Shown here: positions 1-64,000 of the stretch, piece by piece
Position numbering within the stretch: the stretch's first letter is position 1
How the letters are laid out: each line of letters starts with the position of its first letter
Origin: Lachnospiraceae bacterium
Lineage (GTDB): Bacteria; Bacillota; Clostridia; Lachnospirales; Lachnospiraceae
DNA: 64,000 nucleotides
Direction of reading: 5' to 3'
NCBI GenBank assembly: GCA_021201665.1
Contig: JAJQEO010000071.1
Coordinates: 1 to 64,000, forward strand
Notes under the pieces: model-generated
The model's database searches: none
What the model was told of the DNA's origin: nothing
The model's input: the letters and a program-made list of their open reading frames with translations, nothing else
Made by a program: the position numbers and the translations under genes

Positions 1-143
1 ACTTCGCAAGTTAACGACAGGGTTCTGCGGAGCAGGTTCCTGGAGTATAACTTATCGGGAGGAAAACGCGCCTGCGGATTTTCACCCGAATCATGTGTAA
101 GGTACCGGGCAGTTATGTAACTTTCAGGCAACAGGAGGATTTC

Positions 144-2333
144 ATGAGTACAGCAGTAAAAGCAAATGTCATTAAACGCAACGGTGAAGAAGTCACCTTC
201 GACCGTTCCAAGATTGAAAACGCTGTCCGAAAGGCAAACGCGAGCGTGGAGCCGATCCACCAGCTCAGTGAGTATCAGATCCTGGCAGTGGCGGACAAGA
301 TCGTCGAGCAGGCAAGGGCCTCTGCCCACGCGCTGAATGTAGAGGATATCCAGGATCTGGTGGAGACCGGCATCATGGAGATGCGCGGCTACGAGGTTGC
401 GCAGAAATACGTGCGCTACCGCTATAAGCGCGAGATTTCCCGCAAGACCAACACGACGGACAACAGCATCCTCTCCCTGCTAGATCAGATCAATGAGAAC
501 GCCAAGCAGGAGAATTCTAATAAAAATCCGACGATCAACTCGACCCAGCGGGACTATATGGCCGGTGAGGTCAGCAAGGACCTGACAATGCGCGTGCTGC
601 TGCCGGAGGACATTGTCCAGGCACACGAGCAGGGCATCATCCACTTCCACGACGCGGATTATTACGCGCAGCGTGAGCACAACTGCGACCTGATCAACCT
701 GGAGGACATGCTGCAGAACGGCACCGTGATCAGCGAGACCATGATTGAGAAGCCGCACAGCTTCTTTACCGCCTGCAATGTGACGACGCAGATCGTCGCG
801 CAGGTGGCGAGCAACCAGTACGGCGGCCAGTCCTTTTCCCTGGCGCACCTGGCTCCGTTTGTGGACATCAGCCGTCAGAAGCTGCGCAAAAAGGTGATCG
901 AGGAGCGGGAGATCTGCGGCGAAGCTCTGGACGAGCATATTATTTCCATGGTGACCGAAAGTCGTCTGAAGGATGAGATCACCAGCGGCATCCAGACCAT
1001 CCAGTACCAGCTCATCACACTGATGACCTGCAACGGACAAGCTCCGTTTGTGACCATGTTCATGTATCTGGACGAGGCTCCCGAGGGACAGACACGCGAC
1101 GATCTGGCTCTGATTATTGAGGAAGTGATGCGCCAGCGGATGCAGGGCGTGAAAAACGAGAGTGGTGCCTGGATTACACCCGCGTTCCCCAAGCTCATCT
1201 ATGTGCTGGACGAGGATAACATCACCGAAGATTCCAAATACTGGTATCTGACTGAGATGGCGGCGCGATGCACGGCCAAACGCATGGTACCCGACTATAT
1301 TTCCGCAAAAATGATGCGCTCCCTCAAGCGCGGCAATGTCTACACCTGCATGGGCTGTCGCTCCTTCCTGACCGTGGAGGATTCTCAGAGAAACCCGGAC
1401 GGCAGCTATAAATTCTATGGCCGTTTCAACCAGGGAGTCGTCACCATCAACCTGGTGGACGTGGCCTGCTCCTCCGAGGGCGATATGGACAAATTCTGGA
1501 AGCTTCTGGACGAGCGCCTGGAGCTCTGCCACCGCGCCCTGCGCTGCCGTCATGATCGGCTCTTGGGTACCGTTTCCGACGTCGCCCCGATCCTCTGGCA
1601 GTACGGCGCCCTCGCGCGGCTGAAAAAGGGCGAGACGATCGATAAGCTCCTTTATAACGGCTATTCTACGATCTCCCTCGGGTATGCGGGACTTTACGAA
1701 ATGTGCGTGCGCATGCTCGGCAAGTCTCACACCGACCCGGAGGCACGTCCCTTCGCGCTGGCGGTCATGCAGCGGCTGAACGACAAGTGTGCCGAATGGA
1801 AAGCGGCGGAACATATCAGCTATTCCGTCTACGGCACCCCGATGGAGTCCACGACCTACCGCTTCGCGAAGCTTTTAAAAAAGCGCTTCGGCATCATCCC
1901 GGGCGTGACTGATAAAAACTATATCACCAACAGCTACCACGTCCATGTGACCGAAGAAATCGATGCCTTCAGCAAGCTCGCTTTCGAGGCTCCCTTCCAG
2001 GAGCTCTCCCCGGGCGGCGCGATCAGCTATGTGGAAGTTCCAAACATGCAGAACAACATCCCGGCCGTGCTTTCCGTGATGAAATTTATCTACGACAACA
2101 TCATGTACGCCGAGCTGAACACAAAGAGCGACTACTGCGACTACTGCGGCTACAACGGAGAGATCAAAATCGTTGAGGACGAGGCAGGCAAGCTCATCTG
2201 GGAATGCCCGAACTGCGGCAACCGCGACCAAGACAAGATGAGCGTCGCGCGGCGCACCTGCGGCTACATCGGCACCCAGTTCTGGAACCAGGGCCGCACC
2301 CAGGAGATCAAGGACCGCGTACTGCATCTGTAA
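144..2333 (+). CDS. nrdD: anaerobic ribonucleoside-triphosphate reductase
   Basis: Full-length family match by eye: N-terminal ATP-cone (VIKRNGEEVTFDRSKIENAV), C-terminal zinc Cys motif (CDYCGYNGEI...CPNCGNRD) and glycyl-radical tail (RRTCGYIGTQFWNQGR). AGGAGG upstream of the ATG at 144. Confidence 0.97.
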   Translation: MSTAVKANVIKRNGEEVTFDRSKIENAVRKANASVEPIHQLSEYQILAVADKIVEQARASAHALNVEDIQDLVETGIMEMRGYEVAQKYVRYRYKREISRKTNTTDNSILSLLDQINENAKQENSNKNPTINSTQRDYMAGEVSKDLTMRVLLPEDIVQAHEQGIIHFHDADYYAQREHNCDLINLEDMLQNGTVISETMIEKPHSFFTACNVTTQIVAQVASNQYGGQSFSLAHLAPFVDISRQKLRKKVIEEREICGEALDEHIISMVTESRLKDEITSGIQTIQYQLITLMTCNGQAPFVTMFMYLDEAPEGQTRDDLALIIEEVMRQRMQGVKNESGAWITPAFPKLIYVLDEDNITEDSKYWYLTEMAARCTAKRMVPDYISAKMMRSLKRGNVYTCMGCRSFLTVEDSQRNPDGSYKFYGRFNQGVVTINLVDVACSSEGDMDKFWKLLDERLELCHRALRCRHDRLLGTVSDVAPILWQYGALARLKKGETIDKLLYNGYSTISLGYAGLYEMCVRMLGKSHTDPEARPFALAVMQRLNDKCAEWKAAEHISYSVYGTPMESTTYRFAKLLKKRFGIIPGVTDKNYITNSYHVHVTEEIDAFSKLAFEAPFQELSPGGAISYVEVPNMQNNIPAVLSVMKFIYDNIMYAELNTKSDYCDYCGYNGEIKIVEDEAGKLIWECPNCGNRDQDKMSVARRTCGYIGTQFWNQGRTQEIKDRVLHL

Positions 2334-2367
2334 AGTGAACGATTGATGTATGAACGATTGCCGGTAT

Positions 2368-2402
2368 AAAAGCTCCTGAGTAATTTCAGGGGCTTTTGTT
2401 TT
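2368..2402 (+). terminator. putative rho-independent terminator or attenuator between nrdD and nrdG
   Basis: Hairpin aaagctcctga-gtaat-ttcaggggctttt followed by a T-rich stretch. Confidence 0.5.
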
Positions 2403-2457
2403 ATGCACAGGAAATACATTCTTTTCATTGAATTTTTTATAAATTGAGGTTTACGTC

Positions 2458-2949
2458 ATGAACTATGGAACCATCAAAAAATACGATATTGCCGACGGTC
2501 CCGGCGTTCGGGTCTCCCTTTTTGTCTCCGGCTGCAGACATCATTGCAAGGGCTGTTTCAACGCCGAGACCTGGGATTTTGCCTATGGGCAGCCGTTTAC
2601 CCTTGCGACAGAAGATGAAATTCTGGAAGCGCTCGCGCCTGATTATATTCAGGGCTTTACCGCACTGGGAGGCGAGCCGTTTGAGCCGGAAAACCAGCCG
2701 GTGGTTGCTGCTCTCATGAAAAAAATCCGGGAACACTATCCAAATAAGGATATCTGGTGCTACACCGGATATTTATACGATGTTGACCTGGTGCCGGGCG
2801 GCCGCGTATTCACGGATGTCACGCGCGAGATGCTTTCTTATATTGACGTGCTCGTCGATGGAGAATTCATCGAGGCGGAAAAGGACATCTCGCTGCAGTT
2901 TCGCGGCAGCAAGAACCAGAGGATCATTCATATAAGTGAAAAACCATAA
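2458..2949 (+). CDS. nrdG: anaerobic ribonucleotide reductase activating protein (radical SAM)
   Basis: CxxxCxxC-type motif (SGCRHHCKGCFNAETWDF), directly downstream of nrdD. Confidence 0.93.
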   Translation: MNYGTIKKYDIADGPGVRVSLFVSGCRHHCKGCFNAETWDFAYGQPFTLATEDEILEALAPDYIQGFTALGGEPFEPENQPVVAALMKKIREHYPNKDIWCYTGYLYDVDLVPGGRVFTDVTREMLSYIDVLVDGEFIEAEKDISLQFRGSKNQRIIHISEKP

Positions 2950-2962
2950 GCCAGGAATTCTT

Positions 2963-3371
2963 TTAAAAGCATAAGATGCATTCTTCATTATAATAGGTCA
3001 AAAGTGAATCATGAGTGATAAAGTCTAGATGCTCCGCTTTTGCCTGTGCAATCATAATCCGGTCAAAAGGATCATTGTGCCTCGGAGCATTTTCTGTTCT
3101 CAACAATGTTTCCAGGGCATATACATGGTCATCTCTGATAACCAGCATTTCATAACCTGCTTTCAGGCAACAATCCGATAATTCTTTCCCGGAAACAGGC
3201 ATAATATCCGGATGTAATGTATGCTTAATGGATACTTCCCACACAGAAGCTGTACTATAATAAAATATCGTTTTTTTCATCTATAATAATTTCTTTTGCT
3301 GGCGTCGGCAGCTTTGGATCATTCGTCAGTGCCCATAGTAGAATATGGGTATCCAGCAAAACTCTCATCAT
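2963..3371 (-). pseudogene. PIN-domain toxin (VapC-like), interrupted by a frameshift
   Basis: Frame 1 from ATG 3371 reads MMRVLLDTHILLWALTNDPKLPTPAKEIIIDEKNDI then stops. The remaining PIN domain (FYYSTASVWEVSIKH...DPFDRIMIAQAKAE..ITHD) continues in another frame (ORF 2963-3280). Removing one T from the TTTT run restores the frame. Confidence 0.75.
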
Positions 3372-3637
3372 ACACCTCCAAATAAGTCTGCTATCTCATC
3401 ATTATAGGCATCAATATCCTCCGGAACCTTAAACATCCCTTCCGCAACACCGATTCGAATTCCACTCTTCCTGGGAACTATATGAACAGAAAAGGGAATT
3501 CCATTTTCTTCAAGGCTTTGTACAGTAAACATCCTTACCCCTTCCGCAAGAGTGGTTCCCATGCGCTTATATAACAGTTCTGCCCGTTCCTTAATATCTG
3601 CATCCATTTTCACATGCAGTGTCGCCTCGTTTGCCAT
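3368..3637 (-). CDS. RelB/DinJ-family antitoxin
   Basis: 89 aa, MANEATLHVKMDADIKERAELLYKRMGTTLAEGVRMF is RelB/DinJ-like; stop overlaps the toxin start (ATGA). Confidence 0.75.
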   Translation of the reverse strand: MANEATLHVKMDADIKERAELLYKRMGTTLAEGVRMFTVQSLEENGIPFSVHIVPRKSGIRIGVAEGMFKVPEDIDAYNDEIADLFGGV

Positions 3638-3775
3638 ATCAATTCCTCCTCATAATAAAAAACTCTGACACAGGCAATCTGCTGTCCGCTGTTCTAAATA
3701 ATTACTATTATTGTACCGAACTCATTCCAAAATGTAAACAGATTTTTTATCATAAAAATAATGCCGTCATAAAAA

Positions 3776-3808
3776 TAATGCTATGCGGTATCATCCCACA
3801 TAGCATTT
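3776..3808 (-). terminator. putative terminator downstream of thiT
   Basis: Hairpin aatgctatgcggtatcatcccacatagcatt, U-rich on the minus strand. Confidence 0.5.
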
Positions 3809-3823
3809 TGGATAGTTTCAAAA

Positions 3824-4483
3824 CTATTTTACCGCGCTCTCCTTCACCGTCTGCAGAGCTTTCGCGACCGGCGGAAGGGAGATAATAATTACAGTGATCA
3901 CTCCTTCAAGAAGGATATAGGAGTAATTATAGATGATCGGGTACAGTGCTGCGAGTGCCTGCGGGAAGTTCTCCGGCATGTAGTCCATCCAGTACAGATA
4001 GCCGCCCAGGGAATGGAACGCGCCGCGCACCAGGATGCCCAGTATGTAGCCTTTCATCAGTCCGTTTTTGGATTTCCAGAATACTCCGGCCAGGCCGAGG
4101 CCCGCAAATGCCAGTATGTAATCACAGCATACCTGGAAAAAGCTCAGGACATAGGGTTCCTGGAGAAATTGCAGGATGCCATAGGCCAGGCCGGTCATGA
4201 TGCCGACGCCCAGGCCGTACCAGTTGCCGATCAGGCAGATAAACAGCATGCTGAACAGCGTCACCGAGCCGCCATAGGGCAGATGGAACAGCTTGATGTA
4301 CGAGGTGACGAACGCGAGTGCCATCGCCATCGCGCAGTATACCAGCTGCTTTGTAGACATTTTTTTACTTGTTTCAGCCTTGCCCTGGAGAAAGGATGCC
4401 ACCAGCACCAGCACAATCACGGCTATGGCGCAGAGAACATATCCAAGGGTGGTCAGGCCACCGTCTGCAGTTACAATTGACAT
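3824..4483 (-). CDS. thiT: energy-coupled thiamine transporter S component ThiT
   Basis: Multi-TM protein with KLFHLPYGGSVTLFSM and YILGFAG-like regions typical of ThiT; preceded by a TPP riboswitch. Confidence 0.87.
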   Translation of the reverse strand: MSIVTADGGLTTLGYVLCAIAVIVLVLVASFLQGKAETSKKMSTKQLVYCAMAMALAFVTSYIKLFHLPYGGSVTLFSMLFICLIGNWYGLGVGIMTGLAYGILQFLQEPYVLSFFQVCCDYILAFAGLGLAGVFWKSKNGLMKGYILGILVRGAFHSLGGYLYWMDYMPENFPQALAALYPIIYNYSYILLEGVITVIIISLPPVAKALQTVKESAVK

Positions 4484-4661
4484 AAAAAAACTCCTCCTTT
4501 ACATCACCACACAGCATGTGCGGCTTATCTTGTGTACGCAAGGAGGAATCACATCGTCGCGGCCTGATCGGACATAAACGCATGCAGATATCCCGGAAAT
4601 CTGATCGAAATCCCACGAATATCCGCACCCTGTCTATGACAGGTGCTCTGCCGCTTATTTT

Positions 4662-4744
4662 GCTTCCTTACGCCGGCATTATCCGGGTCAAGTAGTAAGG
4701 GTCAGAACCCTCGCGGGTTCATTCTCAGCGATGTGCTCCCCTAG
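4662..4744 (-). promoter_or_regulatory. TPP (THI element) riboswitch
   Basis: Minus strand reads aggggagcacatcGCTGAGAatgaacccgcgagggttctGACCCTTactacttgacccGGATAATGCCGGCGTAAGGAAG, matching THI-box conserved blocks. Confidence 0.88.
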
Positions 4745-4881
4745 CGGATGAATGATACATCGGCCTGACGCCGATCCTTAGTATTTATACCGCGCATAAT
4801 GAAAATTGTCAACTGGTTTCTTACGTATCCGCACCCTTTGGGTAATATATTCGGACAGAATATTTCCCTCACCGGGCAATG

Positions 4882-4959
4882 TCCCTCGCCGGGCGGCATC
4901 CCACGCTTCGCATGGGATATTCCCTCGCCGGGCGGCATCCCACGCTTCGCATGGGATAT
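4882..4959. repeat. 2 exact tandem copies of a 39-nt hairpin-forming unit
   Basis: tccctcgccgggcggcatcccacgcttcgcatgggatat x2, preceded by a partial copy (tccctcaccgggcaatg). Confidence 0.95.
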
Positions 4960-4989
4960 GCTCAAAGTTTTCTACAGAACGGTCTTTCG

Positions 4990-5388
4990 TCACGCGAGCA
5001 TCCCGCCCAATGTCCCTCCGGCAGTACACAGCACAAATGCTGTAATAGTCCGGGTCAGCTCTGGTTGGAGTGCCTCCTCTCCCATTCCTGATACGATCAG
5101 CAGAAGTAAAAAATACAGGATACCGGTCAGCATTCCCCACAGAAATTTCCTTCTGGCCGCTCTTTTCCCACGGTATATGCCTCCGATGAAACAGGAAAGG
5201 ACATAAATCAACAGAATCCCGATCTCTGTCTTTCCCACATCCAGCTGCAGCTTCAGAAGCAGAAACGCAAACGCCAGCAGCAGAATGACAGTCGTCAGAA
5301 AGGCCGCCATCAGGGAGGTGACCGTCCCCACAATTATTTTTCCCCGTCCCTGCAAAAATTCCATCGGATCAGCTTCCTTTCCAACCAT
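4990..5388 (-). CDS. small integral membrane protein, TIGR04086/DUF3792-like
   Basis: 132 aa, 4 predicted TM segments with the family-like pattern (GGIYRGKRAARRKFLWGMLTGILYF). Confidence 0.65.
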   Translation of the reverse strand: MVGKEADPMEFLQGRGKIIVGTVTSLMAAFLTTVILLLAFAFLLLKLQLDVGKTEIGILLIYVLSCFIGGIYRGKRAARRKFLWGMLTGILYFLLLLIVSGMGEEALQPELTRTITAFVLCTAGGTLGGMLA

Positions 5389-5447
5389 TTTTCATAATGC
5401 CAGATAATTATATGCTTCGACACACTAACAGTGTGGTGCCTTCACAG

Positions 5448-7004
5448 TTACTTTAACAGTGCGGTACCTTCACAGTTACTTTCTTTTTCTTTCTTCAGGG
5501 TGCGACACCAGTAACCGAATTTCCGGCCACAGTTCAATCGTCCGGAAAGCTTAAAATGGTCAAAACCAAAAGTATTTGCGAAGTATTCCTCCCTTGAAGA
5601 AAACATTGACGGCACTCCGAGTACATAGGTGCCATCCGCTGTTTTTCCAAGGAGAAGATGGCGATAAAGGTGATAACCATGCTGCAGAAAATTATTTCTG
5701 CCGACCTGCCAGCCACCCTGCTGCAATGATATCAGGTCGCATAGTCTGATCTGCACGCAGTCCGTAAACTCGTCATCATCAAACGGCCGGAAATGCTGTC
5801 GGCTAAAAAGAAGCGGTTCTGCGGACTCTGCAGACGAAATCTGTAATGATGCAGGCTGTGTAATCTCATCTGGCGGCGAAACCTGCAATTGTTCAGGCTG
5901 TATAATCTCACCTGGCGGCGAAACCTGCAATTGTTCAGGCTGTGTAATCTCACCTGACGGGGATACCTGCAATGGTTCAGGCTGTGTAATTTCACCTGGA
6001 GACGAATTCGGAATCTCCCACGTGTGTCTGTCAGGGGATTCCGCAGGAAAATCGGTTGGTTCTTCCAGAGGATGCCCGGATGGATCAGGGAACTCCTGAG
6101 GCTGCTCCGCAGGTTCTTCATATGGCTGCTGATACGGAGCTTCCGGCTGCGGTATTTCTTCCGGTCGCTGCAGCGGTTCTACTGCAGGCACCTCCGCCGG
6201 AACGTAAGGCGCTTCCTCAGGCTGCTGCTGCGGTTCTACCGACGGTACCTCCGCCGGAACGTAAGGCGCTTCCTCAGGCTGCTGCTGCGGTTCTACCGAC
6301 GGTACCTCCGCCGGAACGTAAGGCGCTTCCTCAGGCCGCTGCTGCGGTTCTACTGACGGTACCTCCATCGGAACGCGGGGCGCTTCCTCAGGCTGCCGCA
6401 GCGGTCCCACTGCCGGAGCCTCCACTGGAACGTCGGGCGTTTCCTCCGGCAAAACCTCTGCCAGGATCTCAGACGGGCGTGCCGCACTCCGTGGCTGGTC
6501 TTCAGAAGCCGCCTTCCCTGGCTCGGGCAGTTCAAGTACAAAGCGGCTCAGATCCACCGGTTCATCATCCCATACGGTCGCAAAGATCCTCCTGTCACTG
6601 CTCTGCATATAAATGCCGGTCAGCTGATCAAAGGTATATTTCCCGGCACCTACCGGCTCATTGGCACTCCACGCCCACTCCTGCGGAGGATTTTCTCCCA
6701 GGCGTTCCCGGCTCCCATTTCCATCCATGACTGAGTCTTCGTCTGCATCCACGTCTACTGTCGCGAGGCGTTCCCGCCCGCCATTTCCATTCATAACTCC
6801 CAAAGGGAACCCCAGCAGATAGCCGCTCTCCCGCACAAACCCATATACCTGCACCGATGCCAGGGGAGCTGCTGCATTTGTCAGACGAAACAGAACCCTC
6901 CAGAGGCCATCCCGCAGCTCTACCTTGGCAAATCCGGCATTCTTCTGTTTTTTGCCATCTATGTATTCATAAAAATATGCTACAAATCTCTTATATTCAG
7001 ACAT
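5448..7004 (-). CDS. DUF6128-like protein with a long Pro/Glu repeat linker
   Basis: Start MSEYKRFVAYFYEYIDGKKQKNAGFAKVE with a GCGAGGAGG RBS; conserved N- and C-terminal portions separated by tandem repeats. Confidence 0.6.
   Translation of the reverse strand: MSEYKRFVAYFYEYIDGKKQKNAGFAKVELRDGLWRVLFRLTNAAAPLASVQVYGFVRESGYLLGFPLGVMNGNGGRERLATVDVDADEDSVMDGNGSRERLGENPPQEWAWSANEPVGAGKYTFDQLTGIYMQSSDRRIFATVWDDEPVDLSRFVLELPEPGKAASEDQPRSAARPSEILAEVLPEETPDVPVEAPAVGPLRQPEEAPRVPMEVPSVEPQQRPEEAPYVPAEVPSVEPQQQPEEAPYVPAEVPSVEPQQQPEEAPYVPAEVPAVEPLQRPEEIPQPEAPYQQPYEEPAEQPQEFPDPSGHPLEEPTDFPAESPDRHTWEIPNSSPGEITQPEPLQVSPSGEITQPEQLQVSPPGEIIQPEQLQVSPPDEITQPASLQISSAESAEPLLFSRQHFRPFDDDEFTDCVQIRLCDLISLQQGGWQVGRNNFLQHGYHLYRHLLLGKTADGTYVLGVPSMFSSREEYFANTFGFDHFKLSGRLNCGRKFGYWCRTLKKEKESNCEGTALLK
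5854..6021. repeat. 4 x 42-nt coding tandem repeat (SPPGEITQPEQLQV)
   Basis: Period 42 visible in DNA (starts 5854, 5896, 5938, 5980). Confidence 0.9.
6151..6450. repeat. about 5 x 57-nt coding tandem repeat (EEAPYVPAEVPSVEPQQQP)
   Basis: Period 57 visible in DNA (starts 6208, 6265, 6322, 6379). Confidence 0.92.
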
Positions 7005-7352
7005 AAAAAACCTCCTCGCATTGTCCTGCATCGGGTTTTGATGCTTTGTGTCATAAGGCATCCTCCGACTTCGTCGGCAATCCTTATGACCCAGGACGCA
7101 GGCAATGTTTCGATTTCCAAAAGAAATCGAAAACGGTACCGCGCATCGCGCTTCTGTGCGATTTTGCATGCGCGGCTCTCCCGTTTTTGGTAACACGCCT
7201 TCCATAAGCGTTGCCCATGCGTGAAGCATTTCTATCATAGCGGCGCAGCCAGCCGCCAGGCTAAACGATGGGGCGTTTCCATTACCCAATATATGCGGGG
7301 AGTTTTTTATTTATGCACAGGCACATGTGTCCTGTGCTGTTTTTTTAATCTG

Positions 7353-7513
7353 TCAGCGGTGTACTGCAGTAAATCACTTTGCGGTATGTCGCGTTATTAA
7401 TTCATGTACCCTTTAACCTTTCAGCGACATGCCGCAATAAATTATTTTGCGGCATGTCGCGTCGTTAATTCAGGTACCTTTTAACCTTTCAATGACATAC
7501 CGCAATCAATCAC
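7353..7513. repeat. about 2.4 x 68-nt intergenic tandem repeat with a strong hairpin
   Basis: gcgg(t/c)atgtcgcgt...ttaacctttca units at 7381 and 7449; 14-bp perfect stem gcgacatgccgcaa/ttgcggcatgtcgc (7424-7460). Confidence 0.9.
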
Positions 7514-7524
7514 AGCCTGTGCTT

Positions 7525-10500
7525 TTAGCTGATCTGCCATCGGACATGGCTGCCAGCCTCGTCCCGGGTGACGATCAGCTGGTCGTCGATTTCCTGTTTC
7601 AGCTCGGTCACATGGGAGATGATGCCGGTCAGTCTGTCTCCACCTGCCATTTCCCGGAGGACGCGGACAGCCTGATTCCGGGAATGCTCATCGAGAGATC
7701 CGAAGCCCTCATCGATGAACATCATGTCTAAATGGACGGCCGCGGTGCTCATCTGGATCTGATCCGCCATTCCCAGCGCCAGCGACAGTGCCGCCATAAA
7801 GGACTCGCCGCCGGAAAGGGTGCGGACCTCCCGTTCCTTCCCGGTCACAGTCGAATACACCATCAGATCGAGGCCCCGGTTTTTTCCCTTTCCGGCCTTT
7901 TCGGCTTCCACAAGACGCAGCTCGAACTGACCCCCGGACATTTCCAGGAACCGCCGATTTGCCGCGTGGAGGATTCGTTTCATATAATAGCGCTGCACAA
8001 AGGTTTCCAGATCCATCCGACCATCCTTGACGTTGCCGGATACCAGACGGTAAAGGCTATCCAGCCGGGTATAGTCATCCAGAATCTGTCTGCGCCTTGT
8101 ATGACCCGCGCTCAGAGTCTTCCGAGTCTGCTCGTTCACCTTACTGTCCTCCCGGATCCGCGCGAGCTGATCCTGCGCTTCCTGCGCGGCCGCTTCGGCC
8201 CTGCTCAGCTCATCCTTCAGAGCATCCATATCCGGCTTTTGCCTGCCGCCTATGCTCTCAGACGCAGCCTCGATTCTGCTTTTGGCCGCTGTGATCCTCT
8301 GCGTATGCCCTTCGACCATTTCCTGCAGTGTCTTTTCCTCCCTGGGTGAATGCTTTTTCACCAGCTCCATCCACTGCTCTTCCGTAAGATTTCTCTGCTC
8401 CATACAATCCTGATAAGCCTTCCATCTGACGGTGCGCTGCTCCTCCCATCCGGGAAGCTCCTGCCGGTATTTCAGAATCAGCGCGGCAGTCTGGTCTCTC
8501 TTTTTTCTCGCGGACGCGGCTGCTTTGGAGGCCTCGCGCGCAACCGTTTCCTGCTTTTTCAGTGCTTCCTGCGCCGCCTTGCGGATATCCTCTGCCTCCT
8601 GTCTGGTCGGATAAATCATGGACGCCTCAAGAGTTTCCTGATTCTGCAGGCTTTTCAGCTGCCGGGTCCGGGCTTCGGACTCCGCAGCTTTCGCCGTCTC
8701 AGAGCGTTCGCGCAGGGTCTGCTTTTTTTCTTCCAGACCATCCAGATTCTGACGGAGTTTTTTCAATAATACCAGGTTTTGGTCGAGATTCTTTTTTTCT
8801 TCCTCCAGTTTGCCCCCTCTCGAAGCAATCTGTTTTCCGGCGGTCTCTACATCCAAAATAATTTCTTTTTCTGAAACTGTTTCTTCCCCGGACCGCCACA
8901 ATTCCTCCGCTTCTTCCAGCTCCCGTCCGAGCTTCGCAATCTCCTGCCGCAGGGATTCCTGTTTTTCCTTTAAAAGCTCTGATGCCGCGTGTGACAGGGC
9001 AGACTGCTTTTTCTGTTCTTCTGACCGTTCATCCACCTGTTCCTGCAGCTCGTCCAGAATCTCCCGGGTGATCTTCTCGGCAGATTCGCCGCGTCTGGCA
9101 GGATGCGGATGCTTTACGGAGCCGCAGACCGGACAGGGCTGCTGTTCTATGAGACCTTCCGCCAGAATGCCGGCCTGCTCCTGCAGAAAAATCTGTCGTT
9201 TTTTCTCATACAGGTCTCTGCATTCCTGATAGGCCTTCTCCGAGCGCAGATACTCCTGCGTGGCGCGCTCACTTAAGCGCTCCTGTTTCTCTGCCTGCGT
9301 CTGCAGCTTTTGGATTTCCTGTACTCTTCCTGCCAGACGGTCGCAGGTCTCATAGCGGTTCTTCCAGACGGCCAGCTTTTCCGGGGTGTCCGACAGATCG
9401 CGCTCCTGCTGCCGCCAGAGCTGCTCCTGCGCCTCCAGCTTCTCCATCTCTGCCAGACATCTGTCAGCTTCTTTTTTCGCGCTCTTCCAGGTCTTTTCCT
9501 CAGTCTCCGCCTGACGGGCGGCCCGGGCAAGCTCCTCCAGCACAGACAGAGCCTGTTTTACGCGTTCCTCCGTGCGGGCAGTTTCCGACTGCTTTCGTTC
9601 CAGAATCTGCTGCTGATCCTTTTCCTTCTGTTCCGCCGTTTTCAGTGCTTCTTCCTGCGCAGGAAGAGACGCGTTTAGGCTGTTAAGCTCTTTTAGGGAA
9701 CCCTCCGCCGCGTTTTTCGCGTCCAGATATCGCTGATATTCTCCCCGGACCTCAAACGAAGAGCGCAGCAGGATCATCAGTACCCGCGCATCTGCGATCT
9801 CCTGCTCACGTCCTTTACACTCGGCAAGCTCATGCTCTGCCGTTATTTTCTGCATGTAAAGCTGCTCCAGCTCACGCGCTTCCGTAAATGTGGTGCGCTT
9901 AGCGTTTTCCAGCGTTTTTGCCTCCCGCTGCGCCTGCTCTGCCTGGCTCTGCCCGGCCTTCAGCCACGCGCACAGTCCGGTAAGTGCTTCCAGGAACGGA
10001 TCCAGAGCCGTCATTTCCCCACGAACCATCTGTTCTTTTAAGCCGTCGATGCCGGCAGCGTCCGGATAATCCTCGGGGATGAGCACATGGCCGCTCTCCG
10101 TCCGGCTCTCCGCACGGATCGTGGCAATTTCCTGCTCCTTCTCCTTCCTGCGGCGTCCCAACTCGTCTTCAATCTTCTGATACAAGTCCGTCTGGAACAG
10201 TTTTCGGAAAATTACTTTTTTCTCATCCGATTTTGCCCGCAGCAGCTCCATAAACTCACCCTGCGCAATCATGGCAACCTGCATGAACTGCCCTTTGGTC
10301 AGGCCGATGAGCTCCTCCAGCTTACGGTCGGTCTCCTTAGCAGGATATTCCATCCCATCAGGCATCAGAAGAGAAACGCTGCCGCCCACCTCCCTCGTGC
10401 CAGAGCCCTTCTGCACACCGCGCGTCAGCAGCCGCAGATGCCTGGGCACGCGGCGTACGGTATATTCTTCACTTTTCTCCAGAAAAGTCAGTTCAACAAA

Positions 10501-10734
10501 CGGCTCCTGATCATAAGCCGTAAACTGACTTTGCAGGACAATCCCATCTTTCTTATTCGCCTGGGATCCAGTTTCGCCATACAGCGCGAATACGATTGCG
10601 TCAAAAATTGTCGTCTTGCCGGCTCCGGTATCGCCCGTGATCAAAAACAAATTCTGATTCAGGCCGTCAAAACGGATCGTGGTCAGATTTCCATACGACC
10701 CAAATGCCCGCATGGTAAGCTTTATCGGTCTCAT
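7525..10734 (-). CDS. sbcC: SMC-like exonuclease subunit SbcC
   Basis: MRPIKLTMRAFGSYG..., Walker A GDTGAGKTTIFDAI, zinc hook CPVCG, C-terminal SGGESF...FIDEGFGSLD. Confidence 0.95.
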   Translation of the reverse strand: MRPIKLTMRAFGSYGNLTTIRFDGLNQNLFLITGDTGAGKTTIFDAIVFALYGETGSQANKKDGIVLQSQFTAYDQEPFVELTFLEKSEEYTVRRVPRHLRLLTRGVQKGSGTREVGGSVSLLMPDGMEYPAKETDRKLEELIGLTKGQFMQVAMIAQGEFMELLRAKSDEKKVIFRKLFQTDLYQKIEDELGRRRKEKEQEIATIRAESRTESGHVLIPEDYPDAAGIDGLKEQMVRGEMTALDPFLEALTGLCAWLKAGQSQAEQAQREAKTLENAKRTTFTEARELEQLYMQKITAEHELAECKGREQEIADARVLMILLRSSFEVRGEYQRYLDAKNAAEGSLKELNSLNASLPAQEEALKTAEQKEKDQQQILERKQSETARTEERVKQALSVLEELARAARQAETEEKTWKSAKKEADRCLAEMEKLEAQEQLWRQQERDLSDTPEKLAVWKNRYETCDRLAGRVQEIQKLQTQAEKQERLSERATQEYLRSEKAYQECRDLYEKKRQIFLQEQAGILAEGLIEQQPCPVCGSVKHPHPARRGESAEKITREILDELQEQVDERSEEQKKQSALSHAASELLKEKQESLRQEIAKLGRELEEAEELWRSGEETVSEKEIILDVETAGKQIASRGGKLEEEKKNLDQNLVLLKKLRQNLDGLEEKKQTLRERSETAKAAESEARTRQLKSLQNQETLEASMIYPTRQEAEDIRKAAQEALKKQETVAREASKAAASARKKRDQTAALILKYRQELPGWEEQRTVRWKAYQDCMEQRNLTEEQWMELVKKHSPREEKTLQEMVEGHTQRITAAKSRIEAASESIGGRQKPDMDALKDELSRAEAAAQEAQDQLARIREDSKVNEQTRKTLSAGHTRRRQILDDYTRLDSLYRLVSGNVKDGRMDLETFVQRYYMKRILHAANRRFLEMSGGQFELRLVEAEKAGKGKNRGLDLMVYSTVTGKEREVRTLSGGESFMAALSLALGMADQIQMSTAAVHLDMMFIDEGFGSLDEHSRNQAVRVLREMAGGDRLTGIISHVTELKQEIDDQLIVTRDEAGSHVRWQIS

Positions 10735-10867
10735 ATGATTTCCTCATTTTCTCTGTCAGCAGGCACATCAACTGCAGGAATTTTAACCTCTTCATTACCA
10801 GTAAACTTAAAGTCATTCCTTTACTTTCCAGTACCCAGATTTTTTAGATTCAACCCTTTTGACCAGT

Positions 10868-12106
10868 TTACCCTGCTTCCTGCACCGCCCGGATGACTTC
10901 CAGCAAAAGCTCCCGCTCCTGCTCATCCGGGTCTTTCAGAAAAGCACAGCACAGTTCAAACGGATCCATATCTTCTTCCACGGTGCTTTCCGCATCATAA
11001 TTCGCTGTGCGCACATGTTCCCTGCGAATCTCCAGCAAGAGAGGAAATGCCAGGCGGAGGCGTTCCTGCATGTCAATTACTTCCAGATCAGACTTATCTG
11101 TCAGAATGACGGTCACGTAATCCCCGCAGGATTGCTTCAGTACCTCTTCGAGTGTCCCTTTGATTACCCGGATCTGCCGAAGCGGCGTAAGCGGCAGCAC
11201 CGTAATCCGGACTTCTCCCGCGTCTGTGTTTTCTTTCACTTCCGCTGTTTCTTCCGATCTTGCAGTTTTCTCCGTCCCTGTGGTTTCCTTCCTCCCCACT
11301 GTTTCTTCTTTCTCTCCCAGCTCCACCATCAGAATCCCTTTGGCCTGCCCCGCCTCACTTACTGAGCATGCCAGAGGCGTGCCGCAATAGCGGAAACGCT
11401 CGTCTCCCACCTTCATAGGCTTATGAATATGCCCAAGAGCAGCATAATCAAACCGTTCCAGAATGTCAGCAGATACCGCATCGATATTTCCTACCGTCAC
11501 AATCTCGGAATCCATGCGCTCTATACTCCCGGCTGATGCCCCCCTTGGCAGATAAAACTGATGGCTCACCAGGACATTGCGCTCATCCAGGGCCAGTTTC
11601 TCCCTCTCGATGAGCCTGTGTACAGACTCATTATATGAATAAAGAGTCCCATCTTCTTTCGTCCCGACTACTTCTTTAATCATGGACGGCTTCACGAAAG
11701 GAAGCAGATAAAAATTCACCCTCCCATATTCGTCCGTGCAAACCACCTTCTCCAGGTACTCCTCTTTGGAGCGCGGCGGCTGCCCGACCATATAAAGCTT
11801 CTGTCTGGAAAGAACGCTGCGAAAACAGTTCACGCGGGAAGCACTGTCGTGGTTGCCGCTGATCATCATGATCACCGCGTCCGGCACCGCAGCCGTCAGA
11901 TCGCCGATAAACCGGTCAAACACCTCGACTGCCTCCGCGGAAGGCACTGCCTTGTCATAAATATCCCCGGCAATCACGACCGCGTCCGGCTGCTCCCTGG
12001 CTGCCAGCTCCGTAATCTGCCGCAAAATGTATTCCTGATCCTCCCTGAGATCCCGGTTCATCAGCTTCAGGCCGATGTGCAGATCTGATAAGTGAAAAAA
12101 TTTCAT
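10868..12106 (-). CDS. sbcD: exonuclease subunit SbcD
   Basis: MKFFHLSDLHIGLKL...GDIYDKAVPSAEAVEVFDRF...SGNHDS metallophosphoesterase motifs. Confidence 0.94.
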   Translation of the reverse strand: MKFFHLSDLHIGLKLMNRDLREDQEYILRQITELAAREQPDAVVIAGDIYDKAVPSAEAVEVFDRFIGDLTAAVPDAVIMMISGNHDSASRVNCFRSVLSRQKLYMVGQPPRSKEEYLEKVVCTDEYGRVNFYLLPFVKPSMIKEVVGTKEDGTLYSYNESVHRLIEREKLALDERNVLVSHQFYLPRGASAGSIERMDSEIVTVGNIDAVSADILERFDYAALGHIHKPMKVGDERFRYCGTPLACSVSEAGQAKGILMVELGEKEETVGRKETTGTEKTARSEETAEVKENTDAGEVRITVLPLTPLRQIRVIKGTLEEVLKQSCGDYVTVILTDKSDLEVIDMQERLRLAFPLLLEIRREHVRTANYDAESTVEEDMDPFELCCAFLKDPDEQERELLLEVIRAVQEAG

Positions 12107-12128
12107 AGGTGCGTCCCCGCTCAAATTT

Positions 12129-12980
12129 TTATTTACACGACTGCCGGTTAATCCGTGCTGCCAGTACACCGGCGCCAAAGCCATTGTCAATATTGACTAC
12201 GCTGACGCCGCTTGCGCAAGAATTCAGCATGGACAAAAGCGCCGCCAGGCCTCCAAAATTCGCGCCGTAGCCAACGCTGGTCGGCACTCCGATGACCGGA
12301 CAGGCGACGAGACCTCCGATGACACTCACCAGCGCACCCTCCATCCCGGCCACCGCGATAATCACCTTCGCGTCCTCTATTTCAGGCAGCCGGTGCAGCA
12401 GGCGATGCAGTCCCGCCACGCCGACATCGTACACACGCCCCACCCGGCTTCCATACAGTTCCGCCGTAATTGCGGCCTCCTCCGCAACCGGAAGGTCGCT
12501 CGTCCCGGCCGCCACAACGACCACTTTTCCTGTTTTCTCTGTCGTGGACGGATTTGCCAGACCGATGCGGGATGTGGCATCATACTCGAAAGAAATGTTC
12601 TCTCGATTTTCGCTGCCAGCTCCGAATTCCTTCCGAAATACACAGTCGCCCCTGACCACCTCCTGTCCTTCTCTAACCGGCTGTCGGCACAGAAGGTTAC
12701 GCACTGCGTCGGCTTTTTCCGGTGCAAGTCGCGTCGCCATAATATTTTTCACGCCGCGCTCTGTCATTGCGCGGATAATCCCCGCAATCTGCTCCGCCGT
12801 CTTTCCTTCTCCATATATCACCTCCGGCATTCCCTGCCGGAGGTTCCGATGCAGGTCGATATCCGCGTAATTGCCCACCAGCATATCCGGCTGCATGCAA
12901 ATGTCCTCCATCGCCTGCTCAGGAGTCCTGGTTCCGGCAGACACCTGCTTCAGCAATTCATAAACCTCCTGCTGCTCCAT
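12129..12980 (-). CDS. larB: nickel pincer cofactor biosynthesis protein LarB (AIR-carboxylase-like)
   Basis: LarB-like N-terminus plus C-terminal AGTSDLPVAEEAAIT...VGVAGLHRLL...VIIAVAGMEGALVSVIGGLVACPVIGVPTSVGYGA. Confidence 0.87.
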   Translation of the reverse strand: MEQQEVYELLKQVSAGTRTPEQAMEDICMQPDMLVGNYADIDLHRNLRQGMPEVIYGEGKTAEQIAGIIRAMTERGVKNIMATRLAPEKADAVRNLLCRQPVREGQEVVRGDCVFRKEFGAGSENRENISFEYDATSRIGLANPSTTEKTGKVVVVAAGTSDLPVAEEAAITAELYGSRVGRVYDVGVAGLHRLLHRLPEIEDAKVIIAVAGMEGALVSVIGGLVACPVIGVPTSVGYGANFGGLAALLSMLNSCASGVSVVNIDNGFGAGVLAARINRQSCK

Positions 12981-13192
12981 ATTTTTCCTCCTGTCATTTT
13001 CCCTCATCTATGACCAAACTCATTCCAGAGAAAATGTTTTTTACGCGATCAGCACATCTTATCTTCCCACTCGCAACTACGTTGCGCGTTGAACTTCGAG
13101 ATTTTCTGCTGCAAGCAGCGAAAATCTCTTCGACTCACATTATAAACAATCGATATTTCATCTTATGTCTTAATGCAGAACAATGCCTTTCA

Positions 13193-14308
13193 TTATTTAT
13201 CATACATCACATTAGCTATGAACATGGCATCGCCAAAGGAAAAAAATCTATATTGCTCCCTGACGGCCACCTCGTAAGCGTTCAGGACATGCTCTCTCCC
13301 GGCAAGGGCGGATACCAGCATCAGCAGCGTGGATTCCGGCAGATGGAAGTTTGTAATCAGCCCGTCCAGCAGGCGGAATTGATAACCTGGATAAATAAAA
13401 ATATCCGTCCATCCGCTGCACGGGCGGATATCTCCGTCGAAGCGCGCCGCCGCGGATTCAATCGTGCGGCAGCTCGTGGTACCGACGCAGATGACACGCC
13501 CTCCGTTTTTTTTCGTTTCGCGAATGGTAAGCGCAGCCTCCTCGTCGACCTCGTAAAATTCCGAATGCATATGATGCTGTGTCACGTCCTCGACCTTCAC
13601 CGGACGGAAGGTTCCCAGACCCACATGGAGGGTCACTTCCGCAATCTGCACGCCCATACCGCGAACCTTGTCCAGCAGCTCCGGCGTAAAATGAAGCCCG
13701 GCCGTCGGCGCGGCCGCGGAGCCGTCATATTTCGCGTAGACAGTCTGATAGCGGTTTTTATCCTTCAACTCGTGCGTGATATAAGGCGGCAGCGGCATCT
13801 GACCAAGCTGATCAAGAATCTCTTCAAAAATTCCTTCATAAGTAAAACGGATCAGGCGGTTTCCTTCCTCCACAATATCAATGACTTCGCCGACGAGCAT
13901 CCCGTCGCCGAAAATAATTTTCGTACCCGGTCTGGCCTTTTTACCGGGACGTACCAGCGTCTCCCAGACCTTGTCCGATTTACGCCGCAGCAGAAGAACC
14001 TCTATCAGAGCTCCCTGCTGTTCCGGCATTCCCGTCTCCATCTGCGCAGAATGTCCTGCAGAACGTTTCCCGGATAACGGTTCCGTCAAAACCCGATGTC
14101 CGTATAGCCTCGCCGGAATTACTTTTGTGTTATTCAGCACCAGGCAGTCGCCCGGGCGCAAATACTCTGTAATGTCATAAAAACGACGGTGCCATATTTC
14201 GCCAGTATCTTTATCCAACACAAGAAGCCGGGAAGACGCACGGTCTTCCAACGGATCCTGCGCGATCAGCTCCTGCGGCAAATCATATTTAAAATCAGAT
14301 GTCTTCAT
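13193..14308 (-). CDS. queA: tRNA preQ1(34) S-adenosylmethionine ribosyltransferase-isomerase
   Basis: [23 protein letters not shown]...[12 protein letters not shown]...[10 protein letters not shown]; canonical QueA. Confidence 0.96.
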
Positions 14309-14403
14309 GGTTTGTTTTCCTATTACTCCTGTTCCTCAATCGGTGCGTCCTTGTTATCCCTGTCATGCACGGAACCATGTTGCCCACAGTCCCTATCCGT
14401 ACG

Positions 14404-14578
14404 CATTCCCCATCCCTGCACAACTGCCCGATCGGACACATTCCCTATCCCTGCACAGCTGCCTGTTCGGGCATATTCCCTTTCCCTGCGCAGCTGCCCG
14501 TTCGGGCATATTCCCCGTCCCTGCGCAGCCACCTGTTCAGGCACATTCCCTGTCCCTGCGCAGCTGCCTGTTCGTGCG
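14404..14578. repeat. 5 x 35-nt imperfect intergenic tandem repeat
   Basis: Units start at 14404, 14439, 14474, 14509, 14544; consensus (t/c)attccc..tccctgcgcagctgcc(c/t)gttcgggca. Confidence 0.95.
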
Positions 14579-14625
14579 AAAGCTGCCGGATCTCTGCCCG
14601 GTTTCCTGAGTCATATGAGCCTCAT

Positions 14626-15501
14626 TTATATTGCACGCACAAAAAGGACATCCTGTTCTTTGATTTTCCAGTCCCCATTTTCCAGATCTACAATTGTGAC
14701 AGCACAATTTTTAGGCACGCCGCCGCACCAGAAATCCCGCAGCGGACAGCGCGAGATATTGGCAAGCAGTGCTCGGGATGCCGCGCCATGGGTGGAAATC
14801 AGGATGTTTGAAGATCCGCTTTTGCCGGGCCCGCCTTTGCCTTGTCCATCTTCGCCCTTCCTGGCTCGTTCCTTCTGCTTCAGCTCTTCCAGAAATGCCC
14901 CCGTCCTTTTTAGCAGGCTTTGGAAGCTTTCCCCCTCTTCGGGAGGAAGATATCGCTCCGGGTCGTTAAAAAAGCGGATAAAATTTTCCACCACAAGGAT
15001 GCCGTTGTCATCGCGCACCTTTTTCCCTTCCATCACACCAAAGCTGATTTCCAACAGTCTCTCATCCTCCACGATGGGAACTGCGGCCGGACGCGCCCCT
15101 TTTTGAACGACCGTGCCATTTCGCATGCCCGCACCATTTAACACGCCTGCTTGCGCGGCTGTGCCATTTCGCATGACTGCGCCATTTGATACGCCTGCGC
15201 CTGCCTGCGCGGCTGTGCCATTTCGCAAGCCCGCACCATTTAACGCACCTGTGCCATCTTGCACGACTATGCCCTTTCGCACTCTCTCATCATTTTGCGC
15301 GTCGAGCACCAGCCTGGCCGTCTCCAGCGCCCTTGCAAGCGGACTGCTGTAAGCCAGATCGAATGGAACACCGGCAAGCCCCCATCCGGTCTCCACTGCC
15401 AGCCTCCGCCCGTTTTCATTGAGCTGCGTATCTGTCCTTCCCTGCAGGCGGTAGGTGGAATTCCATTCTGTCTGACCATGTCTGATTATGTATAATCTCA
15501 T
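14626..15501 (-). CDS. histidine phosphatase (phosphoglycerate mutase-like) family protein
   Basis: MRLYIIRHGQTEWN...LQGRTDTQLNENG; an NGA/AQAG-rich repeat insertion interrupts the fold. Confidence 0.8.
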   Translation of the reverse strand: MRLYIIRHGQTEWNSTYRLQGRTDTQLNENGRRLAVETGWGLAGVPFDLAYSSPLARALETARLVLDAQNDERVRKGIVVQDGTGALNGAGLRNGTAAQAGAGVSNGAVMRNGTAAQAGVLNGAGMRNGTVVQKGARPAAVPIVEDERLLEISFGVMEGKKVRDDNGILVVENFIRFFNDPERYLPPEEGESFQSLLKRTGAFLEELKQKERARKGEDGQGKGGPGKSGSSNILISTHGAASRALLANISRCPLRDFWCGGVPKNCAVTIVDLENGDWKIKEQDVLFVRAI

Positions 15502-15626
15502 CCTGATTCTGTCGCTCCCTCTGCACTCACGCAGACTGTCTGCAGATTTTCGTGCGTGATCTTTATATTCTTTCTTCTTTGAAATGCCAACCGTACGCGA
15601 TGCTCTCCCGCATATCAATGCACATA

Positions 15627-16502
15627 TCAGTTCCGAAGATGCGCATCCTTTTTCCCCCACGGTGCCGGCACGTCCGGTGAAAACAGCTCCGGAGCGGCCA
15701 GATAATGGTTAATCTCTGCCCCAATGAACCAGAGATACATACATACGTATAGCCACAGCATGATCGCGACCAGCGTAGTCAGGCTGCCATAAATGACCGA
15801 CATGTTTGTGGAATAGTCCAGATAAATGGAAAAAATAAAGGAAAAAATGCTCCATGCGACCGATGCAAAAATCGCCCCCGGCAGCTGGCCGGACATCCTC
15901 ATCCTGTGGTTCGGCAAATAACTGTACATGAACAAAAATAATACTGTCAGCACCACCATCGCGATCAAAGCCGGGATAATCGTGCTGAAATCAGGAAGGA
16001 AGCTCAGCAGCGTGATCTTCTCGGAGACAAATCCGCTGAAGCCATATCCCATCACCATTATCACCGCGCTGACCCCAATTGCGATCACCAGCACGACCAT
16101 ATATGCAGCGGCGCGGAACCGTGTCACGAAATAATTCCCGGGTTCCACAATCCGATAGATCGTGTTCAGGCCGTCTGCCATTCCAAGCACGCCTTTCCCG
16201 GCCGTCCATACAGCAGCGATGACCGTCCCGGAAACCAGCGCGATTGTCTGGTTATAAATAGAATCCAGAATCGGCCCAAGCAGATCCCGCACATCAAAGG
16301 GGGTTATTTCCTCCACCATGACTATGATTTCCTCCGGCGTGACCGAGGTATATTTCAGCATGGTAATCAGCAGCATCAGCAAAGGGAAAAAACACATCAT
16401 GAGGAAAAACGCCGCCTCCGCAGAATGCGCCCGCACCTGGTCCCGATTCACTTTTCTCAATACATTTCTTGCAAATCTGATCGTGTCATGGACTTTTTCC
16501 AT
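15627..16502 (-). CDS. YihY/BrkB family membrane protein
   Basis: AAFFLMMCFFPLLMLL..., GAIFASVAWSIFSFIFSIYLDYSTNMSVIYGSLTTLVAIMLWLY. Confidence 0.87.
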   Translation of the reverse strand: MEKVHDTIRFARNVLRKVNRDQVRAHSAEAAFFLMMCFFPLLMLLITMLKYTSVTPEEIIVMVEEITPFDVRDLLGPILDSIYNQTIALVSGTVIAAVWTAGKGVLGMADGLNTIYRIVEPGNYFVTRFRAAAYMVVLVIAIGVSAVIMVMGYGFSGFVSEKITLLSFLPDFSTIIPALIAMVVLTVLFLFMYSYLPNHRMRMSGQLPGAIFASVAWSIFSFIFSIYLDYSTNMSVIYGSLTTLVAIMLWLYVCMYLWFIGAEINHYLAAPELFSPDVPAPWGKKDAHLRN

Positions 16503-16689
16503 ATCCCTGTACTCCTATCCATCCCATTAAATACCGTGCTGCAACTGCATAAGCACCACAGCATCTGCAGCCCCGGTTCGTTCTGCCTCTGGCGAACATT
16601 TGCCAGGCATTTGCTGCCGATCATCTGCGCCATCGTTCATTCAGCGCTAAAACTGACATTCAACACTGCCATCATTCCGCCCTTCTCCG

Positions 16690-18420
16690 TCAATCCCCAA
16701 AGTAATACTCCAGAATTTTCTCGCAGGATGCCCCCTGCGAAGCCATCCATGCTGCGCCGCTCTGGCTCATGCCGTTTCCATGCCCGTAGCCGCCGCCATA
16801 TATGCAAAGCACTATTTCTGCTTTTTCTGCTTCCACCGCTTTCTCCGCCTCTGCTTCTACCGTTTTCTCCGCTTCCTCAGCCTCAGCTTCCTCCGTCTCC
16901 GGCAGTTTTATATAGAAAAAAGCACTTGGCAGCAGCTGCATTCCCGTAACCGTGGTCTTGTCCGAACGCTCTACTTCCATCTCCTCGGAAGAAAGGAACT
17001 TCCTGATCGCGTATTCCCCCGCGATCTCCACGCTTTCCCCTCCTGCTGTCACGCGAAGGAGAAGAGCCTGTCCGTTTCCGGCGCGCGACACAACCTCGAC
17101 CTCGTCCAGATATTCCGCACAGATATCGTATTCCCTGTCCAGCTTTTCCAAAATCCCGGCAGCCGAAATCTCACATTGCCAGCGCACCCAGGCTGACCTA
17201 TATTCCGCCCCATCTTCCACCGCTTCAGAAAGGAACTCGCGAAAAGCTTCCTCTTCCCCTAAGTCGTCCCGTTTTTCCGAAAGGCAGGAGGTCGAATAAT
17301 ACTGCACGTCATCCACAAGAAGAATTTTCCCGTCCGTCTGATCTACCGCGTCACGGGAGCTGTCTGTGGCACGGTAATTATTATATACTTGAAATCGTAC
17401 GCTGTCATCCAAATCAGCAATTAATTTTTCAGTCTTACAATTTTCCAGCCTCTGCAGGACATAGGTCCGGGCACAGATGGCCTGTGCTTTCAATGCTTCA
17501 GCCGGGAAGCCGGAAGACATCTCGCTCGAAACCACACTGTAGAGGTACTCCCGCAGAGAAAGTACGTTTACCAGGGCGAGTCCGCCCTCCATACGATAGA
17601 TGTACAATTCCCCCTCGTACGTCGGCGGGCCATCCGCACGCTCCAGGCTCGTCACAGTCAGCGTTCCATCACCTTCCGGAATCAGATGAAATGCCTCCCC
17701 TTCACAAAGATCATCGGCAGAGAATACAAATTGCCCCTCTTCATAGTCTTCCACATCGGCAGCGGTTTTAACAGAAGCCGTTTCACCGGCATCTGGTTCA
17801 CCGGCAGCCGCTTCGTCGGCACAGTCCAACTGAGGATTGTTTAAATCTTCATCCGCGGTATTCGAACCGGAAAGAAAGGTATAGTCATCGGCATACATCC
17901 CACGTTCTACGATTAAACCATTCTCTCCCGATACCGTAATTTTGTCAAACAGAGAATCCGAATACTCATTGTCGAGGATCTGTACCCGAACCATTGTCGA
18001 TTCATCCGCTGAGGTTTGTGAAAGGAGTGAAAATGATGTATCTTCTTCCTCTGTTTCGGCTGAATCGGCCGCAGCCACGCCTCCCGTCGTCTCATCTGGA
18101 TCGGTCGCAGTCGTACCACTCGCTGTTTCATCCGTATCAGCCGCAGCTGTACATCCCGCCGTCTCATCCGGATCGGTCACAGTCGTGACACTCCCTGTTT
18201 CATCCGTATCAGCCGCAGTTGTGACACTCGCCGTCTTATCCGCATCCACCACAGCTGTGACACTCGCTGTTTCTTCCGAATCCACCACAGTCGTGCCACT
18301 CGCTGTCTCCCCCTGCGTCATATATCTATAAATCAGGTAAAAAGAGAACAGAACAATCGCCGCCAGGAGCAGAAGCTCCACAATAGTCAAAACCCGGTCC
18401 GCTATTTTAGAATGCCTCAT
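16690..18420 (-). CDS. SpoIID/LytB-domain protein with repetitive linker
   Basis: C-terminal YRGELYIY-like, REYLYSVVSSEMSSGFPAEALKAQAICARTYV...GYGHGNGMSQSGAAWMASQG. Confidence 0.85.
   Translation of the reverse strand: MRHSKIADRVLTIVELLLLAAIVLFSFYLIYRYMTQGETASGTTVVDSEETASVTAVVDADKTASVTTAADTDETGSVTTVTDPDETAGCTAAADTDETASGTTATDPDETTGGVAAADSAETEEEDTSFSLLSQTSADESTMVRVQILDNEYSDSLFDKITVSGENGLIVERGMYADDYTFLSGSNTADEDLNNPQLDCADEAAAGEPDAGETASVKTAADVEDYEEGQFVFSADDLCEGEAFHLIPEGDGTLTVTSLERADGPPTYEGELYIYRMEGGLALVNVLSLREYLYSVVSSEMSSGFPAEALKAQAICARTYVLQRLENCKTEKLIADLDDSVRFQVYNNYRATDSSRDAVDQTDGKILLVDDVQYYSTSCLSEKRDDLGEEEAFREFLSEAVEDGAEYRSAWVRWQCEISAAGILEKLDREYDICAEYLDEVEVVSRAGNGQALLLRVTAGGESVEIAGEYAIRKFLSSEEMEVERSDKTTVTGMQLLPSAFFYIKLPETEEAEAEEAEKTVEAEAEKAVEAEKAEIVLCIYGGGYGHGNGMSQSGAAWMASQGASCEKILEYYFGD
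18055..18306. repeat. 7 x 36-nt coding tandem repeat (TASVTTVTDPDE)
   Basis: 12-aa units in the SpoIID-like protein directly after the N-terminal TM segment. Confidence 0.88.
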
Positions 18421-18519
18421 TCTTTTCCGAATCCAGAACTAATGCCTGCGTTCATATCTCTCTATTCTTATTCTCGGCCAGGTGTTTTTATACCTGCGTC
18501 CCGGTACAAGTATTGCAAA

Positions 18520-18561
18520 TGAAAAAAGCAGCTGCCGCGCCTGCAATAGCGCGGCGGCTGC
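18520..18561 (-). terminator. rho-independent terminator downstream of the Gly-rich ORF
   Basis: gcagccgccgcgc-tattgcag-gcgcggcagctgc followed by tttttt on the minus strand. Confidence 0.65.
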
Positions 18562-18593
18562 AATGCGCGTTTCTTCTCTTATGGAAACACTTG

Positions 18594-18821
18594 CTAGAAA
18601 ATAATCGCAAGAATCGCGATTACCGCCAAAATACAGAAAAATGGAAAGCTGCAGCAGCCTCTGCGCGGGTATCCGTATCCGCCCCATCCTCTGCGTGGCG
18701 GCGGCGGCGCGCCAGGGCCGCCTCTGAAACCGCCTCCCCGCGGTCCCCCCGGACCGCCTCCAAATCCGCCGCCCGGGCCTCCCGGACCACCACCGTGTCC
18801 GCCTCCTGCTCTTCCTGGCAT
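18594..18821 (-). CDS. small Gly/Pro/Arg-rich protein with C-terminal TM segment
   Basis: MPGRAGGGHGGGPGGPGGGFGG...RRGCCSFPFFCILAVIAILAIIF; aggaggaaatt RBS just upstream. Confidence 0.55.
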   Translation of the reverse strand: MPGRAGGGHGGGPGGPGGGFGGGPGGPRGGGFRGGPGAPPPPRRGWGGYGYPRRGCCSFPFFCILAVIAILAIIF

Positions 18822-18863
18822 AAAAATTTCCTCCTCCCTGCTACATTCTCCGAATTGCTTCTG

Positions 18864-19340
18864 TCAACGCAGGCGCTGTTTAAATTCCTGCTCTGCCTCG
18901 CGCCTCTGATCCTTTTTCGCAATGTCCTGACGCTTGTCATAGAGCTTTTTGCCCTTTGCAAGACCAATCTCCACCTTTACAAGGCTTCCCTTAAAATATA
19001 CACGCAGCGGAACCAGAGTGTAACCTTTCACGGCAATCTTCCCTGCCATACGCCCGATCTCCTGCCTGTGAAGGAGCAGCTTTTTCACCCGGAGCGGATC
19101 CTTGTTGAAAATATTACCCTTTTCATAAGGACTGATGTGCATTCCGTAAATCAGCACCTCTCCATCCTCAATCCGCACAAAAGACTCCTTGATGCTGCAT
19201 TTCCCAAGGCGCAGAGACTTTACCTCCGTGCCATGCAAAGCAATGCCGGCCTCATAAGTCTCTTCTATAAAGTAATCATGGTATGCTTTTTTATTATTCG
19301 CAATCAGCTTGATGGATTCTCCCATTTTTTTGCTCCTCAC
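18864..19340 (-). CDS. smpB: SsrA-binding protein
   Basis: [32 protein letters not shown]...[29 protein letters not shown]. Confidence 0.96.
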
Positions 19341-19404
19341 GCAGACCAGGGCGATGTTCTATGAAAAATTTCCTTCTTATTGGCGTGGGCTTTAGCCGTC
19401 ATCA

Positions 19405-19444
19405 CAAAAAGAAAAGGGACTTATGCTTTCCTGCATCAGTCCCC
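19405..19444 (-). terminator. rho-independent terminator downstream of secG
   Basis: GGGACTgATGC..GCATaAGTCCC stem followed by cttttcttttt on the minus strand. Confidence 0.6.
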
Positions 19445-19452
19445 GCCGTTCG

Positions 19453-19689
19453 TTAAAAACTCAGATTCAAAACAACCGCAAATACGATTAAGGCAGCTGC
19501 AAGCCATTTTGTGATTTTAACGATATTTCCTTCCATGGAACGCGATTTATTCTGGCTCCAGTAGGTATTGCCCATACCGCCGATCGAGCCAAGACCCTCG
19601 TCCTTCCCCTGCTGTGCAAGAACAAGCACCGTCAGAACTATGCATATCAATATAAAAATCACGGTCAGAATAATTCTCAGTATTGCCAT
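19453..19689 (-). CDS. secG: preprotein translocase subunit SecG
   Basis: 78 aa, two TM segments, VLAQQGKDEGLGSIGGMGNTYWSQNKSRSMEG. Confidence 0.92.
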   Translation of the reverse strand: MAILRIILTVIFILICIVLTVLVLAQQGKDEGLGSIGGMGNTYWSQNKSRSMEGNIVKITKWLAAALIVFAVVLNLSF

Positions 19690-19902
19690 CGGTCACACCT
19701 CCTCGCCAAACATGAACAGTCTACCACACTGACCGTTTAATTGCAAGGATTAATTTCCGCCCGCAGTGAAAAATTTACAACAGAATTTACAGACCAGCTC
19801 CATGAATCCAACATGAATCCGCTCAAAAATGTTCAGGAAGAATCTATTGAGTCGACGAAAAAGTTTACAGGGCAAAGTGGCAGATCTCATGAACAAATAT
19901 TC

Positions 19903-21165
19903 TCACAAATCAATCCCACAGGAAGCCGCCAGTCCCAGGGAATCCTCAATGTGCAGCAGCCGGTTATACTTTGCCGTCCGCTCAGCTCCTCGCGGAGCCC
20001 CGGCCTGGATCTGCGCGGCTCCGGCAGCGACAGCAAGATCCGCGGCAAATGTGTCCTCCGTCTCCCGATGGCAACAGGAAATTACTGTCCTGTAACCATT
20101 TTGCCTGGCAAATTCTGCAAGGGCAAGCATATCCGTCAGCGTACCAGCCTCGTCGGCATTCATTCGAATCGCATTGCCCGCCCCTGAACAGATCCCCCGT
20201 GCAAGCCGTTTCCGATTCGTGTGGAAAAGATCTCCGCCGACCAGCTCTACCCTCCCTCCAAGGCGGTCTGTCAGCATTTTCCAGCCATTCCAGTCATTTC
20301 CGTCCAGGCCATCCTCCAGAACACGAATCGGATATGTCCGGCAAAGCCCCTCAAGATAAGCAATCATCTCTTCCCGGCTTCTGCAGATCCTTCGTCCGCT
20401 CCCGGCGCTTTCTCCCGCAAACACATAACAATCCGAGGATTTCTCATACAGATTCCCGGCCGCCGCGTTCAGCCCCAGCACGACATCCTCCCCGGGCTGT
20501 CCTCCCGCTCTTTGGACAGCCTCCAGCACCAGTGAAAATGCCTCCTTCGCATCTGTCAGCTCCGGCAAAAATCCTCCCATCTCACCGGTCGCAACTGAAA
20601 GCTTTCTCTCCAGCAGGATGTTTTCCATCTCCTGATAAACCCTCACGCACGTCCTCAGTCCCTGTCCATAGCAGCGCATCCGCACAGGCATGATCAGAAT
20701 CTCCTGAAAATCCATAGTGTCCGCAGCAGAGGGATCCCCACTTAAAATACTCATCATCGGGGCCGGCAAAGTACACGCGCCCATCCCGCCGAGATAGCGG
20801 TAAAGCGGCTGACCCAGAGTCTTCGCGGCAGCAGCCGCCAGCGCGAGCGAAACCCCGGGTGCCTCTCCGTGGTGACTGAGAATTCGGTCAAGCACGGCCT
20901 GTTCATATATATTTTCCCCTATCAGCACGCCTGAGAGCACTGTATTCACAAAATGGCAGACATCCGAAACATCCTGTTCCCCACCGCACGTCTTATCATC
21001 CGGACAGGTTTTTGACCCGCACGGTCGACAAAACGCCCTCTGGGGAAGCACGACCCTTCCAATGCTGCCATCTTCCGTCATAACCTCTACTTCCGCCGCA
21101 GGAAGCCCTCTGGAATCCAGAACCTCCCGCGCATATACGTCAGCCACAGGCATATCATTGCACAT
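19903..21165 (-). CDS. catalytically degenerate enolase homologue
   Basis: Clear global enolase similarity (DVYAREVLDSRGLPAAEVEV..LEDGLDGNDWNGWKMLTDRLG..AKYNRLLHIED) with active-site substitutions. Confidence 0.9.
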   Translation of the reverse strand: MCNDMPVADVYAREVLDSRGLPAAEVEVMTEDGSIGRVVLPQRAFCRPCGSKTCPDDKTCGGEQDVSDVCHFVNTVLSGVLIGENIYEQAVLDRILSHHGEAPGVSLALAAAAAKTLGQPLYRYLGGMGACTLPAPMMSILSGDPSAADTMDFQEILIMPVRMRCYGQGLRTCVRVYQEMENILLERKLSVATGEMGGFLPELTDAKEAFSLVLEAVQRAGGQPGEDVVLGLNAAAGNLYEKSSDCYVFAGESAGSGRRICRSREEMIAYLEGLCRTYPIRVLEDGLDGNDWNGWKMLTDRLGGRVELVGGDLFHTNRKRLARGICSGAGNAIRMNADEAGTLTDMLALAEFARQNGYRTVISCCHRETEDTFAADLAVAAGAAQIQAGAPRGAERTAKYNRLLHIEDSLGLAASCGIDL

Positions 21166-21240
21166 ACTATTCCCTCCTTACCTGTGCAGCCTGCGGAAAC
21201 GATCTGCGCCGTTTCCTTTCTATAGACCGTGTATGGGGTC

Positions 21241-21324
21241 CATCCCGCCAGGGCGGGGCGAACCGGTCAACGCCGTCCACGAAATCATTCTGCGTGGGAA
21301 CCCATCCCGCCAGGGCGGGGCGAA
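21241..21324. repeat. two direct copies of catcccgccagggcggggcgaa (62 nt apart)
   Basis: 21241-21262 and 21303-21324; each contains a CCCGCC..GGCGGG hairpin. Confidence 0.93.
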
Positions 21325-21547
21325 TACCCCGCGCTAAATTCAGGATACTCCCGGCGATGACCGGGAACACGGTCCGGCTGTCACTCTCTGGAAATAGTAT
21401 GTCCTGCTCTTTCCCATTTCACTCAGAATCCATCATTCCACTTTTTCCCTCTGCTGCATCCAGCCCTGCACGAACGAACCTTCCGCAAGGCTGAAACGAG
21501 AGAACCCACACAGGAGCAATTGCGTGGACTGTATGGAATTAGAAGCT

Positions 21548-23404
21548 TTAATCAAACTGGCTGTTGTAGTCCTCAAATCCATCCTCGAAGCCGTCGTCAA
21601 AGCCTTCCCCGAAGTCTTCCTCAAAGTCATCCTCTGAATCATCGTACGGAAGGGTACCAATTTCGCCTTCCCCATTCTGATTCTCGTTCTCATCAGGAAT
21701 AGCCCCTTCCTGGGAATCCTCCTGGTCCTCTTCCTCAGAATCATCCGCTTCAGAAGAGGAGCCTGCCTGAAGCGTCACCTCGACGTCGCGCGCCTCGTAG
21801 ACGCCATTATTCGCCGTCTGGACTTCCAGTGTAATGGTCTCGCCCGGCGCGTAATAGCTCATCTTTTCAATCAGCTCTGTCGAGCTTGTAACGCTCTCTC
21901 CCTCAATCCCGGAGATAATGTCGCCGCTCATAATACCCGCCTCGTCCGCGGCGGAGCCTTCAGTGACCTCATATACAAAAGCGCCGGCCGGCATATTATA
22001 GGTCTCAACCGCCTCATCTGAAACCGTCAGAACCGTCGCGCCGATGTAGCCACGCTCCGAATCGCTCAGCTTATCCCTGGTCTCCTTATTAATCAGCTGC
22101 TCCAGAACCGGGATCGCGTCATCAATCGGGATCGCGTAAGCCATCCCCTCCGCGCCGTCTCCGCTCTCCTTAGCCACGCCGATGCCGATCACTTCACCGG
22201 ACGCGTTCAGAAGCGCGCCGCCGCTGCTGCCAAGATTCGCTGCCGCGTCTGTCACAATCACTTCCATAGTGACTCCGTCCACCTCGACCTCACGGTCCAG
22301 AGCGCTGATCACACCCACCGTCACGCTCTGTCCATAGCCCAGTGCATTACTGATCGAGATCGCCGCCTGTCCGATCTTCAGATCCTCCGAGCTGCCAAGC
22401 GTGGCAACACTGAGCTGGTCAAGCACTGAGTCCTCGATATCGGAAAGCTCGACCGCCACCACAGCCAGATCTGCGGAAGAGCTCGTACCCTTGATCTTCG
22501 CGGAGACCGTCAGATCATTCTCATCCTCTGCCTCTACAGTAAAGCTGACCATCACGCTCTCGGCATCGCTCACTACATGGTAGTTCGTCGCGATCAGAAG
22601 CTCCGAATCACTCTTCGCAATAATAATACCGGTGGCTGCCGTCTCCACCTCTTCCGTGACCTCTTCGTCAGAATAATAATAGAAATAATCAGAATCCTCA
22701 TCCACAGAAACGGTTTCCTCTGATACACAGGTAATCGTCACAATCGAAGACATACACTGCTCAACGATCGCCGAAACATCCGTTGTCACGATCCCACTGA
22801 CCGTCGTGTCATCTTCGGAGGCGGTGCTCAGCTGAATGTCCTCAGAATCTTCAGCATCCTCAGCGGCATTCTCTGCCGCTTCTTCGGCGTTCTCCGCTGC
22901 CTCTTCTTCGGTATGATCCTCTTCGGCTTCTGCATCCGAAGAGGAAGCAGTCTCCGCTTCTGCATCTGAATCACCTGCATCCGCTGATGCTTCCACATCG
23001 TCATCGGAGGAGGCCGAGCCGCCTCTGTTCAGCGTCACTCGTTCGGATTCCTCAGACTGCGTCTCCTCCGTTTTTGAGGAAGTCTCCGCAGCCGCCTCCG
23101 TGGAGTCCTCGTTCTCATCCATCGACACTTCGTCTGCCTGCGTCTCCCCTGTGCCAGACGCGTCTTCCTCTACCAGAGTTTCCTCAGCACCGGAAGTCTT
23201 TTCAGCCGCCGCGCTCTTCTCCTCGTCCGTCTGGTCATCATCGTCTGTCACAATATTCAGCGTCACGCGCTGCGTCTCTTCTGTCTCCTGCGCGCTGACC
23301 TCTTTCAATGCACGCAGAACGCCGGATTCTGCACACACGCCTGTCAGCACCGCCAGCGACAGCGCCACTGCGCCGTATTTTTTCCATTTCTTCATAGCAG
23401 CCAA
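21548..23404 (-). CDS. trypsin-like serine protease with PDZ domain (HtrA/DegP family)
   Basis: TATGIIIAKSDSELLIATNYHVV...VTDAAANLGSSGGALLNASGEVIGIG plus PDZ; long acidic low-complexity N- and C-terminal segments. Confidence 0.9.
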   Translation of the reverse strand: MAAMKKWKKYGAVALSLAVLTGVCAESGVLRALKEVSAQETEETQRVTLNIVTDDDDQTDEEKSAAAEKTSGAEETLVEEDASGTGETQADEVSMDENEDSTEAAAETSSKTEETQSEESERVTLNRGGSASSDDDVEASADAGDSDAEAETASSSDAEAEEDHTEEEAAENAEEAAENAAEDAEDSEDIQLSTASEDDTTVSGIVTTDVSAIVEQCMSSIVTITCVSEETVSVDEDSDYFYYYSDEEVTEEVETAATGIIIAKSDSELLIATNYHVVSDAESVMVSFTVEAEDENDLTVSAKIKGTSSSADLAVVAVELSDIEDSVLDQLSVATLGSSEDLKIGQAAISISNALGYGQSVTVGVISALDREVEVDGVTMEVIVTDAAANLGSSGGALLNASGEVIGIGVAKESGDGAEGMAYAIPIDDAIPVLEQLINKETRDKLSDSERGYIGATVLTVSDEAVETYNMPAGAFVYEVTEGSAADEAGIMSGDIISGIEGESVTSSTELIEKMSYYAPGETITLEVQTANNGVYEARDVEVTLQAGSSSEADDSEEEDQEDSQEGAIPDENENQNGEGEIGTLPYDDSEDDFEEDFGEGFDDGFEDGFEDYNSQFD

Positions 23405-23559
23405 TCCCCTTTCATCGCTGTACTTGATAAGAGCGCGTCACCTGAAAATCCATCTCTAATTACAGGAACGCGCTCTGTCTGTCGAACACCTTTCCGCATA
23501 TCTTGTTACAAGATACCGCAGGTTTGTGTTTTTCATGTGAAATTAAGGAACCATTTTAA

Positions 23560-25101
23560 TCACTCATGCGTCAGCAGCGATTTGCCCGTCATCTCGGCCG
23601 GCTGCTCCATGCCCATCAGCTCAATCAGTGTCGGGACAATATCCGCCAGGCGTCCTCCCTTGCGCAGGCCGACGCCCTCGCCGCAGTTCACCAGAATAAA
23701 CGGCACCGGGTTCGTCGTATGCGCGGTAAAAGGCGCGCCCGTCTCGTAGTCAATCAGCTGCTCCGCGTTTCCATGGTCCGCGCAGATAAACAGCTTGCCG
23801 TCCATGGATTTCACTGCCTCGACCACCTTGCCCACGCACTCGTCTACGGTCTCAATCGCCTTGATCGCGGCGGAAAGCACGCCGGTGTGGCCGACCATGT
23901 CCGGATTCGCGAAATTGGTAATCACTACATCGTATTTGCCGGAGGTCACCGCGCCAACCACCTTCTCGCAGACCTCAGGCGCACTCATCTCAGGCTGCAG
24001 GTCGTAGGTCGCTACCTTCGGGGATTTCACCAGAATACGGTCCTCTCCCGGGTTCGGTGCCTCAACGCCTCCGTTGAAGAAGAAGGTCACATGCGCATAT
24101 TTTTCGGTCTCCGCAATCCTGGCCTGCGTCATATTGTGCGCCGCCAGATATTCACCAAAGGTATTCGTCACAGAAATCTTCGGGAAGGCCACGGTCTTGT
24201 TCGGGATCGTTACATCGTATTCGGCAAAGCATACATAGGTCACGGAAACCCGCGGTCCGCGGTCGAATCCGTCAAACTCATCACAGCAGAAGGTGCGGCT
24301 CAGCTCTCTTGCCCGGTCCGGACGGAAGTTGAAGAAAATCACCGAATCCCCGTCCTTTACCGTCGTCACCGGAGCGCCGTCCTTCATCACCACCGTCGGC
24401 AGGACAAACTCATCCGTCACACCCTTTTCATAAGACTGCGCCACAGCCTCGACTCCGGAGGAAGCCGTCTCGCCCTCGCCGTAAACCAGAGCGCGGTATG
24501 CCTTCTCCACGCGGTCCCAGCGGTTGTCACGGTCCATCGCGTAATACCGGCCGGATACCACGCCGACCTCGCCTACGCCAATCTCCTGCATTTTATCCGT
24601 CAGCTCCTGCACATAATCCTTGCCGGAGGTCGGCGGTGTATCACGCCCGTCCAGGAAGCAGTGCACATATACCTTCTTCAGGCCATAATTTTTCGCCATC
24701 TGCAGCAGCGCATACACATGCGTATTGTGGCTGTGCACGCCGCCGTCGGAGAGCAGTCCCCACATATGGAGGCTGGAATCGTTATTCTTCGCGTTCTCCA
24801 TCGCGCGCTTCAGCTCAGGATTTTCAAAAAAGTCGCCGTCCTCGATCTCTTTCGTAATCCTCGTCAGATCCTGGTAAACCACGCGGCCCGCACCCATATT
24901 CATGTGGCCGACCTCGGAGTTGCCCATCTGCCCGTCCGGCAGTCCCACAGAGAGACCGCTCGCCGCGCCCTGTACAAACGGGCAGGTCGCCATCAAATCA
25001 TCCATCACCGGCGTCGCCGCCTGCGCGATCGCGTTGCCCTCCGTCTTCTCATTCAATCCATATCCGTCCAGGATCATTAATACTGTTGGTTTTTTCATCA
25101 T
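23560..25101 (-). CDS. gpmI: 2,3-bisphosphoglycerate-independent phosphoglycerate mutase
   Basis: KPTVLMILDGYGLNEKTEGNAI...GNSEVGHMNMGAGRVVYQDLTRI; complete. Confidence 0.98.
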   Translation of the reverse strand: MMKKPTVLMILDGYGLNEKTEGNAIAQAATPVMDDLMATCPFVQGAASGLSVGLPDGQMGNSEVGHMNMGAGRVVYQDLTRITKEIEDGDFFENPELKRAMENAKNNDSSLHMWGLLSDGGVHSHNTHVYALLQMAKNYGLKKVYVHCFLDGRDTPPTSGKDYVQELTDKMQEIGVGEVGVVSGRYYAMDRDNRWDRVEKAYRALVYGEGETASSGVEAVAQSYEKGVTDEFVLPTVVMKDGAPVTTVKDGDSVIFFNFRPDRARELSRTFCCDEFDGFDRGPRVSVTYVCFAEYDVTIPNKTVAFPKISVTNTFGEYLAAHNMTQARIAETEKYAHVTFFFNGGVEAPNPGEDRILVKSPKVATYDLQPEMSAPEVCEKVVGAVTSGKYDVVITNFANPDMVGHTGVLSAAIKAIETVDECVGKVVEAVKSMDGKLFICADHGNAEQLIDYETGAPFTAHTTNPVPFILVNCGEGVGLRKGGRLADIVPTLIELMGMEQPAEMTGKSLLTHE

Positions 25102-25345
25102 CCTTCTCCTCGCTTTTTTGATCTTTTTTACGATCTCGTTTTATCGATCTCTTATCTTTGATCTCTTTTGATTTGCTTCGGTTTCCCTTTTTGAGCCTTT
25201 GGTCTTCCCGAGTATAGCACGCGTTTTATGAAAAAGCAAGGCTGTGCTTCTTTAGTCATAAACGATATAAAACCGCATAGGCTTTTTGCATAAAAACAGA
25301 CTGTGCTTCCTTTTCCCAAAACACTGACCGTCAGAAACAGCAGTC

Positions 25346-25897
25346 TCACAAACCCTGACCGCGCAAATCACGCTGTCCCAGGCCGCTTCTGCCCAAAAGC
25401 ACAGCCGCGCAGATCAGGCCTCCGGCCACCAGCGCGTCCATCTTGGAATTGGTGGAAAGTAAGCTGTCCATCCGGAAGCAGTAGCACCAGTATAACACTG
25501 CGGCCAGCATAAACGCCGCGGTCTGACGCAGCGCGGCGGGCAAGCGTCCCTGTGCATGTGCAGCAGTAGCAATCCCGCTGTTCTGCGCATCAGCAGCGGC
25601 CGCCGCTCCTCTCTGTGCACCATCGGCTGCGAGTTTTCCCCTCCATACGTCACCAACGGCAGCTTCTCCCTTCGGTGGATTTTTTACTGCAAACACTTTT
25701 TTCAGCTCTCCGTCTTCGATACCTGCCCCCGGAATCAGCAACCATACCCCCAGCAGCACAAGCATCCCCAGCATAGCAAAGCAGGTCGTCTGCACGGTTC
25801 CGCCAATCAGAACCGGACTTTGCTCCAGCGAGCAGACTACCACCAGAATCGCCAGCACAGCCAGCCAGATTCTATATATAATTTGACTAATCTTCAT
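25346..25897 (-). CDS. hypothetical membrane protein
   Basis: 183 aa with 4 hydrophobic segments and an Ala/Gly-rich central insertion. Confidence 0.45.
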   Translation of the reverse strand: MKISQIIYRIWLAVLAILVVVCSLEQSPVLIGGTVQTTCFAMLGMLVLLGVWLLIPGAGIEDGELKKVFAVKNPPKGEAAVGDVWRGKLAADGAQRGAAAAADAQNSGIATAAHAQGRLPAALRQTAAFMLAAVLYWCYCFRMDSLLSTNSKMDALVAGGLICAAVLLGRSGLGQRDLRGQGL

Positions 25898-26084
25898 GTT
25901 GAAGTCCCTCCTGTACGCATTCCATCGTTTCTATCTGTCCAGAAACCTGCGGCACTGTCTGTACCGCCGCTAAAGCCTGCAGCTGTATGTTCACTGAGAC
26001 ATACACCTATATATCCCCGGCACATCTGTCATGGGCAGCGCAAGCCTCTGCTTACAGCATTACTGGTCCATCATCTGCCGCTCT

Positions 26085-26945
26085 TCACTCACTGTCTTCT
26101 ATGCTTGTCTGCATCCGGGTATCCGATAAAGAAACCGCCGACGGCAGTCCGTTTTTCGCATCCCACATGATCAGCAGTGTGCCTGAGCGCACTGCAATGC
26201 TGCTTTTTTCACCTGTAAACTCGTTGCTCACACCAAGCGCCCTGTCACAAGTCAGGATGGCATCCTCCAGTGAGTATTTCAATCCCCGTTCATATACGCC
26301 CGTGGCACTCGCTCCCATGCAGAAAACTGAAACCATCCCGGAGGCTGTTTCCGGAAAGGACAGCTTTCCATCCGTAACCGCCGTAATCACGCTGTCTTCT
26401 CCGATCAGGTATCCCTCCAGTCCTTCCTTCGACATGCCCGTCAGCAGCTGAATATTCGCGAGTGTATGATCCAGCCGCCCGCCCAATCCTCCATAGAGAA
26501 AAAAGGTCCTGTATCCCTCTTTTTGCGCGTAGGCAACTGCCAGTGCCATATCCGTATCATCCTTAATCGGCGAATGTCTGATCAGATGTTCATGCTCCGG
26601 CACAACCTCCAGAGAATCAAAATCTCCCAGCAGAACATCCGGCTTCCGTCCAAGACTTTGCAGATGCCGGTAACCGCCGTCCGCTGCAATCAGCAGGTTC
26701 TCCGTCCCCGGATCCGCTCCTGCCAGAAACCCGTCAAACTCACCTGCTCCGACAATAAAACACTTTCTTCCCCCGGAAGCCTTTTCCGTCGATGTCATTC
26801 CTTCAAGTGCTTTTCCTGCATCAGTCTTTTTTGCAGATATCCTTTCTGGCAAATCCGCTTCTGCAGCTCTCTGTTCCGTAAATATTTTTTCTGCAATTGT
26901 TTTTTCCGCAGCTGTCTTTTTTGCGGAAGTCTGCCCTACTTTCAA
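26085..26945 (-). CDS. thiN: thiamine diphosphokinase with repetitive N-terminal extension
   Basis: CFIVGAGEFDGF...LIAADGGYRHLQSLGRKPDVLLGDFDSLE...KDDTDMALAVAYA...GGRLDHTLANIQLL. TTG start overlaps upstream stop (TTGA). Confidence 0.87.
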   Translation of the reverse strand: MKVGQTSAKKTAAEKTIAEKIFTEQRAAEADLPERISAKKTDAGKALEGMTSTEKASGGRKCFIVGAGEFDGFLAGADPGTENLLIAADGGYRHLQSLGRKPDVLLGDFDSLEVVPEHEHLIRHSPIKDDTDMALAVAYAQKEGYRTFFLYGGLGGRLDHTLANIQLLTGMSKEGLEGYLIGEDSVITAVTDGKLSFPETASGMVSVFCMGASATGVYERGLKYSLEDAILTCDRALGVSNEFTGEKSSIAVRSGTLLIMWDAKNGLPSAVSLSDTRMQTSIEDSE

Positions 26946-27859
26946 TGAAGCACCTCCCGATTCGTCCCGGTTCCTTCGCCGACCGGCAGACCGTCCGTAT
27001 TTTCTTCAAGGGACAGCACCCCTGTGAGCTCGTCATGAATCTTCCCATTTGTCGCGAGGACTGACTGCGGATGCTCTGGCGAAATCGGTTTCCCCTGATA
27101 ATCTGTCACCTCTCCTCCCGCCTCCCGGACAATCAGCATACCCGCTGCAAAATCCCACGGCTTTAAAAACTGCTCAAAGTAAGCATCCACGCGCCCGCAG
27201 GCAACATACGCCAAATCCATCGCGGCAGAGCCAAGCCGGCGGATATCCTGCGACCTCAAAAACACATTCTTAATCTGAGAAAACACGCGGTCCGCATATT
27301 CATGCGAATAAGGCGTAGTCCCAACCGAAACCAGACTGTCCGAAAGCACCGCCGAATCACTTACATGGATCGGTTTCCCATTCATAGTGGCTCCCTGGCC
27401 CTTCACTGCCAAAAACAGTTCCTCCATCCAGGGATTGTAGATCATCCCCGCCACAACCTCATGCCGTTCGGCAAGTGCCAGCGAAATGCAGCTTTCCGGA
27501 AAATGATGAATCAGGTTCGTCGTCCCGTCCACCGGGTCCAGGATCCAGAGGGGCCGTTCAAAATCAATCTCCCGGTTGTCCTTCTCCTCCCCCATAAACT
27601 GAATCATCGGATATTTTTCGGCAAGCCTCCCGCAAAGCGTTCGCTGTACAGCAAGGTCAACCTCCGTCACAAAATCCGCCCGTCCCTTGGCCGTAATATG
27701 TGCGGCAGCCGCATTGTCGCAAAAAAGACCGGCAGCTTCCTTTACCAGAGCCGCTACCTCTTGAAAATCAATCATCGGTAAAATCGTTTCATGTATATCA
27801 ATTTTCATCAGATTCTCTTCCATTTCCAACATTCTCCAGAGCCGCTTCCTCCTGGTCAC
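26942..27859 (-). CDS. inositol monophosphatase family protein
   Basis: DFVTEVDLAVQ...FMGEEKDN...LWILDPVDGTTNLIHHFP...WDFAAGMLIVREAGG. Confidence 0.88.
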   Translation of the reverse strand: MTRRKRLWRMLEMEENLMKIDIHETILPMIDFQEVAALVKEAAGLFCDNAAAAHITAKGRADFVTEVDLAVQRTLCGRLAEKYPMIQFMGEEKDNREIDFERPLWILDPVDGTTNLIHHFPESCISLALAERHEVVAGMIYNPWMEELFLAVKGQGATMNGKPIHVSDSAVLSDSLVSVGTTPYSHEYADRVFSQIKNVFLRSQDIRRLGSAAMDLAYVACGRVDAYFEQFLKPWDFAAGMLIVREAGGEVTDYQGKPISPEHPQSVLATNGKIHDELTGVLSLEENTDGLPVGEGTGTNREVLH

Positions 27860-27982
27860 TATTCAGTTTGCCAGGGCGTTCCCGGCACCCGGCAAGGGAG
27901 TCAAAGTATTGGATGGGCAAGTCCATAAACCAGGAAAGCTTTCTCACTGGCGTCCACAACGTACTATTAACGCTGACAAGAT

Positions 27983-29734
27983 CTACGCAAAATATCCGTT
28001 TAACGCTTCTACGATTTTTCCTTCCATTTCAGAAGCAGAGTCCCTGCTTTTGGCGCTCACGGAAATATATACCTTCAGCTTCGGCTCCGTCCCGCTGGGT
28101 CTTACCACCACCGAGCAATCCTCTTCCAGCAGGAATTTCAAGACATCCGACTTCGGCAGTCCGTCGAGTCCCCTGCTGTAATCAAGCGTGGTCAGTACCT
28201 TTTTCGGCCCGATCATATCCAGGCCTTCGTGAAATTTTGCCATGATGCCCTGCATCTTCTCAAATCCGGCAGAGCCTTCAAATGTGAAGGAATGCAATGT
28301 ATTCAGGCAGTAGCCGAATTCTGTGTACAGCTCCTTCAGCCTGTCCAGAAGGGAAATCCCCCGCGTCCTGTAATAGGCGAACATTTCGCAGATCATGAAC
28401 GCGCCGTCTACGGCGTCCTTATCCCGGACATAGGAGCCGGTCAGATATCCGTAGCTCTCCTCAAATCCGAAAACATAAGAATCCGCCTTGCCCTGCTTCT
28501 CGAGGAATCCAATCTGCTCGCCGATAAACTTAAAGCCGGTCAGGACATTCACCGTCCTGACGCCATACTTCCTGGCAATCCGCTCCGCCATGTCAATCGT
28601 CACAATCGTCTTGACCATCACCGGATTTTCCGGCATTTTCCCATGCTTTTTCCTCTGACTGCATATATAGTCCAGCAGAAGCATTCCCGTCTCGTTTCCT
28701 GACAGCAGCACATACTCCCCTGCCTCATTCTTCACGGCAATGCCAACCCGGTCACAATCCGGATCCGTAGCAAGCAGCAGATCCGCATTGCACCTTGCCG
28801 CATACTCCATGCCAAGTGTCATCGCTTCCCTGATCTCAGGATTCGGATACGGGCACGTCGGAAAATTTCCATCCGGCTGCTCCTGCTCCGCGACCACCGT
28901 AATATTGCCAAAGCCGCTCTCCTTAAGCGTCCGCAGCACCGGCTTCAATCCCGTGCCGTTCAGCGGAGAATAAACAATGGAAACATCCTTATCAATCTCA
29001 TCCCCAAACAGCACCGACTGCTTCTTCACCTCTTCCACGAAATCCGTATAAATATCATCATCAATATACGAAATCAGCCCATTCGCCATTCCTGCAGGAA
29101 AATCCATCGTCCGCACATCGTCAAAGATGTCCAGCTTCTCAATTTCAGCGAGGATCTCCGCAGCCGCCTCCGTGGTAATCTGGCAGCCATCCGCGCCGTA
29201 AACCTTATATCCATTATACTTAGACGGATTATGCGAAGCCGTCACCATGATGCCCGCAGCACAGGACAGCCTTCTCACGGCATAAGAAAGGCATGGCGTG
29301 GGCATCAATTCCTTATAAATAAAAACCGAAATCCCATTCGCCGCGAACACCCCCGCGGCCACCTGTGAAAAAACGTCCGATTTGATCCGTGAATCAAAGC
29401 TGACCGCAATCTTCCACTGTTCCTTTGGGAAACTCTTTTTCACGTAGTCCGCAAGCCCCTGTGAAGCCTTCGCAACCGTATACACATTCATCCGGTTCGT
29501 ACCAGCGCCAATCACGCCGCGGAGGCCGCCCGTGCCAAAAGCCAGATCGCGGTAAAACGCGTCCTCTATGGAAGCTTCGATGGATGACCCATTGGATGCT
29601 TCAACAGACGCCCCGGTGGACACCCCGGCAGATCCTTCGGCGGGTGCGTTTGACATTGACTGCAGCTCTTTTATAATATCCTCGTCTGCCGTGGCTCTTT
29701 CAAGCCAGCGGATGTATTCTTTCATGATATCCAT
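27983..29734 (-). CDS. phospho-sugar mutase (phosphoglucomutase/phosphomannomutase)
   Basis: FGTGGLRGVIGAGTNRMN, TASHNPSKYNGYKVYG, ATDPDCDRVG, RPSGTEPKLKVY. Confidence 0.94.
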   Translation of the reverse strand: MDIMKEYIRWLERATADEDIIKELQSMSNAPAEGSAGVSTGASVEASNGSSIEASIEDAFYRDLAFGTGGLRGVIGAGTNRMNVYTVAKASQGLADYVKKSFPKEQWKIAVSFDSRIKSDVFSQVAAGVFAANGISVFIYKELMPTPCLSYAVRRLSCAAGIMVTASHNPSKYNGYKVYGADGCQITTEAAAEILAEIEKLDIFDDVRTMDFPAGMANGLISYIDDDIYTDFVEEVKKQSVLFGDEIDKDVSIVYSPLNGTGLKPVLRTLKESGFGNITVVAEQEQPDGNFPTCPYPNPEIREAMTLGMEYAARCNADLLLATDPDCDRVGIAVKNEAGEYVLLSGNETGMLLLDYICSQRKKHGKMPENPVMVKTIVTIDMAERIARKYGVRTVNVLTGFKFIGEQIGFLEKQGKADSYVFGFEESYGYLTGSYVRDKDAVDGAFMICEMFAYYRTRGISLLDRLKELYTEFGYCLNTLHSFTFEGSAGFEKMQGIMAKFHEGLDMIGPKKVLTTLDYSRGLDGLPKSDVLKFLLEEDCSVVVRPSGTEPKLKVYISVSAKSRDSASEMEGKIVEALNGYFA

Positions 29735-30133
29735 GCCAGGTAAATCTCCTTTCTCTCGCCTCTCCTCTCACCAACAGTCTTCCCCGACTATTCCTCTGAC
29801 TGGCAAGAGTAATTTAGTTTTGCGCTTATTATATGCTGCTGTTCATAAGACTTTTGCCGTTTTACTGTAGCATATACTACCATCAATAGCAAGTAAAATA
29901 AAGCATTTTTAACCCATCCGGCTATTAACTTACCGTCAGTTAGCTTTGCCTCCCTCCAACCGTGAATAGTAACATTAACTTCTTTAAAGAAAAGACAATA
30001 TTGTTTTAAAACCAGTCTCTCACATTGTCCCCCTTTAAACATATCTTATAAAGAGCTGCCCAGGCAGCGCCATTGAGCGCGAAATACTTTTCTCATGGGC
30101 AGTTCCAAAATAAACCGGTCAGGAGGTATCGCT

Positions 30134-30273
30134 GTGTATCCATTGCTTGAACTAAACAGCGTAAGCTACGCATATCACGGCAAAAGCGGTGAAACCGAAG
30201 CCTTATCCGATATCTCGTTTCAGGTATTTCCCGGAGAATTTATTGCTGTCGTAGGACCGAGCGGCTGTGGCAA
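30134..30273 (+). pseudogene. 5' fragment of ABC-transporter ATP-binding protein (up to Walker A)
   Basis: GTG 30134 with AGGAGGT RBS: VYPLLELNSVSYAYHGKSGETEALSDISFQVFPGEFIAVVGPSGCG then the element junction. Confidence 0.9.
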
Positions 30274-30319
30274 TGCGATGTGACAGCTGCGGCAACACAA
30301 GGCGCGGCATGTGCATCAT

Positions 30320-31975
30320 TCATATTCTGCGGGTGCCGCAGGCTCCCACAGAATATATATGGGCTTCCTCCCCATCCCAGACAACCTTATCCAGAATCAA
30401 TCTCAGGTACTCTCTTTTCTCAGGCACGCTTAAAGTATCGAAACAGTTTTTAAAGGACGACAACTGCTCCATCAGAAATACAAGCTGCCGGGAGTCGTCC
30501 CGTACGCTCATCTCCTTTTCCTGCTGCCTGGCCTTTTCCAGCTCCAGAGCGGCACACTCTTCGTTCAGCTTTTGTACCTGCTCTTCGATCTGGCTGATAA
30601 ACGCTTCGCTTGCGGACGACCTGGCAAGCGCACCGATCAGGTTCTGAATTTCTTTTTTTCGTTTCTGGATTTCTTCTTCCAGAACATCAGCCGCGTTTCC
30701 TGCAGTACCTTTGGTATCGTCCATATTGCTCTTAATTTTTTCGAGTATGGCATGGACACTTGAATTCTCGTCCATATAACTCATCAGATCGCGGCAGACC
30801 AGTTCGTCCAGCGTATTCCCCTGCACATTCTCTACTGAGCATTTCTTTCCGTGCGTAGCATCCTTATATTCACAGATATAGGAAAATTTGCGTTCCCCTT
30901 TTTCTGATAACTGCCTGGTATCATAATACTTCGGACGCATTGCATGTCCGCAGGAACAATAGAGCAGACCTGAAAGAAGAGCCACAGAATTGTGAGGTTT
31001 CCGCCAGCCATCCCCCTTCTCTTTGTTCCTTTTCAGCAAAAGCTGAACTCTGACAAAATCCTTTCCCGAAATAATTCCTTCATGCCTCCCACGGGCAATA
31101 ATCCATTTCCCGGGTTCTGTATCCTTGCTCTTATAATCTGCCGAAGAGGTCTTCCCATAAGAGATCATGCCATATTTGCCATCCGCTTCTTCCTCCTCCA
31201 TGCAGACCTGACAACCGAGGTTCCAGAAATAATCATAGCCCTCTTTATCCGCAGTACAGTACACCGGATTCGTCAGAATATCTCTGATTGTTACTATCGT
31301 GTATCTTTTTCCCCTTTTGGTAAAAATATCATTTGTCAGAAAATAGTCTGAAATGCCCGTCAGAGACTGTTTTTCCAGATATTCTGAAAAGATAAACCGT
31401 ACCGTCTTCAGCTCCTCTTCGTCCGGTACCAGCCGGAAGCTCGTTTTGCTCTTGCCGTTGATCGTAACCTTCGCCTCCGATTTTGCCCGGAACCCCAGCG
31501 GAGTATTGCCGCCGAGCCAGCGTCCCTTTCCGGCAAGCATAATCATATTGTCTCTGACACGCTCAGCGATCTGTTCCCGCTCCATCTGAGCCAGAACCCC
31601 GGCAAAATACAGCATCGCCTTGCCAATCGGCGTGGTTGTGTCAAACCGTTCCTTGATGCTGATGAAAAAAACATTCTTTTTATCCAGCTTTTCAACCAGA
31701 TTTGCAATATCCGCTATATTCCTTCCCAGCCGGTCCAGCTTATAGCAGACCAGATAATCACATTCACCCTTATCAATGCGTTCCATCATTTTCTGAAACT
31801 GTGGGCGTTTTGTATCCTTGCCCGAGTATCCTTCATCTTCAAACTCTGCAATTTCAGCTTTATCCGCACCTTCTATATATTTCTCCACATACTCCCGGCA
31901 CATGACAAGCTGATTCTCCACGCTTTCGCCACGCCCGGTCCATTTTGACTTCCGGCTGTACATAAAAATTTTCAT
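30320..31975 (-). CDS. large serine recombinase (resolvase/recombinase/zinc-ribbon family)
   Basis: MKIFMYSRKSKWTGRGESVENQLVMC...EDEGYSGKDTKRPQFQKMM...YKLDRLGRN...GMISY, zinc-ribbon LLYCSCGHAM, coiled-coil C-terminus. Confidence 0.96.
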   Translation of the reverse strand: MKIFMYSRKSKWTGRGESVENQLVMCREYVEKYIEGADKAEIAEFEDEGYSGKDTKRPQFQKMMERIDKGECDYLVCYKLDRLGRNIADIANLVEKLDKKNVFFISIKERFDTTTPIGKAMLYFAGVLAQMEREQIAERVRDNMIMLAGKGRWLGGNTPLGFRAKSEAKVTINGKSKTSFRLVPDEEELKTVRFIFSEYLEKQSLTGISDYFLTNDIFTKRGKRYTIVTIRDILTNPVYCTADKEGYDYFWNLGCQVCMEEEEADGKYGMISYGKTSSADYKSKDTEPGKWIIARGRHEGIISGKDFVRVQLLLKRNKEKGDGWRKPHNSVALLSGLLYCSCGHAMRPKYYDTRQLSEKGERKFSYICEYKDATHGKKCSVENVQGNTLDELVCRDLMSYMDENSSVHAILEKIKSNMDDTKGTAGNAADVLEEEIQKRKKEIQNLIGALARSSASEAFISQIEEQVQKLNEECAALELEKARQQEKEMSVRDDSRQLVFLMEQLSSFKNCFDTLSVPEKREYLRLILDKVVWDGEEAHIYSVGACGTRRI

Positions 31976-32174
31976 ACTTACAGCTCCTGATTTCCCCAAG
32001 ATGATAGACCGATTAAAGAAATGGAGCTGCAGCCTTACGGTCGCTTTCAGAAAGGCCCATGATTTCCATAGCCTTCTCCGAAGTACAGCCCATATTCTTC
32101 TTTAAAAAGTTATCCATTCCGAAACAGACTGCTTCGTCTCTCCTACGACCATTATACATAAATTTGCAGGTAAA

Positions 32175-32470
32175 TCAACACTGCCGGCAGCAAAAAAAGG
32201 GCGGTGCCCTCCCTGCCCGGATTATCTGTTGCGTCTGGATAATGGAAACTGCACTGGAACAAACAACTGTTGACATTTCCCGATAAGTCGAGATATGTTT
32301 CTTTTTTCCGGTGATGCGTATTCCATGATAATATTTCCCCTTTGCAATCATAGTTTCCCACGGATTCTCTGCCAATTCAATGTTGTCCGTTTTATCATAC
32401 GCTGCCGCAATCCAGGCGTCTGTGCTGTCACATGGGATCACAACACAAGTGAATTCCTGGGCAAAAGTCG
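32175..32470 (-). pseudogene. degraded ORF remnant of unknown family
   Basis: Open frame FAQEFTCVVIPCDSTDAWIAAAYDKTDNIELAENPWETMIAKGKYYHGIRITGKKKHISTYREM, protein-like composition, no start codon at its conserved-looking N-terminus and a stop just upstream. Confidence 0.35.
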
Positions 32471-32778
32471 TGCCTTAAATCCATATCTCAACGATATCAT
32501 ACCATGGGTGTCTCGATTAGATGCCTTTTATTTGCATTATTTGACGCTTACTGATTAAAAACTCAATCTGATAACTTTTTTCCAGATCAAAAAGAATCTG
32601 ACATATTAAATGTAGCAGGAGAAGATCCCCCTGCTGCTGTGTATTCGGATGTTGAAATCACTATACGCATACGGTAAAAACATCTGCCTGCAGATATAGT
32701 GGACAACTCAATGTACATAAGCTGTAACCAGAATCGAAAAGAAATCCTGTCCATTTATAGCTGGAGGTGGTTGTTATC

Positions 32779-32967
32779 ATGAGAAGAAAAACAATCCGAG
32801 TGGTTTGCCACTACCCCGATTCATACATAGATAAAAACGAAGATTTTAAAGTACGTATGGAAGAAGCAAATACTTTTATGGTTTCGCTGGCAGTAAAACA
32901 CCTGAGATGTTCTCAGGAACAGATCCAGGAAGTTCTCGACAAGCTTACCACTTCAGAAGAAAAGTGA
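32779..32967 (+). CDS. small hypothetical protein
   Basis: MRRKTIRVVCHYPDSYIDKNEDFKVRMEEANTFMVSLAVKHLRCSQEQIQEVLDKLTTSEEK; GGAGGTGG upstream. Confidence 0.5.
   Translation: MRRKTIRVVCHYPDSYIDKNEDFKVRMEEANTFMVSLAVKHLRCSQEQIQEVLDKLTTSEEK
32877..32954. repeat. 78-nt direct repeat, copy 1
   Basis: tatggtttcgctggcagtaaaacacctgagatgttctcagg...aagcttaccacttc; one mismatch to copy 2. Confidence 0.96.
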
Positions 32968-32974
32968 TATGAGT

Positions 32975-33002
32975 TACCACGCCTGATTTGTCAGGCGTGG
33001 TA
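32975..33002 (+). terminator. hairpin downstream of the small ORF
   Basis: taccacgcctga-tttg-tcaggcgtggta, 12-bp perfect stem; not followed by a clear T-tract. Confidence 0.35.
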
Positions 33003-33167
33003 ATTCAATTCATCATGGTAAGCTGCCGGACAGGCCAACGTTTTTATTTCTTATAACATTGCCAGATACTTTGACTGGTCAGCGCCAGGAATTCCCAAAG
33101 CCTGCTCTGCTGTCAGCTTTAAATTTGCCATGTGATTAATTCAGTTATCCGCGGTTTCCCCCGCTGA

Positions 33168-34760
33168 TTACGCCCTCTCAATCACGCAGCTATGCTTCTT
33201 CGCATCCGCTCCTTTTGCGTCCTTGTCGTAATTGATTCCGACCAGAAGCAGATCGCCAAAATATTTCTTTAAATCACCATCATAACGGTTCTCATGGATC
33301 TGGCGGATTGCGGTGTCTGCATCCTTATCATACTTAAGCTCAACGATCATTGCAGGCTTATCCGTACCCCTGCGAGGCAGGAAGGCGAGGTCAGCAAATC
33401 CCTTGCCTGCAGGCAGTTCCCTGGCTATGCTGTAATATCGTTTTGCCGTATAGTATGCTATGGTGATTGCGCAACTAAGCGAAGCTTCATTATTATAGTT
33501 TAATACTGATGATACTGAGCTGTGTATTTGTTCCAATGTTTCTGCCACAGCTTCTGCCTCTTCCGCAAGAGTTGCATCAAGCAATCTTTCTGAATCAGAT
33601 AACGCTTTTCCAACTGTTCCCCATTCTGGTCCGCTGACCGCATCCTCAAATGCTTCAGCAACCTCAAAGTTTGGAATATATATCTCTCTTTTAGCTGAAT
33701 CGTATGCCAGATAACCCAGATGAATCAAAAGCGTCAGTACATCATTTCCGTTTTTAAATGATGTTATGTCATTCTGGAATGTACTTATTCTGACGCTTAC
33801 CCTCTCTCCTCCAAGCATAGTAGTGACTGCATCCTTCAAGCCATCAAAATCCATTCCAATATATTCTTTCAGGCTTTCAAAGGATTCTGTCTGATTCCAG
33901 TAATTTTGCATTTCCCCTTCCTGTATGGCATTCATTACTGAATTAGGACTGTAGACATGTTTCATGCGGTTAAATGAGTATCCATCATACCAGGACTGCA
34001 TCTCGCCAAAATCCATTTGATACTCACCGCAAAGATGCTTTACTTCGTCTTCAGTAAAACCAATATATTCTGCAAGTCTTTTGGGCGTGGTCATGGAATA
34101 TTCTTTAAAATCTGTCAGTGCGGATTCGGTGCCATATTTCTTAATTGGAAGGATACCTGTCATATAGGCAGCAGCTATTATTTCATCTGTCGTTGTTCCT
34201 CCTTTAAAAAGCCCCCGCAGGAGTTGAATGTATTCCTTTTGCAGGGCAATATCATCCTTTGCTTCTCTGAATAACGCATCGCATTCATCTATTATGATGA
34301 TAAACTGATTCCCCACCTTCTGGCTGACAGACAAAAGAGCGTCCGGCAGAAATGTTTCACTCTCACTCACACAACCCGGAAATGCTTTTCTTAACTCATC
34401 TATCACAGCCGATTGGATATCCAGCACCACATTATCCCCTTTATTTTTTGAACGGGAAATAAACCATGTAATGTCAAGATATATCACATCGTACTTGTTA
34501 AGATACCTGTCAAACGAATCCTTCTTCGAAATTGTCAATCCCTCAAATAGAGACCGTGAATCACAACTCTTGTCATAATAGGCGCAAAGCATCTTCGCCG
34601 CAAATGATTTTCCAAAACGGCGGGGACGGCTGAAGCTGGTCAGCTTCTGAGGAGTATTAATCGTTCCATTTATAAAATCAATCAGACCTGTTTTGTCAAC
34701 ATAGGTTCCGTTTAAAATTGTCCGAAATCCTCTGTTCCCGGGGTTTAAATAAATTCCCAT
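33168..34760 (-). CDS. AAA-ATPase-like / PD-(D/E)XK nuclease-domain protein (PF09820/PF08011 type)
   Basis: YVDKTGLIDFINGTINTPQKLTSFSRPRRFGKSFAAKML, FIIIIDECDALF, C-terminal KGFADLAFLPRRGTDKPAMIVELKYDKDADTAIRQI nuclease-like core. Confidence 0.87.
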   Translation of the reverse strand: MGIYLNPGNRGFRTILNGTYVDKTGLIDFINGTINTPQKLTSFSRPRRFGKSFAAKMLCAYYDKSCDSRSLFEGLTISKKDSFDRYLNKYDVIYLDITWFISRSKNKGDNVVLDIQSAVIDELRKAFPGCVSESETFLPDALLSVSQKVGNQFIIIIDECDALFREAKDDIALQKEYIQLLRGLFKGGTTTDEIIAAAYMTGILPIKKYGTESALTDFKEYSMTTPKRLAEYIGFTEDEVKHLCGEYQMDFGEMQSWYDGYSFNRMKHVYSPNSVMNAIQEGEMQNYWNQTESFESLKEYIGMDFDGLKDAVTTMLGGERVSVRISTFQNDITSFKNGNDVLTLLIHLGYLAYDSAKREIYIPNFEVAEAFEDAVSGPEWGTVGKALSDSERLLDATLAEEAEAVAETLEQIHSSVSSVLNYNNEASLSCAITIAYYTAKRYYSIARELPAGKGFADLAFLPRRGTDKPAMIVELKYDKDADTAIRQIHENRYDGDLKKYFGDLLLVGINYDKDAKGADAKKHSCVIERA

Positions 34761-34891
34761 GATCTGTAACCTCCTGTATTTTCAGTACCTTACGTGTTTT
34801 TTAGTGTAGCATATCCCACCATCATTCACAAGCAGAATTTATTGGCTTTTCCAGCGGCTCCATCCAGTTTTTCTATCAGGCTTCTCTCCTA

Positions 34892-34969
34892 TATGGTTTC
34901 GCTGGCAGTAAAACACCTGAGATGTTCTCAGGAACAGATCCAGGAAGTTCTCGACAAGCTTACCGCTTC
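34892..34969. repeat. 78-nt direct repeat, copy 2
   Basis: 77/78 identity to 32877-32954. Confidence 0.96.
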
Positions 34970-35442
34970 TTTTTCCAATCCCTGATTTTCGCCCAATACT
35001 GCAAGGGTATTCGACTTTTTCCCTGCTCATATGTTTTATATGAATCCAGCGGTATATCCGCCTTCTCTGCAAATTCTCTCTGTGTTAATCCCAGTCCCAG
35101 CCGCATCTCTTTTAGATACACCGGGACATCAGTATTTTCTATAAAGATATGATATTCGTTGCAAAAATAGTGTTTCGGAAGTCCCATCACTTTCGCCATC
35201 TGTTTTAGCAGGTCAATATTCATATTTTCCTCGGATGTCTTTCCGCATGCATAAGCATACACTCTATCACGGGAGCATCCGATTCTTTTTGCCAGAGTCG
35301 GCTGAGACAATCCGGCCCGCTTCATCTGATATCGAAGTCTTGCTGATATGGATGCTTCCAAAATGTCCGGATCTGTAAACATTCCTTCGAATTCTCTGCT
35401 TTCAGGGGATAAAATTGCCTGGTTTGTTTCCGTTACTGTCAC
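34960..35442 (-). CDS. XRE-family transcriptional regulator with two HTH regions
   Basis: LRYQMKRAGLSQPTLAKRIGCSRDRVYAYACG and LKEMRLGLGLTQREFAEKADIPLDSYKTYEQGKSRIP. Potential GTG start in the element end. Confidence 0.82.
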   Translation of the reverse strand: MTVTETNQAILSPESREFEGMFTDPDILEASISARLRYQMKRAGLSQPTLAKRIGCSRDRVYAYACGKTSEENMNIDLLKQMAKVMGLPKHYFCNEYHIFIENTDVPVYLKEMRLGLGLTQREFAEKADIPLDSYKTYEQGKSRIPLQYWAKIRDWKKKR

Positions 35443-35529
35443 ATCGGCAAATCCACGCTGCTCTCTTTGATTGCGGGCCTGATAACCCCGGAGAGCGGGA
35501 GTATATTATTGCAGGGAGCTGCTGTGGAA

Positions 35530-35673
35530 ACGCCCCCTCGCCAAGGCTCGGCGAATATCCCGCCCATAGGGCGGGGATGCCCGCGCCCCATAATCAGAGA
35601 TTGGGGGCATAACCCGGCGAGGGCAGGTCACAGCCCCATGAAAGATCGCTTCGCGATGGGGGCTGCTCAGAAA
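35530..35673. repeat. 144-nt hairpin-rich insertion within the ABC ATPase, in frame
   Basis: Encodes TPPRQGSANIPPIGRGCPRPIIRDWGHNPARAGHSPMKDRFAMGAAQK between ILLQGAAVE and SRIGYMLQKDHLFEW. Contains CCCTCGCC...GGCGAGGG ends and several stems. Confidence 0.85.
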
Positions 35674-36310
35674 AGCCGGATCGGATATATGCTGCAGAAG
35701 GATCACCTGTTTGAGTGGCGCACAATCTACCGCAATATTATCCTCGGTCCTGAAATCAGGCATCAGCTGGATAAAAACACCAGAAAACGAATTGATGATA
35801 TGCTCAGAGAATATGGGCTGGACGGGTTCCGCAATGCCCGCCCCAGCGAACTCTCCGGCGGGATGCGCCAGCGCGCCGCGCTGATCCGCACGTTGGCGAA
35901 TGACCCGGAGCTGCTTTTGCTTGACGAACCCTTCTCGGCACTTGATTACCTGACGCGGCTGAGGGTCTGTGACGATGTCGCGGCGATTTTGCGGAAGGAG
36001 CGGAAAACGGTGCTTCTTGTGACACATGATCTTTCGGAGGCGATCAGCATGGCCGACCGGATTCTCGTCCTGACGAAGCGGCCGGCGCGTATCCAGGCCA
36101 TTCTGGATGTAAGTTTTCCAGAAGATAAACCGCATATGAACACGAGATTTTCCCCATCCGCCCGGGGCACGGATCTCACTGAGGGTTCTTCCGACACAGA
36201 TTCCTCTCTGTCAGGTACAAAAAGAGAGGCCGAAAAGCGGCTTACCCCATTCGAACGCCGCAGCACGCCTGAGTTTTCAAAATACTTTCATCTTCTATGG
36301 AAGGAGTTGA

Positions 36311-37270
36311 ATGCCGGTGAAGAGCCTGAAAATGAAGAGTATGAAAACGAAAAGCATGAAAATGAAAAGCACGAAAATGAAAAGCACGAAAATGAAAAGC
36401 ACGAAAATGAAAAGCATGAAAGCGAAAAACATGGAAATGGATAACATGAAAAGCATTAAAATGAATAACACGGAAAGCATGTCCCCTTCACAAAAGCAAT
36501 ATCTGAGGGATCTCGACCGCCGCAGGCACAGGATCCGGGCTGTCCGGATTTTGATTTTTGTCCTGTTTTTGCTGCTCTGGGAAACGGCGGTACGGCAGGG
36601 ATGGATAGATGGATTTATTTTCAGCAGTCCGTCAAGAGTGGCGGAAGCGTTTCTCCGTCTGTGGGCGGACGGCAGCATCCTCCGCCACACGAAGGTCACG
36701 CTTCTGGAGACGCTCGCCAGCTTCGCTCTCGTGGTTTTTCTGGGGGTGGGCTGTGCCGTTCTGCTCTGGTACAATCAGGCTCTCTCAGAGATCCTTGAGC
36801 CTTATCTTGTCATCCTGAACAGCCTGCCAAAGTCGGCACTTGCGCCGCTTCTGATCGTCTGGCTCGGCGCTAACCTGAAGTCCATCATCGTCTCAGGTGT
36901 GTCGGTCGCGATTTTCGGGACCATTCTGAATCTCTACACAGGTTTTAACGAGATGGATCCGGAAAGCTGCAAATTGATTTATACGCTTCAGGGGACGAAG
37001 AAAGATGTGCTGTTTAAGGTACTCCTCCCAGGGACGCTTCCGCTTTTGATCAGCATTATGAAGGTCAACATCGGCCTGTGCCTGGTCGGCGTCGTGATCG
37101 GGGAGTTCATCGGAGCGAGAGAAGGACTCGGATACCTGATAATCTACTCAAGTCAAGTTTTCAAGCTGGATTATCTGATACTGTCGATTGTGGTACTTTG
37201 CGTAATCGCGGTGCTGCTCTATGGGGTACTGAGTCTGCTTGAGAAAAAATGCAATCGCATGGGGTACTAA
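36311..37270 (+). CDS. ABC-transporter permease (SsuC/TauC/ThiX type)
   Basis: ILIFVLFLLLWETAVRQGWIDGFIFSSPSRVAEAF...EPYLVILNSLPKSALAPLLIVWLGANLKSIIVSG. Start uncertain (internal ATG 36479 possible). Confidence 0.87.
   Translation: MPVKSLKMKSMKTKSMKMKSTKMKSTKMKSTKMKSMKAKNMEMDNMKSIKMNNTESMSPSQKQYLRDLDRRRHRIRAVRILIFVLFLLLWETAVRQGWIDGFIFSSPSRVAEAFLRLWADGSILRHTKVTLLETLASFALVVFLGVGCAVLLWYNQALSEILEPYLVILNSLPKSALAPLLIVWLGANLKSIIVSGVSVAIFGTILNLYTGFNEMDPESCKLIYTLQGTKKDVLFKVLLPGTLPLLISIMKVNIGLCLVGVVIGEFIGAREGLGYLIIYSSQVFKLDYLILSIVVLCVIAVLLYGVLSLLEKKCNRMGY
36341..36440. repeat. 15-nt coding tandem repeat (gaaaatgaaaagcac), about 6 copies
   Basis: Read as ENEKH in the ATPase frame and MKSTK in the permease frame. 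Confidence 0.92.
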
Positions 37271-37310
37271 GGCTGCCTGAGAAAAAATGCAACCGCATGG
37301 GGTGCTGATA
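37221..37310. repeat. 38-nt tandem repeat spanning the permease stop codon
   Basis: atggggtact(g/a)a(g)..ctgagaaaaaatgcaa(t/c)cgc at 37221, 37259, partial at 37297. Confidence 0.88.
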
Positions 37311-37379
37311 GCGTGAAAAAAAGCAGGAGATCGGGCCGGAGAGGATTTTCTCTCCTGCCCGCACACCTGCGCAATTTGA

Positions 37380-37480
37380 TATTCATGATATCACTGCCCC
37401 GCTGCCTGCACGGTCTGAGATTCATGATATCACTGCCCCGCTTCCTGCACGGCTTTAGATTCAAGATGTCACTGCCCTAT
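37380..37480. repeat. 39-nt tandem repeat (2.6 copies) overlapping the kptA 3' end
   Basis: gattcatgatatcactgccccgct(g/t)cctgcacgg... at 37380, 37419, 37458. Confidence 0.9.
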
Positions 37481-38026
37481 TACTTCCCCGAGGTATTCCA
37501 CGCCTACATATTCCGTCAGCCACACGCCGTTAGCGGATATGTAAAACGGGATGCCGTCCCTGCTCATCTTTCCGGCCGGAACCGAAAATGCCAGCGGTTT
37601 TCCATGCCGCCGCCCCACTTTCAGGGCGGTTTCCATATCTTTTGACAGATGGACATAGAGACGGCTCATCCGCCTGATTCCTTCCCGGCGGATGCTGTCC
37701 GCAAATTTTTGAGCGGTACCATGGTATAAGATGTCCGGAGGAATTGCTTTTTCCAGTTCCACATCCACCGGAATGCTGTGTCCCTGGTTCGCGCGGATCA
37801 ACTCTTTCCGCTCGTCAAAGCTATAGCGCTGCTTCTCATCCGAGGCGACGATCTCTTCGAGCAAAGCGCGGTCGATCAAACGCCCGGTACTGTTGATACC
37901 CGCAAGGAGCTCATCAACATCCGCCCAACCGTGCTCATCCAGAGTCAGATTTACCTTCTCTGGATGGTGCCGCAGCAGAAGGCTGATAAATCTGCTTAAT
38001 TTCGTTCTGTCTGAAAAATCTGTCAT
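37469..38026 (-). CDS. kptA: RNA 2'-phosphotransferase (KptA/Tpt1)
   Basis: LSRFISLLLRHHPEKVNLTLDEHGWADVDELL...DEKQRYSF...RANQGHSIPVD...LYHGTAQKFADSI...HLSKD. Confidence 0.92.
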   Translation of the reverse strand: MTDFSDRTKLSRFISLLLRHHPEKVNLTLDEHGWADVDELLAGINSTGRLIDRALLEEIVASDEKQRYSFDERKELIRANQGHSIPVDVELEKAIPPDILYHGTAQKFADSIRREGIRRMSRLYVHLSKDMETALKVGRRHGKPLAFSVPAGKMSRDGIPFYISANGVWLTEYVGVEYLGEVIGQ

Positions 38027-38528
38027 TGCACAGTCCTCCCTCCCTGTTGAAGATAATCATCTCTGTTCATTTCCATATTGCTCAAATAATTTTATATAGA
38101 ATAGTATTATTTAGCAAGAATGTCAATTCTGAATTTAATTTTTGCTTGTTTTCTAAATCTTATATTATATAATATTGCATCATAATTTAATTATAAGTCT
38201 CACTACATATTATTTTAAAATCATTTTTCATAAAAATTTTTAAGAGTTAAGTTGGCACACGTGTTTGTACGTGTTAAATTCACTAATTTGCAGTGCCAGG
38301 ACATAAAGGAGAAATTACGCACACCTCTTGCCATTTCGGGATAATTGTGGTATTTTCTATCTGGTTCGGCGAGCCAGAAGCAAAATTTTTGTAACAGTTT
38401 CTGACAGCATCGACGGACACAGACAGAAGTAAACGGATACGGAGCAAGGCAGCGCAGACTCACAGCAGAGCGTTCCTCAGAAACCGGACGCCGGAATTTT
38501 TGCTGACACAGTAAAGGAGACTCCTTTC

Positions 38529-39287
38529 ATGGAACAATACCAGGGCAGAACTATTTGCGACAAAATCGCCATCGGAAGGACATTTTTATATAGAAAAAGT
38601 AAGATATCCTTTTCAAAAAGACACATAGAAGAAGCAGAGATCGAAATAGAAATGAAAAGATTGGATGCCGCACTGAATGCGGCTAACGCCCGTCTGGATC
38701 AGGTCTACCAGAGAGCACTGGACGAGGTCGGCGCGGATGACGCTGCAATTTTTGCCGTACATAAAATGCTGCTCCGCGATGAGGACTATCTGCACTTTAT
38801 CCGTAATATGATCCGATATGAACAGGTCAACGCGGAATATGCTGTTGCTGCGGCCGGTGAACACTTTGCCGAAATGTTTGCCCGGATGGAGGATCGCTAC
38901 ATGCGCTCACGAGCGGATGACATCAGGGACATTTCCGGACAACTGATCGCGGCACTGACTGGCGAAGGCATCAAAATGCGGGACCCGGATGAATCCGTCA
39001 TTCTTCTGACAGATAACCTGACCCCGAGTGATACAGTGCTGCTGGACAAATCCAAAATACTGGCTTTCGTTACCCGCCACGGCTCCGACGACTCGCATGC
39101 AGCGCTCCTGATTCGCGCAATGCAGATTCCGGCCATAACCGGAATTAATTTTCAGGATGACTGGGACGGCCGGATGGCAGTCATCGACGGCGGCGCCGGG
39201 ACTGTTATCATCGATCCGGAGCCAGACACTCTTAAGACGGCAGCTGACAGAATGTGTCAATACAGACAAAGGCTTCGAATCCTCTGA
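38529..39287 (+). CDS. truncated PTS enzyme I-like protein (N-terminal HPr-binding/phospho-His region only)
   Basis: 252 aa; AALNAANARLDQVYQRALDEVGADDAAIFAVHKMLL...VTRHGSDDSHAALLIRAMQIPAITGI; no PEP-binding TIM barrel. Confidence 0.82.
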   Translation: MEQYQGRTICDKIAIGRTFLYRKSKISFSKRHIEEAEIEIEMKRLDAALNAANARLDQVYQRALDEVGADDAAIFAVHKMLLRDEDYLHFIRNMIRYEQVNAEYAVAAAGEHFAEMFARMEDRYMRSRADDIRDISGQLIAALTGEGIKMRDPDESVILLTDNLTPSDTVLLDKSKILAFVTRHGSDDSHAALLIRAMQIPAITGINFQDDWDGRMAVIDGGAGTVIIDPEPDTLKTAADRMCQYRQRLRIL

Positions 39288-39408
39288 GCAAAGCGGCGGC
39301 GCCCCAGGAATATTCTGCTGCTGTTTTGGGACGCCTCTTATCCTTTTTTCTCCGCCAGCAATAAACCTTGTGTCCACACGACCTGCAAGCTATTTTGAGC
39401 GGCGCCGC

Positions 39409-41400
39409 TTACCCCAGCTTTACCACCAGTACACCATCTACCATTGCAATCGACCCTTCATCCGGAAAGTCTGGCATGGCGAGTATCTCTTCATTTTCCC
39501 GCATCTCATTCCACGTATCTGTGTCCGCCATCACAGCCGGGTTCAACAGTACATAGTCAAAATAAGCCTTAAAGTAATCGCGGCTTGCCCTCGGTGCGAT
39601 AAAAGTGCTGGCAGAACCGGTAAGCCTGTAAATATGCCCAAATCCAGACATGCTTTCAAGCAAAGAGTCTGGCTTCCCGACAAATACCACCTCCGTCTCT
39701 CCCGTCACATAGCCGTCCACTTCTTCCATTTTGGACACGACTCTCGTAAAGAAGGATAAATTCGCATCGTATTCTATATCTTTTTTCAGGTATGCCGCAT
39801 TCGATGTCCGCACATTCCCCAGCAAAACCACGCATACCATGGCTGTCAGAACCAAAGCAGCGCCTTTCTTTACAACTGTGCGGCTCTTTGCAGGTTCGAA
39901 GTTCAGCCATCTGACAACCAGCAAAATGAACAGGTATATCAGCCAGACAGAATAATACATCAGAAGATGTGCGTAACCATCTGTCAATATGTAGCAAACA
40001 TTCATTCCCATCGGCAGCAGCAAAATCAGCAGAACCGTCAAAAGCTTTTCCGGTATATGGATTTTTCTTTGCGACAGTCCGTAAATCACCGCTGCCAGGG
40101 TAATTGCGAGCAAAAGTATATGGAGCATAAACGTAAAGTCATCTGAAAATAAAGACGTCTCCGACACGAATGTCTGCAGAGCCGCCACATAGCCTTCCAC
40201 GGCATAGTGCAGCAGCTCCCGGAAAGGCGTAGAAAGGCTCGTGTCCAGTGAATTTACTTTCCCGGTTGAAAGAGAATAGCCGGTAATCAGGCAGCCAATG
40301 TGAATGGATATAAAATATAGCACTCCTCCGCCAATAAGCATCCCGATGCTTTTGGTTCCCTTTTTCAAAATGCTCTGAAATTTTTCGCAATCCAGCAGAT
40401 CCATAATCAGTGTTATCAGGATCAGAGTAATCGTTACAGAGATAAAGCTCTGATAAAGGCCGAGGGAAAGGCAAACGGGGATTATGCCATAGAAATATCC
40501 TTTGTCGAACCTTTTCCAGAGCCAGACCGCGCAGACGGCAAGGAGCAGGGAGAGCATATTAGAATCCAGGTCATGGATATAGGTCGCCGTCGTAGCCGTG
40601 ACAGTGATATTCGTCGTCATTATTCCGGCAGTCAGAGCGACCATCCAGACTGATTTCAGAGCAAACAGTTTAACAATGAAAAACAGCGCAATTCCAATAA
40701 AAAGCAGGGAAAGCAGGCCAATCACCCATGGCAGAGTAAGGACTCCGCGCGAAATTATCCGGTAGACAGGAACAAAGACGCGTCCAGACTGTATTTTTAA
40801 ATCCGTCCCATGGGCAGCGGCGTTAAATTCCACCAGGGAATCATGCGAGATCGAATTGTTGAAATACATATAGGCATACGCGGCCAGCCCCCAGGCATAC
40901 GTGAACGCCATACAGAAAAGGAATGTTTTTTTATTCTCCTTCCATTTTCCGGATACAGCTATCCTGTAACGGGGCAGGTTCTCCGAGAGTTCTGTAAAAG
41001 TGCAGATTCCCGTCTGTTTCGGAATCACCGCGCTCAGAACAAGGTTTACAAAGTAAAACGAAATTGCAGCGCATACCACCGCTGCTGTAAGAACCGTCCC
41101 GCCGACCGGTATTTTGATTTTGTCCGCCAGAGCAGAAAGCTTGCTGCTGTTTACCATGTTGACATAAAAATATCTGCCGGACAGACAGAGTATAAAGACA
41201 GAAAGCACAGCAGATACGACAGAGGAATGCGTCCTCGCATATTCTTTCGTATCATTGAGCCTCAAAGTAAGCAAAAGCAGAAACACCACAGCGATCAGAC
41301 CTGCCAGAAGCCTCGGAATCGTCAGCGCGTTAAGAGCCACAAGCGCGCATCCTGAGACAAAAAACCAGCCATTCTTCCTTAGTTTTTCTTTGACATACAT
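39409..41400 (-). CDS. polytopic membrane protein, glucosyltransferase GtrII-like
   Basis: Multi-TM; YAYMYFNNSISHDSLVEFNAAAHGTDLKIQSGRVFVPVYRIISRG resembles the Glucos_trans_II family. Confidence 0.7.
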   Translation of the reverse strand: MYVKEKLRKNGWFFVSGCALVALNALTIPRLLAGLIAVVFLLLLTLRLNDTKEYARTHSSVVSAVLSVFILCLSGRYFYVNMVNSSKLSALADKIKIPVGGTVLTAAVVCAAISFYFVNLVLSAVIPKQTGICTFTELSENLPRYRIAVSGKWKENKKTFLFCMAFTYAWGLAAYAYMYFNNSISHDSLVEFNAAAHGTDLKIQSGRVFVPVYRIISRGVLTLPWVIGLLSLLFIGIALFFIVKLFALKSVWMVALTAGIMTTNITVTATTATYIHDLDSNMLSLLLAVCAVWLWKRFDKGYFYGIIPVCLSLGLYQSFISVTITLILITLIMDLLDCEKFQSILKKGTKSIGMLIGGGVLYFISIHIGCLITGYSLSTGKVNSLDTSLSTPFRELLHYAVEGYVAALQTFVSETSLFSDDFTFMLHILLLAITLAAVIYGLSQRKIHIPEKLLTVLLILLLPMGMNVCYILTDGYAHLLMYYSVWLIYLFILLVVRWLNFEPAKSRTVVKKGAALVLTAMVCVVLLGNVRTSNAAYLKKDIEYDANLSFFTRVVSKMEEVDGYVTGETEVVFVGKPDSLLESMSGFGHIYRLTGSASTFIAPRASRDYFKAYFDYVLLNPAVMADTDTWNEMRENEEILAMPDFPDEGSIAMVDGVLVVKLG

Positions 41401-41491
41401 TTTTCTTCCTTTTTCTGACCGGCAGTGCCGGAATCAGATGCCTCCTGTAAAATTTTGATGAAGTAATTCTGTTATAATGAAACAGGAACCT

Positions 41492-42991
41492 TTATTGAAA
41501 GCTCACTGTCATTTCCTGCGGGATTCCATAAAAATTTTTAAAATGCTCCATCCATTCCTCATTTACCGGCTCAGAAATATAGCACCAGGACGGACAGGGC
41601 ATGGCGGGCAGCACCACTTCATCTGCCTCACTTTCCACAGCCTCCTCAATCAGCTGCCGCCGGAGCTGTTCTGTCGTTCCGTTTGCTGTAAAAGCATATA
41701 TGCAGGAGCCTCCAAGAATGGCAAGGGCAGCAGAAACCAGTAAGAAAGGATACCAGAGCGAGATCCTTCTGCCGCTGACCAGACACTCTGAGAGCTTCAG
41801 CGCGGTCAGGCACTGCAGGATATAGTTGAAATAAAAACATCTGGCGCCGATCGGACTTGCCGCCATCAGCGGCGCGGCTGATACTGCGGAGCACAGATAG
41901 AGGATGCAGATACTCAGCCGGCGTTCCGGGTCAACCGTACGCCACGTACTGATCAGAACAGAGCCAAAAAACAGTGCGCAAAAAAGCAGTTCTATCAGAT
42001 TATTTGTTCCTTCATCCGCGGAGAATTTCCAGTCCGGGGAAAAGGAATGCCAGACACAGTAAAACGCGAATCCGCATACCATCAGGGATGCGAACGCGTC
42101 CAGGAATGAACGGCCTCCTTTTCGGATCAGCAGACACAGCACAACAACCGCGATAAATACATTCAATACCACATTGTTGATAAAGAGGTGATCCATCATC
42201 TGATCGCGCAGCTGATAGTACATGCCCGCGACCGACAGGCTGATCGTCTTAAATCCGACAGCGCCGCGGTAGCCTCCGTTTATAAACATAAGGACTGCCC
42301 CGGCAACCGTTCCGGCAAACCAGGCCAGATGGGACGCATAAAATCTCCCCTTTCGGATTCTTGCGTAAACGATCAGCCAGAGCGCGTAAATCACGGCGAA
42401 GACCGTAACATTTTCGCTGAACAGCTGTGTGCTAAGACCCAGCAGGAAAACCAGAGGTGCTTTCCGCGCCGGCAGCCTCCGGCAGGAGGCGGCTTCCCGG
42501 GAGCCATTCTCTGTATAAAGATCCTCGGTCTGGTTGAACCAGCACAAAAAAAGAATCACAGGCGGCACAAAATTCGCGAAGGCAGCAAACCACCCATAGC
42601 TCTGCACAAACAGAGTCTGCGGCAGAGCCGCAATCAGAAAAATGGTCAGCAGCAGCATGAAAAAGCGAGTTCCTGTCTTTTTTCGTTTTAAAGCATGAAA
42701 TATGCCGGCATCCATCTCCCTTAAAAGCCACACCATCCAGAAAGCCGGGATCAGAGTCTTCGCCAGGGTACTCCGCGTAATCAAAAGTATGGTTATATTT
42801 CCAAGATACCTGCCATTGTAGTTCTTAAACAGGTTTTTCATCAGCTCAACGCGGTCCGGCAGCCCCCAGTGCCAGTCGTCGTGACAGTAGGGCAGCTGGT
42901 ATGCAAGGATACAGACCGTTATAAAAAACAGCACATACACAGCCATATGAGCCCATTTCTTTTTATCCACTGTCCTCTTTTCTTTTATCAT
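41492..42991 (-). CDS. polytopic membrane protein, DUF6056-like
   Basis: Multi-TM; LPYCHDDWHWGLPDRVELMKNLFKNYNGRYLGNI. Confidence 0.65.
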   Translation of the reverse strand: MIKEKRTVDKKKWAHMAVYVLFFITVCILAYQLPYCHDDWHWGLPDRVELMKNLFKNYNGRYLGNITILLITRSTLAKTLIPAFWMVWLLREMDAGIFHALKRKKTGTRFFMLLLTIFLIAALPQTLFVQSYGWFAAFANFVPPVILFLCWFNQTEDLYTENGSREAASCRRLPARKAPLVFLLGLSTQLFSENVTVFAVIYALWLIVYARIRKGRFYASHLAWFAGTVAGAVLMFINGGYRGAVGFKTISLSVAGMYYQLRDQMMDHLFINNVVLNVFIAVVVLCLLIRKGGRSFLDAFASLMVCGFAFYCVWHSFSPDWKFSADEGTNNLIELLFCALFFGSVLISTWRTVDPERRLSICILYLCSAVSAAPLMAASPIGARCFYFNYILQCLTALKLSECLVSGRRISLWYPFLLVSAALAILGGSCIYAFTANGTTEQLRRQLIEEAVESEADEVVLPAMPCPSWCYISEPVNEEWMEHFKNFYGIPQEMTVSFQ

Positions 42992-43014
42992 ACTCTTTCG
43001 CCCCTTTTTCTTTA

Positions 43015-43169
43015 GGAGCTGTCGCGAAATAATATGCTCAGATTGTGCCGAATAATGCGTGAAGCACAAACGAAAAAACGCAGGCGCAGCGAGCTGCGTC
43101 GAGGCTTTTTGAGTTTGCGATTCGCGTATTAGGCGGTGCAAGATGGGCATATAATTCCGCGACAGATCC
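43015..43169. mobile_element. MITE-like 155-bp element with 23-bp terminal inverted repeats
   Basis: ggagctgtcgcgaaataatatgc / rc ggatctgtcgcggaattatatgc (20/23), additional internal complementarity, TTA on both flanks. Confidence 0.6.
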
Positions 43170-44759
43170 TTACTGCCGCTCAATTACGCAGCTGTGCTTC
43201 TTTGCGCTTTTCCCTTTTGCGTCTTTGTCATAATCAATTCCAACCAGAAGCAGGTTTCCAAAATAATCTTTTAATTTCCCATCATAGCGGTTTTCATGAA
43301 TCTGCCGAATCGCGGTGTCCGCGTTTTTATCATATTTCAGTTCCACTATAATGGCTGGCTTGTCCGTATTTTTCCCCGGTATGAAAGCATAATCCGCAAA
43401 GCCTTTTCCAGAGGGAAGTTCACGAACCAGGAGATAATGATTTCTGGCAGTATAATACGCAATATAAATGGCGCAGGCAAGGGAATTCTCATCATTATAT
43501 TTGAGAACAGAGGTACATTCCTCATGCACCAGTTCCAGGGATCTGGCCACCGTCTCGCTGTCGCAGCGAAGGGTGGCATCCAGCAGTTCCTCTGACTGGC
43601 TGATTGCACGTTCTACCGGCTCCCATTTTCCACCCTTCACAGAAGATTGAAATACCTCAGCCACTTCCCGGTTGGGAATATAGACTTCTTTTTCGGACTG
43701 GTCATAGGCCAGGTAACCCAGATGAATCAGCAGGGTAAGTATGTCATCTCTGCTTTCAAAGGATGATATATCGTTCTGAAAGGTTCCGATATCAATTTTC
43801 ACCCGCTGGCCTCCAAGCATTAATATTATTGAATCCTTCAGGCCGTCGAAGTTCCTGTCAATATACTGCTTCAGACTCTCAAACGTTTCTGATTTTCTCC
43901 AGTAGTTTTGTATTTCCTCGTCCTGCAGCGCGTTCATAACAGAATTAGGACTATACACATGCTGCATTCGTTTGAATGAATATCCGTCATACCATGCGCT
44001 CATTTCATCAAAGCTCATATGGCAGGTCCTGCAGAGCTTTTTTACCTCCTGTTCTGTGAATCCAACATATCTGGTCAGTCTTGCCGGACTAGTCATGGTG
44101 AATTCTTTAAAATCTGATACTGCCGACTCGTTTCCATATTTTTTAACAGGAAGAATTCCAGTCATATATGCTGCAGCGATGGTCTCATCCGTTGCCGTTC
44201 CGCCCTTGAACAGGCCTCGAAGGAGCTGAATGTATTCCTTCTGCAGGGCGTCATTCTCCTTCGCCTCACGAAAAATGGCATCCCATTCATCTATAATGAA
44301 AATAAACTCCCTTCCCGTTTTATGGCTGATAGATAAAAGTGCATCCGCAAGAATGGTTTCTCTCTTTTTCAGACAGGAAGGATATTCCTCCTGCAATTCC
44401 TCAATCACCTTTTTCTGAAGTTCTTTTACAACCTCACTGATACATCTTGCAGTAGAGATAAACCATGTCATATCCAGATAAACCACATCATATTTGTTTA
44501 AATACTTTTCAAAAGAGTTTTTCTTTGCTATTTCAAGACCTTCAAAAAGCAAGCGGGAATCACAGCTTTTATCATAGTACGCGCACAGCATTTTTGCGGC
44601 GAATGATTTTCCAAATCGGCGGGGGCGGCTGAAGCTCGTCAATTTCAGAGGAGTGTTTATGGTACTGTTTACATAATCAATCAGACCTGTTTTGTCCACA
44701 TAAATTCCATTCCTGATGGTCTGAAAGCCCTTGCATCCAGGATTCAAATAGGTTCCCAT
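43170..44759 (-). CDS. AAA-ATPase-like / PD-(D/E)XK nuclease-domain protein (paralogue of 33168-34760)
   Basis: MGTYLNPGCKGFQTIRNGIYVDKTGLIDYVNSTINTPLKLTSFSRPRRFGKSF, closely similar along full length to the element-borne copy. Confidence 0.87.
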   Translation of the reverse strand: MGTYLNPGCKGFQTIRNGIYVDKTGLIDYVNSTINTPLKLTSFSRPRRFGKSFAAKMLCAYYDKSCDSRLLFEGLEIAKKNSFEKYLNKYDVVYLDMTWFISTARCISEVVKELQKKVIEELQEEYPSCLKKRETILADALLSISHKTGREFIFIIDEWDAIFREAKENDALQKEYIQLLRGLFKGGTATDETIAAAYMTGILPVKKYGNESAVSDFKEFTMTSPARLTRYVGFTEQEVKKLCRTCHMSFDEMSAWYDGYSFKRMQHVYSPNSVMNALQDEEIQNYWRKSETFESLKQYIDRNFDGLKDSIILMLGGQRVKIDIGTFQNDISSFESRDDILTLLIHLGYLAYDQSEKEVYIPNREVAEVFQSSVKGGKWEPVERAISQSEELLDATLRCDSETVARSLELVHEECTSVLKYNDENSLACAIYIAYYTARNHYLLVRELPSGKGFADYAFIPGKNTDKPAIIVELKYDKNADTAIRQIHENRYDGKLKDYFGNLLLVGIDYDKDAKGKSAKKHSCVIERQ

Positions 44760-44857
44760 AACGATAAACTCCTTTCTTTTGGTCAGAACAGCTGCGCTGG
44801 ATTTCCCTAAATTTGCGAATATGACAGGTTTCTGCCTGTACCTGTTCGAACACAGAC

Positions 44858-44944
44858 AGATCAGCTCCTGGTACGCCTCGACCTGAATCTGCTCGAATAC
44901 AGCTAGATCAGCTCCTGGTACGCCTCGACCTGAATCTGCTCGAA
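44858..44944. repeat. 47-nt tandem duplication at the cobT 3' end
   Basis: agatcagctcctggtacgcctcgacctgaatctgctcgaa at 44858 and 44905, with a degenerate partial copy before. Confidence 0.93.
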
Positions 44945-46018
44945 GGTACTCATTCTGTGGTAGATTTCCGCACCCATATCTATCAGCGGGAACGCGGCGA
45001 CCGCGCCGCTTCCCTCCCCCAGGCACATGCCCGCATCCAGGGCAGGCTCGAGGGCAAGCTCTTTTAGAATCCTGCGCGCGGCGGGTTCTTTGGATACATG
45101 GGTCGCGATCATATAATCTCCTGCGGCCGGGCAGAGCCGGACAGCAAGAAGCGCACCGACAGAGGAGATAAATCCGTCAATCAGTACCGGGATGTGGTGA
45201 TACGCGCCGCCGAGGAACAGTCCCGCGATTCCGGCCACATCAAACCCTCCGACACAGGAAAGGACGGACAGAGTATCCGCAGAAGATCCGGTCCGGCCTC
45301 TGGTCGGAGAATCTGCGGACGAGCCGTTGGGGCATCCGGTCAGGCCGTAGCGTTCCAGCGCCTCCTGGATCACACGGATTTTTTTGTTCAGACCTTCGGT
45401 GGAGAGCCCCGCGCCGCGCCCGGTCATCTCCACGGCAGGTACCCCGAGCAGAGCGCTCGCCACCGCGCTGGAGGTCGTCGTGTTGCCGATGCCCATCTCG
45501 CCGGTCGCGATCAGATCATACCCCTGCTCCTTCAGCTCACCCGCCAGCGTGATACCGACCATCAGCGCCTGCACAGCCTCTTCCCTTGTCATGGCGGGCT
45601 CTTTCGCGAAATTCCTTGTGCCGTAAGCGACCTTCCGCTTCTCCACACGAGGAGTATCCGTCACCATTCCGATATCGATCGGGCGGATATCCGCGCCTGC
45701 CAGGCGGCACATGATCGCCGCGCAGGACTGCTCATCCAGGAAGTTCTCCGCGACAATCGCCGTCACCTCCTGCCCGGTCTGCGTCACGCCTTCCGCCACG
45801 ATGCCGTTGTCCGCGCACATCGGCACAAGGATTTTTTTCTGAGTCTGTATTTCAGGACTATGCTGCGCGGCCGCGATCCGCGCCACCGTATCCTCCAGCC
45901 AGCCAAGGCTGTGGAGAGGCTTCGCGATACTGTCCCAGCGCCGGCGGCAAACATCGGCAGCCTCCATATCTCCCGGCGTGATTGCTTCTATTATTTTCTG
46001 TAAATCTCGTTCTTCCAT
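44903..46018 (-). CDS. cobT: nicotinate-nucleotide--dimethylbenzimidazole phosphoribosyltransferase
   Basis: ADVCRRRWDSIAKPLHSLGWLEDTVARIAA, DNGIVAEGVTQTGQEVTAIVAENF, GEMGIGNTTTSSAV, CLGEGSGAV. Confidence 0.95.
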   Translation of the reverse strand: MEERDLQKIIEAITPGDMEAADVCRRRWDSIAKPLHSLGWLEDTVARIAAAQHSPEIQTQKKILVPMCADNGIVAEGVTQTGQEVTAIVAENFLDEQSCAAIMCRLAGADIRPIDIGMVTDTPRVEKRKVAYGTRNFAKEPAMTREEAVQALMVGITLAGELKEQGYDLIATGEMGIGNTTTSSAVASALLGVPAVEMTGRGAGLSTEGLNKKIRVIQEALERYGLTGCPNGSSADSPTRGRTGSSADTLSVLSCVGGFDVAGIAGLFLGGAYHHIPVLIDGFISSVGALLAVRLCPAAGDYMIATHVSKEPAARRILKELALEPALDAGMCLGEGSGAVAAFPLIDMGAEIYHRMSTFEQIQVEAYQELI

Positions 46019-46046
46019 ATCAGTTTTCCCTCTCTTTAACCCTGAT

Positions 46047-46091
46047 GCCCGCATCCACAATCTTCGATTGTGAACATAACCCGGCGAGGGC
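46047..46091. repeat. dispersed hairpin repeat related to 35579-35624
   Basis: gcccgcatccacaatcttcgattgtgaacataacccggcgagggc; shares GCCCGC-[stem]-CATAACCCGGCGAGGGC. Confidence 0.8.
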
Positions 46092-46179
46092 TAAACGGAT
46101 TTCCGGCGCTCCGCAGCGGATGAATATTGCGGATTTCAAGTATGTCCACAGTTTTCTGGCAGATATACGAGTACAAATA

Positions 46180-47760
46180 TTATACGGTTACTTCCAAAAG
46201 CACCTTGTCTCCCAGTGTAATTTCTTTGATTCCTGTCTCTTTGTTCTTATTAAAACTAAAAGTCAGCAGATAGCCTTTTTTCAGGTGAAGGCGATCCAGA
46301 TAGCCGCAGAGCTGCTGTTCACCGGTTTCGTTGTATTTCGGGCCATACCAGATTTTGATTTCGACCACAAATTGTTCTCCACGGTAGTCCACCACGATGT
46401 CCGTGCGCTTCGCGTCACGTGTCTCGGCCTCCACATAATAATTTCCGGTGCCGTTAATGACCGGTTTTAGATACATCAGGAATATTTTCCTCGCGTGCTT
46501 TTCGACGAACTTCTGATCCTTACTGGTATAAATATCTGTATAGTGTTCCGAAAATCTGCGCAGCAGAGCATCCATATCCAGTTTTCCTTTTTTGATAAAT
46601 TCACTCCGGTTTATCTGCGCGTCTCTGCTGGCAGGACTGCCGAGCTTTTCTTCCGAAAGGAAATAATCGTACAATACCACCTCAAAAATCCGATTGGAAA
46701 CTTCTACATGTCCATTGACTGACTTTATATAATCAAACATTTTCGCCAGATTCAATACTTGATTATAGGCATTAAAGGGAATGATTTCTCCTTCAAATAA
46801 AATGCGGTTCAGCATGTCCTTCAGCTTCGGATAATCCTCTAGCTGCTTAATCATATCTTCCAGCAAAGGAGTCCGTGTCTGCTGTATAATTTTGACGGCC
46901 TCAGCCACTCCCTCACGGGTCCATGCTGCCGCCCGGTCAGGAAAATTCTCAGTCCCTGCAATTGTTTCGTCCAGACGTCTGCAAATATCCGATACCAGAA
47001 CCGGATAGCCGGATGTAAAATCATAAATCATCTCTGCTATGGCATCAATATCCATCCCGGTACGATAATCCTGCTCATACTCTCGCAGCATTCCGGCAAT
47101 CTCATCGGTTGAAAAACTCAGATCCTCCTCAAATTCCACAGCTACATTCCAGGGTGAGTTATATTCATGCTCTTCCTCCGGGCGTATTTTCAGTTTCAGA
47201 TTCTTGATATCATACACACCGGCCAGTATCACACTTTTAAATGTATAGTCTCTTCCATTTTCACGATAAATATATTTATCTCTCAGCATCCCCAGAAGCT
47301 GCAGCATCAGCTGATTATCTGATGCCCTGTCCACTTCGTCGATCATCAGAATAATTTCCCGGTCGCTTTTGGCACACAGCTTTGTAATTCTTTCATCCAG
47401 ATCCGCCAGAGGATCTTTTTCATTAATATCTCTGCTCCAGTCGATAACCAGATTTTCTGGTACATGTTCCAGTATCAATTCTTTTTTTATATATCCCACA
47501 AATCCAGACGCCAAACGATACTCTGACTCAAAAATACCATCCGCCCAGGCAAAGCTTATTTGAAGGCAGTAATAATTCTGGCGCAGCTTACGAGCCATAG
47601 TGCTTAGAGTTGTCGTCTTTCCAAACTGTCTGCCGCGGTTAATAGAAAAATATTTGCCCGGTTCTATGTATCGCGCAATGATTCGGTCGATTTTTTCGGA
47701 AATATCCACCATATAATGTTTCTGAGGGTTACATATCACCGCTGTGTTAAATGTTTTCAT
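46180..47760 (-). CDS. AAA-ATPase-like protein with C-terminal PD-(D/E)XK-like region
   Basis: YMVDISEKIDRIIARYIEPGKYFSINRGRQFGKTTTLSTMA, REIILMIDEVDRAS, KRTDIVVDYRGEQFVVEIKIWYG. Confidence 0.8.
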   Translation of the reverse strand: MKTFNTAVICNPQKHYMVDISEKIDRIIARYIEPGKYFSINRGRQFGKTTTLSTMARKLRQNYYCLQISFAWADGIFESEYRLASGFVGYIKKELILEHVPENLVIDWSRDINEKDPLADLDERITKLCAKSDREIILMIDEVDRASDNQLMLQLLGMLRDKYIYRENGRDYTFKSVILAGVYDIKNLKLKIRPEEEHEYNSPWNVAVEFEEDLSFSTDEIAGMLREYEQDYRTGMDIDAIAEMIYDFTSGYPVLVSDICRRLDETIAGTENFPDRAAAWTREGVAEAVKIIQQTRTPLLEDMIKQLEDYPKLKDMLNRILFEGEIIPFNAYNQVLNLAKMFDYIKSVNGHVEVSNRIFEVVLYDYFLSEEKLGSPASRDAQINRSEFIKKGKLDMDALLRRFSEHYTDIYTSKDQKFVEKHARKIFLMYLKPVINGTGNYYVEAETRDAKRTDIVVDYRGEQFVVEIKIWYGPKYNETGEQQLCGYLDRLHLKKGYLLTFSFNKNKETGIKEITLGDKVLLEVTV

Positions 47761-47934
47761 ATTCTCGCCTCCGATCCGAAATCGCAAAAAACGCCTGGCA
47801 TCGTTTACTCTAAAACCAGTCATTGCAATCATTGTTCAGTATCTTCATAGCTGCTTAATATATACGCTATCATACGCACTTCGCAGCAGGTGCGAAGTAC
47901 CGTCCTGAATAGTTACGGTCGACTTATTTCAATT

Positions 47935-49788
47935 CTATTTCTCTTCACAGCCGCTTCGGGATGTCTGTACCCCTTCCCGAAATGCCGCGCTATGTCTTTC
48001 AGCGCAGGATACAAACCGCGCTACAAAGGCAGGATTTGACCAGTAGTAAAGGTGCGGATACCCTGCCGCACTATGTCCAGATACATGGACGCAATCCCAG
48101 GTTCGTTTTCCGACAGGTTTTTTTGCCGTATAGGCATTGCCCGGATCGGTGCTGTCAAAATAATGGAATTCATGTGCGCGGATGGTCTCTCCAGGCTGAA
48201 GAAAACCTTCCTGGGTACGGATGTCTCCTTGATTGAGAAAGCCTTCCTGGGTACGGATATCTCCCTGATTGAGAAAGCCTTCCGATGTACTTGATCGTGT
48301 ACTTACCGATACGCCTGCCGATGAGGGCAAGGATGCTCCCTTTTCCCGCACACATAGAGTAATATAGCCGAATCTGCCCAGCTTTTCCGTGTGGTAGGTT
48401 CTTCCGGGAATGCAGCCGCACATCGGCCATGGACGTCCTTCCATGTCTTCCATTTCCTCATGCAGGTACATAAAACCGCCGCATTCCGCCAGATAGGGCA
48501 GGCCGTTTTTAATAGCACTGCTTATAGACTTCTTCATCGCCAGATTTTCAGAAAGCTGTTTCGCGTATAATTCCGGATAGCCTCCACCCAGAATCAGTCC
48601 GCAGGTGCCATCAGGAAGCTTCTCGTCCCACAGAGGTGAAAAGAAAACCAGCTTCGCGCCAAGCATTTCCAGAATGTCGAGGTTGTCCTGATAATAAAAA
48701 CAGAATGCATCGTCACGCGCGACGGCGATCTGCAGCTTTATCTGTTCGACAGTACTGGCCTTTTGCGGAAGTCCGGCTGCGTCAACTGCACAAATGCAGG
48801 ATGTTTCCTGACTCCATCCATGTGCAACATATCTGCCCGCGCTTTCCGGCATTTTCAAAGCCTCATCCTCATAATCCACCGCTTGCTGCGCAAGCGTGAG
48901 GATTCCATCCAGATCCAGGCACTGCTCCAGCTCCTTGCCCAGCCGTGAAATCCTGCTTTTTAAATCCATGATCTCATCCGGGGTCACCAGACCAAGGTGA
49001 CGGCTTTCCACAGCGGCGTCGTCCAACCTTGGGACGTATCCGTATACGCGCACGCCCGTCTGTTTCTCAATCTCCTCTTTTAATAAGAGGTATGTCATTT
49101 TCGTTGTCTGATTCAGGATGACCCCGCGGATGATTCCCGGAGTGCCCTGCGGCTTGCCCGCCATCTCTTGAGTACATCGCGGCTTGTTCGCCCCTTGCAG
49201 TTCACAGCTGTTTCTGGCCCCGGCCTCGTCTGAACCGAAGCATAGGTTCTGTATATTATGAGGTTCCGTGTTATAAGGTTCCAGGCATCCGGCTAACGTC
49301 CGCTCAGAGCCGGTCGAAGTAGAACGAAGAGTAGTTATTTTCTCATAATTCAGGTATCCCTGTATCAGCGGAATCACGGACAGACTCATGCCCCGTGCGT
49401 TTACGATCAGAATGATCGGCGTCTCTGTCACTGCAGCGAGATCAAAGGAGGAAGCCTTCACGGAAATGCCTCCCAGCCCATCATACAGGCCCATGACACC
49501 CTCCAGAACGGAAATTCCGGCATTCTGAGCTGTCCTCGCAAACAAATAACGTGTGGTCTGCGGGTCTGTAAAAAAGGTATCCAGGTTCCTTGACGGAGTG
49601 CCGATCACCCTGGTATGAAACATCGGATCGATGTAGTCCGGACCGCACTTGAAGGATGCCGGATCCAGGCCGCGCTCACGGAACGCCTGCAGCATTCCGC
49701 AGGTAATCATCGTTTTTCCACTGCCGCTTCCCGGGGCGGCAAGCATCAATCTGGGCAGATGAAGCATATCGATTTTCCTCCGCAGCAT
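47935..49788 (-). CDS. cbiA: cobyrinate a,c-diamide synthase
   Basis: LMLAAPGSGSGKTMITCGMLQAF...FKCGPDYIDPMFH...EGVMGLYDG...GLILGGGYPELYA...YLAECGGFMYL. Confidence 0.92.
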   Translation of the reverse strand: MLRRKIDMLHLPRLMLAAPGSGSGKTMITCGMLQAFRERGLDPASFKCGPDYIDPMFHTRVIGTPSRNLDTFFTDPQTTRYLFARTAQNAGISVLEGVMGLYDGLGGISVKASSFDLAAVTETPIILIVNARGMSLSVIPLIQGYLNYEKITTLRSTSTGSERTLAGCLEPYNTEPHNIQNLCFGSDEAGARNSCELQGANKPRCTQEMAGKPQGTPGIIRGVILNQTTKMTYLLLKEEIEKQTGVRVYGYVPRLDDAAVESRHLGLVTPDEIMDLKSRISRLGKELEQCLDLDGILTLAQQAVDYEDEALKMPESAGRYVAHGWSQETSCICAVDAAGLPQKASTVEQIKLQIAVARDDAFCFYYQDNLDILEMLGAKLVFFSPLWDEKLPDGTCGLILGGGYPELYAKQLSENLAMKKSISSAIKNGLPYLAECGGFMYLHEEMEDMEGRPWPMCGCIPGRTYHTEKLGRFGYITLCVREKGASLPSSAGVSVSTRSSTSEGFLNQGDIRTQEGFLNQGDIRTQEGFLQPGETIRAHEFHYFDSTDPGNAYTAKKPVGKRTWDCVHVSGHSAAGYPHLYYWSNPAFVARFVSCAERHSAAFREGVQTSRSGCEEK

Positions 49789-49874
49789 ATCTGCATAAAA
49801 ATGTTCGATTCATTTATTGATATAGAATGCTGGCACGCTTTTCCTAAAGCCAATGGAATCGCGGCCGACTTATT

Positions 49875-52517
49875 TCAGGAATTTTCAATCTTGTACTCTT
49901 CTGTCCCCAGATATCCGGTAATCTGGTAGCTCGTACCATCACTTCTGACCGTCATCGCTCCGCAGTCCATGGTCGCGTAGAGTGTGACACCTGCGGCTTC
50001 AAGACGCTCTACGGCTGCCGCGGCCGGATGTCCATAAGTATTATTTTCCCCGCAGGAAATAATGCCAAAGGTCGGCGAGGCAGCAGCGAGAAATGCCTCT
50101 GAGGAAGCCCCCTTGGATCCATGATGGCCTACTTTGAGGACATCGCAGGAGATATCAGCCCCGGAGGCAGCCAGTGCCAGTTCGGAATCTCCCTCCAGAT
50201 CCCCGGTAAAGAGCATCCGGAAGTTTTCGTATTGCAGAAGAAGCACCATGGAATCCTCGTTCTTGTCCCCTGACAGAGAAGTCGACGAAGGAGCCATACA
50301 GGTAAACGACCAGGTATTGGATAGCACAGCCCCCTCTTCCATCCGCAGCACGGTAATGCCAAGCTCGCGGCATTTTTCAATCAGTGTCTCAAAATCACTT
50401 TCATCCGCAGTCGGCGACAGAACCAGATTCTTCATGGAGATCCCGTGGGCATTTTTCTGCGCGAATCCTGGCAGATAATCTTCCAGATATTCCTCAATCC
50501 CGCTGATGTGGTCGCTGTCTGCATGAGAGAGAAAGATATAATCAATGCTACTGATTCCATAGTATTTGATGGTCTGGCTGATCCGATACTCCCAAAGGGA
50601 GCTCACTGAAGTACTCCCGCCATCAATCAGGCAGTTGGTCCCATCCGGCAGCTGAATTAGCGCCCCGTCGCCCTGCCCTACGTCCAGACAGGTCACGGTC
50701 AGTCCGCTGCGGGGATGAAATCCCATCAGGCTGACGCAAAGGACAAATGCCAATATCCACAGGATCGCGGGAGTGCATCGGGGTACAGTTACTGCTCTCC
50801 ACTTTCGCGGCAATCGTGTCTGACCTGTTTTACTCTCCTGCTCCCATGGTGGGCGATCCGCATAGCTGCGAAGCCGCTGGCCCGGTCGGCTCAAAAGTTG
50901 TCGTTTTCGTTTTGACTGGCTTTGGTGCCGCCAATCAGCATAGCTGCGAGGCCGACGTTCCGGCCGTTCCGGCTGACACGCCTGCTTGCGTCCCTCTCGC
51001 TTTCGTTTTCCCTGCGCCTTCAGAACAGCCATCGTCCCCGTTGTCGCGCCGATGAGCAGCACATAGTAAACCACTATGCTCCAGACCGAGGGACGTCCCG
51101 CGATCCAGATGGCACCCGGCAGCTGCTGCTCGAGGGTGCAAAGCCACTCGAAAAAGCCCAGCAGGTAATAAACCGGCGCAGCCAGAAATGTCCCCAGAGG
51201 AACACTGATCAGTCCTGCCAGGCAGGAAAGCAGCGCGGATGCCATCAGGGCGGACATCAGCGGGATCACGGCCAGATTTACCAGGATACTCCACGGCGAG
51301 GTCTGGTAGAAAAACCAGAGTGTAACCGGAAGTGCGCCAATCCAGATCCCCAGGCCGCCGCTTAAGGTCTTCCACAGAAAATCACCGGCAAAGCATACGC
51401 TGCGCGGGCAAATTTTTGTTTTTTCTATGACACCATTCCGGGTATTACTTGTGTTCCGCACATCTTTTGCATTCCGCGCATTTTCTGCACTTCGTGCATC
51501 CCGCTCATTCTCCTTTTTGGTCCGTCGCAGCCGCACATGAAAAGGATTTGCCTTTGCCAGCACCGGCACGAGCAGCGCGATGGATAAAACCGCCCCAAAG
51601 GACAGTAAAAAAGAGGACTGCATCACTGCGAGCGGGTTTCCGGCCAGAATCAGGGCCGCGGCTATGGCAGTAGATGTCAGCATATCATTCTTCCTGCCGA
51701 CGATCTGCGCTCCCAGCCAGAGGATGAACATCAGGCAGGCCCGCATGGCCGATATCCCGAAGCCGGACATCAGCGCGTACAGAACCACAAACGCCGCGGA
51801 CGGCAGTGCTGCCAGCGCAAATGGCAGCCGGATGCGGCGCAAAAGCTTGTAAATGCACATCCCGATCAGGCTGATGTGAAGGCCGCTGATGGAAATAATA
51901 TGGGCAATGCCTCCCTCCTGATAGAGCTGCTTCCACTCCTGCTCCATGAAGCTTTTTTCTCCAAGGCTGATCGCCGACACGGTCCGCGCTTCTTTCTCAT
52001 TTAATATCTGCAGATAAGAATTGCGCAGGGTGCGCCGGATGCCGGAGAGCGTCCGGATAAGCGACCATCCCCCCTCAGAAAGCATCGACACTGTCGGACC
52101 GGATATACTTCCAAGCGTATTTCTGGAAAAATAATATTCCTGCGCGTCAAATTGTCCGGGATTCCCCGCTTCCGTAAATGGTTTCCAGCTGCCGCTTACA
52201 CGTATCCGGTCGCCAGGCAGATAGCTGTCCGTACCGACTGTTACCATAAGCTTCAGCCCTGGCGACAGAGTACCGGACTGACTGCCGGACTGCAGGATAC
52301 TGATCTGATTTATAAAAAGCCGCACACCATCCGATACTGCACAGACCTCGTCCACGCTCGCCTCCAGCGTCAGTGTATCCCCTGAAGCAGCTATATCTGA
52401 CAGGTACTCCTGTGCCGTCAAAAGCGCGAAATTTCTTCCGGAGGCACGGGTTATCCCGGCCAAAACCAGAAAAAGCGCGGCCGCAAGGCACAAAAAAGCC
52501 AGCGGTCGTTTTCTCAT
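49875..52517 (-). CDS. comEC: DNA internalization-related competence protein ComEC/Rec2
   Basis: HIISISGLHISLIGM...SAMRACLMFILWL, C-terminal metallo-beta-lactamase (CLDVGQGDGALIQLPDGTNCLIDGG...LSHADSDHISG). Confidence 0.93.
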   Translation of the reverse strand: MRKRPLAFLCLAAALFLVLAGITRASGRNFALLTAQEYLSDIAASGDTLTLEASVDEVCAVSDGVRLFINQISILQSGSQSGTLSPGLKLMVTVGTDSYLPGDRIRVSGSWKPFTEAGNPGQFDAQEYYFSRNTLGSISGPTVSMLSEGGWSLIRTLSGIRRTLRNSYLQILNEKEARTVSAISLGEKSFMEQEWKQLYQEGGIAHIISISGLHISLIGMCIYKLLRRIRLPFALAALPSAAFVVLYALMSGFGISAMRACLMFILWLGAQIVGRKNDMLTSTAIAAALILAGNPLAVMQSSFLLSFGAVLSIALLVPVLAKANPFHVRLRRTKKENERDARSAENARNAKDVRNTSNTRNGVIEKTKICPRSVCFAGDFLWKTLSGGLGIWIGALPVTLWFFYQTSPWSILVNLAVIPLMSALMASALLSCLAGLISVPLGTFLAAPVYYLLGFFEWLCTLEQQLPGAIWIAGRPSVWSIVVYYVLLIGATTGTMAVLKAQGKRKREGRKQACQPERPERRPRSYADWRHQSQSKRKRQLLSRPGQRLRSYADRPPWEQESKTGQTRLPRKWRAVTVPRCTPAILWILAFVLCVSLMGFHPRSGLTVTCLDVGQGDGALIQLPDGTNCLIDGGSTSVSSLWEYRISQTIKYYGISSIDYIFLSHADSDHISGIEEYLEDYLPGFAQKNAHGISMKNLVLSPTADESDFETLIEKCRELGITVLRMEEGAVLSNTWSFTCMAPSSTSLSGDKNEDSMVLLLQYENFRMLFTGDLEGDSELALAASGADISCDVLKVGHHGSKGASSEAFLAAASPTFGIISCGENNTYGHPAAAAVERLEAAGVTLYATMDCGAMTVRSDGTSYQITGYLGTEEYKIENS

Positions 52518-52543
52518 CGCATCATCCCTTCCGAAATAATTAT

Positions 52544-54073
52544 TCAGTCCACCCCGGCAAGGACTCCATTGTTGTCAGAAGCATCCTCTGCGGAGGCCTC
52601 AGCCTCGCCAGAGTCGTTTCCTGCCGGATCTGTCCCTGAGGATGTCGATTCATCTGACGAATCAGATACGGAGGAATCCACACCTGCTGATGCGTCTGAC
52701 CCGGATGAACCCGCGTCCGCCGACGTATCTGACCCAGTTGAACCCACATCTGCTGACGCATCCGTCCCAGTTGCTCCCGCATCCGCTGATGTATCCGTCC
52801 CGGAAGTGCCCGCATTCCCCGACGCATCTGACACGAAAGTTTCTGCATCCGCTGACGCATCTGTCCCGGTTGAGCCCGCGTCCGTTGATACGCCTGACAC
52901 AGAAGTATCTGAAGCATCCTCTCCGGCAGATCGCGCTTCCGCCGTACTCCCGGCCAGATCCTCCCCGGTTTCGGTCTCACCTGAGTCAGCATCTTCCTCT
53001 GCTTCATCCGCGTTCCCGGCCTCTTCAGTCTCCTCTAAGTTCGGCTCCCCTTCTGCCTCCCCGGATTCCAGCGTCTCCATCTCTATAATCTCCTGATTCA
53101 TAATAAACACATTATTCAGGTCAATCTCATCCCAGAACAACACATTACTGGAGCCTTCGATCGTAATCTTCACGCCATTAATGGTATCAGAGGTTTCACA
53201 GATGGAATTCACGATCGCATAAAGCGCCGCCTCCGCCGAAGGAGCGTTTTCCGCCGGAGCCTGATTAAACTCTTCGCTGAAATTCAACGTACAGATACCA
53301 TTTTTCTCCGAGACATCCACAATCTCCGTGGAGGAATTAAGCACAGCCCTCCGGTCCGAATACTCCGATCCCGCTATCAGCTGCTCCACAATCACGCGTC
53401 CTAAGACCATGTTGCTCGAATAATCCACGTTCCGCACTTCTTTTTTCAGCTTTGTACCGTCCTGATTCGGGAAATACAGCACAAGGGAGGCCGACTGATA
53501 GGAATTAATGCCTCCGTTTTTGGTATCAATAAAGCTCTCCGCATCCATCGCAGCAACAGCTTCCCCATCCGCGTCCACCAGCTGCCTGGAATCCACGGTA
53601 ATCATAATTTTCGTAACGCCCGGAATCTGACAGATCGTCTTAACCACAGCCGCGCGCAGCAGCACCTCGGTCGTGTTGCTCATCTCATAATATTCGGAGG
53701 AAAAATCAATGCGCAGCGCGTCGATTCCACGCTCATAGCCCTGATAAACCACCGTTTCGGGAATCGTACTGGCATACAGGGCATCCTCCGGAACCGTGGC
53801 CATCTGCGTCATCAGCTCCGTCATCATCTCATCAAAGGTCTCCGCTGACGGGACATAGCTGACCTCGTAAAGGCTGGTTCCTGACGAACTCTTATAATAA
53901 ATCGTATAGCTGGTACTTTTGCTGCCGTTATTCGCGCAGCCGCCGAGCATCATCAGCGCGGCAGTCAGCGCCAGTACGGCAAATAATCTTTTTATACAGC
54001 TCACCGAATCCCTCCATACATCCGCCAGGGCCGACAAAAACTCGTCCGCGCGGTATGTCATAAAGCTCTCCAA
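52544..54073 (-). CDS. GerMN-domain (spore germination-type) lipoprotein with Ser/Asp/Ala/Gly repeat tail
   Basis: Lipobox LMMLGGCANN, two GerMN-like domains, 33-nt repeat tail. Confidence 0.83.
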   Translation of the reverse strand: MESFMTYRADEFLSALADVWRDSVSCIKRLFAVLALTAALMMLGGCANNGSKSTSYTIYYKSSSGTSLYEVSYVPSAETFDEMMTELMTQMATVPEDALYASTIPETVVYQGYERGIDALRIDFSSEYYEMSNTTEVLLRAAVVKTICQIPGVTKIMITVDSRQLVDADGEAVAAMDAESFIDTKNGGINSYQSASLVLYFPNQDGTKLKKEVRNVDYSSNMVLGRVIVEQLIAGSEYSDRRAVLNSSTEIVDVSEKNGICTLNFSEEFNQAPAENAPSAEAALYAIVNSICETSDTINGVKITIEGSSNVLFWDEIDLNNVFIMNQEIIEMETLESGEAEGEPNLEETEEAGNADEAEEDADSGETETGEDLAGSTAEARSAGEDASDTSVSGVSTDAGSTGTDASADAETFVSDASGNAGTSGTDTSADAGATGTDASADVGSTGSDTSADAGSSGSDASAGVDSSVSDSSDESTSSGTDPAGNDSGEAEASAEDASDNNGVLAGVD

Positions 54074-54134
54074 CGCAGCCAGAAGATTCCTTATGGCTGA
54101 CGTGTGACAATGCTGCTGATTTCAGCCATGCATG

Positions 54135-55652
54135 TCACGGCACATATTTCAGCGGAATGCGCACCGTAAAGGTCGTTCCCTCGCCCTCGCGGCTGTAGAC
54201 CTTGATAGCGCCATGGTGCATCAGCACCGCGCTCCTTGTGATCGCCAGTCCCAGACCGGTGCCGCCGATCTCGCGGGAATGTGATTTGTCCACCCGGTAA
54301 AAGCACTCAAAAATATGCTCCTGGGAATCCTCCGGTATCCCGATGCCGGAGTCCTCCACCTTGATATAAAAATACTTGCTGTCCACGTTCAGGGAGACAT
54401 GCACCCAGCCTCCCTCTTTGTTGTACTTAATGCCATTCTCGACCAGGTTGGAGATCGCCAGCGTCAGCTTGGTCTCATCAACCTCGGCAAGCACCGGCTT
54501 AAAGCTCTCCAGCACCAGCTCGATATTCCGCGTCGCCCCGATCGGGCGCAGTCTTTTCAGCACCAGCTCGATCAGCTGGTTGATATTGGTCTCCTCGATA
54601 TGCACATCCGAGGAACGCTTATCCATCTTCACCAGGGAGAGCAGATCCGTGATGATCTTATTCTCACGGTCGACTTCTTCCGCGATATCTGTCATGAACT
54701 CCTTGTACAGCTCCACAGGCACATCATCCTGCGCCAGGAGAGAATCCGCCAGCACCTTCATGGATGTGATCGGCGTCTTCAGCTCATGGGAGACATTTGA
54801 CACAAACTCCTGTCTGGAATCCTCCTGCGCCTTCATACGTTTGAGCATGCGGTTGTACGCCTCTGCCAGAAGCTGGGTCTCCGTATAGTCCGGAATTGAA
54901 ATCTCCTCATCATTCACACCCGCGACATCCTCCAGGGACTGGGTGATTTTACCAAACGGCCGCGTAAGGATCCGCGAGACATAAAACGCAATCCCAAGGA
55001 TCAGAACGACCAGAATCGACTGCATCTGAAAAACCGTCCTGCTGATGCCGGCCTTTCCATTCGCGATGTCCTGGGTCGGCACGCTGATAATCATAATCCC
55101 GTCCGTCTCCCCGCTCTCAGAGTCCGTCGTCGGGATCGTCATTTCCAGAAACTGATTGTCCTCGTCATAGTTCGTGGAATTTGTCCCCAGGAAGGTCAGA
55201 AGCACCTCTTCCGAAATAATCACCTTATCCACATCAATATCATAGGTATCTTTAATTATGCGAAAATTACTGTTGACCAGAATGACACGCCCTGAATACA
55301 GCGACGCCATCTGGTCAATCAGCTTGTCTACCTGGTCGGAGCTGTTCCCATGCATATAGCCGGACTCCGCGATCTGCTCCAGAATCTGCTGGCACTGCGT
55401 GTTCAGGAGCTGTGCCTTCTGCTCCACGGCCTGTGCTTCGTAATTGGACAGAACCGCCACCCTCATCAGCAGCACCGGAATCACGCCCACCAAAATAAAG
55501 AACAGGAAAATGCGTGCCTGCAGACTTTTAAAATATTTGTAAATGAATGGCTTAATGCTGGAAATAGTAACCCACTCCCCACTTTGTATGTACGTATTTC
55601 GGCTCGCTCGGATTAGTCTCGATCTTCTCGCGCAGGCGGCGGATATGCACAT
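54135..55652 (-). CDS. sensor histidine kinase (WalK/PhoR type); start uncertain
   Basis: HAMP-like region, FVSNVSHELKTPITSMK, NLVENGIKYN, VEDSGIGIPEDSQEHIFECFYRVDKSHSREIGGTGLGLAI. Confidence 0.92.
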   Translation of the reverse strand: MCISAACARRSRLIRASRNTYIQSGEWVTISSIKPFIYKYFKSLQARIFLFFILVGVIPVLLMRVAVLSNYEAQAVEQKAQLLNTQCQQILEQIAESGYMHGNSSDQVDKLIDQMASLYSGRVILVNSNFRIIKDTYDIDVDKVIISEEVLLTFLGTNSTNYDEDNQFLEMTIPTTDSESGETDGIMIISVPTQDIANGKAGISRTVFQMQSILVVLILGIAFYVSRILTRPFGKITQSLEDVAGVNDEEISIPDYTETQLLAEAYNRMLKRMKAQEDSRQEFVSNVSHELKTPITSMKVLADSLLAQDDVPVELYKEFMTDIAEEVDRENKIITDLLSLVKMDKRSSDVHIEETNINQLIELVLKRLRPIGATRNIELVLESFKPVLAEVDETKLTLAISNLVENGIKYNKEGGWVHVSLNVDSKYFYIKVEDSGIGIPEDSQEHIFECFYRVDKSHSREIGGTGLGLAITRSAVLMHHGAIKVYSREGEGTTFTVRIPLKYVP

Positions 55653-56241
55653 CTACGGTCCTGACATCCCCCGGATATTCGTATCCCCATACTGTATTCA
55701 GAAGGCTCTCGCGGCTGTAAACCTTGTTCGGGTTGAAAACGAGCAGCTCCAGCAGATCATACTCCTTGGTCGTCAGATTCACCTCTTTGCCCGCGATGCT
55801 GACCCTCCTGCCGTCACAGTCCAGTACCAGATCCCCCACCTCGACAATCTTGCCCTTCGGCTCAGGCGTATTTCTCTGCGATGTCCTGCGGATGATGGCC
55901 TTGAGTCTTGCCTTTACTTCGAGAATGTTAAATGGCTTTGTGATATAGTCATCCGCTCCATACTCCAGACCCATAATCTTATCCATATCATCACCCTTGG
56001 CTGTCAGCATGACAATCGGCACATCCGAAAACTCCCGGATCTGCTGGCAGACCTCCAGTCCGTCCAGCTTCGGAAGCATCAGGTCCAGGAGAATAATATC
56101 GTATTTGTTCTCCTTTGCCAGCCGGACCGCTTCCTCGCCGTCATACGCGCAGTCCACTTCCATGTCATCCTGCTCCAGACTGAACCGGATTCCTTTTACA
56201 ATCAGCTTTTCATCATCCACTACCAGAACTCTCTTCGCCAT
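55552..56241 (-). CDS. OmpR-family response regulator
   Basis: KRVLVVDDEKLIVKGI...YDIILLDLMLPKLDGLEVCQQIR...GADDYITKPF, winged helix C-terminus. Confidence 0.96.
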   Translation of the reverse strand: MAKRVLVVDDEKLIVKGIRFSLEQDDMEVDCAYDGEEAVRLAKENKYDIILLDLMLPKLDGLEVCQQIREFSDVPIVMLTAKGDDMDKIMGLEYGADDYITKPFNILEVKARLKAIIRRTSQRNTPEPKGKIVEVGDLVLDCDGRRVSIAGKEVNLTTKEYDLLELLVFNPNKVYSRESLLNTVWGYEYPGDVRTVDVHIRRLREKIETNPSEPKYVHTKWGVGYYFQH

Positions 56242-56318
56242 AATCTACTCCTCACATTTCCATCCACGCACATCACTGGCAGACGTGCCTCGCGCATCAA
56301 TCACCGGATATGCACAGG

Positions 56319-57377
56319 TTACACTGTTATCAGGTCTTTTATCTGAGAGAACACTCCGCTTTTAATTCCCGAAATGTTCTGGATCTCTTCAATCGACGCA
56401 AACGCGCCATGCGTATCGCGGTAGGCCACGATCGCGTCCGCCTTTGACTCCCCGATCCCCGGCAGAGTCATCAGCTCCTCCCGGGTCGCTGTATTAATAT
56501 TTATCCTTCCGTCCGAAGCAGTCCCTGAATCCGTCGCTTCAGCGGCTGAAGAAGATGTCTCTCCGGAGCCATCCGCTGCCGCGCCTGCAGAAGAAGCATC
56601 CGTGCCGCCGGTGCCATCAGAAGTCCCGGAAATGCCCGTCCCTGAAGCACTTCCAGACATTCCCTCCGGAACCATGCCGGATTCCCTCATCAGGTCTGTC
56701 TCCTCGACCGTATAGATATAAAGCTTCTGCCCGTCGCTGAGCGTCGCGGCCTGGTTCAGCCACTCCTCATCAGCCTCGGCAGAAAACCCGCCCGCCAGCT
56801 CAACCGCGTCACAGACACGCATGTCCTCCCGGATCGGATAGACCCCCGGGTCATTCACGGCTCCACAAACATAAACATATCCCACGATCGCTTCTGTCTC
56901 GGAAGCTTCCGATACAGATGTACTCAGCCCCGCGAGCGTATCTGGCACTCCCGTCTGATTCGATGAGACTTCCGCCTGGGCGTTATTCGCTGTACTGCCC
57001 TCTGTTTTCACATTACCGGACTGCGCATCCGAAGAATCCGCAGATTCTTCCGCATCCGCAGACTTCGTCCCGGCACTCTCCGCACCAGATACTGTCCCTG
57101 TATCGTCTGCGCCAGACGCTGTTCCTGCGCCGTCCGCGTCCGATTCTTTCCCACTGTCGGCCGCGCCAGGCACTGTCCCTGTGCCATCCTCGTCCGATTC
57201 CCTCCCGCTGTCGTCCATGTCCGCCGCTGTTTCCTCCGTCAGTCCTGCCGTGTAGATCGGCGCGGAAGATGAGCAGCCGGAAAGGGTCAATAAAGTAAAG
57301 CATAACAGGGCTGTGACCAGCCCGATTTTTATATTTTGCATTTTTTGCAGCCACAGCTGCCGTTTCCCATATGCCAA
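56319..57377 (-). CDS. comEA: ComEA-family helix-hairpin-helix DNA-binding lipoprotein
   Basis: Lipobox LLTLSGCSSS, SLBB-like VYVCGAVNDPGVYPI, HhH ININTATREELMTLPGIGESKADAIVAYRDTHGAFASIEEIQNISGI. Confidence 0.9.
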   Translation of the reverse strand: MAYGKRQLWLQKMQNIKIGLVTALLCFTLLTLSGCSSSAPIYTAGLTEETAADMDDSGRESDEDGTGTVPGAADSGKESDADGAGTASGADDTGTVSGAESAGTKSADAEESADSSDAQSGNVKTEGSTANNAQAEVSSNQTGVPDTLAGLSTSVSEASETEAIVGYVYVCGAVNDPGVYPIREDMRVCDAVELAGGFSAEADEEWLNQAATLSDGQKLYIYTVEETDLMRESGMVPEGMSGSASGTGISGTSDGTGGTDASSAGAAADGSGETSSSAAEATDSGTASDGRININTATREELMTLPGIGESKADAIVAYRDTHGAFASIEEIQNISGIKSGVFSQIKDLITV

Positions 57378-57495
57378 TTTATTTTAACGAAAAAATTACA
57401 GATTTGCAACAGATTTTTACAGTTTAGGAAAAAATTAAGGACATAAAATGAAACAATCAGGAGGGGTCTGCAAATTGACCAGATTTGAGCAGATA

Positions 57496-57924
57496 CTACC
57501 ATTTAAACAGGATAATCCCCACTACCGCGACTGCCATGCCGATGACTTTCCGTCCTTCGAGCGGCTGCCGCTCCACGCCGAACAGCCCCATCAGTTCAAT
57601 GACATAGGCAATGATCAGCTGCGCGACCACGATGAGCATCGCCGCGCGCGCCGGTCCTAAAGCACTCATTGCCTTTACAACCGTGATGGTAATGAAAGCG
57701 CCGATCACGCCTGAAAGGAGCATATATTTCGGCTCCACGTCCGTCAGCGCCATCACATGTGTCCGGTCGGTAAACAGCCAGGCCGCGAGACAGACGAGCA
57801 GCGCCGTCAGCTGCACAAACGCAGAGGACAGCCAGAGGCTCGTCTGCTTTGTCATTTCCGTATTAAAGACACCCTGGACGCTCATAAGCGTACCTGAAAC
57901 AATCGCTGTCAAAATCCCCCACAT
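57496..57924 (-). CDS. DMT-superfamily small transporter (DUF606/YdcZ-like)
   Basis: 142 aa, 4-5 TM, MWGILTAIVSGTLMSVQGVFNTEMTKQTSLWLSSAFVQL. Confidence 0.75.
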   Translation of the reverse strand: MWGILTAIVSGTLMSVQGVFNTEMTKQTSLWLSSAFVQLTALLVCLAAWLFTDRTHVMALTDVEPKYMLLSGVIGAFITITVVKAMSALGPARAAMLIVVAQLIIAYVIELMGLFGVERQPLEGRKVIGMAVAVVGIILFKW

Positions 57925-58017
57925 TGACCCAATCCTCCCCGGTTATTATTTTAGATTAGGATACCCGGATTTTATGAAAAAATGTACTATCCGAATGAGA
58001 AAAAAGCCAATTCTGAT

Positions 58018-58067
58018 TAAAAACGCCTGGCACTGCGGTATTCTCTCCCGCAATGTCAGGCGTTTTT
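58018..58067 (-). terminator. terminator downstream of argD
   Basis: aaaaacgcctg(acattgcggg..ccgcagtgc)caggcgttttt on the minus strand. Confidence 0.7.
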
Positions 58068-58159
58068 CTATATTGATATATGATCCAGGCGGCATTTGCA
58101 CCTGCTTCTTTCATCATGCGTGCGCAAGCCAAGCCGGCCGGCGTATGCGCCATGCCTTC

Positions 58160-59365
58160 TCACAAAGATGCTTCCAGTCTCCTCACCATCTCGTCGATGT
58201 CTTCTTTTTCAATCACGAGCGGCGGCACGAAGCGGAGTACATTGCTGCCGGCGCTCATAATGACCAGCCCATTTTCAAGCGCTTTGCTTACGATCTCGCC
58301 GACCGGCCGGCCTTCGACCTCGATGCCCTGCATAAAGCCCATTCCGCGGCGTGCTTTCAGGAAGTCATATTTTCCCACCAGCGCGTCCAGCTGCTGCTCC
58401 AGATATGGCGTGAGCGCCTGGACATGTTCAAGAATGTGAAGCTCTTCGAACAGATCAAACACCTTCGACACCGCCGCGCAGGCAAAGGGATTACCGCCAT
58501 AGGTCGTACCGTGGTCTCCGGGTACCAGAGAAGCGTTCGCGACCTTTTCACTCAATATAAACGCGCCGACCGGCACCCCGCAGCCAAGCGCCTTCGCGCT
58601 TGTCATGATATCCGGCGCCACGCCATACTGCTGGCAGGCAAACCAGCTGCCGGTGCGGCCCATACCGCACTGAACCTCATCGAGGATCATCAGTATATCC
58701 TTCTCATCACAGAGTGCGCGGACGCCTTTCAGGAAATCAGGATCCGCGGGATAAATGCCGCCTTCGCCCTGTACGGTCTCCAGAATAACCGCGCAGGTGC
58801 GGTCCGTAACCTGAGCCTTCACGCTCTCCAGATCGTTAAAATCCGCAAACCTCACGCCGCCCATCAGCGGTTTAAACGCTTCCTGATAATGCGGGTTTCC
58901 GGTCACGGCAAGTGCGCCGACGCTCCTGCCGTGGAAGGAGTGATTCATCGCGATGAGCTCATACGCCGGAGCTTCTTTTCTGTTTTTTTCCTGCTCCTTC
59001 AGATACGCGTATTTCCGTGCAGCCTTCAGGGCGCCCTCGATCGCCTCTGTTCCGCTGTTGGTGAAAAACACCTTACTGAGGCCGCTCGCCTTTGCCAGCT
59101 TCTGCGCCGCCTCGGGGAGCGGTTCGTTGTAAAAGAGATTGGATGTGTGGATAATCTTGTCGATCTGCGCTTTCAGCGCGTCATTATAGGCCTGGTTGCC
59201 ATAGCCAAGCGCAAATACCGCGATCCCTGCTCCGAAATCCAGATATTGTTTCCCATCCACATCGGTGAGGTACACGCCCTCGCCCTTTTCAAATACGACC
59301 GGAAACCGGTTGTAGGTATGGAGCACATACTGCTCCGTGAGATCCATATAGTCTTTGCTGATCAT
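58160..59365 (-). CDS. argD: acetylornithine aminotransferase
   Basis: Class III PLP aminotransferase, NSGTEAIEGALKAARKY, LILDEVQCGMGRTG, in the argCJB cluster. Confidence 0.95.
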   Translation of the reverse strand: MISKDYMDLTEQYVLHTYNRFPVVFEKGEGVYLTDVDGKQYLDFGAGIAVFALGYGNQAYNDALKAQIDKIIHTSNLFYNEPLPEAAQKLAKASGLSKVFFTNSGTEAIEGALKAARKYAYLKEQEKNRKEAPAYELIAMNHSFHGRSVGALAVTGNPHYQEAFKPLMGGVRFADFNDLESVKAQVTDRTCAVILETVQGEGGIYPADPDFLKGVRALCDEKDILMILDEVQCGMGRTGSWFACQQYGVAPDIMTSAKALGCGVPVGAFILSEKVANASLVPGDHGTTYGGNPFACAAVSKVFDLFEELHILEHVQALTPYLEQQLDALVGKYDFLKARRGMGFMQGIEVEGRPVGEIVSKALENGLVIMSAGSNVLRFVPPLVIEKEDIDEMVRRLEASL

Positions 59366-59500
59366 TGCTCTTTTTCTCCATTTTTCTGCTATTCGTAACT
59401 GTTCAGTGTCCTCACAGCTACGTCCATACTTTGGTTCGACTTCATTCTGGTCAGATGACAGGCTTTCCCTCCATCCCTGATTGAAATACTGCTTATCCTG

Positions 59501-60463
59501 TCAGTTTTCCTGAAAATACCGTTCTTCCTGGTCGCCGATGATGGCCGTACCGATTCCTTTGTTGGTGAAAAATTCAAGGAGCAGGCAGTGTTCAATCCGG
59601 CCGTCCAGAATGTGGACTCTCGATACCCCGGCTTCAATTGCCGCGATACAGTTCTGCAGCTTCGGCAGCATGCCTCCGCCGGCGTTGCCGCTCTTTAAAA
59701 ACTCCTTTGCCTCCGGAATCGTCAGCTCGCTGATCAGAGACGTGTGATCGAGCGGGTCGCGGTAAACCCCCTCAATGTCGCTTAAGAACACCAGCTTCGC
59801 GGCCTTAACCGCCGTCGCGATCGCACAGGCCGCGTCGTCCGCGTTGATATTGAAGGAATGATATTCGTCGTCCGAGCCGACCGGGCAGATGACCGGGATA
59901 AAATCATTGTCGAGAAGCGTGTCAAGCAGCTGGGTATTGACCTCCTTTACCTCGCCGACATAGCCGATGTCCTTCCCTCCGGCAAGCTTTTTGTCCACCT
60001 TCAGCACCGTGCCATCCTTGCCGCTGATGCCGACCGCCTTCAGGCCGGTTTTTTCCATCATGGAGACGAGGCCCTTGTTGATCCGGTTCAGCACCATCTC
60101 CGCCACCTCCATCGTCTCCTTGTCCGTGACGCGCAGGCCGTTGACAAACTGTGTTTCCAGGCCGACCTTGCCGATCCACTTTGTAATCTCCTTGCCGCCG
60201 CCGTGCACAATGATCGGGCGAAAGCCGACCAGCTTTAAAAGCGCTACGTCACGGATCACGCTTTTTTTCAGCTCATGATCCACCATCGCGCTGCCGCCGT
60301 ATTTCACCACAATTGTTTTCCCCTGAAAGCGCTGTATGTACGGCAGCGCCTCGATCAGGACGTTGGCTTTCGCAAGCCAGAGCTCCATATCTGTTGATTC
60401 CATGTCTTTATCCTCTATTCTTTTTCTTTTATCCATAGCGAAACACAATACCTCCTCAGACAC
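59501..60463 (-). CDS. argB: acetylglutamate kinase
   Basis: [45 protein letters not shown]. Confidence 0.96.
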
Positions 60464-60513
60464 ACCTCAGGGCTCCGCGTTCCGCCTGTACCGGTCATAA
60501 ATTAGTCTGCATC

Positions 60514-61845
60514 TCAGCTCCGATAGTCCGCATTTATTTTCACATAATCGTATGTCAGGTCGCAGCCCCAGGCGGTGGCGGTGGCGTCACCCATTTTCAG
60601 GTCCACGATGGCCGTAACGGCGGATTCGGAAAGGATTTTCGTTGCTTCCTCCTCGCTGTAACCGTTTGGCACGCCGTTTTCAATAATCTTGATTTTCCCG
60701 GCCGCACTCTCAAAGTACACATCCACCTGTTCTGGATCGAAATCTGCGCCGGAATATCCCATCGCGCAGAGGATCCGCCCGCAGTTGGCGTCGTGTCCGT
60801 AAATCATTGCCTTCACCAGGCTGGAGGAGACTACCGACTTGCTGATGGTCACGGCCTGCTCCTTGCTTTTAGCGCCGATAATTTTCACCTCAAGCATGGC
60901 GGTCGCGCCCTCGCCGTCTGCGGCCATCTTCTTCGCCAGAAGTGTGTTTACCTCATTGAGTGCCGCAAAAAACAGCTGATAATCCTCATTTTCTCTGGTA
61001 ATCTCCGGATTCCCGGCCAGGCCGTTCGCCAGCACGAGGCAGGTGTCGTTGGTCGAGGTATCGCCGTCTACGGAGACCATATTGTAGGTGTCCGGGACGC
61101 TCGCGCTTAAAGCTTTCTGCAGCATTTCCCGGGAAATATCCGCGTCAGTCGTGATAAAGCTCAGCATCGTGCACATGTTCGGGTGAATCATGCCGCTGCC
61201 CTTGCACATGCCGCCGACGGTCACAGTTTTCCCGCCCAGTGTGATCTGTACAGCGGCTTCTTTTTTCACTGTATCCGTGGTCATAATCGCCTCCGCCGCC
61301 AGAGAGCCGCTCTTCTCATCCGGGGAAAGCTGCGGCTTCATGGCCTCAATCCCGGCACAGATCTTATCAATCGGAATCTGCTGCCCGATCACGCCGGTCG
61401 ACGCGATGAGTACCTGATTTTCACGAATATCAAACAATTCGGCTGCCTTTACAGCTGTATCGCGGCAGTAGCCATAGCCCTCCTCACCGGTACAGGCATT
61501 CGCCACGCCGCTGTTGACGACTACCACATGCGCGGTGCCATCCACATCCCTTACCCTCTGTGCGGAACCGACATCCTTCTCCTCCAGATTTCCCGCAGGT
61601 CGTTCGTCGGCAGCACGATACGTGTAACATTCGCTTTCCCGGTTCCCAACACACCCCTTCACAATCGCCTGATCCCACTTAACCGGGGCGGCCTTATAAA
61701 GGTTGGTCGTAAAGGTTCCAGCCACGCGGCACGCCTTTTCGCTGTAGATCATTGCCATGTCTTTTCCGCTTTTCTTAATCCCTGCGGCGATCCCCGTCGC
61801 GCAGAAGCCTTTTGCGGCAGTCACGCCGCCTTCGATTATTTTCAT
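60514..61845 (-). CDS. argJ: bifunctional ornithine acetyltransferase / N-acetylglutamate synthase
   Basis: GGVTAAKGFCATGIAAGIK...VVNSGVANACTGEEGYGYC...CKGSGMIHPNMCTMLSFITTDA. Confidence 0.96.
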   Translation of the reverse strand: MKIIEGGVTAAKGFCATGIAAGIKKSGKDMAMIYSEKACRVAGTFTTNLYKAAPVKWDQAIVKGCVGNRESECYTYRAADERPAGNLEEKDVGSAQRVRDVDGTAHVVVVNSGVANACTGEEGYGYCRDTAVKAAELFDIRENQVLIASTGVIGQQIPIDKICAGIEAMKPQLSPDEKSGSLAAEAIMTTDTVKKEAAVQITLGGKTVTVGGMCKGSGMIHPNMCTMLSFITTDADISREMLQKALSASVPDTYNMVSVDGDTSTNDTCLVLANGLAGNPEITRENEDYQLFFAALNEVNTLLAKKMAADGEGATAMLEVKIIGAKSKEQAVTISKSVVSSSLVKAMIYGHDANCGRILCAMGYSGADFDPEQVDVYFESAAGKIKIIENGVPNGYSEEEATKILSESAVTAIVDLKMGDATATAWGCDLTYDYVKINADYRS

Positions 61846-61864
61846 ATGAATTCTATATCCTCCT

Positions 61865-62140
61865 GATCCGGACAAGCCGGAGCCAAAACTTTGCCATTTT
61901 ACGTGGGAAACTTTTCTTAAGCTCCAAAATCCTGCCGTTCCCACTAAATCGCTTTACCCAAAATCTTATCTGTACAGGCGACATCCATAAAAGTCGTCGG
62001 TGCAAAAGCGTTTCATGTCCTGTCTCCACACAAAAGTCCTCATGAGCAATAATGCCACAGTCTTCCCATCCGTCACCCCAGGAGCTTATCCATGTTTCTT
62101 GCGAAAAATGGCAAAATTTCAGTTCCGGTTTGTCCGGGTT
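61865..62140. repeat. long imperfect inverted repeat (about 60-nt arms) between argC and argJ
   Basis: Arms 61865-61925 and 62081-62140; CCGGACAARCCGGA..AAA.TTTGCCATTTT..CG...GAAAC...TAAGCTCC on both. Confidence 0.85.
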
Positions 62141-62161
62141 AGGTGCCGGCCGCAGCTTGTC

Positions 62162-63208
62162 TTATGGGAACATCGGCGCCAGCCGCAGACCCTCGGCTTC
62201 ATCCAGGCCAAACGCCAGGTTCATATTCTGCACAGCCTGCCCCGCGGCGCCCTTGACCAGATTGTCCATCGCGCCCATCATGATGACACGGTTCGTGCGC
62301 GGATCGATCTTGAAATTCACATCAACAAAGTTGCTGCCCTCCACCCACTTCGTCTGTGGGCAGACATCCTTTTCCAGAACACGCACAAAAGTTTCCTTAT
62401 TATAATAACGGTCATAAATGGCTTTTACTTCCTCATAAGCTGCCGCTCTGGTCAATGACGCATATGCGGTGATGAGGATCCCCCGGTTCATCGGCACCAG
62501 ATGCGGAGTAAAATTCAGCACGACCGGCCCTCCGGCAGCGATCGAAAGCTGCTCCTCAATCTCCGGTGTATGCCGGTGTGTCGTGACGCCGTAGGCCTTG
62601 ATATTTTCATTCACCTCACAGTAAAGGTTGTCCGTCTTCGCGCCGCGCCCCGCGCCCGATGTGCCGGACTTCGCGTCAATAATAATCGTCGCCGGATCAA
62701 TCAGACCCTCCTTTACCAGCGGATAGACCGCGAGCGTGCTGCAGGTCGGATAACAGCCCGGATTGGCGATCAGGCGCGCACCGCGTATTTTCTCACGGTT
62801 GATCTCGCAGAGGCCATACACTGCCTCGTCCAGAAACTGCGGCGCCTTGTGCGTAATTCCGTACCAGCTTTCATATACCTTACTATCCTTCAGGCGAAAA
62901 TCCGCGCTCAGGTCAATCACCTTCGCCCTGGAAAGGATCCCCTCATTCACCAGAGACGTGCACAGTCCCTGCGGGGTCGCTGTAAAGATCACGTCAGCCC
63001 GGTCCGCCAGCTCTTCCATATTATCATCCATGCAGGTCTGATCCACCAGCTGAAACATATTCTGATAAATAGACGCATATTTCTGATCCACATAGCTTCT
63101 GGAGCCATACCAGATAATTTCGGCGTCCTTATGTCCCAGCAAAAGGCGCACCAGCTCGCCTCCCGCATAACCGGTCGCCCCGATAATTCCCACTTTTATC
63201 ATCGTCAA
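62162..63208 (-). CDS. argC: N-acetyl-gamma-glutamyl-phosphate reductase
   Basis: MIKVGIIGATGYAGGELVRLLLGHKDAEI...NPGCYPTCSTLAVYPL. Confidence 0.97.
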   Translation of the reverse strand: MTMIKVGIIGATGYAGGELVRLLLGHKDAEIIWYGSRSYVDQKYASIYQNMFQLVDQTCMDDNMEELADRADVIFTATPQGLCTSLVNEGILSRAKVIDLSADFRLKDSKVYESWYGITHKAPQFLDEAVYGLCEINREKIRGARLIANPGCYPTCSTLAVYPLVKEGLIDPATIIIDAKSGTSGAGRGAKTDNLYCEVNENIKAYGVTTHRHTPEIEEQLSIAAGGPVVLNFTPHLVPMNRGILITAYASLTRAAAYEEVKAIYDRYYNKETFVRVLEKDVCPQTKWVEGSNFVDVNFKIDPRTNRVIMMGAMDNLVKGAAGQAVQNMNLAFGLDEAEGLRLAPMFP

Positions 63209-63245
63209 TTGTCTCTCCTTTTCGCACTGTCAAAAAACAAAATCG

Positions 63246-63274
63246 ACTATACCACCATATCGCTGATTTGTAAA
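63246..63274 (-). promoter_or_regulatory. sigma-A-type promoter for argC
   Basis: Minus strand TTTACA - 17 nt - TATAGT. Confidence 0.6.
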
Positions 63275-63281
63275 GAGCCAA

Positions 63282-63295
63282 TGAATAAATATTCA
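63282..63295. promoter_or_regulatory. ARG box (ArgR/AhrC operator)
   Basis: TGAATAAATATTCA, perfect palindrome matching the ARG-box consensus, adjacent to the argC -35. Confidence 0.82.
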
Positions 63296-63509
63296 GATTT
63301 TATGCATAATATGCAGAACTGGTGCATATTTTCATACCCACTGCAGCTCTGCAGATGAAATCCCATTCACAGATGTCCCGCTTTCCCACAGGAAACATGA
63401 AGTGCTGCTCACATAACAGATAAAGTCCGGCAAATGTGTGACTGATTGCATTTTCCTGTAACAAGCGCAAAAAATGCTGAAATATGTGAAAAATACCGTA
63501 CAGCCACAA

Positions 63510-63538
63510 TTGACAAAAGAAGTTAGAGTCTTTATAAT
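63510..63538 (+). promoter_or_regulatory. consensus sigma-A promoter
   Basis: TTGACA - 17 nt - TATAAT, exact consensus. Confidence 0.85.
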
Positions 63539-63576
63539 ACTTTCTAAATCAACCCAGACACCGCGTCACGCGGCAG

Positions 63577-64000
63577 ATGACAAGTTTTTATGAAAAAGAG
63601 GCAAAAACGGCAATGAAACACACAGATACGTTGCTCGAGGATTCCATGCGGATTCTCGCGAGAACCTATCACAAAATCCTGAAAATCAATCTCACTACCA
63701 ATGAGCATCTGGACATTAAAACCTACGAGGAGGAGGTTGATCTTCAAAAAGGCTATGCACCTGGTATCTTTGAATGGATGCGGGGATTTGCGGAATCCGG
63801 GCAGGTCTATCCGGACGACCAGGATGCCTATCTGCGCACGACCTCTCCGAAATATCTGAAACAACATTTTCGCGTTTCAGATGATCCTGTTGACGTCACT
63901 TACCGCAGGAGGACCAAAAACGAATTCCGCTGGGTCATGATGGAGCTCATTAAGGCAAGCGATTATACAGATGACAGCCAGACGGTCATGCTCTACATAC
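63577..64000 (+). CDS. N-terminal part of a signalling protein (PAS-like region), runs off the window
   Basis: MTSFYEKEAKTAMKHTDTLLEDSMRILARTYHKILKINLTTNEHLDIK...RTKNEFRWVMMELIKASDYTDDSQTVMLYI; open to the window end. Confidence 0.6.
   Translation, partial: MTSFYEKEAKTAMKHTDTLLEDSMRILARTYHKILKINLTTNEHLDIKTYEEEVDLQKGYAPGIFEWMRGFAESGQVYPDDQDAYLRTTSPKYLKQHFRVSDDPVDVTYRRRTKNEFRWVMMELIKASDYTDDSQTVMLYI

Follow-up and report, generated by a model that had tools for sequence, protein, structure and literature searches.

The resident enolase gene of this Lachnospiraceae bacterium most probably encodes a conserved pseudoenzyme, in which an enolase scaffold is selected for a binding role while a second enolase covers glycolysis; we give this reading a probability of about 0.8. 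The gene is a 420-aa frame with an ATG start, located in the window, the 64,000-nucleotide stretch of DNA that was analysed (Table 1). Orthologues occur in two other species, G027 and G061 (76% and 74% identity to the window protein; G000 is the window's own genome), and their locus is the same over the stretch that the contigs cover. All three are draft assemblies; G027 is a MAG, Lachnospiraceae bacterium MO.3_6, and in G061 the contig breaks off within the gene. Judged by its residues the window protein would not be an enolase, and judged by its constraint the gene would not be a pseudogene; neither label appears to fit.

Table 1. Coordinates of the features discussed, and residues at the 15 catalytic positions. 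Positions refer to the window unless a contig or locus is given; catalytic positions are aligned in yeast numbering, with residues in the order window/G027/G061.
Feature	Position or residues	Strand	Remarks
Pseudo-enolase ORF, 420 aa	19903..21165	-	ancestral gpmI-htrA-eno-secG-smpB locus
Shine-Dalgarno AGGAGG, 7 nt upstream of the ATG	21173..21178	-	read from sequence
gpmI, upstream syntenic neighbour	23560..25101	-	dN/dS 0.014 (G000-G061)
HtrA-type protease (trypsin-like and PDZ domains), immediate upstream neighbour	21548..23404	-	
secG, downstream neighbour	19453..19689	-	
smpB, downstream neighbour	18864..19340	-	
Residues 42-66, former catalytic lid loop 1 (SGASTG region), now RAFCRPCGSKTC...	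20968..21042	-	
11-residue deletion site, NKxxLGANxIL segment, about residues 102-103	20857..20862	-	alignment
G311, lost metal ligand D320, G in all three species	20233..20235	-	alignment
Residues 363-367 SCCHR; H373, R374, G376 to C, C, R in all three species	20065..20079	-	
G033 degenerate resident enolase	L102:9341-10687		
G001 degenerate resident enolase	L103:8416-9900		
Type III CRISPR Csm1 genes	G000:C81:9607-11601; G027:C149:1134-3113		
G37	R/G/G		alignment
S39	F/P/L		alignment
G41	R/C/R		alignment
H159	S/H/C		alignment
E168	E/E/E		alignment
E211	M/N/N		alignment
D246	N/N/D		alignment
E295	E/E/E		alignment
D320	G/G/G		alignment
K345	N/N/N		alignment
H373	C/C/C		alignment
R374	C/C/C		alignment
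S375	H/P/A		alignment
G376	R/R/R		alignment
K396	Q/Q/(contig end)		alignment

Catalytic residues and predicted fold

Homology to enolase spans the entire protein. It matches PF00113 (235.6 bits), PF03952 (64.3 bits) and TIGR01060, NCBI's enolase equivalog model (353.8 bits over residues 8-414, cut-off 300). The other two pseudo-enolases, L052 and L089, score 364.7 and 304.9 against the same model, also above its cut-off, and all three receive its name, phosphopyruvate hydratase. Pipelines using TIGR01060 will give this label to a protein whose metal site is incomplete. Identity between the window protein and the resident enolases of the genus is about 49-55%.

The gene has a strong ribosome-binding site, and no sigma-70-like promoter match was found near it. 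Two identical 21-bp copies of CGCCCCGCCCTGGCGGGATGG, which contains a GC-rich inverted repeat and is absent from the rest of the window, lie in the htrA-eno intergenic region (21240-21260 and 21302-21322, minus strand). Relatives, among them G024 and G018, have an RNase R gene between secG and smpB; it is absent at 19340-19453 of the window, and no RNase R above the cut-off was found in the eight genomes tested of the window's clade. We rejected the loss of rnr as an explanation of the pseudo-enolase because the search was negative in all eight clade members tested, including those with a canonical enolase.

An earlier note on this DNA, made by eye, had listed replacement of the SGASTG loop together with E211M, D246N, D320G, K345N, H373C and K396Q, and had described only E168 and E295 as apparently retained. 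We aligned the pseudo-enolase with yeast enolase and about 50 others, and use yeast residue numbers. These substitutions are real and in register, the catalytic residues are absent rather than displaced, and of the 15 catalytic positions, none of which varies among 55 canonical enolases, the window protein has lost 13 and retains only E168 and E295. The Mg ligands D246, E295 and D320 read N, E and G, and the catalytic residues E168, E211, K345, H373 and K396 read E, M, N, C and Q. Beyond the earlier list we found H159S, R374C, S375H, G376R and an 11-residue deletion, common to all three pseudo-enolases, in the conserved NKxxLGANxIL (LGANAIL) segment. The 55 canonical enolases share 113 invariant columns, the 15 catalytic ones and 98 others. 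One or more of the three sister proteins have lost 13/15 catalytic columns vs 50/98 others (Fisher p = 0.011), and all three have lost 10/15 vs 28/98 (p = 0.007). The losses are concentrated on catalysis. R414, an intersubunit salt-bridge residue, is H or C in the pseudo-enolases, and oligomerisation may therefore be altered.

Several replacements (N345, C373, C374, R376 and G320) are fixed in all three species, as they might be if the barrel now served another reaction in a rebuilt site (with C364-C365, N336 and R367 conserved). We nevertheless consider a new enzyme of the enolase superfamily unlikely. The chemistry of this superfamily, as usually defined, requires three acidic ligands, but the metal ligand D320 is lost in three of three species and D246 in two of three; the catalytic base K345 is gone in all, and the three species differ from one another in the lid and at positions 159 and 211.

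AlphaFold2, using an alignment of enolase sequences gathered here, produced a model with a mean pLDDT of 85.8 and a pTM of 0.86; pLDDT falls below 50 at residues 46-63. The best solved-structure matches are the enolases 9no4 and 1iyx (TM 0.89 on the query). The fold is predicted to be intact apart from the lid; because the alignment contained true enolases, the model indicates compatibility with the enolase fold and is not proof of it. Lost catalytic residues and a retained fold, here a predicted one, are what is expected of a pseudoenzyme.

Since 9no4 is a Csm/AcrIIIA2/enolase complex, type III CRISPR was checked. Among 47 genomes, Csm1 was above the cut-off in G000, G027 and G030 only. The link to the pseudo-enolase is weak and was rejected: Csm1 was not found in G061, one of the pseudo-enolase species, and occurs in G030, whose enolase is canonical. 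No paper on a CRISPR-enolase link was found among the open-access papers searched.

A second enolase and the history of the resident gene

The earlier note had proposed searching the rest of the genome for a normal eno, and such a gene is present: a second, canonical enolase at C84 of the same assembly has every catalytic residue. It is 40% identical to the window pseudo-enolase and scores 427.7 bits against PF00113, vs 236.8 for the window copy in that comparison. A second gene with a complete active site also occurs in the sister genomes. To judge from these sequences, glycolysis can probably be covered by this normal enolase.

Among the 47 genus genomes searched, a subset carries a second enolase gene. 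The resident eno is canonical in most of these species (e.g., G010, G014, G015 and G031), and in the species examined without a second gene it is canonical in all where it is complete in the assembly; G013, G062 and G008 show a canonical resident enolase only. The resident gene of G063, a second-enolase carrier, is frameshifted and otherwise nearly unchanged; because its dN to G010 is only 0.000-0.003, the frameshift is very recent or a sequencing error. In G011, a third, very divergent enolase-family protein (L046; G011:C25:17681-18901; 26-33% identity) lacks E168, E211, H373 and K396 and keeps D246, E295, D320 and K345; it is possibly another enolase-like protein.

Outside the trio, all intact resident enolases examined in the genus are canonical, except in the pair G033/G001. 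Their copy is partly degenerate (E168G/S, E211K, S375F/Y and loop-2 insertions), and that of G001 also contains a long insertion and a single in-frame TAG. The rpoB tree places G000, G027 and G061 together (100/100) and joins G033 and G001 to the G013/G014/G008/G062 group (89/97). The C84-type gene adjoins sleB and thrC in G000, G061, G001 and G033, and has a different location in the other species with sufficiently long contigs; given this common position, the two lineages probably share one acquisition of the second enolase. The catalytic losses are most simply explained as independent, because different residues were lost and intact relatives lie between the two degenerate lineages. The trio forms one clade, so its three species count as one origin. 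Branching within it differs between the eno and rpoB trees. Its stem branch is very long (1.39 changes per column). Among 296 genomes drawn from the order, none of the other matches listed, a list limited to the best ones, exceeds 47% identity to the window protein.

Selection after the loss

D320G, K345N, H373C, R374C and G376R, fixed in all three species, most simply arose before the trio split, so that the constraint measured among them postdates inactivation. Pairwise dN/dS across the trio is 0.12-0.24, depending on method (0.18 for G000 vs G027). Values for other genes of these species are 0.02-0.03 for the C84-type enolase, 0.014 for gpmI and, by NG86, 0.06-0.13 for the neighbouring htrA. 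A branch codon model written for this analysis (GY94, F3x4, 15 sequences) estimated omega at 0.066 for the background, 0.189 for the pseudo-enolase tips and 0.33 for the stem, the last uncertain because the branch is long. Setting the tips to omega = 1 was worse by 2dlnL = 237, and setting them to the background by about 59. The branch test was nearly unchanged on the rpoB topology, and the pairwise tests are independent of branching within the trio. Most differences among the pseudo-enolases fall at third codon positions (163/278, 185/312 and 172/323). The former catalytic lid loop (residues 42-66; dN/dS 0.47-1.37) is the sole region near neutral; all other blocks range from 0.04 to 0.44. The dN/dS comparison suggested in the earlier note thus reveals purifying selection at the protein level following the catalytic loss, as expected of a pseudoenzyme. 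The partly degenerate G033/G001 copy is also constrained (tip omega 0.09), despite the TAG in G001.

These results bear on whether the gene is a decaying, redundant copy whose frame is open by chance or to protect secG-smpB from polarity. Decay would fit the existence of a second enolase, the resident genes with a frameshift (G063) or an in-frame TAG (G001) in other second-enolase species, the very fast stem branch, and the catalytic residues that differ among the trio, so that erosion continued after the split. A pseudogene, however, should have dN/dS near 1 and stops or frameshifts, and here tip omega is 0.19, pairwise dN/dS is 0.13-0.24, and the three sequences contain no stops or internal indels, where a neutral simulation expects about 6-12 stops. 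A frame kept open for polarity would not restrain amino-acid changes. Decay is already largely refuted, and we regard it as very unlikely.

It is scarcely credible that the protein is still an enolase with displaced residues or residual activity, despite its equivalog-level TIGR01060 score: the alignment is unambiguous, D246 and H159 differ among the trio, so activity is not being preserved, and a complete enolase lies elsewhere in the genome. An assembly or binning artefact is just as improbable, even though the draft genome is in 121 contigs and its contamination is estimated at about 6%, since the same gene occurs in three assemblies and window eno, C84-type enolase and rpoB all group these genomes.

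Proposed role and comparison with known systems

The earlier note had proposed selection for a non-glycolytic role. With a second normal enolase, purifying selection and catalytic residues that are absent rather than displaced, this appears to be the best reading. A second, complete enolase gene is present both in the window's genome and in the sister genomes. The resident eno has changed very rapidly: its metal ligands, the catalytic base, the H373/R374 pair and the lid are gone, and purifying selection has since maintained the remainder of the protein in the three species. We suggest that the pseudoenzyme was left over once a second enolase was able to take on glycolysis. The second enzyme would make phosphoenolpyruvate and carry glycolysis, and the resident pseudo-enolase would make none. 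What selection preserves would then be the enolase scaffold, for the sake of binding; the simplest assumption is a binding role that the original enolase already combined with catalysis. The most likely form of such a role may be scaffolding between proteins, as in a network resembling an RNase Y degradosome, or non-catalytic membership of some other complex.

It is conceivable, at somewhat below even odds, that enolase has been split here into two genes, one for glycolysis and the other for a moonlighting (or new binding) role only, and that a related lineage independently began the same split via other catalytic losses. If true, this would be a natural experiment separating two functions of a classic moonlighting protein. 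Tests for selection on enolase's moonlighting roles are difficult, since catalysis also places constraint on the gene; in the pseudo-enolase, constraint persists without the catalytic residues, and the conserved non-catalytic sites are candidates for a moonlighting surface.

No earlier report of such a pseudo-enolase was found among the open-access papers searched. Compared with enolase itself (TIGR01060; PF00113 and PF03952), the pseudo-enolase shares whole-length homology, predicted fold and gene neighbourhood, but lacks a complete metal site, the catalytic base K345, H373/R374, the lid and the LGANAIL segment.

The enolase of B. subtilis is an RNase Y partner within a degradosome-like network (PMC8152036). 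Because of this precedent in a Firmicute, and because the window's genome has an RNase Y gene, a retained scaffold role in a degradosome is a fair candidate, with a chance of perhaps one in four; no RNase Y was found in the G061 assembly, possibly because it is incomplete. The B. subtilis enolase is catalytically active, and for the pseudo-enolase RNase Y is a putative partner. The trypanosomatid paralogues PGKL, GAPDHL and HXK2 are also degenerate glycolytic paralogues, or inactive alone, that are or were retained, but they derive from other enzymes, are eukaryotic, and are flagellar or glycosomal (PMC4106842).

The nearest precedent we found is the fast-evolving archaeal enolase paralogues at an ancestral locus. 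Among the enolase paralogues of Thermococci and Methanococci (arCOG01169/01170), the copy in the ancestral context evolves fast while another copy keeps glycolysis, and the authors of that study infer an ancillary, non-glycolytic role for the fast copy (PMC4390880). The likeness lies in a fast-evolving copy at the ancestral locus beside a glycolytic one. The archaeal paralogues belong to another domain of life and lie in an rpo6-rpsB neighbourhood; in the present case the second copy is a divergent enolase, each loss is assigned to its residue, and the selection that followed has been quantified.
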